Source of the DNA: Phalacrocorax aristotelis | Lineage: Eukaryota; Chordata; Aves; Suliformes; Phalacrocoracidae | NCBI RefSeq assembly: GCF_949628215.1 | Contig: NC_134310.1 | Coordinates: 9,747,401-9,811,400 of the forward strand | Direction: 5' to 3' | DNA length: 64,000 nucleotides | In this document: positions 1-64,000 of the stretch, one piece after another | Position numbering within the stretch: the stretch's first letter is position 1 | Layout of the letters: the number at the start of each line of letters is the position of its first letter | Notes under the pieces: model-generated | Told to the model about the DNA's origin: nothing | The model's database searches: none | What the model saw: only the letters and a program-made list of their open reading frames with translations | Position numbers and translations under genes: made by a program

Positions 1-400
1 ATGCCGGTATGCCCAGGAGGACTTGTGAGTGTGGAATGCCTGTGGGATAAGTGTGTGAGTGTGTGTGTTTGCCAGTGGGCATCAATTTGGACTAGCCAGG
101 GAGTAGGGGACCCATGAAGTAGGTAAGAGGGATCAAGATCTGGCCAGGGAGACAGAGAGGCTGTGCCAGTACTCGAGAGCTCTGTGAATGTGTGTGTGCT
201 TGTGAACTAGAGTGTTGTGTGTGCGCTTTCACTAGTGAACTTTTATCTCTACCAGCCAAAGAAGAGGAAGGGAACTTGGCTGTCTATGCTTATGGTTGAG
301 TCCTAGATGTAAATGCTGTTGAAGGCAGCACCTTGTCTGTGTCAGTCTGTGTGACTGGCCACATCAGTGTTCTTTGTGTGTGTGTGCGCGTGCATGCACG
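1..400 (+). repeat. Dispersed repeat block, partner of 30366-30775
   Basis: This GT-rich stretch lines up with 30366-30775. Both hold, in the same order, a run of TGTGTGAGTG-like words, the phrase GGACTAGCCAG, CTTTCACTAGTGAAC, and GGGAACTTGGCTGTCTATGC. The two copies differ by substitutions and small indels, so they are related but not recent duplicates. No coding capacity is evident. It is probably part of a larger interspersed element whose other end lies outside the window; the family is not recognised. Confidence 0.6.
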
Positions 401-574
401 TGTGTCTGTCTGGAACACATGCTCAGCTTCACTACTGATTGAACCTGCAAATAGAAAAGTAGCAGCCACATCTCTCAGCTTGGGCAGAGATTCTAGGTCC
501 CCAGGGCACTGGGCTGGACTACAGTGGCTGGGCAGGAAATATTACTGGGGCAGAGCTGCCACACTCTTAACATC

Positions 575-1682
575 TGTCATGGTTTTAGCTGGGATAGAGT
601 TAATTTTCTTCACTGTAGCTGGCATAGTGCTGTGTTTTAGATTTAGTATGGAAATAATGTTGATAACACACTGATGTTTTCGTTGTTGCTAACTAGTGCT
701 TATACTAGTCAAGGACTTTTCCAGCTTCCCATGCTCTGCCGGGTGCACAAGAAGCCTGGAGGGGAGGGGGCACAGCCAAGATAGCGGATCCAAACTGGCC
801 AAAGAGATATTCCATAACATGTAATGTCCTGCCCAGTTTATTGACTGGGGGGAGTTGGCTGGGGGAAGCAGCGATCGCGGCTTGGGGAAAAGCATCATTG
901 ATTGGCGAGTAGTGAGCGGTTGCATCACTTCGGTTTTATTCTCCTGGGTTTCAGTTCTTTTTCTCGCTATTTTCCTTTTCATTATCTTATTGTTATGCTG
1001 ATTTTGGCTGAGAAAGAGTTAATTCTCTTCACTGTAGTGTCTGCAGTAGTCAGGGACCTTTCCAGCTTCCCATGCTCTGCCACGTGGGCAAGAAGCCAGG
1101 AGGGGCAGGGCCACAGCCAAGATACCTGACCCAAACTGGCCAATGGGATATTCATTCCATACCATGTGACACCATGACCAGTATATTAACCGGGGCTGTT
1201 GGTGCATGGGGGGGTGGTTGTGGCTTGGGGACTGGCAGCATTGGGTTGGCAGGCAGTGAGCGTCTGTCACGTGCAGTCTGTTTTGTTCGTTCATTTCCCC
1301 CCCGCCCCTGGGTTTTGCGCCACTCTCATTGGTTTCCTTTCCACTGCATTATTGTTGCTGTTGTTGTTATTGTTTTATTTTAATTATTAAACTGTTCTTA
1401 TCTCAACCCATGAGCTTCACCTTTCTGATTCTCTCCCCCATCCCGCCGGTGGGGGAGTGAGCGAGCGGCTGTGTGGGACTGTTGCTGGCTATCATTATCA
1501 TAATCGTTGTTATTATAATTACCATTATTATGGTTTTGTTTTAAATATTAAACTGTTCTTATCTCAACCTGTGAGTTTTCTTGCTTTTGCTCTTCCAATT
1601 CTCTCCCCCATCCCACTGGGGTGGGGAGAGTGAGCAAGTGGCTGTGTGGTGCTTAGTAGCTGACTGGGGCTAAACCACAACA
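575..1682 (+). mobile_element. ERVL-type solo LTR, split by a nested LTR
   Basis: The LTR starts TGTCATGGTTTTAGCTGGGA and ends AACCACAACA, so it has TG...CA termini and belongs to the same type as the LTRs of the provirus at 32608-39612. The body runs 575-993 and resumes at 1491-1682. The gap is filled by a second LTR (994-1490). An ATTAAA signal lies near the 3' part. No matching 5-bp duplication is visible at the outer ends (ACATC against GGTTT), so it may be the product of recombination rather than a simple solo LTR. Confidence 0.8.
994..1490 (+). mobile_element. Nested ERVL-type LTR inside an older LTR
   Basis: This segment starts TATGCTGATTTTGGCTGAG and ends near GACTGTTGCTGGCT. It matches the TGTGCTGGTTTTGGCTGAG LTR type of the proviruses at 9564 and 60092, including the GTGACACCATGACCAGTATATTA core and the CCGGTGGGGGAGTGAGCGAGC end region. 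It interrupts the older TGTCATGG-type LTR, so it is the younger insertion. Its terminal bases are degraded and no clear target duplication can be read. Confidence 0.75.
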
Positions 1683-2017
1683 GGGTTTAACAAAAAACAC
1701 ATGGGTATGATGGTGTCACGAAATGGATATCAGACAATCATAGAGCAGTTTGAAAATGCATGGATTATGACAGTTAACAAAATGATAGCTCCCACCATAA
1801 AATGGCAGCTGAAACAAAATGGTGGCCCCCTGTGTATGTAGGGAGGAGGGACTTCTTGGTCACATGTACTTCCAGTTTTAACTGGAGGGAGTGGCTGGTC
1901 CTGCCTGCCAATCACAACAGATCACATAGCCATAAAAGGGCAATGACTTCCAGGGCAAATGAACCACTTGGCTGTCGGGAGGGGGCCGGCGGTGGTGGTG
2001 GTGGCAGCGGCGGCGGC
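1683..2017. other. Unassigned 335-bp stretch, possibly LTR-derived
   Basis: There is no gene here. It includes repeated AAATGG words (AAAATGGCAGC, AAAATGGTGGCCCC), a TATA-like CATAAAAGGGC near 1933, and a GGTGGTGGTGG/GGCGGCGGC run near 1990-2018. A TGTCACGAAATGG at about 1714 could be the start of a truncated LTR, but no partner end is found. The family is not recognised. Confidence 0.4.
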
Positions 2018-2392
2018 CACCGCCTCACCAGTGCCAAGTACAGGGGCATGAGATCACTTCCCTACTGCTGGCCACACTATTTCTGATACAAGCCCGGATG
2101 CTGTTGGCCTTCTTGGCCACCTGGGCACACTGCTGGCTCATATTCACCTGGCTGTCAACCAACACCCCCAGGTCCTTCTCCACCAGGCAGCTTTCTAGCC
2201 ACTCTTCCTGGAGCCTGTGGTGTTGCACGGGGTTGTTGTGACCAAAGTGCAGGACCTGGCACTTGGCCTTGTTAAACCTCATACAATTGTCCTCAGCCCA
2301 TCGATCCAGCCTGTCCAGGTCCCTCTGTAGAGCCTTCCTACCCTCGAGCAGATTGACACACCCACCCAACTTGGTGTCGTCTACAAACTTAC
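2018..2392 (-). pseudogene. CR1 LINE fragment, end of reverse transcriptase
   Basis: Read on the minus strand, this gives the part of the CR1 ORF2 reverse transcriptase that follows the FADD-type motif. Visible words are [49 protein letters not shown] and [14 protein letters not shown]. It is cut at both ends: the catalytic palm is missing upstream and the 3' UTR and ATTCTATG tail are missing downstream. It is a dead 5'- and 3'-truncated copy. The same region of CR1 is present at 21600-22155 (minus) and 25850-26240 (plus). Confidence 0.9.
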
Positions 2393-3499
2393 CTGATACA
2401 CTATTTAACATATTCACAGTTTTGACATAACTGTTCTCTTTTCCTTGACTTTTCAGAAAACTCTGCCAGGAATTAAGCCATAACCATACCTTTGATACAA
2501 TAAGCAGGTCTGCCTGTGCCACTTGTCAGCTCCCTTCTTTTCTATTCAACCATAAGTTGCACAACATGCCCAGTTACCATCCTCTTTCAGACGTCTTCAG
2601 TTTATAAGGCTTGCTCGTTTCTTTGCATTAGCTGCTGCTCAAATGCAGTTCTGAAGGCATCTGCCATTATATGTTTCATTTTTGCTCTTCTTCAGCAGTT
2701 TGATCTGGTTTTAATTCACAGAAAATTTAAAGTATATTAGGCAATTTGGAAGCAATAGCAGATTTCAGATGTAGATTAAGAGACAGACTGAAGCCATTAA
2801 CATAGTTCAGAACTTTTGCTGTCAGATCACTATGGGGATGCTGAAGGCAGGCCTGTGCAGGTAAAAGGGGATTGAAGAGAAACCAGACAAATTTTAAATA
2901 TACCTAATCAGGGAAGTGGTGGAAACCAATGCTTTCTTCCTACATGAATACATTTTGACATGTAACTTGAAGACCTTACCTTTCATTTTCTATGCATGCA
3001 TGCTACAACACCCATCTACACAGTGCATTAGCTAAGCTGCCAGTTGTGCTATTTATCTCTGCCCATGTAGAAGAGCTTGAAGAGGGCAGGAATGTCCCTT
3101 ATCAGTTTGGTCTATGCACAGGAGCAAAAGAATGGTATCTCTGTCAAGGATAACAACCTTGGTACAACAGAGACATGAATACTTATTTTCAAAATTCGTA
3201 TTTCAGTTAGAACCTCTGCATTAGGACCATGAGAAAGGATGCCACATTTGCAGAGTAAAATGAAAATTAAAAGAAAAAAAATTTCTAGTATCTTAAACTA
3301 TAGGTGTCACTAGATTAAATACTTTAAAAGCTTGAAAATAATTTTATTCACTTAAGCATGTTATAAATATATAGTTTTTAGCAAGATCAGCTCCATGATC
3401 TGGCTGGCTGAGAAGTCTTGTGAATGCTGATGCCAACACAAAGGAGGGGTGGAATGCATTGCCGTCCCTTTCAGTGGTAGCCTGCACTCAGAGGGGGCT
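2393..3499. other. No recognisable gene or repeat
   Basis: About 1.1 kb of AT-leaning sequence without a convincing reading frame or a repeat family that I recognise. The short frames present have no domain signature. It may be unique sequence or an old repeat too diverged to read by eye. Confidence 0.5.
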
Positions 3500-3612
3500 A
3501 AGAGACACTGGGAAAGAAAGAAACTAAGAGATTAAGAGGGGGACACTAACAGAGGGAGAGGGAGAGCAGTGAACAGGGAGAGATGAAAAGAAAGCGGGGG
3601 AGAGACAGGGGC
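3500..3612 (-). repeat. Purine-rich repeat, inverted copy of 19873-19990
   Basis: The stretch is GA-rich on the plus strand but is not a simple microsatellite. Its reverse complement matches 19873-19990 over about 110 bp, sharing the words CATCTCTCCCTGTTCAC, CTCTCCCTCTCCCTCT, GTTAGTGTCCC, CTCTTAATCTCTTAG and TTTCTTTCTTTC in the same order. It is thus an inverted copy of one unit of the large polypyrimidine array further right. Confidence 0.75.
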
Positions 3613-4017
3613 GAAAAGACAGAGACAGTGTACTGGGAACTGCTAAATAAAGGAAGAATGGCAAGGAGGAGTATGTCAGGTTGACCGATTCACCCAGTTC
3701 TCTAAAGAAATGTGTGCAGACGGATGTCCCACTGCTTGAGGGCTTAGCAAACATGCAAACAAAAGAAATAATATATACCTATGCACAGATGTATGGAAAA
3801 AGTATAAAGTAGCCTATATTTAGTGCCTATATTTAGTACATACATAAATCACTTCCGCTGGAATCGCAGGAATTGCCCCTGCTTCTTGGCCCCCTTCTTC
3901 ATCTACTCCTTTGGCAGTTCAGAAGGAGCAGCCCTATGGGCCATTTGGTGTTTCCATACCTGGCTCACCTTCAACTTGGTGGACTTCGTGAACAGGCAGG
4001 AATAGTAGTGTTCCACC
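3613..4017. other. Unassigned spacer between polypurine and polypyrimidine tracts
   Basis: About 400 bp with no supported gene. It ends at the polypyrimidine tract at 4018. A TATTTAGT word is repeated near 3820-3840. No family is recognised. Confidence 0.4.
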
Positions 4018-4429
4018 ACTTCGCTCTCTCCCTCTTTCTCTCTCCGCTCTCCTTTTCAGTCTGTGACTCTTCATCTCCTTTCTCTCTCTCCCATTTTATC
4101 CATCTCCCTTTTTCTCCCATTCTCTCCCTCCTTCCTTCTATCTTCTCTCTCTCACTTTTTCTCTTCCTCCTTCCCTCTTTCTTCCATTCTGTCTCTATCA
4201 ATCTCCTTCCTCTCTCTGTTTTCTTGCGCTCTCTCCCTTTCTCTCTTTCTTCCCCTCCCCTCTTTCTCCCTCTCCCTCTCCCCTCTGCCTCCCTTTCTCT
4301 GTCTCCTTTCTCTTTCTCTTGTCCCCCTCTTTCCTCGTTTTCTCTACCCTTTCTCTCTCTCCTTGTCTCTTACCATTTCTCCCTCCCTTCTTCCCCTCTC
4401 CCTGTTCTCTTTCTCACTCTCTCTCTTTG
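4018..4429 (+). repeat. Polypyrimidine (CT-rich) tract abutting an LTR
   Basis: Almost uninterrupted C and T for about 410 bp. It contains long open frames rich in Ser, Leu, Pro and Phe, but these follow from base composition and are not genes. The tract stops exactly at the outer end of the ERV-1 3' LTR at 4430. Together with the tracts at 16225-16730, 17020-17177, 18068-18625 and 19800-20934 it appears to be one array interrupted by insertions. Confidence 0.85.
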
Positions 4430-4990
4430 TGTCACTGAAATTGGGAATAAACCTCGTAACACCATTGTAGTGTTAAAAGGCAGGCATTCTTTATTCACGG
4501 CGCCGGATGCACCTTACACACCTTTCCCTTGTGATTTATGTAGACCAAAAATATACATATTCAATATTATTCTCTTTGGTGAATGGAACAAACTTGCTCA
4601 CTTCACGTGTAAATTATTGCGCAGACTCAGTTGTCCTTTCCCATTGTTCTCTTCTGAGTAGGTGGTATTACTTGGGTAGGTGGTCCATGAGTCGGTGGCT
4701 GCGATCTCCCCCTGCCAGAATTACCTTTTACCTACTTGCCTCTTAATCTTAGCAGTCCTGGCCAGTTTTCTCAGTCCACTACATGAAACCACATTTTGTC
4801 ATCCTCTTCTGACAGAAGCACATTGTCTATTGTTTCGTTCACATTAATGATTACCTAGAGACTAAAATGCAGATCAACAAGTAAACTGATTTGTATACTC
4901 CATGTCCCCAGACTTAATGTCCAGTTGGATAGGGCTGTACAAGGAGTATAGCAACATCCCTGGTTGGTTAATTCCATCACTCTAGTTACA
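4430..4990 (-). repeat. ERV-1 3' LTR
   Basis: On the minus strand it begins TGTAACTAGAGTGATGG and ends ATTTCAGTGACA, 561 bp. The reverse complement of the end carries GAATAAAG as a poly(A) signal next to GGCGCCGTG. It is closely related to the LTR at 48817-49419 and shares both ends with those at 17178-18067 and 50638-51492. The left edge abuts a CT tract and the right edge abuts a polypurine tract, which fixes the orientation. Confidence 0.88.
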
Positions 4991-5004
4991 TTTTCCCCCT
5001 TTGG
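4991..5004 (-). promoter_or_regulatory. ERV-1 polypurine tract
   Basis: On the minus strand CCAAAGGGGGAAAA lies immediately before the LTR start TGTAAC. This is the expected position and composition of the plus-strand primer of reverse transcription. Its closeness to the integrase remnant shows that env was lost. Confidence 0.85.
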
Positions 5005-5040
5005 AAGTTTTGAAATAATCATATTTTCAAAAATTCCATC

Positions 5041-5790
5041 TTAAATCAATAATATTCCATTATATAAATTTAGTGTTTGGTTCATCCTCTCAGTTGTCCC
5101 ACTTGATTGTGGTCTCCAGGGGGTATGTACGTCCCATTTTATACCCAAAATTTTACTAATTTGTTGGACTACATCTGCCACAAAATGTGGTCCTCTATCA
5201 GAGGACATTCCCATTGGCACCCCAAACCTTGGTATTATTTCCTTCAGCAATATTTTAACTTCTCTAGCTTTGTTGGTGAGGCAAGGGAAAGCCTCTGCCC
5301 ATCCAGGATATTTATCAATCAGCAGTAACAAATAACTATATCCATTTTGTCTGGGTAACTCAGAAAAATTAATTTGCAAATAATCTCCGGGAGAATTTCC
5401 TTGTTTTGTTACTCCTAAAGGTGGCTTCTTTTGGTTCAGGGGATTATTTCTAGGACAGATTGGACACTTAGCTACTATGGATTTAACTATTCTTGTCATG
5501 CCTACACACACTACAGATGTTATTAAACTTGAAACCATAGCATCTACAACCCAGTGTGTTTGCTCATGCTTTTCTTTTGCAAGTTCTGTCATAACTTGCG
5601 GGGTTATTACCTGTTTTTCTGGCGTTACCCACCATCCTTCTGTATTTTGTGATGCTTCCTATAGTTCTGCTAATTGCTCATCCAATTTATTATATCTTGG
5701 TTTCAAGTTTGGAATTTTTACCTGTTTTACTGGTACTAGTGCAAGGATACCTTGTTCTGCAGCCTCCTTTGCAGCTTTAGCTGCCAATCG
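5041..5790 (-). pseudogene. pol: ERV-1 pol: integrase remnant
   Basis: Minus-strand frames give a gammaretrovirus-like integrase. The zinc-binding part shows HEQTH (HX3H) and CPIC (CX2C). The catalytic core shows SSDRGPHF and SSGTTERMN, matching the second Asp and the Glu of the D,D-35-E triad. The position of the first Asp reads QINFSEL, that is Asn in place of the usual Asp. The C-terminal domain is missing and the frame ends soon after the Glu region. A TAG stop interrupts the linker near 5658. The protein would not be functional. Upstream, a solo LTR at 5797-6046 separates it from RNase H. Confidence 0.85.
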
Positions 5791-5796
5791 ATTACC

Positions 5797-6046
5797 TGTA
5801 GCTGTACGCTTCTACGGGAGAACTTATCTTGGGCCGCATATCTCCGGGACACAGGGCTCTACCCACCCTGGGGACAGTGATGCACAGACATCAATATGAT
5901 GGATACAAAATCTCCGTTTATTTAGCTGCGTCACACGCTTATATCGCTCTTGCGCTTCCTGTTCCTGCCACTCCTATGGGGAGGAGTCTATCTTTCCGTC
6001 ACATCCCGTGATCTTCCGGTCGCCGATCCCTGTCTATTCCCCTACA
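5797..6046 (-). mobile_element. 250-bp solo LTR with 6-bp target duplication
   Basis: The segment runs TGTAGCTGTACGC...CCCCTACA and is flanked by ATTACC on both sides (5791-5796 and 6047-6052). The second copy at 31986-32235 is the same length and about 97% identical, with its own 6-bp duplication CCTGAG. On the minus strand there is a TATA-like GATATAAGCG followed by CTAAATAAAC, so transcription would run leftwards. Six-base duplications fit alpha- or betaretrovirus-type integrases rather than the gamma and ERVL types elsewhere in the window. No internal region is present. Confidence 0.85.
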
Positions 6047-6052
6047 ATTACC

Positions 6053-6504
6053 TATGTTTACAACCGTCTGACCAAATTGATGAGCTTTGCAATGCATTAC
6101 CACCACTTCTTTTGGTTTCTGCACATCTTCCAGAAGTTGGAGAATTTCTTCTTTATGTTTTATCGATGATCCTTGGGCTGATAGCAGTCCTCTTTCCTTC
6201 CAGATAGCTCCATGAGCATGGATCACACCAAGTGCATATTTGGAATCAGTCCAGGTATTTACCCTTTGTCCTTCTGCCATTCACAGAGCCTGCTTCAATG
6301 CCACCAATTCTGCTTTCTGTGCTGAGGTGTTTGCAGGCAGCATCCTTGACTCCATTACCTTGGTGGAGGTAACAACAGCATATCCAGCCATTTGCTTCCC
6401 TTCTTGCACAAAGCTGCTTCCATCTGTAAACAATTCCAGATCAGGATTTTCCAGAGGTTCATCTCTCAGATCCGGTCTGCTGGAATAGACTTGTTCAATA
6501 GTTA
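6053..6504 (-). pseudogene. pol: ERV-1 pol: RNase H
   Basis: The minus strand encodes an RNase H domain with the words LFTDGSSFVQEG, TSAQKAELVAL and TWTDSKYALGVIHAHG, which hold the expected Asp, Glu and Asp of the catalytic site. The sequence then reads KEVVVMHCKAHQ before the solo LTR inserted at 5797-6046 breaks it. In a live virus this domain removes the RNA strand during reverse transcription. One frame break lies near 6280. Confidence 0.85.
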
Positions 6505-7868
6505 GCAGGCAATCATGTTCTAAATTTCCTGTTGGATTTTCTGCTGACAAGAACATTGCTGGATTAACAATTTCTGTGGTTTTAATTCTACATCATCTTG
6601 TTCCAATAAGACAACCTGATATTTCAGCATTCTACTGGGGGATAACCAATGACCCCCCTTTTGCTCTAAGACAGTTATTACCATGTGTGGTACATATACC
6701 ACCATTTTTTGACCCATGGTCAGTTTTCGAGCTTCTTGGATCAGCAACATTCTTGCTGCCACAGCACACAAACATCCCGGCCATCCTTTACTCACATTAT
6801 CAAGTTGTTTGGAAAAGTATCCCACCGGCCGCCTCCAGGATCCCAACCATTGTGCCAGCATTCCAAGGGCCAGATGTTGCCTTTCATGTACAAACAACTC
6901 AAAAGGTTTGGTCAGATCAGGTAAACCCAGTGCAGGGGCCCTCATTAGTGCCTTTTTAAGTTCTTTGAATGATTTCTGACACTCAGGTGTCCAAGTCAGA
7001 TACCGATCTTTAGATTCTCTTAAAGCTTCATATAGTGGCTTCACATACAGTCCATAGTTCAGAATCCAGAGTCGACACCATCCAATCATCCCCAGAAAAG
7101 CTCTCAGTTTCTTCGGGCTACTAGGTTCGAGACTTTGACAAATAGCTTCTTTCCTTTCATTTCCTAATTGTCTTTGTCCTTGGGATATCTCAAATCCCAA
7201 ATAAGTAACTGCTTCTTTTCCTACTTGGGCTTTGTTTCTGGAAACTCTGTATCCTCCTTGGCCCAGAAAATTTAATAAGCTGATAGTAATTTCAGAACAT
7301 TTTTCTTTACTTTCTGCCGCTATCAGAATGTCATCCACATACTGTAACAATATGCCTCTCCCTTGGTTCTGTTTTTTCCATATCTCTAATTCTTTTGCCA
7401 GCTGATTCCCAAATATCGTAGGACTATTTTTGAATCCTTGTGGAAGTACAGTCCATGTTAGCTGCATCTTTCGTCTTGTGGTGGGGCTTTCCCATTCAAA
7501 AGCAAATATGCTTTAACTTTTTATGTCCAGAGGTATGCAAAAGAAGGCATCCTTCAAATCTAGTACAGTAAAGCATTTATGCTCCTTTTTAAAGAGGTCA
7601 GTAAAGTGTACGGATTAGCCACTACTGGATGTATATCTTGGACTGTCTGATTTATAGCCTTTAAATCCTGAACTAGTTGATATTCCTTGCCTCCAGATAT
7701 CCTTACTGGCAATATAGGAGTATTATATTCTGATTCACATTCTACCAAAAGCCCATATTCTAAAAATTTTGTAATTATTCCCTCTAACTCTTTTCAAACC
7801 TCCCACTTAATAGGATATTGTTTTTGTCTTACCGGCTTGGCTCCAGTTTTTAATGTTACTTTTACCGG
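6505..7868 (-). pseudogene. pol: ERV-1 pol: reverse transcriptase
   Basis: Minus-strand frames show the RT in order: QYPIKWEV and a KELEGIITKFLEYG-like entry, [44 protein letters not shown], and LQYVDDILIA with the catalytic YVDD. A connection region follows (LRAFLGMIGWCRLWI, GYFSKQLD). Stops or shifts occur near 7510 and 7800. The order and motifs are those of gammaretroviral Pol. ERV-6 at 53290-58803 carries a close relative. Confidence 0.87.
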
Positions 7869-8340
7869 CTCTGCCAATTTAGATCACCCCGGAACTCCAC
7901 TCACTCAAACCAAAGGAATTACTGCATTTTCCACTTCTTTGGGAATCTGTTCCTTCCTGGAGGGATCTTGCAACAAAAACACTCTCGCCTCTATGGCTTT
8001 TGATTCTGGTATCAGTAATTTAATCTCTCCCACTTTAAAAGTTATTTGTGCGTCTAGTTTACTTAATAGATCTCGTCATAACAGAGGTAGTGGGCATTCA
8101 GGCATATACAGAAACTGGTGAGTTACCCATTGTTTCCCCAATATGAACTTTAATGGCTCTAAGAAAGACCAATTTTCCTTTGCCCTGTCGCACCAAAAAC
8201 ATCTGCTGATTTATGACTAAATTTCCCTTTACATGTATTCAATACCGAATAAGTGGCCCCCGTATCTACTAAAAATTCTAGTTCTTCATTCCCTAGCTTC
8301 AAGGTAAGCAGGGGTTCAGCTAGGGTTGATTCCCCCGGTC
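7869..8340 (-). pseudogene. pro: ERV-1 protease remnant
   Basis: On the minus strand the active-site word EFLVDTGAT is read from about 8288 down to 8253, which marks an aspartic protease of the retroviral type. Upstream comes LAEPLLTLKLGNEE. Several stops follow, so the frame is dead. No CCHC zinc knuckle is seen between the capsid end and this protease, so the nucleocapsid region seems to have been deleted. Confidence 0.7.
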
Positions 8341-9203
8341 TCCTTCATGCCAAGCTACTTCAAGCATTTTACCCAAAACTCTAGGTTCGGGTCCTTCCAA
8401 TTTCTGAAGTTTCTTTCTAATATCTGGTACTGATTGTCCCATGGATATAGAGGCTAATTGTATTGCTGCTTCTGTTTTTTCTGGGTCCAAATTAGTATAT
8501 TTTTCTGGCAGTCAACTTCAGTCTTTCCATAAAGGCTGAAGGGGACTCATTTAATTCTTGTCTCACTTCATAAATTTTTGACCAATTTATTGCTTTTGGC
8601 ATTGCATGTCTTACTCCAAATAAATCCACCTCTGATATCTAGTCAACATTCTCCTGGGTCCCAGTTGATTAGGGTCCCACTCGGGATTTGTAGATGGAAA
8701 ATTCTGATCCACTGTCCCCTGTAAATTCCCATTAGCATGTGCTCCCTGCACCTGCCTTCTGGCTGTATTCAATACCATTTTCTTGTCAGTTTCATCAAGC
8801 AAAGTATCCAATATCACAAGTAGAACAACACTTTTTCAAGTTCTCACCACATTTTCCTCTCTTCAAAACCATTGCCATAGAATTTTGTGGACATATCCCT
8901 CACTGTTTCTGCCACTCTGGATGATTCCACAGTGTAAAGAACAAATCAACATATGCCACTTCCTCCCATTTGCCTTCCCTTTTTACAAAACAACATTAAC
9001 TGCAAGATGGCATTATATTGCAATGTCTCATTTTCTGGCCATTTCTCCCCACCTTCCAACTGATACATTGGCCACCAATGATTACAATATTCAATTAATT
9101 GTTTCCAAGTTAAAGGATCACCCCCTAGATCTTTCCAATGTCTTAAGATACATCCCAAAGCTGTCTTTTGTGGGATGGGTTTCTTGCTCGGAAAAGTTCC
9201 CAT
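8341..9203 (-). pseudogene. gag: ERV-1 gag (matrix and capsid)
   Basis: The minus-strand start at 9203 gives MGTF, a glycine at position 2 as needed for N-myristoylation. Matrix follows with LGCILRHWKDLGGDPL, IEYCNHWWPMYQL, KWPENETLQYNAILQLMLF, a typical gammaretroviral matrix fold signature. Capsid words are LDETDKKMVLNTARRQV, NPEWDPNQLGPRR and RKKLQKLEGPEP near the end. The matching part of ERV-6 gag lies at 53500-53810. The frame is broken several times and the nucleocapsid is not visible. Confidence 0.82.
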
Positions 9204-9558
9204 CTTCCCAAGAGACTAGTGGTTGTGATCGTGCACTATCACAGGCACTAGTCAGAGGGACCCCAACCCCTGTTGAAGCTCCCTCTGGGATTCCAGCCCC
9301 CTGCTGGAAATCCCAACCTCCTTACACCTGTGGAGACTCTAACCCCTTGGGGACTTGAACCCTTTATCCTTGCCTGGGATCCTAGCCCAACCCTGCGAGG
9401 CTTTTGCCGCGTCTTATAGGCAGGCGTTACCTGTGGGGACTTGAACCCCGTTGAGGTAACTCTCAGCCCTACTCTGCGTAGCTTTCGCTGCATCTTATAA
9501 GCAGGCTGGTGGGACTTGAACCCACGTTCCATTAACCCCTTAAAAGAATGCCTTGTTA
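9204..9558 (-). promoter_or_regulatory. ERV-1 leader with tandem T-arm-like hairpins
   Basis: This is the untranslated leader between primer site and gag, split from its other half (15971-16104) by ERVL-A. About 75-80 bp is tandemly repeated (roughly 9373-9449 and 9462-9525). Three places read GGTTCAAGTCCC on the minus strand: 9509-9525 (GTGGG/CCCAC stem with a 7-nt loop), 9435-9449 (GGGG/CCCC stem, closed further by GTTACCT/AGGTAAC at 9426-9432 and 9454-9460), and 9349-9362. Each unit also has a small hairpin, AGC-GAAA-GCT in one and GGC-AAAA-GCC in the other. No complete tRNA is present. Confidence 0.65.
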
Positions 9559-9563
9559 CCTTT

Positions 9564-10036
9564 TGTGCTGGTTTTGGCTGAGAAGGGATTAATTCTCCTC
9601 ACTGTGGGGGGTCGGCTACCTTTCCAGCTTCCCGCGCTCTGCTGCGTGGCGGGGGGGGGGGGCTGGGAGGGGCAGGGCCATGGTGGGGCGGCTGACCCTG
9701 ACTGGCCAATGGCAGGTTCATTCCATAACATGGGACACCATGACCAGTATATTGAGGGGGGGCAGTGGCAGCGGGGGGCGCGGCGCGGTGTGGCGCGTGC
9801 GGTTCGTTTCGGCGGTTCGTTCCCCCTCTCCCCTCCCTTCCCCCCTCCCCCGGGGCTTTGCGTCTCTCGTTGTTCTCCTTTACATTGCATTTCTATTGTT
9901 GTTTCTTTTAATTTTAATTATTAAACGGTTCTTATCCCAACCCACGAGCATTACCCTTCTCATTCTCTACCCCATCTACCGGTGGGGGCGTGAGCGAGCG
10001 ACTGTGTGGGGTTGAGCTGCCGGCTAAACTACGACA
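9564..10036 (+). repeat. ERVL-A 5' LTR
   Basis: 473 bp, TGTGCTGGTTTTGGCTGAG to AAACTACGACA. The core holds CCAATGGCAGGTTCATTCC and CAGTATATTGAG as a weak TATA-like word, and ATTATTAAACGG as an ATTAAA-type poly(A) signal near 9919. The end region carries a GC-rich inverted repeat around CCGGTGGGGGC. It is the promoter and terminator module of the provirus. Confidence 0.9.
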
Positions 10037-10043
10037 GTCTTTT

Positions 10044-10061
10044 TGGTGCCCAACGTGGGGG
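10044..10061 (+). promoter_or_regulatory. ERVL-A primer binding site (tRNA-Lys1,2 type)
   Basis: TGGTGCCCAACGTGGGGG begins 7 bases after the LTR end. It differs from the canonical tRNA-Lys1,2 complement TGGCGCCCAACGTGGGGC by two bases. The same site is exact in ERVL-C at 33229. Confidence 0.85.
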
Positions 10062-10101
10062 TCAAGGGTTGGAGATAATAACAGCTGCTGGTCACAGCAC
10101 C

Positions 10102-11970
10102 ATGTTGTCCTTTTTTGCAGTTGGTGTTAAAAATCGGTGTTGGTTTGTTGAGTCTGCTGTGTTCTGCTGTGATTAGTAATGTTTTGCCTAAGAGATTTCT
10201 TATAGAAACACAGGTTTTCAGCTTTATCTGGTATTTGGGGTTTTTGCTGAAACCGTTACTGTACTTCGGATACCACCTTGTTGAGGCAATTAGCAATTAT
10301 ACCTCCTCTTCTGAGAGATTTTATATGGAGGAAATACAGAATAGTACCTTTGCAACTTTGTTCTATGATGTCTGTGCCTTTGTTACAACAACGTTTTTGT
10401 ATCTTGAGCATCCTTGGGTGGTTAAGGTGCACTTATTGTTAGTTTTTGGGCATGTTGTTTTGGTTTTGACTAAGCAACTTAAGAATATCACCCAGAAATC
10501 TGCCCCGAGGCTTGATAGTTACGAGTGGCAGGGCATGTGGGATAGCATGGGCAAATACCTAGGGCAGTGGGCACCCCCAGTGTTTTGGAGTTTCACCCCC
10601 GAACAAGTGCAGAATCCTAAAAAACTAGTACAATATTTGGAGAAAGTATGTTGTTATGCTGGGAACTCCAGAGAGACACAGATAACTGCAACATGCTGGG
10701 GCCTGGCCCATGCATACCGAGCCCTGCTCAACAGTATTCAGTGCCCCCAGGGGGAAGAGAATGTCTCTGGATTGAAATGCAAAGTGACAGGCACTGTAGA
10801 CAATCCAGCCCTGACAACAAGCACTGCAGCCACTCAAACCCCCACAACAAGTACCGGAGCTAGCTCAGAAAATAAACCCGTACCAGTATCAGTTGCCCCC
10901 ATACACAAGACGAAATATTGGAAGCAGACGTCAAGTCGTTTATAACGGGATGATGAAGAACCAGGGCCATCGCAGGGAGAGGAGGGAGAAGTAATAAATG
11001 GAATAGAGACCACCCGATCCCTGTCCTTAAGCGAGTTGCAAGATATGCGAAAAGATTATAGCCGTCGTTCAGGTGAGCACATTGCCACCTGGCTGCTCCG
11101 ATGCTGGGATAATGGGGCCAGTAGCCTGGAATTAGAGGGAAAAGAAGCCAAACAACTGGGATCCCTTTCTGGGGAAGGGGGCGTTGACAAAGCAATTGGA
11201 AAAAACCACAAGCCCTCAGCCTCTGGAGGCGACTCCTGTCTGGAGTGAAGGAAAGGTATCCCTTTAAAGAAGATGTTACATATCGCCCAGGAAAATGGAC
11301 AACTATGGAGAAAGGCATCCAGTATCTAAGGGAATTAGCTGTGCTTGAGGTGATTTATGGTGACCTGGACGATCAACGGTCATCCAAAGATCCATATGAA
11401 GCCGAGTGCACACGACCCATGTGGCGGAAGTTTGTACGGAGCGCACCATCTTCGCATGCAAACTCATTGGCAGTGATGTCCTGGAAAGATGACGAGACAC
11501 CAACGGTGGCAGAGGTGATTGATAGACTCCGGGACTACGACACAAATATCTCTTCCTCGCTTGTCTCTGCTGTGGAGAAACTATCCCAAGAGGTCCAGCA
11601 ACTCAAAGAAGATCTGCCCTACTCCCCACCTCGACAGAGTAGTGTCTCAGCTGTTAGGAATAAGCGTCCTTTGGCTCAAAGGTGGGGATACACACCACGG
11701 GCCACCCTATGGTTCTACCTGCATGACCACGGAGAGGACATGAGGAGGTGGGACGGCAAGCCTACTTCGACCCTACAGGCACGAGTACATGAACTGCAAG
11801 GAAGAACAGTCACTCAGGGAGGCTCTTCCAGGAAAGCTGCTGCACCAGTTTCCAGCAATCAAGTCCCGAAACAGAGGAGTAGAAGCGCAGATTTTATTTC
11901 TAAGTGTAATAGAGGGACTTTTGATTCACATTTACAGGAAGTGAGTTGTGACTGCCATGATGAGGACTAG
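10102..11970 (+). pseudogene. gag: ERVL-A gag with hydrophobic N-terminal domain
   Basis: The likely start is the ATG at 10102 in an ACCATG context, shared with ERVL-C and ERVL-D; an extra T in the T-run at 10111-10116 shifts the frame here. The N-terminal ~120 residues hold about four hydrophobic stretches (for example IGVGLLSLLCSAVI, FSFIWYLGFLLKPLLYF, VHLLLVFGHVVLVLT) and sequons NYT and NST. Then comes a capsid-like part (WAPPVFWSFTPEQVQNP, ITATCWGLAHAYRALL), a Thr/Ala/Pro linker, a basic patch, and SELQ...HIATWLLRCWDNGASSL with KERYPFKEDVTYRPGKW. Breaks: TAA at 10943-10945 and a one-base loss near 11205. The last segment 11245-11970 is open and ends in UAG. Confidence 0.8.
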
Positions 11971-12045
11971 AGGGGCCCTGCCTCCAGCCGGGTGGAGGAA
12001 AGGGATAACTGGGCTTACTGGACTGTGTGGATCCGATGGCCTGGC
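11968..12045 (+). promoter_or_regulatory. gag-pol UAG codon with potential pseudoknot
   Basis: Gag ends GAC TAG (11968-11970) and pro-pol continues in the same frame. Ten bases later CCTCCA (11981-11986) can pair with TGGAGG (11993-11998) around the loop GCCGGG. The loop can pair with CCTGGC at 12040-12045, one pair being G-U. The same layout occurs at 35347-35424 and 61553-61631. The context GAC-UAG-(A/G)GG recalls the gammaretroviral readthrough site. This suggests stop-codon suppression rather than frameshifting; structure and activity are inferred. Confidence 0.65.
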
Positions 12046-15000
12046 ACGTCCGACCCACAGGAGTATAAAGCTTTAGTGGACACTGGCGCACAGTGCACCT
12101 TAATGCCATCAAACTATATAGGGGCAGAACACATCAGCATTGCTGGAGTGACAGGGGGATCCCAAGAGCTAACTGTATTGGAGGCCGAAGTGAGCCTAAC
12201 TGGCAATGAGTGGCAGAAGCACCCCATTGTGACTGGCCCAGAGACTCCATGCATCCTTGGCATGGACTACCTCAGGAGAGGGTATTTCAAGAACCCAAAA
12301 TGTTACAAGTGGGCTTTTGGTGTAGCTGCCTTGGAGAAAGAGGAAATTAAACAGCTGTCTACCTTGCCCAGTCTCTCAAAGAACCCTTCTGTTGTGGGGT
12401 TGCTGAAGGTCAAAGAACAGCAGGTGCCAATCGCCACCACAACAGTGCACCAGCGGCAATATCGCACCAACAGAGACTCCCTGATTCCCATCCATAAACT
12501 CATTCACCAACTGAGGAACCAAGGAGTCATCAGTAAGACCCACTCACACTTTAACAGTCCCATATGGCCAGTGCGGAAGTCTAATGGAGAGTGGAGACTA
12601 ACAGTAGACTATCGTGGCCTGAATGAAGTCACTCCACCATTGAGTGCTGCTGTGCCAGACATGCTAGAACTCAAATACGAACTGGAGTCAAAGGCAGCCA
12701 AGCTGCATGCCACAACTGATATCGCTAATGCATTCTTCTCAATCCCTCTGGCAGCAGAGTGCAGGCCACAGTTCGCTTTCACTTGGAGGGGCGTCCAGTA
12801 CACCTGGAATCGACTGCCCCAGGGGTGGAAACACAGTCCTACCATTTGCCATGGACTGATTCAGACTGTACTGGAACAGGGAGAAGCTCCAGAACACCTT
12901 CAATACATTGATGACATCATTGTGTGGGGCAACTCAGCAGAAGAAGTTTTTGAGAAAGGAGAGAAAATAGTCCAAATCCTTCTGAAAGCTGGTTTTGCCA
13001 TAAAACAAAGTAAAGGCGAAGGGACCCGCACGAGAAATCCAGTTCTTAGGAATCAAATGGCAAGATGGTCGTCGTCAGATTCCAATGGATGTGATCAACG
13101 AAATAGCAGCCATGTCTCCACCAACTAGCAAAAAGGAAACACAAGCTTTCTTGGGCGTTGTGGGTTTTTGGAGAATGCATATTCCCAATTACAGTCTGAT
13201 CATAAGCCCTCTCTATCAAGTGACCCGGAAAAAGAATGATTTCAAATGGGGCCCTGAGCAACAACAAGCCTTTGACCAGATTAAACGGGAAATAGTTCAT
13301 GCAGTAGGCCTTGGGCCAGTCCGGGCAGGACAAGATGTAAAAAATGTGCTCTGCACTGCAGCCGGGGAGAATGGCCCTACCTGGAGCCTCTGCAGAAGGC
13401 ACCAGGGGAGACCCGAGGTCGACCCCTAGGGTTTTGGAGTCAGGGATACAGAGGGTCCAAAGCCCGCTATACTCCAACTGAAAAAGATATATTGGCAGCA
13501 TATGAAGGGGTTTGAGCTGCTTCAGAAGTGGTTGGTACTGAGGCACAGCTGCTCCTGGCACCCCGACTGCCAGTGCTGGGCTGGATGTTCAAAGGAAACG
13601 TCCCCTCTACACACCATGCAACTGATGCTACGTGGAGTAAATGGGTTGCACTGATCACCCAGCGGGCTCGAGTAGGAAACCCCAGTCGCCCAGCAATCTT
13701 GGAAGTGATTATGGACTGGCCAGAAGGCAAAGATTTTGGAATATCACCAGAGGAGGAGGTGACACATGCTGAAGAAGGTCCACTATATAACAAACTGTCA
13801 GAAGATGAAAAGCAGTATGCCCTGTTCACTGTCACAGAAAGTGCTTAAGGAGAAGGTGAATCGAGCCAGTTTGCAGAGGTAAAGGCCATCCAAATGGCCT
13901 TAGACATTGCTGAATGGGAAACGTGACCAGCGCTCTATCTTTATACTGACTCCTGGATGGTGGCAAATGCCCTGTGGGGCTGGCTACAGCAGTGGAAGCA
14001 AAGCAACTGGCAGCGCAGAGGCAAACCCATCTGGGCTGCCACATTGTGGCAAGCTATTGCTGCCCGGGTAGAGAACCTGGTCATGTGGATGCTCACGTCC
14101 CCAAGAGTTGGGCCACTGAAGAACATCGAACCAACCAGCATGTAGGTCAGGCTGCCAAGATTGAAGTGGCTGAGGTGGATCTGGACTGGCAACATAAGGG
14201 TGAACTATTTCTAGCTCGGTGGGCCCATGACACCTCAGGCCATCAAGGGAGAGATGCAACATACAGGTGGGCTTGTGACTGAGGGGTGGACTTGACCATG
14301 GATATTATTGCACAGGTTATCCACGAATGTGACACATGTGCTGCAATCAAGCAAGCGAAGCGGGTAAAGCCTCTGTGGTATGGGGGACGATGGCTGAAAT
14401 ATAAATATGGGGAGGCCTGGCAAATTGACTATATCACACTCCCACAGACCCGCCAAGGCAAGAGCCATGTCCTTACAATGGTAGAAACAACGACTGGCTG
14501 GCTGGAAACATATTCTGTCCCCCACGCCACTGCCCGGAACACTATCCTGGGTCTTGAGAAACAAGTCCTGTGGCGACATGGCACCCCAGAGAGAATTGAG
14601 TCAGACAATGGGACTCATTTCCGAAATAGCCTCATAGACACCTGGGCCAAAGAGCATGGCATTGAGTGGGTGCATCACATCCCCTGTCACGCACTAGCCT
14701 CTGGGAAAATTGAATGGTACAATGGACTGTTAAAAACTACACTGAGAGCAATGGGGGGGTGGAACATTCAAGCACTGGGATACACATTTAGCGAAAGCCA
14801 CGTGGTTAGTCAACACAAGGGGATCTGCCAACCGAGCTGGTCCTGCCCAGTCAGAAATCCTACATACTGTGGAAGGGGATAGAGTCCCTGTAGTGCACAC
14901 AAAAACTATGCTGGGCAAAACAGTCTGGGTGCTTCCTGCCTCAGGCAAAGGCAAACCCATTCGTGGGATTGCTTTTGCTCGAGGACCTGGGTGCACTTGG

Positions 15001-15075
15001 TGGGTGATGCGGGAGGATGGAGAAATCCCGTGTGTGCCTAAAGGGGATTTGATTTTGGGTGAAAACAGTCAATGA
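11971..15075 (+). pseudogene. pol: ERVL-A pro-pol (protease, RT, RNase H, integrase)
   Basis: Protease active site LVDTG at 12073-12087. RT shows IPIHKLIHQL, SPIWPVRKSNGEWRLTVDYRGL, LPQGWKHSPTICHGL and YIDD at 12904-12915. RNase H is damaged: against ERVL-C, a stretch holding the first catalytic Asp (TDGS) is deleted near 13830. Integrase shows an HX4H/CX2C zinc site (CDTC), QIDYITL, ESDNGTHF and SGKIEWYNG with 35 residues between Asp and Glu. Breaks: an extra base near 13018, a base lost near 13391, TGA near 13513, the RNase H deletion, TGA at 14280-14282. The frame ends with CTWWVMREDG and ILGENSQ. Two of these lesions are shared with ERVL-C. Confidence 0.9.
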
Positions 15076-15479
15076 ACTGAATGGCATAATGTGAACTGCT
15101 ATATAATACTGTGTGTCACCTCTGTGTTGTATCAATGATATCAGAGTACAAGCCTCCCAACCCATGGAAGATAAACTATGAAACAAGCCGTGCAGCAGTG
15201 ATGGAACGGTGACTGACTCGGTATGTAGCAACCCAACGCCACACACCATCTCTCCCACCCTGAAAGACTGATACAACAGATGGAGCCCAGAGTCATGGAC
15301 TGGGTGAACTCAATGGACATTTTAATGGGCATTTTACAGGGAAGGTCCCTGAACTAAGGGAATGATGTCTGTGTATTATGTTAAAGGATGGGAAGGGGAG
15401 GGGTGGTGGTTGGTAGGGTTGTATTGCATCATATGGGACCTGGGCATGGTGTAAATGGTATGGAATAAGGGGTGGAGAA
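15076..15479 (+). other. ERVL-A 3' untranslated region with polypurine tract
   Basis: About 400 bp without a reading frame separate the pol stop from the 3' LTR. There is no space for env. AAGGGGTGGAGAA at 15467-15479, directly before the LTR, is the polypurine tract; ERVL-C has AAGGGGTGGATAC in the same place. Confidence 0.75.
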
Positions 15480-15965
15480 TGTGCTGGTTTTGGCTGAGAA
15501 GGGGTTAATTCTCCTCACTGTGGGGGTCGGCTACCTTTCCAGCTTCCCGCACTCTGCCGCGTGGCAGGGGGGGCTGGGAGGGGCAGGGCCATGGTGGGGG
15601 CGGCTCACCCCGACTGGCCAATGGCAGGTTCATTCCATACCATGTGACACCATGACCAATATATTGAGGGGGGGCAGTGGCAGCGCGGAGGCGGTGCGGT
15701 GTCGGGTCGGTGAGCGGCTGCGGCGCGTGCGGTTTGTTTCGGCGGTTCGTTCCCCCTCTCCCCTCCCTTCCCCCTCCCCCGGGGCTTTGCGCCTCTCATT
15801 GTTCTCCTTTACATTGCATTTCTACTGTTGTTTCTTTTAATTTTAATTATTAAACTGTTCTTATCCCAACCCACGAGCATTACCCTTCTGATTCTCTCCC
15901 CCATCTACCGGTGGGGGAGTGAGCGAGCGACTGTGTGGGGCTGAGCTGCCGGCTAAACTACGACA
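15480..15965 (+). repeat. ERVL-A 3' LTR
   Basis: 486 bp, TGTGCTGG to CTACGACA, followed by the duplicated CCTTT. It matches the 5' LTR with scattered substitutions and a few indels, mainly in the G-runs and the GCGG-rich centre. The long G-run of the 5' LTR (about 13 G) is shorter here. Confidence 0.9.
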
Positions 15966-15970
15966 CCTTT

Positions 15971-16104
15971 CCAGGGGACTTGCTTGGAATTCTTTGGTCT
16001 GGGGATCAGAGGTTCCCCCTGAGAATCCCTCGGTGCTGGCTGGAAGTCCCGTGATCCGTATCCATTGAAATTCACAAGCGGAGTCCCATCTGGGTCACCA
16101 AAAC
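15971..16104 (-). promoter_or_regulatory. ERV-1 leader (proximal) with tRNA-Arg primer site
   Basis: On the minus strand, four bases after the 5' LTR end, comes TGGTGACCCAGATGGGAC (16083-16100). This is complementary to the 3' end of a tRNA-Arg, whose last bases as I recall them are GTCCCATCTGGGTCGCCA, with one mismatch. The rest is the first part of the leader, cut by ERVL-A at 15970. Confidence 0.7.
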
Positions 16105-16213
16105 TGTCACCGAAATCGGGAATAAACCTCATAACACCAATGTAGTGTTAAAAGGCAGGCATTCTTTATTTACGGTGCCAGATGCACGGGGGATCGCTCC
16201 TCCTAATGTGCAT
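16105..16213 (-). repeat. ERV-1 5' LTR, truncated
   Basis: Only the last ~109 bp of the LTR remain. On the minus strand they run from ATGCACATTAGGAGGAGCGA through GGCACCGTAAATAAAG to CGATTTCGGTGACA. The break at GTGCAT is followed by CT-rich sequence, so the U3 part was lost by a rearrangement at or within the polypyrimidine array. Confidence 0.8.
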
Positions 16214-16224
16214 TTGGATCTCCT

Positions 16225-16485
16225 CTTAATCTCCACTCTCTCATCCTCCCTCTCTCTCGGTGTAACTATCTACTAATCTCTCTCACTCTCACTTTCTCTC
16301 TTGTTCTCTCATACTCTCTTCTCTTTCTCTTTCTCCCTGCCTTTCTCTTAGTTCTGTATTTTGCGCTCTTTCACCTTCTCTCTATTTACATTTTCCTCCC
16401 TCCCCCTTTCTCTCCCTCCCCCATTTTCTTTCTTTCTCCCTCCCTTTAAGCTCTTCCCCTTTCTCTCACTCTCCCCTTTTCTCTC

Positions 16486-16518
<33 letters not shown>

Positions 16519-16730
16519 CTCCTCTCTCCCCCTGCAGTAGGCTGTCCTCCATCTTTCTCTCTCCTCCTCCCTTTTATCTCTCTCACTCTCCTCCTCCATT
16601 CTCTCTCTCATCCAATTGCCGCCCCTCTCTCATATCCTCTTCTCTCTCTCCTTCTTTGTATTGCCATCTGGCTCTTCACTCTCTTATTCTCCCCCTTTTC
16701 TCTCCCCCTGTCTAACTCAAGAGACATTTA
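16225..16730 (+). repeat. Polypyrimidine tract
   Basis: About 500 bp of nearly pure C and T with a local TATCTCTCTC microsatellite near 16490-16520. The long frames on either strand reflect composition only. It adjoins the broken 5' LTR of ERV-1. Confidence 0.85.
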
Positions 16731-17019
16731 CACTATTTTACTGAACTCAGGGAGAAACATTTACACTACCAGTTGATCCAATCAACTGTGAGAGCTGTTT
16801 GTCTAAATGTCTAAAACAAAGGCCACCTGCCAGTCCTCTTTGTGTTGAGATAAAGTCAGCTGCTTTGCAACAGCTGTGGTCAGTTACACACTGCATTATT
16901 CTCTGAGTTTCATGGGCACATCCCCTTGCCCATCTCCACTTTCTTCCATTCTCCAGCTTTCTTCCATTGTAGGGGTTTATTCAGTGAGTCACATTCTACC
17001 CCTAGAGGTTTAGTTAGTC
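16731..17019. other. Non-repetitive spacer inside the CT array
   Basis: About 290 bp of mixed-composition sequence, AT-leaning, with a repeated ACATTTACACTA word at 16726 and 16756. No gene or known family is recognised. Confidence 0.4.
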
Positions 17020-17177
17020 ACACTCTCTCTTCACCCCCTCTCTCTTTGCCTCCCCCCTCTCTCACTTCCCCGCCCCCCCCCCCCCCGCATCTCTTCTCGT
17101 CTCTCCCTCTCTATCTGCCTCTCTCTTAGGCTGTCTCTTTCTTTCTCTCTTGCCCCGTCTCTCTTTGTCCCTCTCTC
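17020..17177 (+). repeat. Polypyrimidine tract with poly-C run
   Basis: A CT-rich tract including a run of about 14 C at 17072-17087. It runs up to the LTR start at 17178 and continues after the LTR at 18068, so the LTR was inserted into it. Confidence 0.8.
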
Positions 17178-18067
17178 TGTAACCAAGGTGATGAAGTTAA
17201 CCAACCATGGATGCTGCTATACTATCCAACTGACCATTAAGTCTGGGGACAATCAGTGTACTCTTTGATCTGTATTTTAGTCATTAGTTAATCATTAATG
17301 TGAATGAAACAATAGACAATGTGTTTCTGTCAGAACCCCTCTCTTAAGGCTCAAACCCTAATTTTTAGATCCCAAGCCCTCACTTTTAGGGTCCAAACCT
17401 CTGTTTCAAGGATTAAAGCCTCACTTTTAGGTAGCAATGATTCAGGGAATAAATGGTTGGGCGTTACTAATGCAATCTAGTGTAGCTCAACAAATGCTGG
17501 GGCCCGGAGCCAAAATTGAGCCAGGATAATGAGGTAGCCTTAACAGGAACAGCCTGCACAATGACTAAAACTTGTTGCTTTGGGGGAGTCAGAAAGGCCT
17601 CAAGATTAGAAGGTCCTAAACAAAGTTACAATGACATTTGACCTTAAGAAAAGCAGATGTACAGAGCTATAAAGATAAGGAACTGCAGAGCAAACACTGA
17701 ACCAGAACAGACCATCCCTCAAGGACAGTACGTACGTGATCTCAGAGCTGAGTTTGCGTGAAAGCAAGGGTTAACTAGCGGACACAGTGAGGAAGAGTAT
17801 ATCCTTCATCCAGAGACCCCTGATGACCACCCAGAGACACCAACAGGCATGTGCAAATTACATCTGCATATGATGAATATGTATATCTTTTATTGGAAAA
17901 CTAATGAATATGTACATAGAGCATGTACTTAACCGGCAGAATTAGATCTGACGGTATGCACGTTAGTAGGAGGAGCGATCCCCCATGCATTCGGCGCCGT
18001 GAATACAGAATGCCAGCCTTTTAACACTACATTGGTGTTACGAGGTTTATTCCCGATTTCGGTGACA
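17178..18067 (+). mobile_element. Solo LTR of the ERV-1 family in the CT array
   Basis: 890 bp, TGTAACCAAGGTG to GATTTCGGTGACA. A 4-bp TCTC lies on both sides (17174-17177 and 18068-18071), as expected of a gammaretroviral integrase, although in a CT tract this match is weak evidence. A run of short repeats built on TTTTAG(G)...CAAACC lies in the first third. The poly(A) signal AATACAG is a variant of AATAAA. It is about 99% identical to the inverted copy at 50638-51492 over the parts compared by eye. Confidence 0.85.
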
Positions 18068-18625
18068 TCTCCACACTTTTCTCACACTGTCTCTCTCTTC
18101 ATCTGTCTGTCTATTGTTTCCCTCTCCCCTTCACCCTCCCTCCCTCTTCCCCCCTTTCTATTGCTGTATCTCCATCTCTCTTTTCCCTTAGCTCTCTTCA
18201 GTTCTTTCTCTCCCCCCCCTCTCTTTGCCCTCTCTCTTTGCCTCCCCTCTCTTGCCCCTGACTTCTCTTTTCCCAGCTCTCTCACCCTTTGTTGCTCTCT
18301 TGCTTCCGCACGCCCACTCTTCCCCTCCCGTCCCATCATGTACCTGTCTATCCCCAGTGCTCTCTTCTTTGTGCTCTCTCACACTTGCCGCTCCCTCTCT
18401 TTGTCTCTCACTCTACCCCCTTCCATCTCCTGCCAGCTCTCTCTTCCTCTTTGTGTCTCCTTCTCTCTCTCTTTCTCTCCGTGTTTCCTTCTCTTCCTTT
18501 TTGGCTCTTCTCTTCTTTCTCTCTCTCTGACTTGATCTTTGACTTGCTCTCACACATTTTTCCTTTTAACTCTTTCTCTCTTTGGCTCTCTCATTCTCTC
18601 TTCTATTCTCTCTTTGTCTCACTCC
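18068..18625 (+). repeat. Polypyrimidine tract
   Basis: About 560 bp of CT-rich sequence directly after the solo LTR. The frames in it are rich in Ser, Leu, Pro and Phe by composition and are not called as genes. Confidence 0.85.
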
Positions 18626-19799
18626 TGTGGAATAATCACTGGAGGTGACTTAGAAATTAAACTTATATTTTTAGAAAAGGTACAGCACTGAAGAAGCTTT
18701 CAAGGTGGAGTGCAGTTAATATGTGAGGAGTCCATTCCATGGAAGTTCCCTAGTAACCTTAGATGTCAGTAATGCCAGGAGAACTTGGTGTACTGACTCT
18801 AAGAGGAGTTGTCTGGAGGGTGGAGCAGTGTGGAGGCATCATGGCCAGGCTCTGTGATAAATGGGAACTTGAGGTACCATGGAGCTGGTACACTGCATAT
18901 TTGCTACCCTGAGCCAACAGTCTGTCATGCTTTTGACAAAATGCTGCCCTTTTGGTGAACTTTGCTCATTATAATATCATTATAAAACCAAAACACACCT
19001 CCATCTCAAAAGTCATCTGCCTCTAAGTTGCGACCACACCTCACTGGGCATGTGCTTTGAATTGTTCTAGTCTACACCTTTAAAAGTAAAGCAAGGAAAT
19101 TTTACACCAATCATAATAAAGGTATGTATGACTAGAGTCACTCAAGCTCCACCTGAAAGATAAAAAATAGTATAAAATGTGTGAAGAGAAAGAGGGTGTT
19201 AGGGAAGATACCATCGCGTACCACTCTGACTTCTGGGATCAGTTGACGGGCTGAGCCTCTCTTCCCCCGCCACTGGGATGCCTTTGGGTAAGATTATAAC
19301 ATTTGGTTATACCAACTGCTTCCCCAGGAAAACTTAGAAACCTCTTTATAGCTTCACTTTAAATGTCCAATGCTTCGTATTTGCTTAATGCACTTGTAGC
19401 CTAGCAGTGTTACTCATTTTCTTAGTATTTATGTGTATCTTGTAACCAGCAATCTTATCACCGGTAATCCAAAGAACCTGTGTATCTGTTGCTTTAATAA
19501 ATTGTGCTATTCATTAATCTAGCTGTGATCATTCTCATTGAATGAGACCGGCCTGGGTATCTGCCAAATTAGTTACAACAAATACTCTGATGAGTGGTTA
19601 TTTCTACAACCCTTAGAAGATAAACTGTTAACCAAGTCTGAGACTAAGACTGGACTTAGCCACACCTAGACTCCTCTCGGAGAAGGAGTTTAGAAAGCAA
19701 GGGGGTCCTGTCTGAACCTTGTGACTCAACAGTAGGGTCTCTCCCTAGCCACTCCTCAGACTCCTACCATTAATGCAACAGCTCCCCACTTGGCTCCTT
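18626..19799. other. Unassigned spacer with shared 90-bp segment
   Basis: There is no gene. A TATAAAATGTGTGAAG word near 19171 and TTTAATAAATTG near 19492 give it the look of an LTR-like transcription unit, but terminal repeats are not found. The end (19662-19751), with GTTTAGAAAGCAAGGGGGTC and GAACCTTGTGACTCAA, recurs at 49420-49503 right after another LTR. Confidence 0.45.
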
Positions 19800-20934
19800 G
19801 TCTCTCTCCTCTCCCTCTATACCCCCCTCTCTCTAGTGTGCTCTCTGTCTCTCTCTGTGTATCTCCCTGTCTTTCCCTGTCTCTCACGCTTTCTTTGCAT
19901 CTCTCCCTGTTCACCGCTCTCCCTCTCCCTCTCTGTTAGTGTCCCACTCTTAATCTCTTAGTTTCTTTCTTTCTCTCTTAGTGTCTCTTAGCGCCCTCTT
20001 TGCCTCACTCTCCCCACCTCTCTCCCTGCTCCCATCTTTCCCTGTGTCTTTAAGTCTCTACCTCTCTTAATAGCTCTCTCCCCACTCCCTCCTCCCCCTC
20101 TCTCTCCAAGCCTCTCGTCATTGTCCCTCTCTCACTGTCTCAGTCTTTTCACCCATTTGTCCCCATCTAGCTCTCCCTTTCATAATCTCCCCAGTCTCCT
20201 AGGTCTCACCCTTTTGCCTCTCCCTCTCTCTGCTTCTCTCTCTTTGTGTGCTTTTGTCTCTTGCGTCATCTCTCTCTCAGTCTGTAACTTTTCTGTGTCT
20301 CTTTCCTCCCCTCCTCTGCCTGTCCCTCTGCCTTCCCTGCTCACTCTCAATATTGCTCTTTCTTCACCCCTCCCCCCTTGCACTCTTTGGCTTCCCCCCC
20401 CAAACTGTCTCCATTCCTCTTCACCTTTCTCTCTTCATCTCCTAATCTGTCATCTTGTTGTCTCTCTCCTCATTTTGGTCTTTCTCTCTCCCTCCTAATC
20501 AATCTCTTCCCCTCTCTTCATCTCTCTCTGGCTTTGTATCCCTCTGTCTCTCCTTGGCCTCTCTGTCTCTTTGATGCTTTCTCTATAAGTTTCTCTGTCT
20601 CTCTCTCCCCCCCTCAGCAAAACTAGCTCTCTTAATCTCTCTCCTTGTCTCTTCCTCTTGTCATCCCCCAATCTCTCCCCCTCTCTTTGTGTCTTTCTCT
20701 GTCTTTTTATCTTCCTTCTCACTGTCTCTTTTCCTCCCTCTCATGCTTCCTCTGTCTCTTCCTCTCACTCTCCATAGCTCACTCTATGCCTCTCTTTTCC
20801 CCCCTGCCCCACCTTCTGTGCCTCTGCCCCTGTAACCCCCCACTTACACTCCCACTCCCTCTCTGGGTCCCTCTCTCTCCATCACACACTCTCTCATTGT
20901 CTCTCTTTCTCTCTTGTTCTCCATACCCTTCACC
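19800..20934 (+). repeat. Long polypyrimidine array
   Basis: More than 1.1 kb of CT-rich sequence, the longest such tract here. It is a complex repeat rather than a simple one: the unit at 19873-19990 recurs as an inverted copy at 3500-3612. It ends where a minus-strand CR1 begins. Confidence 0.85.
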
Positions 20935-22155
20935 AGCTTTGTTGCTCTTCTTTGGACACACTCAACCACCTCAATGTCTTTCTTGTACTGAGGTGCTGTC
21001 ATGGTTCAGCCCCAGTCAGCTAAACACCACGCAGCCACTTGCTCACTCCCCCCCACCCCTGTGGGATGGGGAGAGAATCAGAAGAGCAAAAGCAAAAAAA
21101 ACCCCACAACTTGTGAGTTGAGATAAGAATAGTTTAATAATTAGAATAAAATAATGATATTATTGATTATTATAATAATAACAATAATGATAATATAATA
21201 AAAAGGAAAAGGGAAAAAAGGGAAAAAAAACCAGAAACACAAACGATACAACCACTCACCACCCACCGACCGACGCTGCCAGTCCCCAAGCTGTGATTGC
21301 TGCCTCCCTCCCCCGGCCAGCTCCTCCCAGTTAACATACTGGGCATGATGTTACATGATATGGAATAACCCTTTGGCCAGTTTGAATTCGCTCTCTTAGC
21401 TGTGACCCCTCTCCTCCCGGCTTCTTGTGCACCCAGAGAGCATGGGAAGCTAGAAAAGTCCTTGACTAGTACAAGCACTACCCAGCAACAACCAAAACAT
21501 CTGTGTGTTATCAACATTATTTTCATACTAAGTCCAAAGCACAGCACTATACCAGCTAGAGTGAAGAAAATTAACTCTATCCCAGCTAAAACCATGACAG
21601 GGGCCCAAAAGTAATCACAGTATTTGAGGTGCGGCCTCACCAGTGTCGAGTACGGGGCATAAGATCACTCCTCTACTCCTGCTGGCCACATGATTCCTGA
21701 TACAAGCAAGGATGCTGTTGGTCTTCTTGGCCACCTGGGCACACTGCTGGCTCATGTTCAGCTGGACATCAACCAACACCTCCAGGTCCTTCTCCTCCAG
21801 TCAGCTTTCCAGCCACTCTTCCCCAAGTCTGTAGCATTACATGGGTTTGTTGTGAAAAAAGTGCAGGACCCAGCACTGAGCCTTGTTGAACCTCATACAA
21901 TTGTCCTCAGCCTATAGATACAGCCTTTCCAGATCCCTCCGTAGAGCCTTTCTACCCTCAAGCAAATCAACACTCCCACCCAGCCTGGTGTCACCTGCAA
22001 ACTTACTGAGGGTGCACTTGATTGCCTCATCCAGATCATTGATAAAGATATTAAACAAGACTGGCCCCAAAACTGAACCCTGGGGAACACAGCTCATGAC
22101 TGGCCACCAACTGGATTTAAATCCATTCACCACCACCCTTTGGGCCCAGGAGTGG
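20935..22155 (-). pseudogene. CR1 LINE ORF2 fragment split by a solo LTR
   Basis: The minus strand holds CR1 reverse transcriptase from the region before the FADD-type motif ([47 protein letters not shown]) to the thumb region and on toward the 3' end. The CR1 text GAGGTGC...GGGCCCAAA is interrupted by an LTR at 20997-21599. A frameshift and stops are present. It is truncated at both ends, and at 22155 it meets an R2-like sequence. Confidence 0.88.
20997..21599 (-). mobile_element. ERVL-type solo LTR in CR1
   Basis: 603 bp. The minus strand reads TGTCATGGTTTTAGCTGGGA...GAACCATGACA. The flanks are GGTGC and GGGGC, a 5-bp duplication with one mismatch, and removal of the LTR rejoins the CR1 text. 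It includes an AT-rich low-complexity stretch (21140-21200). It is the same type as the LTRs of ERVL-C. Confidence 0.88.
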
Positions 22156-24971
22156 ATGAAGAAGGGGGCCAAGAAGCAGGGGCAATTCCTACAATTCCAG
22201 CAGCTGTTTTACCTGGATAGAGGGAAACTTACCAGTATCATCCTGGGTGATGTGGAATCCCTGAGGTGCGGTATTCCACTAGAAGTACACAAAGTGTTCA
22301 AGTCAAGGTGGGAATCGCTGGGAACATTCAAGGGCCTTGGTGCTTTAAGGACTGCTGGTTGCATGGACAACTCGGCATTCAAAGCCATGATTATGGCTAA
22401 AGAAATCTCTAAAAACATGAAAGAGATGAGCAAGAATGCGGCACCAGGACCAGATGGACTTAGTTTGAGGGATCTCATTAAGATTGATCCTTACTATAAC
22501 CAGTTAATGGAACTTTATATCTATGGATAGTGTCGGGAACCATACCAGACATGGTGAGATAATGTCAGACTGTGTTAATATCAAAATCCGCCCTGCCAGA
22601 CTGCCAGAAGGACATCAATAATTGGCGGTCAATTACCATCAGCTCAAATGTTTTAAGGTTGTTTTCAAAGATCTTAACAGCAAGGCTGACTAAGGCATGC
22701 CCCATTAATCCCAGCCAAAGACGGTTTATAAGGTCAGCAGGATGTTTGGAAAATCTAAAATTATTACAGTTTTTGATTTGCAATGCTAAAAGGGAACATT
22801 GACCCCTGGGGGTAGTCTTTGTTCATCTAGCAAAAGCCTTCGACACCGTGAGCCATTCTCACATCATTTTGGCTCTTAAGCAGAAGGGTATGGATAGTCA
22901 TACTATCGCCCTGATTACTAACTTATAACGTCACCACCTGAATCGATTTGAAGAATGAACAGTCGGATCCCATTGGGATTTGGATTGGTGTAAAACAGTG
23001 CGATCCAATGCCCCAATATTATTCAGCTTATCTGTGGACCCTCTGCTGTGTAAGTTGGAGGAAGGAGAAAGTGGATTCCAACACTGCTCGAAGAACATAA
23101 CAACTATAGCTTACACAGATGACTTCATTTTGTTAAGCGGTTCATGGGAAGGGATGCAGAAAAATGTTGAAGTATTGGAGGTCTTTTGCGATCTTACTGG
23201 CCTCAAGACCCAGGGAGAAAAGTGCCATGGCTTTTACATTCAGCCAACAAAAGACTCATATACCATCAATGACTGTCCAGCACAGATGATTAATGGTACT
23301 CCCCTTAATATGATTGAACCCAGGAGTTCTGAGAAATTCCTGGGCCTACATGTAGACCCATGGAGAAGAATATCAAAACCAGAACTACTGGAGAAAGTAA
23401 AGGACTGGCTACAACGGATTGGGAAGGCTGCTTTAAAGTCATTTCAGAAGGTGGACATCTTGAAAGGATATGCTATCCCACAATTGATCTACTTGGCAGA
23501 TCAGGCCAACGTGAAAACTACGTACCTGGAAACCCTTGACATGGCAATTCGATTGGCCATCAAGGAACGGCTATATCTCCCAGTAAGTATGTGTGATGCC
23601 ATCCTATATTCCAGCACTCAGGACGGAGGCCTAGGTATCACCAGGCTCTCAGGACTGTTTCCCAGCATGCAGGTCCGAAGGCTACACAGAACTGCGCAGT
23701 CTTCAGATGAGATAGTACAAGCAGTGGCTTGAGAAGAGGGACTTGAGAAAGAATTTGAAAAACTATGGATTGCAGCAGGAGGGGATAAGGGAAAAGTTCC
23801 ATCCATTTGGGACCCAAGAACAGCAATGGTGATATCTGAGAAGCCCAGCAGTGAGGAACCAGTCTCGGAATGGGAGATATCCACTCCAAAAATCATCTTT
23901 CCAAGGCCCTGTAACTGGAGAAAACAGGAATTCGAAACTGAACCAAGTTGGTTTCCCAGGGCCATGGTATTTCCAGCTTTGAGAAGGATAAGATCAGTAA
24001 CAACTGGTTAGAGTTTTATAGGGGCATTCACCACAGAAAGCTCATCACCACAGTTGAGAGCCAATGCCTACCCAATGACAGAATTTTTAACAAGGGGTAG
24101 ATAGGAAAGTCAAATTAAATCTTGTCGACACTGTCAAGTGGAGAATGAGTCCTGTGCCCATCTTATTGGTTATTGCCCAGTGGTACAGGATGCCAGGATT
24201 AAAAGGCACAATCACTTATGTGAATTGTTGGCTGAGGAGGCAAAAAAGGACTGGGTAGTATTCCAAGAGCCGCTGCTGAGAGATGAACAGGATGAACTAT
24301 ATAAACTGGACCTGGTATGGTTTACGACGTAGACATATGTTGCGGTTTATGGTTAGATGACCAAGCCCTGGTTGTCGACATCACAGTTAGGTATGAAAGT
24401 AAATTAACATCTTTGGTGGATGCAGTGGCAGAAAAAATTAAGAAATACGAACACCTAAAAGATCAAGTGCAGGAACTGACTAATGTTAATATTAAATTTA
24501 TGGGATTTCTGCTAGGTGCACGTGGAAAATGGTATTGGGGCAACTATGAATTATTGAAAGAACACGGACTCTCTAGTTCCCAGAAGGAAAAGTTAGCTCG
24601 TCGATTATCAAATTGAGCACTGTTCTCTTCAGTGGACATTATGTGTATGTTTGCTAGTAAAGTAAGAACCATTGTGAAATCTTAGTGTTTGATTGTAAAT
24701 ATGTTATATGATGATTTGTAAACAAACTGACCTTTCCTCTCTATCTATCTAAGGTGAGAGCCAGACCCCCCTGGAGCTGTCGAGGACAACAAAAGCTTGT
24801 GATAATGAGGGTGAGAGTAAGTAGGGATGAATTGGGGCTCAGTATCATGACATGTCACCATTCCTGCCAAAAAGACAATTATCACTGGTCTTTACCAAGA
24901 TGGACAGGCTACCTATACTTAACCCTGAAAAGGAACATGTATATAATTATATATGTTTGATAAATAGTAAG
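22156..24971 (+). pseudogene. R2-type LINE, 5'-truncated and broken
   Basis: Read in order: a pre-RT region ([23 protein letters not shown]), APGPDGLSLRDL, NWRSITISSNVLRLFSKILTARL, FVHLAKAFDTVSH (the first catalytic Asp is His here), GVKQ, SLSVDPLL, AYTDDFILLS, a CCHC knuckle SCRHCQVENESCAHLIGYC (CX2CX8HX4C) followed by PVVQDARIKRHN, then an endonuclease-like part with DLVW and ALVVDITVRYE, and a stop at 24614. This domain order (RT, then CCHC, then a restriction-like endonuclease) is that of R2. A ~350-bp 3' UTR follows. At least five frame breaks. R2 normally sits in 28S rDNA; no rDNA is seen beside it. Confidence 0.88.
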
Positions 24972-25238
24972 TGATAGGATGAGAGGAAATGGCCTCAAGT
25001 TGCACCAGGGGAGGTTTAGACTGGATATTAGGAAAAATTTCTTCACTGAAAGAGTTGTCAAACATTGGAACAGGCTGCCCAAGGAAGTGGTTTAGTCACC
25101 ATCCCTGGAGGTATTAAAAAGATATGTAGATGTGGTGCTTAGGGACATGGTTTAGTGGTGGACTTGGCAGTGCTAGGTTAATGGTTGGACTTGATCTTAA
25201 AGGTCTTTTCGAACCTAAACAATTCTATGATTCTATGA
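24972..25238 (+). repeat. CR1 3' end with ATTCTATG tail
   Basis: GGAAATGGCCTCAAGTTGCA, GGTTTAGACTGGATATTAGG and the terminal ATTCTATGATTCTATGA identify the CR1 3' UTR and its 8-bp tail repeat. It starts exactly where the R2 3' UTR ends, with no spacer seen. Confidence 0.9.
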
Positions 25239-26242
25239 GGATCAGGTCAGGGAGATGTCATTGCAAAGCCATTCTCGATAATCTTTGATCAATCATGGCA
25301 ACTGGGAGAAGTGCCCAAAGACTGTAGGAAAGCAAATGTCACTCATAGATTCAAGAAGGGAAGAAGGAGGACCCAGGGAAGTACAAGCCAGTCAGCCTCA
25401 CCTTGATCCTTGGGAAGGTGATGGAGCAGCCAGTCCTGGGAACCGTTTCCAGGCACATGAAGAACAAGAAGGTGATCAGGAGTAGTCAGCATGGCTTCAC
25501 CAAGGGGAAGTCATGCTTGACTAACCTGATAACCTTCTGTGATGAAAAGATGAGCAGAGAGCAGTGGGTATTGTTTACCTAGCCTTCAGGAAAGATTTTG
25601 ACAGTGTCTCCTATAAGATTCTCATAGATAAGCTGTTGAAGTATGGGCTGGATGAGCAGACAATGAGGTAGATTCAAAACTGGCTGGACGTCCAGGCCCA
25701 GAGGGTGGTGATCAGTGGAACAAAGTCTAGTTGGAGGCCAGTAACTAGCAGGGTACCCCAGGGGCCAATACTGGGTCCAGGGCTGTTCAATATCTTCATT
25801 AATTAACTGGATGAAGGGCCAGAGTGTACCTTCAGCAAGTTTGCTGACCATGAGCCAGCAATGTGCCCTTGCCACAAAGAAGGCTAACGGTATCCTGGGC
25901 TGCATTAGGCAAAGTATTGCCAGCAGGTCAAGGGAGGTGATCCTTCCCCTCTACTCAGCACTGGTGAGGCCACACCTGGAGCCCTGTGGCCAGTTCCTGG
26001 GCTCCCAAGTACAAGAGAGACATGGACATGCTGGAGAGAGCCCAACGAAGGGCCACTAAGATGAGTAAGGGACTGGAGAACCTCATATATGAGGAAAGGC
26101 TGAGAGAGCTGGGACTGTTTAGCCTGGAGAAGAGAAGGCTCATGGGGGATCTCATCAATGTGTATAAATGCCTGAAGGAAGAGTGTAAAGAAGATGGAGC
26201 CAGGCTCTTTTCAGTGGTGCCCAGTGACAGGACAAGAGGTCA
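25239..26242 (+). pseudogene. CR1 LINE ORF2 fragment, internally deleted
   Basis: Plus-strand CR1 reverse transcriptase. Words in order: QPHLDPWEGDGAASPGN-like text from a shifted frame, CR1 RT text around 25500-25800, then an internal deletion that jumps from the TFSKFAD region to [20 protein letters not shown], then [19 protein letters not shown] and [18 protein letters not shown]. The 3' UTR is absent. It is a separate copy from the 3' end just to the left, or the two are a rearranged pair. Confidence 0.85.
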
Positions 26243-26522
26243 GGCTTTATTTCAGTACTGATTTTGCTGATGTGATGGCAGTTTACCAGCATGTAGTGCA
26301 GTTTATCATATGTCACTGTAACAATCTTCCTATTACCACCTGTTGGGACACAGCACAATAATGGAATCAAAAAGTCCCCAAAAAGCTTGTGGTCTATAAA
26401 ATCCCTGTAGAGATAGGGTGAGTTAAACCCTCCAGTGATGTCTGCCATAAAAGGAAATTTCTTAGCAGCAACCTCTGGAGAAGCCCCCAAAATATGTGCT
26501 AGAGCCCCTGTTGTAGAAAAAG
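26243..26522. other. Unassigned segment with minus-strand frame
   Basis: The minus strand has an open stretch over most of this segment (within 26155-26544) containing SPEVAAKKFPFMADITGGFN and LFGDFLIPLLCCVPTGG. I do not recognise it. It could be the remnant of an exon or viral gene, or a chance frame. No start, splice or neighbour supports it as a gene. Confidence 0.3.
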
Positions 26523-28225
26523 TGTGTATTGGGTTAAATGGCAAGGTTTTGGTAGCGCGAGGGCTGCAGGGGTGGCTTCTGTGAAGAGAGCAGGAGCTGC
26601 CCCCATGTCAGAAAGAACCAGTTCCAGCCAGCTCCAAGACAGACCTGCGGCTGGCCAAAGCTGAGGCAATCAGTGACAATGGTAGTGCCTCTGGGATAAC
26701 ATATTTAAGAAGGGGAAAAACTGCTGCACAAAAGTAGCTGGGAGAGAGGAGTGAGACTATATGAGAGAAACAACCCTGCAGACACCAAGGTCAGTGAAAA
26801 AGGAGGGGGAGGAAGTGCTCCAGGCAGCAGAGCAGAGAGACTCCCCTGCAGCCTGTGGTGAAGACTATGGTGACACAGGCTGTCCCCTGCAGCCCATGGA
26901 GGTCCACAGTAGAGCAGATATCCACCTGCAGCCCATGGAGGACCCCATGATGGAGCAGGTGAATGTGCCCTGAAGGAAGCTGTGATCCTGTGGAGATCCC
27001 ACGCTGGAGCAGGCTCCTGGCAGAAACTCCAGCCTGTGGAGACGAGTCCACGCTGGAGCAGGTTGTCTGGCAGGACCTGTGACCCCATGGGGGACCCATG
27101 CTGGAGCAGTCTGTTTCTGAAGGACTGCACTCCATGGAAAGGACCCATGCTGGAGCAGTTCATGAAGAACTGCAGTCTGTGGGAAGGGCCCATGTTGGAG
27201 AAATTAATGAAGGACTGTCTCCTGTGGGTGGAACCCCATGCTGGATCAGGGGAAGAGTATGAGGAGGAAGAAGTGGCAGAGACAATGTGTTATGAACTGA
27301 TGTCATGGTTTAACCCTAGCCAGCAACTAAGCACCACATAGCTGCTCGCTCACTCCCCCCACCCCAGTGGGATGGGGGACAGAACTGGAAGGGAAAAAGT
27401 AAGGAAACTCATGGGTTGAGATAAGAACAGTTTAATAATTAAAATATAATAATAATAATGTAATGAAAATGAAAACAACGAGAGAGAGAGAAGTGAAACC
27501 CAGGGGGAAAAAAAAACCAAACAAGTGATGCAACCGCTCACCACCCACCAACAGATGCTGCCAGTCCCTGAGCCGCAATTGCTGCTTCCCCCAGCCAACT
27601 CCCCACAGTTTATATACTGAGTATGACGTCATATGGTATGGAATATCCCTTTGGTCAGTTTGGGTCAGCTCTCCCGGCTGTGTCCCCTCCCAGCTTCTTG
27701 TGCACCTGACAGAGCATGGGAGGCTAGAAAAGTCCTTGACTAGTATAAGCACTGCTTAGCAACAACTATAACATCTGCGTGTTATCAACATTATTCTCAT
27801 ACTAAATCCAAAGCACAGCACTATACCAGCTACAGTGAAGAAAATTAACTCTATCCCAGACAAAACCAGGACAACTGACTGCAACCCCCATTTCCCACCC
27901 TCCTGCACTGCTCGGCAGGGAGGGGGTAGAAGAGTTGGGAGTGAAGTTGAACCTTGGAAGAAGGAAGGGGTGGGGGCAAGGTGTTTTTAAAGATTTGTTC
28001 TTATTTCTCATTATCCTACTCTGTTATTAATTGGCAATAAATTAAATAAATTTCTCTAAGTCAAGTCTGTTTTGCCCATTACAGTAATTGGTAAGTGATC
28101 TCCCTGTCCTTATCTCAACCCTTGAGCTTTTTGTTGCATTTTTCTCTCCCTTATCCTGTTGAGAAGGGGGAGTGGCGGAGCAGCTTGGTGAGCACCTGGC
28201 AGCTAGCCAAGGCCAACCCACCACA
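26523..28225 (+). mobile_element. Large avian ERV LTR, split by a solo LTR
   Basis: Starts TGTGTATTGGGTTAAATGGC and ends CAACCCACCACA. The content is that of a common bird ERV LTR: GATAACATATTTAAGAAGGG, then degenerate tandem units of about 40-60 bp built on CCCATGCTGGAGCAG, then AATAAATTAAATAAATTTC as the poly(A) region, then a U5 with GAGAAGGGGGAGTGGCGGAGC. The interruption at 27301-27873 removed, it is about 1.1 kb. No internal region follows. A truncated relative lies at 52700-53035. Confidence 0.8.
27301..27873 (-). mobile_element. ERVL-type solo LTR with perfect TSD
   Basis: 573 bp. The minus strand starts TGTCCTGGTTTTGTCTGGGA and ends TAAACCATGACA. It is flanked by ACTGA at 27296-27300 and 27874-27878, a perfect 5-bp duplication. 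It lies in reverse orientation inside the larger LTR. Confidence 0.9.
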
Positions 28226-28229
28226 AAGG

Positions 28230-29253
28230 TGTCCTGGTTATGCTGGGAAAAATACTGAACATATGCTGAAATCCTGACAGAGAAAATGCCTGCCAGCCTG
28301 GGAACTAGTCCCAGGAAACAGAAGCATCATTGAGAAGTGCAGCTGGGTACCTAGAAACTAGAGACATCCTGAGATACCATTGATAAGTGCAAAAATAAGG
28401 AACTGTAACAGCAACTTATCATCTGGAAAGGTGAAAAATAGTCTGGAAAAGGGGAAAATGTCCTGAAAAAGTAACAATTGGTAACTACCATTGGCTGTTC
28501 TAACTGCAAGAACAGGAAAACAGTCTGGAAAAAAAATTTGGTCTGAGACAATATAAAATATCATAATCTATTGGCTGCCCCAGGTGAAAAACAGGAATTA
28601 GCAGCATCTATTAGCTGATCCAGGTAGTGGTGTCTCTGTGATATAAAATTGATTTACTTTTTGCCCAAAAGGGAACCTCTTTCTCTGAGAACTCCTTGTG
28701 TACGTACCCTTTTCCTACGAGATCTCCTAGTCAGATTGAACTCTTGCTGGGGATGCCTGGCTGACTAGAACTCCATGACACAGATCATCTTCGAAGTGAG
28801 ACTGTCTGTTATTTTATTGGTTCCCTTTCTGGTCCCATGACTGGAATCAGTTTGGCCCCACTTCTAGGATTAGTTTATACGCTTGGTACTGGTAATATGA
28901 GCATACATATATATGTATACAAGTAATCTATAATAAGTATATTTGCTGCTATATTATTTATAATTTTGCTGTTATTATTGATGAGTTTGTCATAACCTGT
29001 AATATTAATACACATTTGATGCTATATTATAGGTTGCTGCTACTATTGATTGCTGATAATAAGTTGTAATAGCTTGAGATATATATTTAATTTATTAATA
29101 ATAGGTATACTTGCTAGTAGTGATTTGTAGTAATCTGTAATAGAGAAATTTAGGAAATAAAGCCTCCGTGTCCTTCTGTATTATGGAATCCTGCAAACCC
29201 ATGGTCGTGACCTCTATACACCCATAGGCCAGGTAACCCTTTAGGTGGTGACA
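28230..29253 (+). mobile_element. Candidate LTR of another family
   Basis: Begins TGTCCTGGTTATGCTGGG and ends TTTAGGTGGTGACA, giving TG...CA termini. GAAATAAAGCC near 29155 is a plausible poly(A) signal about 95 bases from the end. It has an AT-rich centre with TATATATGTATAC. No target duplication is found (AAGG against CTTG). The assignment as an LTR rests on ends and signals only. Confidence 0.45.
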
Positions 29254-29699
29254 CTTGCCCAAATTTCATCAACCTCAATGGGGTGTAAGTGGTTGAATGT
29301 CATCTCAAAACAGAATGATTACCTGGTTTGAGATCTCAGTCACTGCATATACTTTATGTACCTGGATATTGAACATCCACAACCAGAGAAACTCAATAAA
29401 AGGTTTTCCTGCTATTGTTTTCCATTTGGTAAACAATATTTCTTCCAAAACAGCCCAAGATTATATACTTCACTGTATTATTGTATGTCTGTCTTCAGGA
29501 ATGTCACTAATTAAAGACCCATTGAACTTGAAAACCAATTATTTCCACTGAATCTAGGTTGACTGTTAGCTTATAAGCATAGTATGTATAGTGGCTTTTT
29601 GCAGCTGTACAGTACCAGATCTCTGACACCAACAGCAGGAGAGCTAATGATTAAGCATGCTTGGAAGCTCTTCAGAAAAAACATGGTGTCATCTAATTC
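29254..29699. other. No recognisable gene
   Basis: About 450 bp with one 84-codon frame that shows no domain. Nothing else is seen. Confidence 0.4.
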
Positions 29700-30775
29700 C
29701 TAATTTGATACATGTGATAAGTAAAAATAACCAGCCTTATTCAGGGGTTAGACAGAAAAGGGTATAAAATGGGCTGGCCCTGTGTAAAATAAGGCTGGTA
29801 CAGGGCTGGTCAGTATGCTTGTCTGGCTGAGCCTTGCACCTGATCACTGCATTCTGTCTTATCTTATTTCTTCTCAGTAAATCTTTTCTTAAATATCTCT
29901 CTGTGTAATCTCAGTCTCTATCCCATGTGTATGTTTGCCGTGAGGACTAAGTGTCAGCTACTGGTGAGACTTCTGTGTGTGAGTGAAAATTGGTGCCAGC
30001 TACTGGAGTCAGACCTGAGGTGTAGGTGCCCAGGCTTGTGATGTCAGCTACTGGACTGAGGTGGGGTCTCAGCTGCTAGCTACTGGGGCAGGAACGGTGC
30101 ATGTCCCAAAAACCAGCTACTGGGGGGAGGACTGGTCTAAGTGAGGCATGTGAGGGGCTCAGCACTGGCAGCCAGAGTGGGACTGCAGGTTGTACCCTGT
30201 GTGCCTGGTGCCGACTACTAGGAGGTGGGGCAAGTGTCTGTATATTCCCCAAACCTGGTGTGCATGGGGATGTGAATGTGCATTCACTACCAAACTTCAA
30301 GCTGGACTACCTGGCAAGTATCAGGGGTGGCTTTGCGTCCAGGCCATGGTATCAGGCAGGTAAGAGTCTGTGCTGGTATGCCCAAGGGAATATGTGAGTA
30401 TGGAGTGCCTGTGAGACAAGTGTGTGAGTGCATGAGTGTTTGCTAGTGAGCATCAAGCTGGACTAGCCAGTGGATAGGGGAGCTGTGAAGTGGGTAAGAG
30501 GGCCTGGGATCTAGGCAAGATTATCAGGTAGACAGAGGGGGCAGTGCTCATACTACAGGGATATGCAAATGCATACATGCTTGTGATTCTAAAGCGTATT
30601 ATGTGTGTGCTTTCACTAGTGAACTTCTATCTCTACCAGCTGAAGAGGAAGGGAACTTGGCTGTCTATGCTTATGAGAGTCCTATATGTATGTGCTGTCA
30701 GAGGCAGCACCTTGTCTGTGGCAGGCTGTGTAGCTAGCTGTGCCAGTGTCCTGTATGTGTCTGTGTGAGTCCTGA
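29700..30775 (+). repeat. Interspersed repeat with CAGCTACTGG motifs
   Basis: GGGTATAAAATGGGC near 29760 and CTCAGTAAATC near 29875 give it an LTR-like promoter and 3' end. After this, CAGCTACTGG or a one-base variant recurs near 29957, 29998, 30042, 30073, 30111 and 30208. The right part (30366-30775) matches 1-400. The family is not recognised. Confidence 0.55.
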
Positions 30776-30941
30776 GACATGCCATTCAGCCAGTTCTTCA
30801 CTCAGCACACCGTAAACCTGCTCATTCCACAGTTGGACAACTTTTCCAGGATGCTGTGAGGGACAGTATCAAATGCCTTACTAAAAACCAGAAAAACTAC
30901 ATTCACCACCTTCCCTCCATCCACTATGCGTGTGACAGAAC

Positions 30942-31035
30942 CACAGAATCACAGAATGGTAGGGGTTGGAAGGGACCTCTGGAGATCATCTTGTCCAACC
31001 CCCCTGCTTGAGCAGGCATACCTAGAGCAAGGGGC
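30942..31035 (-). repeat. Short CR1 3' end nested in CR1
   Basis: CCACAGAATCACAGAATGG, GGTTGGAAGGGACCTCTGGA and GATCATCTTGTCCAACCCCC are the reverse complement of a CR1 3' end. It interrupts the RT text of the older CR1, so it is a second, later CR1 insertion of under 100 bp. Confidence 0.8.
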
Positions 31036-31985
31036 ATAGGAACCTTATCATAGGAGGAGTTCAAATTAGTTAAACAGGACTTTCTTTTTGTGAACCCATG
31101 TTGACTGTGCCTGATGATTGCACTGTCCTTTAAATGCCTTTTAGTAGCACCCAGTACGATATTCTCCATAACTTTTCCAGGTATTGAGGTTAGACTAACA
31201 GGTCTTTAGTTCCCTGGGTCTTCCCTCACGCTCTTCCTTTTAAATTGGAATAACATTGGCTAGCTTCCAGTCAGCAGGGACCTACCCAGACTCCGAAGAC
31301 CTTTGGTAGATGATGGAGGGTTCCTGCTGTAACATCTGCTAGCTCCTTCAGTACTCTGGGATGTATCCCATCAGGCCCCATGGACTTATGAACATTCAGC
31401 TGATACAGCTGGTCCCTTACAATTTCAGTGCCCACAAATGGAAAGTCACTGTTCCTGCAGTCATGGTCCTCCAACTCAGGGGACTGGGCAGCCAAAGGTA
31501 TATCAGTATTATTAAAGACTGAGGCAAAAAAGCATTTAATGCCTCTGCTTTTTATTCATCCTGATTAGTCAGATGACCATCTTCAATAAGTATTGGTCCA
31601 ATGTTTTCTTTAGACCCTCTCTTGCTATTAAAATAATTTAAAAAGCCTTTCTTGCTGTCTGACACAACACTGGTCAGTTTCAACTCTAACTGAGCTTTGG
31701 CCATTCATGTCTTCTCCCTGCATATACAAACCACAGGTCTGTAATCTTCCTGCAAAGCCTGACCTTGCTTCCAGAGATCATACCATTTTTTTTCCTCTTG
31801 AGCTCCATGAGGAATTCCCTCTTCAGCCAAGCTGGTCTTCTGCCCCACTTGCTTGACTTTTGACACAGTGGAATTGTGTACTCCTGTGCTTCTAAAAGGT
31901 GGTTCTTAAAGACTGACCAGCACTCGTGGACTCCTAAGCCCTCAAAAGCAGATTCCCAGGGAACACTACTAAGTAGCTCCCTGAG

Positions 31986-32235
31986 TGTTGCTGTACGCTT
32001 CTATGGGAGAACTTATCTTGGGCCGCATATCTCCGGGACACAGGGCTCTACCCACCCTGGGGACAGTGATGCACAGACATCAATATGATGGATACAAAAT
32101 GTCCATTTATTTAGCTGCGTCACACACTTATATAGCTCTTGCGCTTCCTGTTCCTGCCACTCCTATGGGGAGGAGTCTATCTTTACGTCACAGCCCGTGA
32201 TCTTCCGGTCGCCGATCCCTGTCTATTCCCCTACA
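31986..32235 (-). mobile_element. 250-bp solo LTR with 6-bp duplication
   Basis: TGTTGCTGTACGC...CCCCTACA, flanked by CCTGAG at 31980-31985 and 32236-32241. It is the same family as 5797-6046 with about eight differences in 250. It sits in the CR1 ORF2 linker. On the minus strand it carries CTATATAAGTG and CTAAATAAATGG. Confidence 0.88.
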
Positions 32236-32607
32236 CCTGAGTAGCTTAAAGTTTGCCCTCCTGAAGTCCAGGGTAGCAATTCTGCTGTCCTTTTTTCTCA
32301 TTATAGTGAAAATTTTAAATCAACCATTTTGTGATCACTGTGGCCACCTACCATCACATTCCCCATGAGTCCTTCTCTATTCACAAATAGCAAGTCTAGG
32401 AGGGCATCTTTCCTAGTTGGCTCACTGAGTACCTGTGACAAGAAGTTATCTCCTACGAACTTCAAGAATTTCCAAGACCTGCTCGTCACAACAGTATGGT
32501 ATTCTGGGAAGTTGAAATCTCCTATAAGGACAAGGGCTACCGATCCAGAAATTTCTCCTAATTGCCTATAGATTAACTCATCAATGCTTACATCCTGGCT
32601 GGGCAAC

Positions 32608-33219
32608 TGTCATGGTTTTAGCTGGGACAGAGTTAATTTTCTTCACTCTAGCTGGTATAGTGCTGTGCTTTGAAATTAGCATGGAAAAAACACCTGTTGA
32701 GATAACACACAGATGTTTGGGCTGTTGCTGGGTAGCGCTTGTACTAGTCAAGGACATATCTACCTTCCCATGCTCTGCTGGGTGCACAAGAAGCCGGGAG
32801 GGGAGGGGGCACAGCTAAGAGAGCGGATTCAAACTGACCAAAGGGATATTCCATATCATGTAACGTCATGCCCAGTATGTTACCTGGGAGGGGCTGGCCG
32901 GGGGGGAGGGAGCAATCACGGCTCGGGGACGGGCAGCGTTGGTCAGCGGGTGGTGAGCGGTTGTATCATTTGTGTTTCCATGTTTTTTTTTTCCTGTTTT
33001 CCCTTTCCCTTCCTTTTCTATTTTATTATATTAACATTATTTTCATTATTATCATAATCATTTATCATTATCATTTTATTGTAATCATTAAACTGTTCTT
33101 ATCTCAACCCACAAGTTCTTTTGCTCGTCTGATTCTCTTCCCCATCCCGCAGGGGTGGGGGGGGGAGTGAGCGAGCAGCTGCGTGGTGTTCAGTTGCCAG
33201 CTGAGGCTGAACCACGACA
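32608..33219 (+). repeat. ERVL-C 5' LTR
   Basis: 612 bp, TGTCATGGTTTTAGCTGGGA to AACCACGACA. Contains TTATTATATTAACATT and a run of CATTATTATCATAATC low-complexity sequence, an ATTAAA poly(A) signal and a GC-rich inverted repeat near the end. It is of the same type as the solo LTRs at 575, 20997 and 27301. Confidence 0.92.
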
Positions 33220-33228
33220 GTCTATTTT

Positions 33229-33246
33229 TGGCGCCCAACGTGGGGC
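33229..33246 (+). promoter_or_regulatory. ERVL-C primer binding site, tRNA-Lys1,2
   Basis: TGGCGCCCAACGTGGGGC is an exact match to the known tRNA-Lys1,2 complement used by, among others, foamy and Mason-Pfizer-type viruses. It lies 9 bases after the LTR end. Confidence 0.92.
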
Positions 33247-33327
33247 ACGAAGGGTTTGAGATAATAACAGTTGCTGGTCACAGCATTGATTCATCTATTC
33301 TCAGTATTAGTTTATCAGATCTACACC

Positions 33328-35349
33328 ATGCTGACTGTAAAGCATATGTTAAAAATTGGTGTTGTTTTTTATAGTTTTCTGTGCTCTGCAATGATTAGAG
33401 ATGTTTTGCCTAGGAACACTGGCCTTGAGCTTTATTGGTTATTTGGGTCTTGCATGGAAGCTGTTACTGTACTTCAGCTAGCAACTCATGGAGGCAATTA
33501 GCAATTATACCTCCTCCTCTGAGAAGTTTTTTATGGAGGAAATACAGAATGGCACCATAGCTACCATCGTATATAATGTCTCCTCCTTCATTACAACAAC
33601 TTTTCAGTATCTTGAACATCCTTGGGTAGTCAAGATACATCTGGTGATATTGCTTTGGCAGATGGTATCAGATCTGTCTAAGGTTAGTAAGCAAGTTAAG
33701 AATATAATCCCATAATATAATCTGTCCCAAGGCTCGATAGCTATGCATGGCAGGGTATGTGGGATAGTATGGGCAAATGCCTAAGACGGTGGGCACCCCC
33801 CGTGGTGTGGGACTTCACCCCTGAACAAGTGCAGAATCCTGAAAAATTAGTAGAACATTTGGAGGAAGTATGTTGTCACCCTGGAAATTCCAGAGAGCTA
33901 CAAATCACTGCAATGTGCTGGGGCCTGGCTTATGCCTATTGAGCCCTATTTAACACTATTCAGTACCCCCAAGGGAAAGAGAAGGGAGATACTCAAACCC
34001 CCACGACAGACACTGCAGCTACTCCAACCCCAGTGACAAGCACTGCGGCCACCCAACCCCCCACGACAGACACTGCAGCTACTCCAACCCCAGTGACAAG
34101 CACTGCGGCCACCCAACCCCCCACGACAGATACTGCCGCTACTCCAACCCCAGTGACAAGCACTGCGGCCACTCAAACCCTCACGACAGATACTGCAGCT
34201 GCTCCAACCCCAGTGCCAAGCATTGCAGCTAAACCAGAGGACCAACCTGTGCCAGTATCAGTCGCCCCTATACACAAGAAGAAATCATGGAAGAGAAGGT
34301 CAACTCGTTTAGAAAGAGATTACGAGGAACCAGGGCCATCACGAGACGAGGAGGAGGAAGAGGAAGAATGTGTACAAGAAACAGAAACTACCCGATCCCT
34401 ATCCTTGAGTGAGTTGCAGGATATACGGAAAGATTTCGGGCGTCATTCAGGTGAGCATGTTATCACCTGGCTGCTCCGATGCCGGGATAATGGGGCCAGT
34501 AGTTTGGAATTAGAGGGGAAGGAAGCCAAACAACTGGGATCCCTCTCTAGGGAAGGGGGCATTGATAAAGCAATTGGAAAAGGAACACAAGCCCTCAGCC
34601 TCTGGAGGCGGCTCCTGTCCGTGGTGAGAGAGAGGTATCCCTTCAAAGAAGATATTGTATTTCGCCTAGGAAAATGGATGACCGTGGAGAAAGGCATTAG
34701 GCATCTAAGGGAATTAGCCGTGCTTGAGGTGGTTTATGGTAACCTGGATGATCAACAGTCCTCCAAAGATCCAGATGAAGCCGAGTGCACACGACCCATG
34801 CAGTAGAAGTTTGTATGGAGCGCACCATCCTCGTATGCAAACTCATTGGCAGTGATGTCCTGGAAAGATGACAAGCCACCAATGGTGGCTGAGTTGATTG
34901 ATAAACTCCGTGAATATGAAGCGAAACTCTCTTCCTCGCTCATCTCTGCTGTTGAGAAACTGTCCCGCGGGGTCCAGCAACTCAAAGAAGATAGGTCCTG
35001 CTCCCCACCAGTATGGACCAGTATCTCAGCCATTAGGAGTAAGCATCCCTTGGCTCAAGAGAAGGGATACACACGATGGGGCACCCTATGGTTCTACCTG
35101 TGTGATCACGGAGAGGACATGAAAAAGTGGGATGGAAAACCTACCTCAGCCTTAGAGGCACAGATACGTGAGCTGCAAGGCAGAACAATTACTCAGGGGA
35201 GTTTCTCCAGGAGAGCTGCTGCTCCAGTTTCCCGTAAGCAATTCTCCAGACAGAGGAGCAGAAGTGCTGATGTCCTGACTGAGCCTAACAGAGACATCCG
35301 TGATTCATATTTACCGGAAGTGAGTGATGAATACTATGATCAGGACTAG
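33328..35349 (+). pseudogene. gag: ERVL-C gag with hydrophobic N-terminal domain and VNTR
   Basis: The ATG at 33328 lies in CACCATG. The N-terminal part repeats the layout of ERVL-A: hydrophobic segments around IGVVFYSFLCSAMI, ELYWLFGSCMEAVTVLQL, a sequon-rich stretch (NYT, NGT, NVS), and VVKIHLVILLWQMV. Then come WAPPVVWDFTPEQVQNPEKL and ITAMCWGLAYAY, a 20-residue tandem repeat, a basic patch (KKKSWKRRSTRL), an acidic run of Glu, and the capsid-like ELQDIRKDFGRHSGEHVITW with LLSVVRERYPFKEDIVFRLG. Breaks: a shift near 33490, stops near 33713, TGA at about 33940, TAG at 34804-34806 where relatives have a sense codon. The final UAG at 35347 is the conserved gag stop. Confidence 0.82.
33991..34230 (+). 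repeat. Four 60-bp tandem repeats in gag
   Basis: Exactly four units of 60 bp, built on CCACGACAGAYACTGC and CCAACCCCAGTGACAAGCAC. The unit length is a multiple of three, giving 20 residues rich in Thr, Ala and Pro per unit. The first three are nearly identical. ERVL-A has about one and a half degenerate units at 10815-10860. Confidence 0.92.
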
Positions 35350-35424
35350 GGGGGCCCTGCCTCCAGCCAGGTGGAGGAAAGGGATAACTGGGCTTACTGG
35401 ACTGTGTGGATCCGATGGCCTGGC
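35347..35424 (+). promoter_or_regulatory. gag-pol UAG codon with potential pseudoknot
   Basis: GAC TAG GGG GGC is followed in the same frame by pro-pol. Stem 1 pairs CCTCCA (35360-35365) with TGGAGG (35372-35377). The loop GCCAGG (35366-35371) is fully complementary to CCTGGC at 35419-35424. This is the copy in which the second stem is perfect. Confidence 0.68.
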
Positions 35425-38400
35425 ACATCCGACCCACAGGAATATAAAGCTTTAGTGGACACCGGCGCACAGTGCACCTTAATGCCATCAAACTATATAG
35501 GGGCAGAACCCATCAGCATTGCTGGAGTGACAGGGGGATCCCAAGAGCTAACTGTATTGGAGGCTGAAGTGAGCCTCACTGGGAATGAGTGGCAAAAGCA
35601 CCCCATTGTGACTGGCCCAGAGGCTCCGTGCATCCTTGGCATAGACTACCTCAGGAGAGGGTGCTTCAAGGACCCAAAATGTTACAAGTGGGCTTTTGGT
35701 GTAGCTGCCTTGGAGACGGCGGAAATTAAACAGATGTCTACCTTGCCTGGCCTCTCGAAGGACCCTTCTGTTGTGGGGTTGCTGAAGGTCAAAGAACAGC
35801 AGGTGCCAATCGCCACCACAACAGTGCACCAGCAGCAGTATCGCACCAACCAAGACTCCCTGATTCCCATCCATGAGCTCATTCACCAACTGAAGAGCCA
35901 AGGAGTGATCAGCAAGACCCGCTCACCCTTTAACAGTCCCATATGGCCAGTCCGGAAGTCTAATGGAGAGTGGAGACTAACAGTAGACTACTGTGGCCTG
36001 AACGAAGTCACGCCGCCATTGAGTGCTGCTGTGCCAGACATGCTAGAACTTCAATACCAACTGGAGTCAAAGGCAGCCAAGTGGTATGCCACAACTGATA
36101 TCGCTAATGCATTCTTCTCAATCCCTCTGGCAGCAGAGTGCAGGCCACAGTTTGCTTTCACATGGAGGGGTGTCCAGTACACCTGGAATCGACTGCCCCA
36201 GGGGTGGAAACACAGCCCTACCATTTGCCATGGACTGATCCATAATGCTTTGGAACAAGGTGGAGCTCCCGAACACCTACAATACATTGATGACATCATT
36301 GTGTGGGGCAACACAGCGGAAGAAGTTTTTGAGAAAGGGAAGAAAATAGCTCAAATCCTCCTGAAGGCTGGTTTTGCCATAAAACAAAGTAAAGTTAAGG
36401 GACCCGCACGAGAAATCCAGTTCTTAGGAATCAAATGGCAAGATGGTCGTCATCAGATCCCAATGGATGTGATCAACAAAATAGCAGCCATGTCTCCACC
36501 AACCAGCAAAAAGGAAACACAAGCTTTCTTGGGCATTGTGGGTTTTTGGAGAATGCATATTCCCAATTACAGTCTGATCGTAAGCCCTCTCTATCAAGTG
36601 ACCCGGAAGAAGAATGATTTCAAATGGGGCCTTGAGCAACAAGCATTTGAACAGATTAAACGAGAAATATTTCATGCAGTAGCCCTCGGGCCAGTGCGGG
36701 CAGGACAAGATGTAAAAAATGTGCTTTACACTGCAGCCAGGGAGAATGGCCCTACCTGGAGCCTCTGCAGAAGGCACCAGGGGAGACCCGAGGTTGACCC
36801 CTAGGGTTTTGGAGTCGGGGATACAGAGGGTCTGAAGCCCACTATACTCCAACTGAAAAAGAGATGTTGGCAGCATATGAAGGGGTCCGAGCTGCTTCAG
36901 AAGTGGTTGGTACTGAGGCACAGTTGCTCCTGGCACCCCGACTGCCACTGCTGGGCTGGATGTTCAGAGGGAACGTCCCCTCCACACACCATGCAACTGA
37001 TGCTACGTGGAGTAAATGGGTTGCAGTGATCACCCAGCGGGCTCGAGTAGGAAACCCCAGTCGCCCAGGAATCTTGGAAATTATTATGGACTGGCCAGAA
37101 GGCAAAGATTTTGGATTATCACCAGAGGAGGAGGTGACACATGCTGAAGAAGCCCCACTGTATAACAAACTGCCAGAAAAGGAGAAGCAGTATGCCCTGT
37201 TCACTGATGGGTCCTGTCGCCTTGTGGGAAAGCACCGGATATGGAAGGCTGCTATATGGAGTCCTACACAACAAGTAGCAGAAACTGCTGAAGGAGAAGG
37301 TGAATCGAGCCAGTTTGCAGAGGTAAAGGCCATCCACCTGGCCTTAGACATTGCTGAATGGGAAAAGTGGCCAGTGCTCTATCTCTGTACTGACTCCTGG
37401 ATGGTGGCAAATGCCCTGTCAGGGTGGTTACAGCAGTGGAAGCAAAGCAACTGGCAGCGCAGAGGCAAATCCATCTGGGCTGCCACACTGTGGCAAGCTA
37501 TTGCTGCCCAGGTAGAGAAACTGGTTGTAAAGGTACGTCATGTGGATGCTCGCATCCCCAAGAGTCAGGCCACTGAAGAACATCGAACCAACCAGCAGGT
37601 AGATCAGGCTGCCAAGACTGAAGTGGCTGAGGTGGATCTGGGCTAGCAACATAAGGGTGAACTATTTCTAGCTCGGTGGGCCCATGACACCTCAGGCCAT
37701 CAAGGAAGAGATGCAACATACAGGTGGGCTCGTGACTGAGGGGTGGACTTGACCATGGATATTATTGCACAGATTATCCACGAATGTGAAACGTGTGCTG
37801 CAATCAAGCAAGCGAAGCGGGTAACGCCTCTGTGGTATGGGGGACGATGGCTGAAATATAAATATGGGGAGGCCTGGCAAATTGACTATATTACACTCCC
37901 ACAGACCCACCAAGGCAAGCACCATGTTCTCACCATGGTAGAAGCAACCACCGGCTGGCTGGAAACATATCCTGTCCCCCACGCCGCTGCCAGGAACACT
38001 ATCCTGGGTCTCGAAAAACAAGTCCTGTTGGCGACATGGCACCCCAGAGAGAATTGAGTCAGACAATGGGACTAATTTCTGAAATAACCTCATAGACACC
38101 TGGGCCAAAGAGCACGGCATTGAGTGGGTGTATCACATCCCCTATCACGCACTAGCCTCTGGGAAAATCGAAAGATACAATGGACTATTAAAGATGACAG
38201 TGAGAGCAATGGAGGGTGGAACATTTAAACACTGGGATGCACATTTAGCACAAGCCATGTGGTTAGTCAACACGATGGGATCTGCCAGGCGAGCTGGCCC
38301 TGCCCAATCAGAATCCTTACGTACTGTGGAAGGGGATAGAGTCCCTGTAGTGCACATAAAAAATATGTTTGGCAAGACAGTCTGGGTTATTCCTGCTTCA

Positions 38401-38532
38401 GGCAGAGGCAAACCCACTCGTGGGATTGCGTTTGCTCAAGGACCTGGGTGCACTTGGTGGGTGATGTGGGAGGATGGAGGAGTCCGGTGTGTACCTCAGG
38501 GGGATTTAATTTTGGGTGAAAACAGCCAATGA
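35350..38532 (+). pseudogene. pol: ERVL-C pro-pol
   Basis: The first 1.45 kb (to 36804) is open: protease LVDTG at 35452-35466, RT with SPIWPVRKSNGEWRLTVDY, LPQGWKHSPTICHGL and YIDD at 36283-36294. RNase H follows in another frame with LFTDGSCRLVG, SQFAEVKAI and YLCTDSWMVANAL, so all three catalytic acids are present. Integrase has CETC, QIDYITL, ESDNGT and SGKIERYNG. Breaks: a base missing near 36766 (shared with ERVL-A), TAG at 37644-37646, TGA at 37737-37739 (shared with ERVL-A), an extra T near 38032, and a CGA-to-TGA type change near 38081. It ends CTWWVMWEDG...ILGENSQ. Confidence 0.92.
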
Positions 38533-39002
38533 ACTGAATAATATGCTGTTAATTGCTATATGATGTTGTATGTCATCACTACTATGGTTGCTATAGGCCA
38601 TATCAATGGAATGTTATCATGGTGGGAATCTCCCAATTAATAATAATAGCAAATGAACTTTCAATGGAACCGAGCAAAGGGCAGCAGTGAGAGAACAAGA
38701 ACTACCAGTGCAGCGGTGATGGGACAAGGACTGACATGCAACAATCTGACACCACACACACCACCTCTCTGAAAGACTCTTACAATAGATGAAACCCAAA
38801 GTCATGGACTAAATGAACTCAATGGACATTTCACAGGCATTTTACAGGGGTGGTCCATAGACTAGGGGAATGATAAATGAAAAAAAAAAAAAATCTGTAT
38901 ATACTGTTAAAGGATGAGAGGATGGGTAGGGTTTATTGAATTTGTACTGAATAGTATGGGACCTGAGCATGATGTAAATGATATGGAATAAGGGGTGGAT
39001 AC
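38533..39002 (+). other. ERVL-C 3' untranslated region
   Basis: About 470 bp without a frame, with an A-run at 38880-38893 and a polypurine tract AAGGGGTGGATAC just before the LTR. No env. It is more diverged from the ERVL-A counterpart than the integrase is. Confidence 0.75.
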
Positions 39003-39612
39003 TGTCATGGTTTTAGCTGGGATAGAGTTAATTTTCTTCACTCTAGCTGGTATAGTGCTGTGCTTTGAAATTAGCATTGCAAAAACACCTGTTGAGATAA
39101 CACACAGATGTTTGGGCTGTTGCTGGGTAGCGCTTGTACTAGTCAAGGACATGTCTACCTTCCCATGCTCTGCTGGGTGCACAAGAAGCTGGGAGGGGAG
39201 GGGGCACAGCTAAGAGAGCGGATTCAAACTGACCAAAGGGATATTCCATATCATGTAACGTCATGCCCAGTATGTTACCTGGGAGGGGCTGGCCGGGGGG
39301 GAGGGAGCAATCACGGCTCGGGGACGGGCAGCGTTGGTCAGCGGGTGGTGAGCGGTTGTATCATTTGTGTTTCCATGTTTTTTTTCCTGTTTTCCCTTTC
39401 CCTTCCTTTTCTATTTTATTATATTAACATTATTTTCATTATTATCATAATCATTTATCATTATCATTTTATTGTAATCATTAAACTGTTCTTATCTCAA
39501 CCCACAAGTTCTTTTGCTCGTCTGATTCTCTTCCCCATCCCGCAGGGGTGGGGGGGGGAGTGAGCGAGCAGCTGCGTGGTGTTCAGTTGCCAGCTGAGGC
39601 TGAACCACGACA
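39003..39612 (+). repeat. ERVL-C 3' LTR
   Basis: 610 bp. Compared by eye with the 5' LTR it differs at GGGAYAGAG, at two bases in AGCATKGM, at GACATRTC, at AGCYGGG, and by two T in a T-run. That is about five substitutions, near 0.8%. Confidence 0.92.
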
Positions 39613-39617
39613 GCAAT

Positions 39618-40100
39618 CAATAGTAGACACAGACCATGACATCTTTGTTTTCCATCCCCTTGATCCTCACCCAGAGGCTCTCAACCACATCATCACTAAC
39701 TATAAGGGCTGTACAATCAAGCCTCTCCCTTACATATATTGCGAGACCTCCACCTTGCCTGTCCTGCCTATCCCTCCTGAACAGCCTGTAGCCTTCCATC
39801 CCAGCACTCCAATCATGGGACTCATTCCACCAAGTCTCTCAATGATATCATAGCTCTGGGAGCTGACCAACGCTTCCCGTTCATCCTGTTTGTTTCTCAT
39901 ACTGTGTGCGTTGATGTACAAGCATTTCAGATACACTCCTGAACCCTTAGTGCTCCCAGGAGCAGTGTAAATGTTCCCATTAGCATTGCCACCTTCAGGC
40001 AGTGCCATTCCAACCCTTGGCTTACCTACTGCGATCCTGTTGGTATCCCCTTCCCCCATCAATTCTCGTTTAAAGCTCTCTCAATCAGTCCTGTTACACA
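39618..40100 (-). pseudogene. Long CR1: N-terminal endonuclease of ORF2
   Basis: Minus strand: LYINAHSMRNKQDEREALV, SYDII, GYRLFRRDRQDRQGGGLAIY and SLWVRIKGMENKDVMVCVYY. This is the start of the APE-type endonuclease of CR1 ORF2. The text is picked up again at 32602 beyond ERVL-C. Frame breaks are present. Confidence 0.87.
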
Positions 40101-41250
40101 CAAAGACTGTTTTCCCCATCAGGACAGGTGGATCCCATCAGGCCCCAGCATACCTTGTGTCTCAAAGGCTCTTCCATGGTTTAAAAATGCAAAGTTTTGG
40201 CAGAGGCACCAGTCCTGGAGCCAGATATTGATATCCTGATCTCACCTGTTTCTTTCAAAGCCTGCCCCCATTACTGGGAGGATGGAGGAAAACACTACCT
40301 GTGCTCCCGAATATTTTAGCATTCTTCCCAGGGCTCTGAAACCTCTTTTGATCAACCTCAGACTTTTTGTTGCAACATCATTAGTACCCACATGAAAGAG
40401 CAGGAATGGATAGTAGTCTGAAGGTCTTGTGGTGACGTCCCTGATTCAGGTCCCAGGGAGGCAGCAAACTTCCCTGAAAAGAGGGTCCAGTCTGCAAATG
40501 GGTGCTTTTGTTCTACACAGGAGGGCATCACCAATGACCATAACTCGCCATTGTTTCTTCTTGGTGTTGGTCTTGCAAGCCAAGACCAATGGTGTTGCAA
40601 GGGGTTGGTCTCTCTGACCTTGGCAAGACTGCTTGCACAGGTTCCTCTTCTTTCTCATTATGCACTTCATCTACTGTATCCAGGGCCTTGTACCTGTTTT
40701 GTAATGACATCTTAAAGGGTAAGGAGGGGTTCCTCTTACTGCTCCATGCTGCAACCTTCTTCCACCCCTCCTTATTCCTTGTGACACTACCTTCTTGGCA
40801 CAAAGCAGATCCAGGACCTGCCTCCATAGTAGCCTCACTGAGTTGGCTTGCATGCTTCATTAGATGGTAGAGTACAGTTCCATTGATCAATCTCCCTCTC
40901 AGACTCTCAAATACTCCTCAATCTGCCCATCTCATCCTGCAGCTTGGCCACCAAGCAAAGCAGTTCATCAATCCAGTCACACCTCCCACAGGCTCGCTTG
41001 CTATCACTTTCTACCTCTAGGCATATTCCTGTGCACATCCCACAGCCGGAAACCTGGGTGGTAGCATGCTTTGATAGGGGCTCTGTTTGGGTGGCTGCAT
41101 TGGTTCTACTGGGTGCTAGAAGCTCAGAAGAAACAGAAGACACTGCTTTTTGCCAGATGGTCACCATATCACCCACTGCTCTGTGTGTGCCTGCCTGATG
41201 GGAAATATATATGCTTGTCCATTGCAATCAGCTGGGCTGATTCTTTTAGC
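40101..41250 (-). pseudogene. Long CR1: ORF1 with SGNH-esterase-like domain
   Basis: Minus strand, right to left: TNAATQTEPLSKH, then a Cys-rich segment SGCGMC...CGRCDWIDELLCLVAKLQDE that runs into a heptad-like helix, then SLQNRYKALDT, then VIGDALL...LDPLFREVCCLPGT and, after a stop, DVTTRPSDYYPFLLFHVGTN. The GDxLL and HVGTND words are blocks I and III of an SGNH/GDSL esterase, known in ORF1 of CR1. Several stops are of the CGA-to-TGA kind. The 5' end is not clear. Confidence 0.75.
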
Positions 41251-41701
41251 CTGTTTAAATCTCCTGTGCTGCAGGGTGCAGGCTCCATCCCTTGCTGTCT
41301 CTTCCAATCAGCGAGTCTAGGGTCAGTCACTCAGGGAATGTCCCCTGTTCAGACGAAGCCTGTACTTGTCCTCGTGAATCCCTCCTGTGTCCCCTACCAC
41401 TGCTTGCTGCTGCAGCTGCTGGTGCTCCTTGCACTGCTCTGTGCAATCAGTCCGTTGCAATCAGTTTTGTGTGCATCTTTGTTCTTTTAGGCTTTGATTT
41501 GGCAAATAGCTTAAACATCATCTTAAATTGGCAAGGCACTTAAAGTTCATCATACCATCCAATTAACTTTGAGATAAAGGTCTTTGTGTTCAGGGGCTTT
41601 ATGAAAAAGGTTGTCTTTCATTAAAAATTTAAAATGAGATATGAGCCTCAGTCATGAGTGGCTGAACTGGAGTCTGACAGTGTGGGTGGGGACTGCATTA
41701 T
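41251..41701. other. Probable CR1 5' region and unassigned spacer
   Basis: The left part has tandem TGCAATCAG/GCTGCTGCAG words and could be the CR1 5' UTR. From about 41500 nothing is recognised. No gene is supported. Confidence 0.35.
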
Positions 41702-42524
41702 TGATTCAGGGAATAAATAGGTAAACATTACTAATGCAATCTAGTGTAGCTCAACAAATGATGGGGCCCGGAGCCAAAACTTAGCCAGGATAATGAGGTA
41801 GCCTTGGGCTGTAAGGTAACAGGAACAGCTTGCAGGATGACTAAAACTTGTTGCTTTGGGAGAGTCAGAAAAGCTTCAAGACAAGAAGTGCCTAAACAAA
41901 GTTACGATGACATTTGACCTTAAGAAAAGCAGATGTACAGAACCATAAAGATAAGGACACTGCAGAACTACTAAACTCCTGTCTGGAAACCACCCCATGA
42001 TCCCTGAGGTTCCACTCAGAAGCACCCAGGACAAACACACAACAGCCTCAGGACTGCCACTGTTGTAAGGGGCCTCAGGCAAGAATGCACTCAAGGACGT
42101 AATCTTCGCAAGCCTGATGGGGAACATCCTGGGGGGGGGATGCAAACAACCTAGCAGCAGGTGCCAGTCCGAACCAAGGCAAAAGGAACTAAGGACATCT
42201 CCATCTAGATAAGAGTCAGAACACCAGTTGAAACCAACACACCTTGCAACACACTGTGACAAGATTACTGGATGGGCCAACTCATGTCCATATGTGGAAG
42301 AAGGGACTTAAAACGCATGGGTAATTAAGATTCAAATATTCTAATTAGTTCCAGGAAATCTAATGCATATGTATACAACTGAGCAATATAAGCTTTATCC
42401 ATCATGACTTGCGATGTGCAAGTTAGGAGGCACGATCCCCCTTGCACCCAGCACTGCAATAAACATACCTGCTTTATAACTCTCCGTGAGTTGTAGAGTT
42501 TGTTTCCATGCCTCATTATGAACA
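41702..42524 (+). mobile_element. 5'-truncated gamma-like LTR
   Basis: From TGATTCAGGGAATAAA on it follows the LTR at 17178-18067: TCTAGTGTAGCTCAACAAATG, GGGGCCCGGAGCCAAAA, ACTAAAACTTGTTGCTTTGG, TTGACCTTAAGAAAAGCAGA. It then diverges and ends CAGCACTGCAATAAACATAC ... CTCATTATGAACA with AATAAA as poly(A) signal. The start of U3 is missing. Confidence 0.75.
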
Positions 42525-42678
42525 AAGAGTTTACAGCCTGCACAGAAAAAACGTTAATACACATAACTCTGCATTTAATGCAGACTGGGGACCTTATAGC
42601 CAGATCAAAAGATATGACACAATCATAAAGTAGTTTTTGCTGAGTATGAAAGGAAAAGCTGGCTTCTGTTTTCATTGC

Positions 42679-43246
42679 TGTAAAATGTGTTCATCTGATT
42701 CGTGTCAATATGGAACTGTTTGTGCTTGTGTAACCGAGGGCCGTTCAATTGACTTGTTAACTGTCTTAATGGTTGGAATGTTGACTGGCGATTTGTTGCT
42801 AACAGTGGAAGCATCCTGATACAAAGGAGAGTGCCAAGATGGGGGGGGCCACAGGTCGGCCAGTGATGATGGCAGGGAACTTCTTGGCTCAGAAGGCGCT
42901 AAAGCATGAAAACTGGGGGAAAGGTAATTCCGGCAGGGGGAGATTGCGACCACCGACCCAATTCAGGACCAAAAAGACTTGCCCCCCCCAACCTGTAAAG
43001 AGCATGCGTGCTAATCTACATGGCAAGCGTGGCTAATTTAAATACGGCTGACCAACGGCAAGTGGGATGCTTATCACTGACCAATGAGTGTAAACTTAGG
43101 CGTGTTTTTACTAATTGTTATTAATTAAGTAACTGAATATAAACCCTGTAGTATTGTATGACGGTATGCACGTTAGGTGGAAGGATCCCCTGTGCATCCA
43201 GCGCTGCTTGCTTGTCTCTATTCAATAAATTGTAAACTTTATAACA
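42679..43246 (+). repeat. ERV-4 5' LTR
   Basis: TGTAAAATGTGTTCATCTG to CTTTATAACA. Promoter TATAAA at 43138-43143 and poly(A) signal AATAAA at 43224-43229. It shares two modules with ERV-1 family LTRs: GGTAATTCCGGCAGGGGGAG (from 42923) and GGTATGCACGTTAGGTGGA (from 43161). Confidence 0.93.
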
Positions 43247-43248
43247 AT

Positions 43249-43266
43249 TGGGGGCTTGTCCGGGAG
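43249..43266 (+). promoter_or_regulatory. ERV-4 primer binding site, tRNA-Pro
   Basis: TGGGGGCTTGTCCGGGAG, two bases after the LTR end, matches the tRNA-Pro complement used by many gammaretroviruses (TGGGGGCTCGTCCGGGAT) with two differences. Confidence 0.92.
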
Positions 43267-43736
43267 GGTCTTGGTTCCTGAATTCTGACTTGATCTAGGA
43301 GTGGCGCCCCACCATTTGGTGGCTCCTGGTCAGGTTGGGTCAGGGCTAACGCCATCCTGAACCCGAATAGGGACAAGCAAAGAATTTAATTTTTATAAGC
43401 TCCCTTGCCGGCTGCAGCAGTTTGTTTTGCCTGTAATTCTGCGCGCAAAGATCCAAACGAAGACGACGGAGTCGTAAGTATTTAGGCTGTATACCGTTTG
43501 GTTGGGTGGGATTCGGTTGCCTGTGTGTGTAAGAGTGTGACTGAGACGGAACCTAGTTCTGAAGTGATTGTGGAGGTCTTCTAACCGCGGTTCCAATCTC
43601 CCGCGAGGGACTTGGCCGGTGAAGGACCGAAGTGATTCCTATAGGATTCGTGGGTGGGTGATAGGTCCTAAACCCCCTGCAAGACACTCTTACCGGTAAC
43701 CAAGGGCTGTAGGAATTGCCACAGTAAAATTCCTAG
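43267..43736 (+). other. ERV-4 leader
   Basis: About 470 bp of untranslated leader between primer site and the gag ATG. It should hold splice donor and packaging signals. AAGACGACGGAGTCGTAAGTAT near 43457-43478 contains a TCGTAAGTAT word that fits a splice donor. No frame. Confidence 0.55.
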
Positions 43737-45171
43737 ATGGGTCAGACAAATTCGAGGACCCAGGACCAGAACAAAGGGAGCAAACTACCAGATTAGAAAT
43801 TGGAATGAAAGGGGCCCCAGAAAAGGAAAAAGTAAATTAAAATTGGTTCAATATTGTATGGTTGAATGGCCGAAGGAACCTTTAAGACCACTTGTCTTTT
43901 GGCCTGTTTTTGGATCTTTTGAAGACTGGATTTGCCAGGCCTTGAATATATATGTTAATTCAAAGGAACCTTTTAGTCAGGAGGAAAGTGATTATGCAGG
44001 ATTATGGATCAGGACTTCATGTCCTTTTCCAGCCTCAATAGATGAAAACTTTGAGGAAGAAGAAGGAGATAAAAATGAAAAAGAAAGGGAAGAAGATGAT
44101 AAATGGGAACCACTGGACAACCTGCCACCCCCATATCCTAATAATCCACCTCTGGTAGCGGCTTCCCCTCCAGTGGCCGTAGTACCTCCACCAGTCCCAC
44201 CGTTATCCCTGCCTCCCCCACCAACAGCACCGGAATTGGATCAACCGCCAGCTGCATGTACGAGAAGTAGGACTGCTATATCTGAGAGGGCTTCTCTATA
44301 TCCCTTACGAGAGGTACCCCTCGGAGGCAATCAGGGAGGCATCGGGTTTGTGGCAGTACCATTAAATACCACAGATGTAAGAAACTTTAAGAAAGAAATG
44401 GGGACCCTATTGGATGATCCCCTCGGAGTAGCTGAAAAATTAGATCAATTCCTAGGCCCCAATACTTATACCTGGGAAGAAATACAGTCCATTTTAGGAA
44501 TCCTATTTACTGCTGAAGAAAGGGGAATGATTAGACAAGCTGGAATAAGGATTTGGGAAAGACAGAATCAGGCAGGACTCCCGGGAGATCAGAAATGGCC
44601 AAATGTGGATCCCCACTGGGATCATCAACAACCTCAAGGAAGACAGAATATGAGGGATTTGAGAACGTTAATCATACAGGGAATAAGGGAAGCGGTTCCC
44701 CGAGGGCAAAACATTAATAAAGCATTTAATGAACAAGGGAAAGACGAATCTCCAACAGAATGGTTGGAGAGGTTGAGGAAAAGCTTACAAATGTATTCTG
44801 GAATTGATCCAAATACAGTGACTGGGACTGCACTCCTCAGAACACAATTCATAGCCAAATCTTGGGGGGATATAAGAAGGAAATTAGAAAAACTGGAAGA
44901 CTGGCAAGAAAGAGGATTAGAGGAGTTAGGAGGGACGAAGAAAAGCAGAAAGCAAAAGCAAAAATTTTTTGTAGCAGCAGTAAGAGAAAGTCAGAAAAAT
45001 AAGACTCCATCTGGAGAGAAAAGGGAAAAAAGAATAGAGCAGACACCCCGGGGACAACCTTACCGAGAGAGATTCACAACTCCTGTCTGTTACTACTGTA
45101 ACAAGAGAGGACATGTTCAGAAGAACTGCCGTAAACAGGAACAAGATGAGAGAATGTTTAAAGAAGAATAA
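43737..45171 (+). pseudogene. gag: ERV-4 gag
   Basis: The ATG at 43737 starts MGQTNSRTQ, with Gly2 for myristoylation, but that frame stops at 43796. The long frame 43843-45171 (442 codons) lies in another phase, so the matrix is broken by a frameshift. Within it are an acidic stretch at residues 70-87, a late-domain PPPY at 95-98 in a proline-rich p12-like part, a capsid with YPLREVPLGG and LNTTDVRNFKKEMG, a ESPTEWLERLRKSLQMY major-homology-like segment, a coiled charged stretch, and one zinc knuckle CYYCNKRGHVQKNC (CX2CX4HX4C) at 416-429. The single knuckle and PPPY fit gammaretroviral Gag. Confidence 0.9.
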
Positions 45172-45559
45172 GGGGTGTCAGGGGCTATATCTTCTGGGGA
45201 CTTCAACATCAACAGAGCCCTTGATAAAATTATTAATTGGTCCCCATAAAGAGGAAGTTTTATTTTTAGTAGATACAGGAACTGAGAAATCAACCATTCA
45301 AAAACTTCCAAAAGGAATAGAAGAAGGGAAAAGCTATATGTCTGTAGCTGGGGCAAAAGGAGAACCTTTTAAAGTACCTATTTTGAAAGATGTAGAAATA
45401 GAGACAGAAAAGAAAATTTACCTTAATGATTTACTTTTGCTCCCTGAAGCGGAGTACAATTTATTAGGAAGGAATTTGATTTTGAAGTTAAATTTGGGCA
45501 TTCAGAGTAAAGGGGATAAATTGATTATACACTTTAACACAAAAAGACGAAGAAGTTGA
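45113..45559 (+). pseudogene. pro: ERV-4 protease
   Basis: The frame overlaps the end of gag in a different phase. After GCQGLYLLGTSTSTEPLI comes FLVDTGTEKST, the aspartic protease active site, then GRNLILKLNLGIQ near the end. Length fits a retroviral protease of about 110-125 residues. The UAG-in-frame arrangement of gammaretroviruses is not kept: gag ends in TAA and the protease is in another frame, probably through a one-base indel. Confidence 0.85.
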
Positions 45560-46790
45560 CAAACTTTAGAGAAAATCTTACAAGATTTTACATTACCCAA
45601 GGAGGTAAAATTATTACAATATGTGGATGATTTATTAGTAGCAGGAGAAACTGAAGAGGGGACCCGAGAGGCCACCATTAAATTGTTAAATTTTCTGGGG
45701 GAGAAGGGATTGAAGGTGTCCCGATCAAAGCTACAGTTTGTAGAACAGGAAGTAAAATACTTAGGACATTGGCTGAGTAAAGGAAGGAAGAAGCTAGATT
45801 CTGATAGGATATCTGGGATTCTATCCTTGAGACCCCCACAAACTAAAAAGGAAATTCGACAAATATTGGGATTATTAGGATACTGTAGACCGTGGCTTGA
45901 AAATTATAGTGAAAAGGTAAAATTCCTATATGAGAAATTAACTAATAACCAACTCAAGTGGTTCATAGAAGATGACCAGAGATTCGAGGAAATAAAAAAG
46001 GCATTAATACAAGCACCTGTATTGAGCCTCCCATATTTAGAAAAACCTTTCTATCTTTTTGTAAATACATCAAACCAGACAGCACATGGAGTTCTTACTC
46101 AAGACTGGGCAGGAATCAAAAAACCTGTAGGGTATTGCTCTAAGTTACTTGATCCAATAAGCAGAGGACTGCCTGCTTGCCTCCAAGCTCTGGTTGCTAA
46201 TAGAGGAAGTTCGAAAAATTACTTTTAGTGCTCCTTTAAAGGTGTATACCCCACACAATGTCAGAAATGTTTTACAGCAGAAGGCAGAAAAATGGTTAAC
46301 AGACAGCTGGATCCTAAAGTATGAAGCAATACTAGTAGACTCCCCTGACTTAGAATTGAGGGTGACTTCTGCCCAGAATCCAGCACAATTTTTGTTTGGA
46401 GAGCCATCAGAGGAGGAATTACAACATAATTGTTTAGAGGTAATTGAGGCCCAGACTAAGGTGAGGCCAGATTTAAGGGATACTGAGTTGGAAGATGGGA
46501 AGGTGCTGTTTATAGATGGTTCCTCCCAAGTGGTGGAAGGGAAAAGAAAATCAGGATATGCAATAATTAATGAGGACCTAGAACTTGTGGAGTCAGGACC
46601 TCTGAGTCCATCATGGTCAGCTCAAGCTTGTGAGCTGTATGCCCTCTGTAGGGCCCTGGAATTATTAAAAGGCAAAAGCGGGACCATATTTACGGATTCT
46701 AAATATGCATGTGGGGTGGTCCATACTTTTGGGAAAATTTGGGAAGAAAGAGGTTTAATTAACTACAGAAACGGCTGTGAGAACTGCTGA
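45560..46790 (+). pseudogene. pol: ERV-4 pol: RT second half and RNase H
   Basis: The frame enters RT just before LLQYVDDLLVAG, so the fingers and first palm part are deleted. It continues with KVSRSKLQFVEQEVKYLGHWL and IRQILGLLGYCRPW. A shift near 46195 leads to the connection domain (VYTPHNVRNVLQQKAEKWL) and RNase H with VLFIDGSSQVVEG, ACELYALCRAL and IFTDSKYACGVVH, which keep the catalytic Asp, Glu and Asp. It stops at the deletion that removed integrase. Confidence 0.88.
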
Positions 46791-47826
46791 AAAAGGGTGG
46801 ACACATGTGTCGCCAGTGAAAGGTCCAGTGAAGGAGTGGAGAGTCACATCTGAACCCGGAGAAACTAAGCTAACCATCAGAAGAACCTGAAGAGGCCATC
46901 ATCAAAGAACATAAGCTAAGTTGCTGTGGGAATTTTATTGTGACTACTCCTGTAGAATTTGTAAACGGAGAAGCTCGTAAATGAATACCCATTAAGGAAG
47001 ACAATTTGTCAATAACAAGGAAATATTGGTTCCTGGGAATAGCAATAGGCTATCCATGGTATACACTGGATTTTTTTGAGACATAGCATACGAATTGGAA
47101 AAAGCCAATCCTTAAATACTCAGGAAAGGGCACCCTTTAAGATTAAGGAAGAGGGCAAGACCGGATAGGGAACCAGTGCTATGGTTTGAAAAGGTCTGCC
47201 AAGGGCTGCAACCCCTTTGGGCCGCGACCGCCAATCACTATGGCCCTTACCGGACCTCTTCTAGTCCTACTTGGGGTGAGTTCCTTAACCCTGGCTATGA
47301 CAAACAACTGCAGTCAATGTGTAATATGACTGTAAAGGCCAGGAAATAGGAAGCTGCATTATGCTTTATGCAGAGAAGGTAACAGGACCATATGCTATGA
47401 TCCAAAAGAACTCACAAATTCGGCATGAAATAGAAACAGGAGTAAAATATGAAATTCCCACAGCTGCTAAAAATCTATTTGTAAGTCTTGCTGAAAACAT
47501 TGCTAAGTCATTGAATGTAACCAATTGTTATGTTTGTGGTGGAACAAACCAAGGTGAAAAGAAATTAAGAAAATTGCATACGTCCCAGATCAAATTTGGA
47601 ATGGAATCAATCTAGGAGAATTAGGGGGGAACTTTATGGATGGTCTGTATTGGGGATATGTGGAGGACTGTTAATAATTCCATGTTTAATACCCTGTTTT
47701 ACTAGACTAATACACTCGGTTATACAAGGAATGCAGAAAACTGCAACAAAAGAAGCCAATTCAGCAAGTATTGACTCGATTGGAAACAAAAACACGAATC
47801 AATGCCATAAAAAAAAGATGAGGGAT
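46791..47826 (+). pseudogene. env: ERV-4 integrase tail and env remnants
   Basis: Near 46770-46890 a frame gives an integrase-end-like GWTHVSPVKGPVKEWRV. Env text follows in pieces. The ATG at 47239 starts a signal-peptide-like MALTGPLLVLLGVSSLTLA that soon stops. Further pieces lie in several frames, with NCYVCGG near 47522. Near 47640-47710 comes a hydrophobic membrane anchor (ICGGLLIIPCLIPCF), then a short tail and a purine-rich tract before the LTR. Most of the surface subunit, the fusion peptide and the ectodomain are absent or unreadable. No functional envelope. Confidence 0.7.
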
Positions 47827-48394
47827 TGTAAAATGTGTTCATCTGATTCGTGTCAATATGGAACTGTTTGTGCTTGTGTAACCGAGGGCCGTTCAATTGA
47901 CTTGTTAACTGTCTTAATGGTTGGAATGTTGATTGGCGATTTGTTGCTAACAGTGGAAGCATCCTGATACAAAGGAGAGTGCCAAGATGGGGAAGGCCAC
48001 AGGTCGGCCAGTGATGATGGCAGGGAACTTCTTGGCTCAGAAGGCGCTAAAGCATGAAAACTGGGGGGAAGGTAATTCTGGCAGGGGGAGATTGCAACCA
48101 CCGACCCAATTCAGGACCAAAAAGACTTGCCCCCCCCAACCTGTAAAGAGCATGCGTGCTAATCTACATGGCAAGCGTGGCTAATTTAAATACGGCTGAC
48201 CAACGGCAAGTGGGATGCTTATCACTGACCAATGAGTGTAAACTTAGGCGTGTTTTTACTAATTGTTATTAATTAAGTAACTGAATATAAACCCTGTAGT
48301 ATTGTATGACGGTATGCACGTTAGGTGGAAGGATCCCCTGTGCATCCAGCGCTGCTTGCTTGTCTCTATTCAATAAATTGTAAACTTTATAACA
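47827..48394 (+). repeat. ERV-4 3' LTR
   Basis: 568 bp, same length as the 5' LTR, with about six substitutions (for example GTTGAYTGG, GGGGRRGGCC, ATTCYGGC, TTGCRACC). It is followed by ATTGC, the target duplication. Confidence 0.93.
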
Positions 48395-48399
48395 ATTGC

Positions 48400-48816
48400 T
48401 GATTCCTGCACAGGGCAGATTTGCTTTATACTGCTGTTTTGGTCATATACTCATGTTACATCATGTTACATCAAGAGATCTTCAAATGGCTTCTTTGGAT
48501 CAATACCAGAAACATAGTGTTGGGTTGATAAAATGTGCAGGTGTGGTAAAGAGGGGGTGCTTCAAATACCAGGTAGTTCGAATGCATTGACCTGAGGTGG
48601 CTGCTTTGCTTTTACTTATGGTGGGTGTGCACGGCTCCCTCATTAATCTGAAGAAGTCATAACACTTTCAGGGAGAGATGACTATGTTTTATGAAGTTTC
48701 ATAAAGCTGAGATTGGGGTTAAGAAATTGCCAGGTATAATTCAAGAAATATTAAATGTACAAAGGAAAAAGGGTTTTAAAGCCTTGGATTTTTTAAAAGT
48801 TGTTCAGCGCTGGCCT
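48400..48816. other. Unassigned flank
   Basis: About 420 bp without a supported gene. CATGTTACATCATGTTACATC near 48451 is a short direct repeat. It is the continuation of the ERV-4 target site. Confidence 0.4.
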
Positions 48817-49419
48817 TGTAACTAGAGTGATGGAATTAACCAACCAGGGATGTTGCTATACTCCTTGTACAGCCCTATCCAACTGGACATTAAGTCTGGG
48901 GACATGGAGTATACCAATCAGTGTATTCTTTGATCTGTATTTTAGTCCCTAGGTAATCATTAATGTGAACGAAACAATAGACAATATGCTTCTGTCAGAA
49001 GAGGATGACAAAATGTGGTTTCATGTAGTGGACTGAGAAAACTGGCCAGGACTGCTAAGATTAAGAGGCAAGTAGGTAAAAGGTAATTCCGGCAGGGGGA
49101 GATCGCAGCCACTGACTCATGGACCACCTACCCAAGTAATACCACCTACTCAGAAGAGAACAATGGGAAAGGACAACTGAGTCTGCACAATAATTTACAT
49201 ATGAAGCGAGCAAGTTTGTTCCATTCACCAAAGAGAATAATATTGAATATGTATGGATAAAATGAATATGTATATTTTTGGTCTATATAAATCACAAGGG
49301 AAAGGTGTGTAAGGTATGCACGTTAGGAGAAGCGATGTGCATCTGGCGCCGTGAATAAAGAATGCCTGCCTTTTGACACTACAATGGTGTTACCAGGTTT
49401 ATTCCCGATTTCTGTGACA
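48817..49419 (+). mobile_element. Solo LTR of the ERV-1 family
   Basis: 603 bp, TGTAACTAGAGTGATGG to GATTTCTGTGACA. TATA box TATATAAA at 49284-49291 and AATAAA at 49354-49359. It is very close to the 3' LTR of ERV-1 but keeps GTATGCACGTTAGGAGAAGCGA, which ERV-1 lost. Flanks (GCCT and ACAC) do not match, which suggests recombination between elements rather than a simple solo LTR. Confidence 0.88.
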
Positions 49420-49503
49420 ACACTTAGACTTCTCTCTGAAAGAAGTTTAGAAAGCAAGGGGGTCTGTTCTGAACCTTGTGACTCAATGAGAGAGTCTCCT
49501 TAC
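49420..49503 (+). repeat. Segment shared with 19662-19751
   Basis: GTTTAGAAAGCAAGGGGGTC and GAACCTTGTGACTCAA recur in order at 19662-19751. Here it joins the end of an LTR to the cut end of an ERVL integrase. Confidence 0.65.
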
Positions 49504-49504
49504 C

Positions 49505-52500
49505 CCCTTATTTCGGAAATGAGTCCCGTTATCTGACTCAATTCTCTCTGGGGTGCCATGTCGCCACAGGACTTGTTTTTCCAGGCTCAGGATAGTGTTC
49601 TGGATGATGGCATGGGGGACAGGATATGTTTCCAGCCAGCTGGTGGCTGCTTCCACCATTGTAAGCACATGGAGTTTGCCTTGGCAGGTTTGTGGGAGTG
49701 TGATATAGTCAGTCTGCCAAGCCTCCCCATTTTATATTTCAGCCATTGTCCCCCATACCACAGAGGCTTTACCCGCTTCACTTGCTTGATTGCAGCACAC
49801 ATTTCACATTCGTGGATAGCCTGTGCAATAGCGTCCATGGTCAAGTCCACCCCTCGGTCACGAGTCCATCTGTATGTTGTATCACGTCCTTGAAGGCTTG
49901 AGGTGTCATGGGCCCACCGAGCTAGAAATAGTTCACCCTTATGCTGCCAGTCCAGATCCACCTCAGCCACTTCTATCTTGGCAGCCTGATCTACCTGCTG
50001 GTTGTTTCAATGTCCTTCAGTGGCCCGACTCTTGGGGACGTGAGCATCCACATGACATACCTTTACAAGCAGGTTCTCTACCTGGGCAGCAATAGCTTGC
50101 CACAGTGTGGCAGCCCAGATGGATTTGCCTCTGCGCTGCCAGTTGCTCTGCTTCCACTGCTGTAACCACCCTGACAGGGCATTTGCCACCATCCAGGAGT
50201 CAGTACAGAGATAGAGCACTGGCCACTTTTCCCGTTCAGCAATGTCTAAGGCCATTTGGATGGCCTTTACCTCTGCAAACTGGCTCGATTCACCTCCTTC
50301 AGCAGTTTCTGCTACTTGTCGTGTAGGACTCCATACAGCAGCCTTCCTTCTCCGGTGCTTTCCCACAAGGCAACAGGACCCATCAGTGAACAGGGCATAC
50401 TGCTTTTCATTTTCTGACAGCTCGTTATACAGTGGACCTTCTTCAGCACGTGTCACCTCCTCCTCTGGTGATATTCCGAAGTCTTTGCCTTCTGGCCAGT
50501 CCATGATCACTCCAATGATTCCTGGGCGACTGGGGTTTCCTCCTTGAGCCCGCTGGGTGATCACTGCAACCCATTTACTCCATGTAGCATGATGTGTAGA
50601 GGGGACCTTCCTTTTGAACATCCAGCCCAGCCCTGTCAGTCGGTGTTAAAAGGCAGGCATTCTGTATTCACGGCGCCGAATGCATGGGGGATCGCTCCTC
50701 CTACTAACGTGCATACCGTCAGATCTAATTCTGCCGGTTAAGTACATGCTCTATGTACATATTCATTAGTTTTCCAATAAAAGATATACATATTCATCAT
50801 ATGCAGATGTAATTTGCACATGCCTGTTGGTGTCTCTGGGTGGTCATCAGGGGTCTCTGGATGAAGGATATACTCTTCCTCACTGTGTCCGCTAGTTAAC
50901 CCTTGCTTTCACGCAAACTCAGCTCTGAGATCACGTACATACTGTCCTTGAGGGATGGTCTGTTCTGGTTCAGTGTTTGCTCTGCAGTTCCTTATCTTTA
51001 TAGCTCTGTACATCTGCTTTTCTTAAGGTCAAATGTCATTGTAACTTTGTTTAGGAGCTTCTAATCTTGAGGCCTTTCTGACTCCCCCAAAGCAACAAGT
51101 TTTAGTCATTGTGCAGGCTGTTCCTGTTAAGGCTACCTCATTATCCTGGCTCAATTTTGGCTCCGGGCCCCAGCATTTGTTGAGCTACACTAGATTGCAT
51201 TAGTAACACCCAACCATTTATTCCCTGAATCATTGCTACCTAAAAGTGAGGCTTTAATCCTTGAAACAGAGGTTTGGACCCTAAAAGTGAGGGTTTGGGA
51301 TCTAAAAATTAGGGTTTGAGCCTTAAGAGAGGGGTTCTGACAGAAACACATTGTCTATTGTTTCATTCGCATTAATGATTAACTAATGACTAAAATACAG
51401 ATCAAAGAGTACACTGATTGTCCCCAGACTTAATGTTCAGTTGGATAGTATAGCAGCATCCATGGTTGGTTAACTTCATCACCCTGGTTACATTCCGGGT
51501 CACTAGAAGAGAGGGCTTACAAACAGACCGTAATTTGGAATATGCATTCTCCAAAAAACCACAATGCCCAAGAAAGCTTGTGTTTCCTCTTTGCTAGTTG
51601 GTGGAGACATGGCTGCTATTTTGTTGATCATATCCATTGGGATCTGACGACGACCATCTTGCCATTTGATTCCTAAGAACTGGATCTCTTGTGCGGGTCC
51701 CTTCACCTTACTTTTTTTTATGGCAAAACCAGCCTTCAGAAGGATTTGGACTCTTTATTCTTCCCTTTCTCAAAAACATCTTCTGCTGTGTTGCCCCACA
51801 CGATGATGTCATCAATGTATTGAAGGTGGTCTGGAGCTTCTCCCTGTTCCACTGCAGTCTGAATCAGTCCATGACAAATGGTAGGACTGTGTTTCCACCC
51901 CTGGGGCAGTCGATTCCAGGTGTACTGGACTCCCCTCCAAGTGAAAGCAAACTGTAGCCTGAACTCTGCTGCCAGAGGGATGGAGAAGAATGCATTAGCG
52001 ATATCAGTTGTGGCATACCACTTGGCTGTCTTGGACTCCAGTTCGTATTGAAGTTCTAGCATGTCTGGCACGGCAGCACTAAACAGTGGACTGACTTCGT
52101 TCAGGCCACGATAGTCTACTGTTAGCCTCCACTCTCCATTAGACTTCCGGACTGGCCATATGGAACTGTTAAAGGGTGAGTGGGTCTTGCCGGTGACTCC
52201 TTGGCTCTTCAGTTGGTGAATGAGCTCATGGATGGGAATCAGGGAGTCTCTGTTGGTGCGATATTGCCGCCAGTGCACTGTTGTGGTGGCCGTCGGCACC
52301 TGTTTTTCTTTGACCTTCAGCAACCCCACAACAGAAGGGTCCTTTGAAAGACTGGGCAAGGTAGACATCTGTTTAATTCTCTCCGTCTCCAAGGCAGCTA
52401 CACCAAAAGCCTGCTTGTAACCTTTTGGGTCCTTGAAATAACCTCTCCTGAGGTAGTCTATGCCAAGGATGCACGGAGCCTCTGGGCCAGTCACAGTGGG

Positions 52501-52529
52501 GTGCTTTTGCCAGTCATTCCTGGTGAGGC
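49505..52529 (-). pseudogene. pol: ERVL-F pol remnant
   Basis: Minus strand. RT: APCILGIDYLRRGYF, IPIHELIHQLKSQGV, SSIWPVRKSNGEWRL, LPQGWKHSPTICHGL, YIDDIIVWG. After the inserted LTR: RNase H with LFTDGSCCLVG, SQFAEVKAI and YLCTDSWMVANAL, then integrase with HDTSSLQGRD and CEMC. The codon that is TGA in ERVL-A and ERVL-C reads CGA here (49854-49856 on the plus strand). It lacks the end of the integrase. Confidence 0.87.
50638..51492 (-). mobile_element. ERV-1-family LTR inside ERVL-F
   Basis: On the minus strand it starts TGTAACCAGGGTGATGAAG and ends in GCATTCGGCGCCGTGAATAC ... TTTTAACACCG. The last ~30 bases of the LTR are missing or replaced. It is nearly identical to the LTR at 17178-18067 but inverted. 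It replaces about 350 bp of ERVL pol, so it did not arise by a plain insertion. Confidence 0.88.
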
Positions 52530-52699
52530 TAGCTAACTAGTTAGGGTTAGGTCCCTAACTAGTATGGGTGCTACTTAGCGACACTTAGCCTCTACTTAAC
52601 AACAACTAAAACCTCATAGTGCCATTGGCACTATACCCACTACAGTGAAGAAATTTTACTCTATCCCAGCCGAAACCAGCACAGTGGTTGAGTGTATAT

Positions 52700-53035
52700 T
52701 CAAGGATACAATGGTGGTAGCACCTCTGTGATAACATAGTGAAGAAGGGGGGAGAAGTGCTGTGCAATAGCACCTGGAAAAGAGTAATGAGAATATGTGA
52801 GAGAAACAACTCTGCAGACAACAAGGTCAGGGAAGAAGGAGGGGCACCGGAGAAGAGATTCCCCTGCAGACCATGGAGGTCCATGGTGAAGCAGATATCC
52901 ACCTGCAGCCTGTGGAGGACCCCATGCTGGAGCAGGTGAATGTGCTCTGAACGAAGCCCCATGCTAGACTAGATTCCTTCCAGGAACTATGGCCCCGTGG
53001 AGAGGAGTTCATGCTGGAGCAGGTCTTCTGGCAGT
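52700..53035 (+). repeat. Truncated large avian LTR
   Basis: Matches the first part of the LTR at 26523-28225: GTAGCACCTCTGTGATAACATA, GTGAGAGAAACAACTCTGCAG, GAAGCAGATATCCACCTGCAG and CATGCTGGAGCAGGT. Both ends are cut; the poly(A) and U5 parts are absent. Confidence 0.8.
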
Positions 53036-53046
53036 GATATCCTGCA

Positions 53047-53207
53047 GAAAATGGAATTTTCTACTAAGTAATAACAATGAACCATGTCAGCTTTGCAAAA
53101 CAGAATATGGTGGACAGAGGAGGGAACTGAGAGATGAGGAAGCATTTGTTTTACAACTATATCCTTGAAGAGAGCTGAGACACTGGTAGAAGGGAACATC
53201 CCGTCTC
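53047..53207 (+). repeat. Left arm of an inverted repeat around ERV-6
   Basis: About 160 bp whose reverse complement matches 59217-59396 (shared words AGCTTTGCAAAACAGAA-like, TTGTTTTACAA, TATATCCTTGA, GAGAGCTGAGA). The family is unknown. The two arms enclose ERV-6. Confidence 0.65.
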
Positions 53208-53309
53208 AGAAGATGCCAAAATCTGAGTGATAAAGTGTGAGGTCAGTCAAAACTGCAGTAACTAGGGGAAAGGTAAAGGTGATATCCTGAAGAAAATAGA
53301 ACAGAGAAA

Positions 53310-54230
53310 GCTCCACAACTCCTGGCTCCATTACGAGAAGTAATGGGGCAGGAGGACCAGCTAGAGTAAAAGTACCCTTCTCCACTACTGATTTAGATGT
53401 CTGGAAAGAGGTAGCTAGGGGATACCGGGACGACCCCTCTCAAGTGGCAAAACAATTTGAATAATAATAAAAAACCAGGATCCTGATTGGACAGATGTAG
53501 ATGTGATTTTGGGGGAAATGATGGAAACAGAAAAACAATCAGTATTAAAAACTGCACAAACTCATGTGCAGGCCCAAATTACTGGGGGAACCTTACAAGG
53601 GAACGTGGACGATTACATTCCCCTGACTGACCCACATTGGGACCCCAATGACGGGCGTGATTATAGATTATTAAAAAGATACGAAGATTGGATAAAATTG
53701 GGATTAGAAAATGCAACTCCAAAAGCTGTAAATTGGTCAACATTATATGCTATCAAACAGGGGCAGAAAGAGAGCCCTACTGAATTTTTGGATCAATTGA
53801 GAAATGCCATGTGAAAATACACTACCCTAGATCCCTCCTCGGATGTGGGACAACAACAACTTGCTTCTCTATTTTTGGGACAATCATCTACAGATATAAG
53901 AAAGAAGCTACAGAAGTTTAAAAAAAAAACCCGGAAATAAAAAACACAGATAAATTGCATGAGGAGGCATGGAAAGTTTAGAGGAATTGGGAGAATGTGG
54001 ATAGAGGAAAACTGATGAAAGTGATGGCGACAGCTATGGTGGCAGCCTTGGAACAGAGAGGAATAGTAAACAGAGGAGGATTTAGAGGACGAGGAAAGGG
54101 AAGGCCCTTTGGAAATAGAGGGGGACTGGGAAAGAATTAGTGTGTGTATTGTTGGGAGGAAGGACATTGGAAAAATGAATGCCCAAAGCACAAGGAGACC
54201 CCGCAGATCTTGATAGCTGAAACAGAGGTC
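53310..54230 (+). pseudogene. gag: ERV-6 gag (capsid, nucleocapsid)
   Basis: Starts at the capsid N-terminus with GGPARVKVPFSTTDLDVWKEV. A run of stops follows near 53459. The open part 53503-53814 gives TEKQSVLKTAQTHVQAQ, LTDPHWDPNDGRDYRLLKRY and QKESPTEFLDQLRNAM, the homology region. A nucleocapsid follows with an RG-rich stretch and the knuckle CVYCWEEGHWKNEC (54141-54182; CX2CX4HX4C). The matrix is missing. Confidence 0.84.
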
Positions 54231-54631
54231 GATTGATGGGGACCTGGGGCATCTACCTTAGCAGATCCACTGGTTAAAATAAAGCTATGGAGACAAGAGA
54301 AAAAGGTAGAATTCAAGTAGTACAAGATTTAAGAGGAATAAATAAGATTGTTAAAGATTTACACCCTGTGGTAGCTAATCCTTATACCTTACTTACTAAA
54401 TTGCAAAATAAACAAGTATGGTTTACAGTATTAGATTTAAAAGACACATTCTTCTGTTTGCTTTAGCCAAAGAAAGTCAAAATTTATTTGCATTTCAATG
54501 GGAAAGCCCTACCACTGGTAGGAAAACCCAGTTTACCTAGACAGTGTTACCCCAAGGTTTTAAAAATAGTCCAACCACCTTTGGAAATAAATTAGCATGA
54601 GAACTTGAGACGTGGGATCCTCCCTCCTTGG

Positions 54632-55170
54632 TGTAACAGGTTCGCAGGATTCCTATGCACAAAGTTCACCCAACACATGATATTTAAAAAGCACTACAGT
54701 ATTTATTAATCTGTTATAGCCTGGCATAAGCAGTTACTAGCGTATTGTTTTCCCTTTATGAGAGTCTTACCAACCCAACTACGCTCGAGACACTGCTGAG
54801 CTAATGGAGGGTGACCATTAGCGGGGTCATCATGGAGAAGGGAGGTAGTTTGCGGCACCTTTAGGGCGTCCCCTGTGGTTCATAGAGCATGCTCTGTGTC
54901 TCCTCTCCCCTCTCCACTTTGAGACGCACTTTTTCTATACCCTCAGCAGATTCAGTGGAAAAGTACTGACTAGACGTTGCCAGCACATGCAACAAGGCCT
55001 GCCAGGTGCGTGCTCTGTCGGCTAACAGCGGTTCCTGGATTGCAACAACATATTGTTCAATAACAATCCTCCCAGTTCCCTTCTTCAAGGTCACGTTCTC
55101 ACAGCTGTGTTCAGCTTGTAATTTTTCTGTCGTGGCCCTACACAAACCATCAACTAAAATCCCTCACACA
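54632..55170 (-). mobile_element. Candidate solo LTR inserted in ERV-6 RT
   Basis: 539 bp, plus strand TGTAACAGGTTCGC...CCCTCACACA, so TG...CA on both strands. The flanks are CTTGG and CCTGG, a 5-bp duplication with one mismatch. On the minus strand a 94-codon frame (54861-55145) is followed by GATTAATAAATACTG as a possible poly(A) signal, which would suit a leftward LTR. The RT text on both sides rejoins when it is removed. Family not recognised. Confidence 0.6.
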
Positions 55171-56834
55171 CCTGGAGGGAGTCCTTTTACACTATGTGGA
55201 TGACTTACTTATTAATAGCAACTGAAATAAAACCTGGTTGTATACAATGGACTATCAGTTTGTTGAACTTCTTGGGACTAAATGGGTATCAAGTCTCTCT
55301 CAACAGAAAGCTCAGATGGTGCGGCAACAAGTAACCTACCTTGGATATGAAATATCTGGAGGACAATGGGAATTAGGAACAGAATGAAAATAAGACATCT
55401 ACAGAACCCGCCTCCCTCAGATGGTAAAAGAACTCAGGACCTTTTTGGGAATGACAGGTTGGTGCCAGTTATGGATTGGTAATTATGGAATAATAGTAAA
55501 ACCTTTGTATGAACTTTTGAAGAACAACACCACTCAATTGGTCTGGTCCAAAGAAGCTCAAAATGCATTCAAGACACTTAAAAGGAACTAATGAAGGCCC
55601 CAGACCTGGGCCTACCTGATGTGACTAAACCTTCTGGCTGTTTTCCCATGAAAGACAAGGTATAGCTCTGGGAGTCCTAGATCAACAGCTAGGACCCTAC
55701 AGAAGAGCTGTGTCCCATTTTTCTAAACAGCTTGAGGAAGTAAGCAAGGGGTGGCCAGGGTGCCTGTGAGCTGTGGCAGCTGTGGTCTTGAATATTCAGG
55801 AGGCCCGGAAATTCACCTTAGGCCAAAAGATCACAGTACTGGTTTCACACACAGTATCAGCTGTGTTGGAACAGAAAGGGAATCACTGGCTTTCCCCATC
55901 TCGATTTCTACAATACCAGGCCATTTTAATTGAACCAGATGATGTTACTATTGAAGTAAATAATGTTATGAACCCAGCTTCTTTCCTCAGTGGGGTGACA
56001 TCTGAGTTGTTGACACATGATTGCTTAGAGACCATAGAGGCTGTATCTTCTAGCAGACCATATTTGAAAGAAGAACCTCTGGAAGATGCACAAGATTTCT
56101 GGTTCACAGACAGCAGCAGCTTCGTCCAACAAGGTACTCGAAAGGCCGGATACACAGTGACAACAGCAAACGAAATAATTGAATCTCAATCATTACCTAC
56201 TGGAACATCAGCTCAAAACGATGAAATTATTGCCCTGATGAGGGCTCTGGAGCTGGCAAAAGGGAAAAAGATAAATATATGGACAAAGTCCAAATACGCC
56301 TTTGGAGTTGTCCATGCTCATGGAGCAATTTGGAAAGAATGAGGGCTACTAACTACACAAGAAAGGCAGATTAAGCACGCCGAGGAAATCCTGCGCTTAT
56401 TAGAAGCAGTCTGATTGCCAACCAAAATCACGATCATGCACTGTTGAGGACACCCAAAGGGTACCACTGAACAGGAAAAAGGTAATAGATTGGCTGACTA
56501 TGAGGCTAAACAGGCAGCAGAGAGAATGCAAGGGATTTTAGCCATAATTCCAGATAACAGAAGTAAGATTCTAGGTGACCAAGAAAATATTGAATATACT
56601 AAGACCAACAAATAATTAATAGAAGAAATGAGAGGGCAGGTTCTCTCCAGAGGATGGGCCCATTCGAGTGACGGCTGAATTATAATTCCTGCCAAACAGA
56701 TATGGGGAATTGTTAAAGAGGAACATAATAATAGAACACATTGGGGGGTAGACTCCCTGTATAACTTTTTAAATTGGAAATTAATAAAGAGAAATTGATA
56801 TACTACACTCCGGCAGGTGACTCAGCAATGGGAA

Positions 56835-56892
56835 ATATCACAGAATCACAGGTGGGAAGGGACCTCAGGGATCATCTAGTCCAATCTTAATT
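56835..56892 (-). repeat. Very short CR1 3' end in integrase
   Basis: ATCACAGAATCACAGG, GGGAAGGGACCTCAGGGATC and ATCTAGTCCAATC are the reverse complement of a CR1 3' terminus. It separates the His and Cys pairs of the ERV-6 integrase zinc site. Confidence 0.75.
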
Positions 56893-57720
56893 CAAAATAT
56901 GTTTGAAAAATAATCCTAATACAGGCAACCAGGTACAATTGGGGAATATTGGGAAAGGAAATATACTGGGGGACCATTGGCAAATTGATTTCTAAGAACT
57001 TCCAAGAAAAGGAGTGTATAGATACCTGTTGGTACTCTCAGACACCTTTTCGAAATGGCCAGAAGCATTTTCTTGTAGAAAAAATAAAGCGAGGGAGGTT
57101 ACTAAGATACTATTAAATGAAATAATACCCTGATTTGGGGTACCTACCTACAATAATTTCATCAGACAGGGGCACATATTTTTGTGCAGAAGTAGTGTGG
57201 CAAGTCAGCAAGCTATTGGGAATCGGTAGGCAATTACATACACCTTACAGACAACAAGCCAGTGGGCAAGCAGAAAAAATGAATCCCATGATAAAACAAC
57301 AAATAGCAAAGATATGCCAGGAAGCAAGCCTCTATTGGTACCAAGCGCTACCTATTGCACTACTCCGAATACGTGTAAAACCTAGGGCTAAAGAAAATTT
57401 GAGCCCTTTTGAGATACTATATGGAAGACCATATCAGGCTAAGTACCAAGGAGAGGATTTGAACCAGTTGGGAGATCATTACTTATAAAATTATGTTATG
57501 TCCTTAGGAAAACAATTGGAAAAGATTAACAGAAGTGTTTTGGGAACTGGGGCCAAAGCATTAAATCATCCAATCCACCCATTTAGCTCTGGAGCTTGGG
57601 TTTATGTTAAGAATTTTTCAGGTAATCCGCTGGGAGAGAAGTGGAATGGACCTTACCAGGTGTTGCTGACCACCTTCACTGCAATCAAGATTCAAGACTA
57701 TAAAGAATTTGCAGACAGCG

Positions 57721-58171
57721 GTGTCATCCCTTAGTAAAGTTGTGTTGCAAAATCGAATGCCATTAGATTTATTGATTGCCAAAGAAGGGGGTGTAGGCAT
57801 GATCATTAATACCAGCTGCTTTGCATATATCAATAAAGATAAGCAGATCGAAGCAGATCTGAATGCACTTTGGGAGAAAAAGCACAAATATTCCATGACG
57901 TATCTCTACATGACACTTCTTTCGGGTTTCAGGATTTGTGGGATAAATTGACTTATTTGCTTTCTAATCTAAGATGGTTAAAACAATTATTAATTGGACT
58001 GATTACTCTAATGGTTTTAGGAATGTTTGTTTGTGTGTCTCTCAGATGTTTTCTTTGGTGTTGTCAAAATTCAGCTGAGACATATGGTAATTGGAAAAGA
58101 AATAAGATTAGACACCAAGTGGAAACAGGGAAATATTTTACTTGGGCCCTTGAAAAGGACGAATTATTATG
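57721..58171 (+). pseudogene. env: ERV-6 env transmembrane remnant
   Basis: The integrase end is joined directly to the ectodomain of a class I type transmembrane subunit, so the whole surface subunit is deleted. Heptad-like text leads to a segment with LLIAKEGGVG. The CX6CC-type cysteines normally found there are partly replaced. Another frame gives the membrane anchor (LLIGLITLMVLGMFVCV) followed by cysteines and a short basic tail. Not functional. Confidence 0.78.
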
Positions 58172-58270
58172 AAATTTGCAAACAAACATAAAACACTTCT
58201 ATAATAGTCTCCGTTTGAGACTTAGTAAATTCTTATATTGAGGACTGTAGCAGGTAAGCTACAAGTCCTC

Positions 58271-58288
58271 AAAAAGAAAAGGAGGGAT
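58271..58288 (+). promoter_or_regulatory. ERV-6 polypurine tract
   Basis: AAAAAGAAAAGGAGGGAT directly precedes the LTR start TGATAGAACAG. Composition and place fit the plus-strand primer. Confidence 0.8.
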
Positions 58289-58803
58289 TGATAGAACAGT
58301 TGTGACTAAAACTTGTTGCTTTGGGGGAGTCAGAAAGGCCTCAAGATTAGAAGCTCCTAAACAAAGTTACGATAATGACATTTGACCTTAGAAGAAGCAG
58401 ATGTACAGAACCATAAAGATAAGGAACTGCAGAGCAAAACACTAAACCAGAACAGACTGTCCCTCAAGGACAGTAAGTACGTGATCTCAGAACTGAGTTT
58501 GTGTGAAAGCAAGGGTTAACTAGCGGACACAGTGAGGAAGAGTATATCCTTCATCCAGAGACCCTTGACGACCACCCGGAGACACCAACAGGCATGCGCA
58601 AAGGACATTTGCATATGATAATGAGTTCTTTAAAAAATGAATATATATATCTTTTATTAAAACTAATGCATATGTATATAGAGCTTGCATAAATTATGTG
58701 ACTAACCCTGTGCGAGCACGCACATAAGGAGGAGTGTTCCCCTGTGCGTCCAGCGCTGCAATAAAGAATACCTGCTATTGAGTCCTGATTTCAGCTTTTC
58801 ACA
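58289..58803 (+). repeat. ERV-6 3' LTR
   Basis: About 515 bp, TGATAGAACAGTTGTGAC to CAGCTTTTCACA. The middle matches the LTRs at 17178 and 50638 (ACTAAAACTTGTTGCTTTGG, AGGACAGTAAGTACGTGATC-like text, AGCGGACACAGTGAGGAAG). The R part reads AGCGCTGCAATAAAGAATAC with AATAAA. The first and last bases differ from the ERV-1 family. Confidence 0.82.
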
Positions 58804-59216
58804 GCATCAGCTTGGCAAAACGCCAAAGTACACACAGAGCAGAAGTATGTTAAGTCATTTTTGTGCAAAGATTGGTGCTAGGTGGTAGCCCACAATGCTA
58901 GCCCACCACACTGAGACACTACAAGGCATTTATACAGTTAAATATGTCAATCACAGCTAATATTCACATGCCTCAGCTAATAATTGGTTTATTTCTTTCT
59001 CGCTTGGATGTAACAGTACAGCTGACTTTTAATTTACCACGCATGCTCATAGGTTAAGAGACTTACTAGAGGGGGGTGGTTCCTGGCCTATGGGCCTGAT
59101 TTTTTAGCATTATAACGAGGATATTTCCCCTACTGGGCACTTTGTTTTAGTTCTTACCTACATCCCAATTAGTTGTTCTCATTGACTATACAATTTATCA
59201 CCCTATTCTCAGTGGC
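58804..59216. other. Unassigned flank
   Basis: About 410 bp without a gene or recognised family. Confidence 0.4.
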
Positions 59217-59396
59217 TTCTGAGGCAGGATGTTTACTTTGATCAGTCTCTCAGCTCTCCTCAAGGATATACTTGTAAAACAAGTGCTTCTCTATTTCTAT
59301 GTTTCTGTCTCTGGCCCTCAACTTCTGTTTTGCCAGGCTCACATAGTTCATTGTTATGTCTTCAGCAGACAGTTCCAAAAATACCATTTTCTTAGG
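59217..59396 (-). repeat. Right arm of an inverted repeat around ERV-6
   Basis: Reverse complement of the 53047-53207 segment with moderate divergence. The minus strand has a 62-codon frame here with no recognised domain. Confidence 0.65.
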
Positions 59397-59521
59397 GATA
59401 TCAGCGTCACCCACCAACCTTGATAATTTCTGGAGCAATCCAATTGTGCTGCTAACTGGTTTTTTTTCTCAACATATTTTGGTGGTGATAGTTCTGAATG
59501 AGATCATGGAATTAAGGCTCG

Positions 59522-60091
59522 GTTGTGGTTCAGCCCCAGTCAGCAACTAAACACCACGCAGCCGCTCGCTTACTCCCCCCACCCCTGTGGGATGAGGGAT
59601 AGAATCAGAAAAGCAAAAGAAAAACAAAAAAAAGAACTTGTGGGTTGAGATAAGAACAGTTTAATAATTAAAATGATAATGATTATGATAATAGCAATGA
59701 TTATGCTAACATAATAAAAGGGAAAAAGGAAAAAACCAAAAACACAAATAATACAACCACTCATCACCTGCCAATCGACACTGTCAGTCCCAGAGACACA
59801 ATTGCTGCCTGCCTCCCCTGGCCACCACCTCCCAGTTAACATACTGGGCATGACGTTAGATGATATGGAATATCCCTTTGGCCAGTTTGAAGCCACACTC
59901 TTAGCTGTGCCCGCTCCCCTCCCGGCTTCTTGTGCACCCAGCAGAGCACAGGAAGCTAGAAAAGTCCTTGACTAGTATAAGCACTACCCAGCAACAACTA
60001 AAACATCGGTGTATTATCAACATTATTTTCATACTAAGTCTGAAGCACAGCAATATGCCAGCTGCAGTGAAGAAAATTAACTCTATCCCAA
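59522..60091 (-). mobile_element. ERVL-type LTR cut by ERVL-D
   Basis: The minus strand reads TGGGATAGAGTTAATTTTCT ... GGTGTTTAGTTGCTGAC, the TGTCATGG-type LTR. The first ~15 bases of the LTR are missing because ERVL-D inserted at 60091; they should lie beyond the other end of ERVL-D, outside the window. Confidence 0.85.
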
Positions 60092-60602
60092 TGTGCTGGT
60101 TTTGGCTGAAAGGGGTTAATTCTCTTCACTGTAATGCCTGTGGTGGTCAGGGACCTTTCCAGCTTCCTGTGCTCTGCCACGTGGGCAGGAAGCTGGGAGG
60201 GGCGGGGCCAAGGCTGGGGCAGCTGACCCCAACTGGCCAATAGGGTGTTCATTCCATACCATGTGACACCATGACCAGTATATTAACAGGGGCAGTGAGC
60301 ATGCAGGGGGGCAGTTGTGGCTTAGAGGTTGGTGACATTGGGTTGGCAGGTAGTGAGTGGCTGCATCACGTGCGGTTTGTTTTGGTGGTTCATTCCCATT
60401 CCCCCCACCTCTCCGCCCTGGATTTTGTGCCTCTCATTGTTTTCCTTTCCATTGCATTTTTGTTGATGTTGTTCTATTTTAATTATTGAATTGTTCTTAT
60501 CTCAACCCGCGAGTGTTACCCTTCTGATTCTCTCCCCCATCCCACCGGTGGGGGAGTGAGTGAGCGGCTGTGTGGGGCTGAGTTGCCGGCTAAACCACAA
60601 CA
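60092..60602 (+). repeat. ERVL-D 5' LTR
   Basis: 511 bp, TGTGCTGGTTTTGGCTGAAA to TAAACCACAACA, with ACCAGTATATTAACAGG as a TATA-like core, TTTTAATTATTGAA as a degraded poly(A) region and CCCACCGGTGGGGGAG in the U5 part. Confidence 0.9.
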
Positions 60603-60610
60603 GTCATTTT

Positions 60611-60628
60611 TCGTGCCCAACGTGGGGC
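60611..60628 (+). promoter_or_regulatory. ERVL-D primer binding site (mutated)
   Basis: TCGTGCCCAACGTGGGGC is the tRNA-Lys1,2-type site with two changes, one in the TGG that pairs with the tRNA CCA. Confidence 0.8.
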
Positions 60629-60669
60629 TCAAGGGTTGGAGATAATAACAGCTGCTGGTCACAGCACCA

Positions 60670-61555
60670 TGTTGTCATTTTTGCAGTTTGTGTTAAAGAT
60701 TGGTGCTTGGAATTAGAGGGAAAAGAAGACAAACAACTGGGTTCCCTTTCTGGGGAAGGGGGTGTTGACAAAGCATTTGGAAAAAGAACACAAGACCTCA
60801 GCCTCTGGAGGCAAATCCTGTCAGGTGTGAGAGAAAGGTATCCCTTTAAAGAAGATGTTACATATCACCTACGAAAATTGACAACCATGGAGAAAGGCGT
60901 CCAGTATCTAAGGGAATTAGCTGTGCTTGAGGTGATTTATGGTGACCCGGACGATCAACAGTCATCCAAAGATCCAGATGAAGCCGAGTGCACACGACCC
61001 ATGTGGTGGAAGATTGTACAGAGCGTGCACCATCTTCACATGCAAATTCATTGGCAGTAATGTTCTGGAAAGGGGACGAGGCACCAATGGTGGTGGAGGT
61101 GATTGATAGACTCTGGGATTATGAAGCAAATATCTCTTCCTCACTAGTCTCTGCTGTGGAGAAACTATCCCGAGAGGTCCAGCAACTCAAAGAAGATATG
61201 TCCTGCTCCCCACCTTGACAGAGCAGTGTCTCAGCTGTTAGGAATAAGCGTCCTTTTGCTCAAAGAGGGGGATACACACCACAGGGCCACCCTATGGTTC
61301 TACCTGCGTGACCACGGAGAGGACATGATGAGGTGGGATGGCAAGCCTACCTCGACCCTAGAGGCACACGTACGTGAGCTGCAAGGAAGAGCAGTCACTC
61401 AGGGAGGCTCTTCCAGGAAAACTGCTGCTCCAGTTTCCAGTGAGCAGGTCCCCAGACAGAGAAGTAGAAGTGCTGATTTCATTTCTGAGCTTAATAGAGA
61501 GACTCTTGATTCACATTTACAGGAAGTGAGTTGTGACTGCCATGATCAAGACTAG
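60670..61555 (+). pseudogene. gag: ERVL-D gag, N-terminal half deleted
   Basis: The ATG at 60669 in ACCATG leads after about twelve codons (MLSFLQFVLKIG) straight into WNLELEGKED-like text, so about 1 kb covering the hydrophobic domain and the linker is deleted. The remaining capsid-like part has LSGVRERYPFKEDVTYHL and FREL text, then frame breaks near 61025 (two extra bases), a TGA at 61216-61218 and an extra base near 61283. The last part is open to the conserved UAG at 61553-61555. Confidence 0.82.
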
Positions 61556-61631
61556 AGGGGCCCTGCCTCCAGCCAGGTGGAGGAAAGGGATAACTGGGCT
61601 TACTGGACTGTGTGGGTTCAAATGGCCTGGC
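61553..61631 (+). promoter_or_regulatory. gag-pol UAG codon with potential pseudoknot
   Basis: GAC TAG AGG GGC, then CCTCCA (61566-61571), loop GCCAGG (61572-61577), TGGAGG (61578-61583), and CCTGGC at 61626-61631, complementary to the loop. All pairs are preserved although the coding frame downstream has been lost by a one-base insertion near 61617. Confidence 0.65.
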
Positions 61632-64000
61632 ATGTCCAACCCACAGGAGTATAAAGCTTTAGTGGACACCGGCGCACAGTGCACCTTAATGCCATCAAAC
61701 TATATAGGGGCAGAACCCATTAGCATTGCTGGAGTGACAGGGGGATTCCCCAGAGCTAACTGTCTTGGAGGCCGAAGTGAGCCTAACTGGGAATGAGTGG
61801 CAGAAGCACCCCATTGTGACTGGCCCAGAGGCTCCATGCATCCTTGGCATAGACTACCTCAGGAGAGGGTATTTCAAGGACCCAAAAGGGTACAGGTGGG
61901 CTTTTGGTGTAGCTGCCTTGGAGACGGAGGAAACTGAACAGCTGTCTACCTTGCCCAGTCTTTCAAAGGACCCTTCTGTTGTGGGGTTGCTGAAGGTCAA
62001 AGAAAAACAGGTGCCGACGGCCACCACAACAGTGCACTGGCGGCAATATCGCACCAACAGAGACTCCCTGATCCCCATCCATGGGCTCATTCACCAACTG
62101 AGGAGCCAAGGAGTGATCAGCAAGACCCGCTCACCCATTAACGGTCCCATATGGCCAGTGCGAAAGTCTAATGGAGAGTGGAGGCTAACAGTAGACTATC
62201 GTGGCCTGAACGAAGTCAGTCCACTGTTTAGTGCTGCCGTGCCAGACATGCTAGAACTTCAATACGAACTGGAGTCAAAGGCAGCCAAGTGGTATGCCAC
62301 AACTGATATTGCTAATGCATTCTTCTCCATCCCTCTGGCAGCAGAGTTCAGGCCACAGTTTGCTTTCACTTGGAGGGGTGTCCAGTACACCTGGAATCGA
62401 CTGCCCCAGGGGTGGAAACACAGTCCTACCATTTGTCATGGACTGATTCAGACTGCAGTGGAACAGGGAGAAGCTCCAGACCACCTTCAATACATTGATG
62501 ACATCATCGTGTGGGGCAACACAGTGGAGGAATTTTTTGAGAAAGGAGAGAAAACAGTCCAAATCCTTCTGAAGGCTGGTTTTGCCATAAAACAAAGTAA
62601 GGTCAAGAGACCCGCACAAGAGATCCAGTTCTTAGGAATCAAATGGCAAGATGGACATCATCAGATCCCAATGGAAATGATCAACAAAATAGCAACCATG
62701 TCTCCACCAACAAACAAAAAGGAAACAGACATTTTTTTAAGTGCTGTGGTTTTTTGGAGAATGCATATTCCAAATTATAGTCTGATTGTAAGCCCTTTCT
62801 ATCAACTGACCCGAAAGAAAAATTATTTCAAATGGGGCCCTGAGCAACAACAAGCCTTTAAACAGATTAAACAGTAATTAGTTCATGCAGTAGCCCTTGG
62901 GCCAGTCCGGGCAGGACAAGATATAAAAAATGTGCTTTACACTGCAGCTGGGGAGAATGGCCCTACCTGGAGCCTCTGGCAGAAAGCACATGGGGAGACC
63001 TGAGGTCGACCCCTAGGGTTTTAGAGTCGGGGATACAGAGGGTCCAAAGCCCGCTATACTCCAACTGAAAAAGATATATTGGCAGCATATGAAGGGGTTC
63101 GAGCTGCATCAGAAGTGGTTGGTACTGAGGCACAGTTGCTCCTGGCACCCCGGCTGCCAGTGCTGGGGCGGATGTTCAACTGAAAGGTCCCCTCTACACA
63201 CCATGCAACTGGTGCTACATGGAGTAAATGGGTCACACTGATCACCCAGCGGGCTCAAGGAGGAAACCCCAGTCGCCCAGGAATCATTGGAGTGATCATC
63301 GACTGGCCAGAAGGCAAAGACTTCGGAATATCACCAGAGGAGGAGGCGACATGTGCTGAAGAAGGTCCACTGTATAACGAGCTGTCAGAAAATGAAAAGC
63401 AGTATGCCCTGTTCACTGATGGGTCCCGTCATCTTGTGGGAAAGCACCGGAGATGGAAGGCTGCTCTATGGAGTCCTGCACGACAAGTAGCAGAAGCTGC
63501 TGAAGGAGAAGGTGAATTGAGCCAGTTTGCAGAGGTAAAGGCCATCCAGCTGGCCTTAGACATCGCTGAATGGGAAAAGTGGCCAGTGCTCTATCTCTGT
63601 ACTGACTCCTGGATGGTGGCAAATGCCCTGTGGGGCTGGCTACAGCAGTGGAATCAGAGACACTGGCAGCACAGAGGCAAAGCCATCTGGGCTGCCACAT
63701 TGTGGCAAGATATTGCTGCCCGGGTAGAGAAACTGGTTGTAAAGGTACGTCACGTTGATGCTCACGTCCCCAAGAGTCGGGCCACTGAAGGACATTGAAA
63801 CAACCAGCAGGTAGATCAGGCTGCCAAGATAGAAGTGGCTGAGGTGGATCTGGACTGGCAGCATAAGGGTGAACTATTTCTAGCTCAGTGGGCCCATGAC
63901 ACCTCAAGCCTTCAAGGACGTGATACAACATACAGATGGACTCGTGACCGAGGGGTGGACTTGACCATGGACGCTATTGCACAGGCTATCCACAAATGTG
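61556..64000 (+). pseudogene. pol: ERVL-D pro-pol, cut by the window end
   Basis: Protease LVDTG lies near 61660. After a shift near 61747, the open stretch 61765-62877 carries APCILGIDYLRRGYF, GPIWPVRKSNGEWRL, LPQGWKHSPTICHGL and YIDDIIVWG. A stop at 62875 ends it. RNase H (63292-63798) has LFTDGSRHLVG, SQFAEVKAI and YLCTDSWMVANAL. The integrase zinc region begins at about 63880 and the codon at 63949-63951 is CGA. The rest lies outside the window. Confidence 0.9.

Follow-up and report, generated by a model that had tools for sequence, protein, structure and literature searches.

The minus strand of the window (the whole 64-kb stretch of DNA that was analysed) contains a decayed provirus, in whose open frames 6523-7467 and 5044-5592 there are domains of reverse transcriptase, RNase H and integrase. 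A younger provirus is nested in its leader and divides it in two; the LTRs of this younger provirus lie at about 9564-10036 and 15480-15965, and it is flanked by the two copies of a duplicated CCTTT (15966-15970 and 9559-9563). When the flanks are joined, the distance from the primer binding site (PBS) to just beyond the gag start is 495 nt, and an array of small hairpins occupies part of this leader (Table 1). The open frame of the gag start had no match in a Pfam search, and neither the gag start nor the leader patterns had relatives in the viral and prokaryote collections that we searched. Three matches to the PBS pattern in viral contigs showed no signs of a retroviral leader when read and were discarded. 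We also rejected a coding role for the array. An arginine-rich frame runs through it on the minus strand (9248-9532, 94 aa from the ATG, 116 codons from stop to stop); the length of the 116-codon stretch is within chance (333 of 4000 shuffles), and a homologue search with the 94-aa frame returned 10 candidates, none at E 10. Elsewhere in the window, a tandem repeat of 30 or 60 bp in plus-strand proviruses overlaps open frames (33990-34226 and 10787-10851).

Table 1. Positions of the leader features and of the adjoining gag start in the window
Feature	Position	Strand	Remark
Primer binding site (PBS), tRNA-Arg(CCG)-like, TGGTGACCCAGATGGGAC	16083-16100	minus	17/18 to the presumed tRNA-Arg(CCG) 3' end
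Leader, 5' part, up to the nested insertion	15971-16100	minus	flanks join at the duplicated CCTTT
Nested younger provirus splitting the leader	9564-15965	plus	LTR pair 90% identical; RT domain in 11992-13125
Leader, 3' part, carrying the hairpin array	9204-9563	minus	host-genome matches
Unit 1 T-loop hairpin, GTGGG-TTCAAGT-CCCAC, residue 3 at 9518	9509-9525	minus	5 bp, 7-nt loop
Unit 1 follow-on stem-loop with GAAA-capped hairpin	9464-9508	minus	fold; counts at pair 187-229
Altered copy GAGTTACCTC of the family palindrome, candidate dimer initiation site	9453-9462	minus	GAGGTACCTC in relatives
Unit 2 T-loop hairpin, residue 3 at 9443	9434-9450	minus	hairpin probability 0.93
Unit 3 T-loop-like element, residue 3 at 9357	9348-9364	minus	3 bp in the window copy
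Unit 4 T-loop-like element, loop TTAGAGT, residue 3 at 9340	9331-9347	minus	decayed fourth copy
gag start, 85-aa open frame, then stop	8946-9203	minus	6 homologous predicted proteins, best E 1.2e-38

The motif GGTTCAAGTCCC is found three times without mismatch on the minus strand (9511-9522, 9436-9447 and 9350-9361), at spacings of 75 and 86 bp, while the seven remaining matches in the 64-kb window each carry two mismatches. The leader thus holds the three-element tandem repeat of the original prediction, and the first element is indeed the canonical T-arm described there, with a 5-bp GTGGG/CCCAC stem and a 7-nt loop. Element 2 has 4 bp and is enclosed by a further stem, GTTACCT/AGGTAAC. Element 3 has little tendency to fold as a T-arm (hairpin probability 0 to 0.11); its unit has 4 bp in several relatives. 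When the leader was shuffled 20000 times with its dinucleotides kept, a canonical 5-bp T-arm arose in 14 shuffles and a 4-bp one in 31, and elements 1 and 2 are the only places in the window, on both strands, where the core GTTCRANYC stands on at least 4 bp. Rfam aligned element 1 with the T-arm of tmRNA (E 0.018) and element 2 with that of mascRNA (E 4.5), weak scores that in both cases fall far short of the gathering score. Unlike tmRNA, mascRNA and the plant-virus tRNA-like structures, the leader array has no whole tRNA fold, and ARAGORN finds no whole tRNA in the window.

To compare copies of the family, the host genome (1.28 Gb) was searched with the leader 3' part, which gave at least 52 match rows, the window's own included, with 40 of the 705 candidates scored. 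Thirty-five stretches were taken, leaving out repeated places at C35:25.2 and 25.3 Mb and at C7:30.33 and 30.35 Mb. With a query from a sister subfamily, of whose 712 candidates 40 were scored, at least 50 rows were obtained, 40 of which covered nearly the full length; 30 loci were taken from this search, and the five among them that duplicated earlier loci were removed. The final set, including the window, comprises 61 sequences, 28 from the main group and 33 from the sister subfamily. The repeats recur across these leaders of an old retrovirus family, with 1 to 7 hairpins per copy, and the same leaders hold further hairpins with unrelated loops, e.g. CTAGGGT and GAGAGCT. Sister leaders (e.g. 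L048 and L060) also have, upstream of unit 1, a GGATA pentamer repeat of variable length and a second GTGGG/CCCAC hairpin.

The PBS was proposed to match the tRNA-Arg family, and this holds beyond the window copy: 13 of the 61 copies match the presumed tRNA-Arg(CCG) primer site at 18/18, and 24 of 61 have an exact TGG[TC]GACCCAGATGGGAC. The tRNA gene behind a published PCR primer labelled pre-tRNALeu is, we assume, that of tRNA-Arg(CCG). This primer, in the extract of PMC7393169 where it is printed, shares 20 letters with the PBS having C at position 4. Nine copies (L044, L051, L059 and L070-L075) carry TGGCACCCCAGATGGGAC at the PBS. It has two mismatches to both the Arg-CCG and the Arg-CCT primer sites as we take them to be, and possibly represents drift between Arg isoacceptors.

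We then searched the genome regardless of the loop, with GTGGG, 3 to 12 free bases and CCCAC plus flank as the pattern, exact stems only. This gave 53 exact matches, and the reversed control gave none; on reading, 46 were judged to belong to the family and 7 look unrelated, counts that do not represent independent events because some matches are tandem copies. By loop, the 46 family matches divide into 40 UUNRA, 4 CAAGG, 1 TCCGAGT and 1 GTTTGAGT. Residue 3 of the UUNRA loops is A in 14, T in 13, C in 9 and G in 4. We rejected the tRNA-type description, a TTCRANY loop with C56 kept: UUCRA accounts for 9 of the 46 matches, the TCCGAGT match is not of tRNA pattern, and unit 1 of the first 36 copies has the canonical tRNA loop in 14, a C56-to-T change in 7 and another or no loop in 15. 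Counted by copy, UUNRA on at least 3 bp is found in 43 of 61 and UUCRA in 12 of 61. According to an extract of PMC4810234, residues 1 and 5 of a T-loop pair, residues 2-4 form a U-turn and residue 3 is unstacked, and the T-loop consensus of T-boxes is given as UGxRA in the excerpted part of PMC7583486. U-U-N-R-A closed by a Watson-Crick pair describes 40 of the 46 matches and 43 of the 61 copies, and the family pattern, judged by its loops, fits the general T-loop rule rather than the tRNA rule.

The rates of change point in the same direction. On approximate trees built without the hairpin concerned, from copies that may recombine, residue 3 (tRNA position 56) was the most-changed of the seven loop positions in every one of the four units, with 15 changes by parsimony in unit 1 (99th percentile; 550 columns, 61 copies), 13 in unit 2 (100th percentile; 605 columns, 28 copies) and the 96th and 90th percentiles in units 3 and 4 (28 copies), these percentiles being ranks and not p-values. 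Residue 3 is thus free in sequence, at or above the 90th percentile of changes in all four units. Its transversions, 11 in unit 2 and 4 in unit 1 of the 33 sister copies, are in each case the maximum, and since so many of its changes are transversions, CpG decay is not their cause in these two sets. In unit 1 of the main group every residue-3 change is C/T, and here CpG decay may be the explanation. Residue 4 changed 10 times in unit 1, from purine to purine (61 copies). Residue 5 (A58) changed 1, 1, 4 and 0 times in units 1 to 4 of the main group, and U54 and U55 of unit 1 changed 4 times each; the changes at unit 3 A58 and at unit 1 U54/U55 came partly through lineages without a T-loop. One such lineage, a sister lineage, keeps GTGGG/CCCAC and has CAAGG in place of the T-loop (4 of 46 matches). 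G59 and U60, which are free positions of a T-loop, are largely kept too.

No clear pairing partner of residue 3 was found across the columns. For unit 4, one column complements residue 3 in a fraction of 0.90 of the 48 copies compared, but the mutual information is low (0.30). Units 2 and 3 agree at residue 3 in 10 of 19 copies (6.2 expected) and units 2 and 4 in 10 of 17 (5.5 expected); for units 1-2 and 3-4 agreement is not clearly above expectation. This is no more than suggestive of sequence exchange between units.

The stems gave a less uniform picture. Covariation of the T-arm stem had been anticipated, but the stem of unit 1 has no two-sided compensatory change in the family copies. In the follow-on stem, AGCC/GGCT became GGCC/GGCC in the sister subfamily, a two-sided change that may be a single event; pair 187-229 of this stem is A-U in 26, G-C in 7, G-U in 1 and G-A in 1 of 35 copies. 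A small hairpin in each unit had also been described as changing in a compensatory way. The difference between A-U and G-C is present in the sequence, but it looks like CpG decay: in unit 1 only one side varies (A-U 11, G-U 23 of 35 copies), in a CpG-rich stretch where such decay would have this effect. In unit 2 the pair is often broken (G-C 18, A-C 8 of 35 copies). The extra 7-bp stem around element 2 exists in the window copy, but its second pair forms in just 3 of 35 copies. Folding energy of the window repeats (z -1.5) gave no support for the fold, and four pieces of relatives, which differ in the units that they span, had z-scores of -0.7, -1.2, 0.4 and 0.2. Of the 41 copies that were folded, 23 formed hairpin 1 with P of at least 0.5.

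Between units 1 and 2, 38 of the 61 copies carry the 10-nt palindrome GAGGTACCTC, in both subfamilies, and 46 of 61 contain GGTACC. Its central GG columns, with 5 and 6 changes (79th and 84th percentile), are not specially conserved. Among leaders L012-L076, the palindrome extends in some to 12 nt, AGAGGTACCTCT. A recurring self-complementary palindrome between PBS and gag is a feature of packaging regions, and GAGGTACCTC is a candidate dimer initiation site. Because the array sits between PBS and gag together with this palindrome, we place it, presumptively, in the packaging/dimerisation region. The hairpin array and the palindrome are shared with retroviral packaging signals that have dimer-initiation palindromes. 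The loops of murine-virus packaging signals are of the GACG type, and those of the leader array differ from them. Nor are the array loops of the GGAG type described for HIV-1 in an extract of PMC7599994.

Taken together, the array is probably a structural RNA element and not a mimic of the primer tRNA. The more specific reading that we prefer, and to which we give about an even chance, is that it is a tandem series of structural T-loop hairpins within the leader's packaging/dimerisation region and not a tRNA-Arg-recruiting mimic. GC-stemmed hairpins would have been multiplied in the leader by tandem duplication, and their loops would take the general T-loop fold, with U54 and A58 closing the loop, residues 55-57 making the U-turn, residue 56 flipped out and G53-C61 capping the stem. 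Such T-loops could offer rigid sites where Gag/nucleocapsid docks or RNA-RNA contacts form during packaging and dimerisation. That some lineages, among them the window copy, resemble a tRNA T-arm would then be one state of the free position 56. With the T-loop motif of tRNA, rRNA and riboswitches (UUNRA), the array shares U1, U2, purine 4, A5 and the capping G-C, kept in most copies, and the free residue 3; it differs in being a tandem array in a retroviral leader, in the unusually fast residue 3 and in that its fold is predicted from sequence. Against the T-loop reading, a merely neutral loop site should not rank among the fastest columns of the leader. If these are true T-loops, they form a tandem array in a retroviral leader that is preserved by a loop rule rather than by tRNA identity, and the family supplies dozens of natural residue-3 variants for testing the role of T-loops in retroviral RNA. 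The comparison of copies can also tell a kept fold from a chance tRNA look-alike. Among the paper titles and abstract openings listed, none describes such an array, although this is only weak evidence that none has been published.

The array could instead consist of generic GC-rich leader hairpins that were multiplied by duplication, their T-loop look being coincidental. The variable number of hairpins (1 to 7 per copy), the unrelated loops alongside them and the weak folding z-scores speak for this. UUNRA with a free residue 3 recurs, however, in four units and two subfamilies, and we consider such a coincidence doubtful.

It is unlikely that the hairpins serve as substrates of the tRNA T-arm enzymes TRMT2A, TRUB1 and TRMT6/61A, which would convert the equivalents of U54, U55 and A58 to m5U, pseudouridine and m1A. 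All three window elements contain GUUCAAGUC, which fits 53-GUUYRANYC-61. Extracts of the relevant papers state that GUUYRANYC in a 17-base arm suffices for TruB/PUS4/TRUB1 (PMC7912444) and GUUCRA for TRMT6/61A (PMC9317671, PMC11596894); in the window copy, elements 1 and 2 present one or the other on a stem. Among the 40 UUNRA loops of the family, the 18 with A56 or G56 follow neither rule, and the 13 with U56 follow the GUUYRANYC rule only. The m1A of HIV-1 virions was located in tRNA and not in the genome, according to the extract of PMC9317671.

The interpretation first proposed for this locus, in which the elements are T-arm mimics of the primer tRNA-Arg that aid its recruitment or placement, now appears very unlikely. 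In its favour are the Arg-like PBS, the T-arm likeness beyond chance in the window leader (the 14 of 20000 shuffles given above) and the presence, in 7 of the 46 family matches, of GTGGGTTCGAGTCCCAC, identical to the arm that we take to be that of tRNA-Arg(CCT). UUNRA is kept while C56 is not, and residue 56 takes all four bases, which argues against tRNA-Arg mimicry; C56 is retained in 9 of 46 matches although the PBS remains Arg-like, and the lineage without a T-loop includes L029 and L036, which have an exact Arg PBS. The CAAGG loops and the stem of unit 1, with no two-sided compensatory change, also speak against mimicry, which is not supported. The 17-nt arm of element 1 matches the presumed Arg-CCG arm at 15/17, but two Leu arms and that of Lys-CTT, likewise assumed, match equally and the presumed Arg-CCT arm reaches 16/17. 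Its 13-nt core, GGGTTCAAGTCCC, is also the core of what we take to be tRNA-Lys(UUU) (tRNA-Lys3). Since Arg, Leu and Lys arms match equally and the core is that of Lys-UUU, the T-arm likeness is generic, and a tRNA-Arg-specific arm was rejected because element 1 is not closer to the presumed primer tRNA than to others. Two further likenesses were discarded. The D-loop octamer AATGGATA of the presumed tRNA-Arg lies 16 nt past the PBS (16059-16066, minus strand) but in the window copy alone (1 of 59), and 87 of 20000 shuffles reach this likeness; words shared with tRNA-Arg outside the T-arm were reached by 774 of 20000 shuffles for 8-mers and 1562 of 20000 for 9-mers. The 13-nt core is found within a tRNA-Lys3 construct in an extract of PMC3832253. 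The HIV-1 leader also has a tRNA-like hairpin, but what that hairpin imitates is the anticodon arm rather than the T-arm (PMC11181671, as excerpted), and it binds LysRS. We looked for an anticodon-like loop beside the PBS, as in HIV-1, and rejected this parallel: the loops of the array resemble a T-arm, lie about 150 nt downstream of the PBS and do not retain tRNA identity.

T-box riboswitches, RNase P and the L1 stalk likewise have several T-loops in a single RNA, in the form of interdigitated double T-loops. Those interlock and bind the tRNA elbow, a geometry that would be hypothetical for the leader array. By analogy, two or more leader T-loops might interlock and hold the arriving primer tRNA by its elbow. 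In that case the resemblance to a T-arm would have come about by convergence on the T-loop fold instead of by mimicry, and rapid change at residue 3 would mark a contact surface on which selection keeps shifting. We attach very little credence to such a clamp.

We give similarly little credence to a role of the 3' strand, AGTCCCA, in masking the PBS end TGGGACT until primer annealing releases it. The two are complementary over 7 nt, and in one fold of the window copy blocking the PBS raised hairpin 1 from 0.45 to 0.98. The effect depends on leader length, however, as hairpin 1 reached 0.95 with the PBS unblocked when the leader was 15 nt shorter. The masking pairing attained P of at least 0.3 in 2 of 41 copies, and although most of the sister copies listed have C directly behind the PBS, A58 stays A (60 of 61). 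Least of all do we believe in DNA-level B-boxes that bind TFIIIC. All three window elements match the B-box pattern GWTCRANNC, but the A-box pattern TRGYNNANNNG has no match in the leader, and TTCRA of unit 1 is kept in only 9 of 46 matches, with the stem beyond the box conserved.

Finally, the window's contig C35 (31 Mb of the 1279-Mb genome) holds 26 of the 46 family matches and looks like a repeat refuge, e.g. a female-limited sex chromosome. Sister leaders lie about 10 kb apart at C35:187720-217860, C28:269137-279279 and C139:163603-174169, as if whole proviruses had been amplified in tandem.
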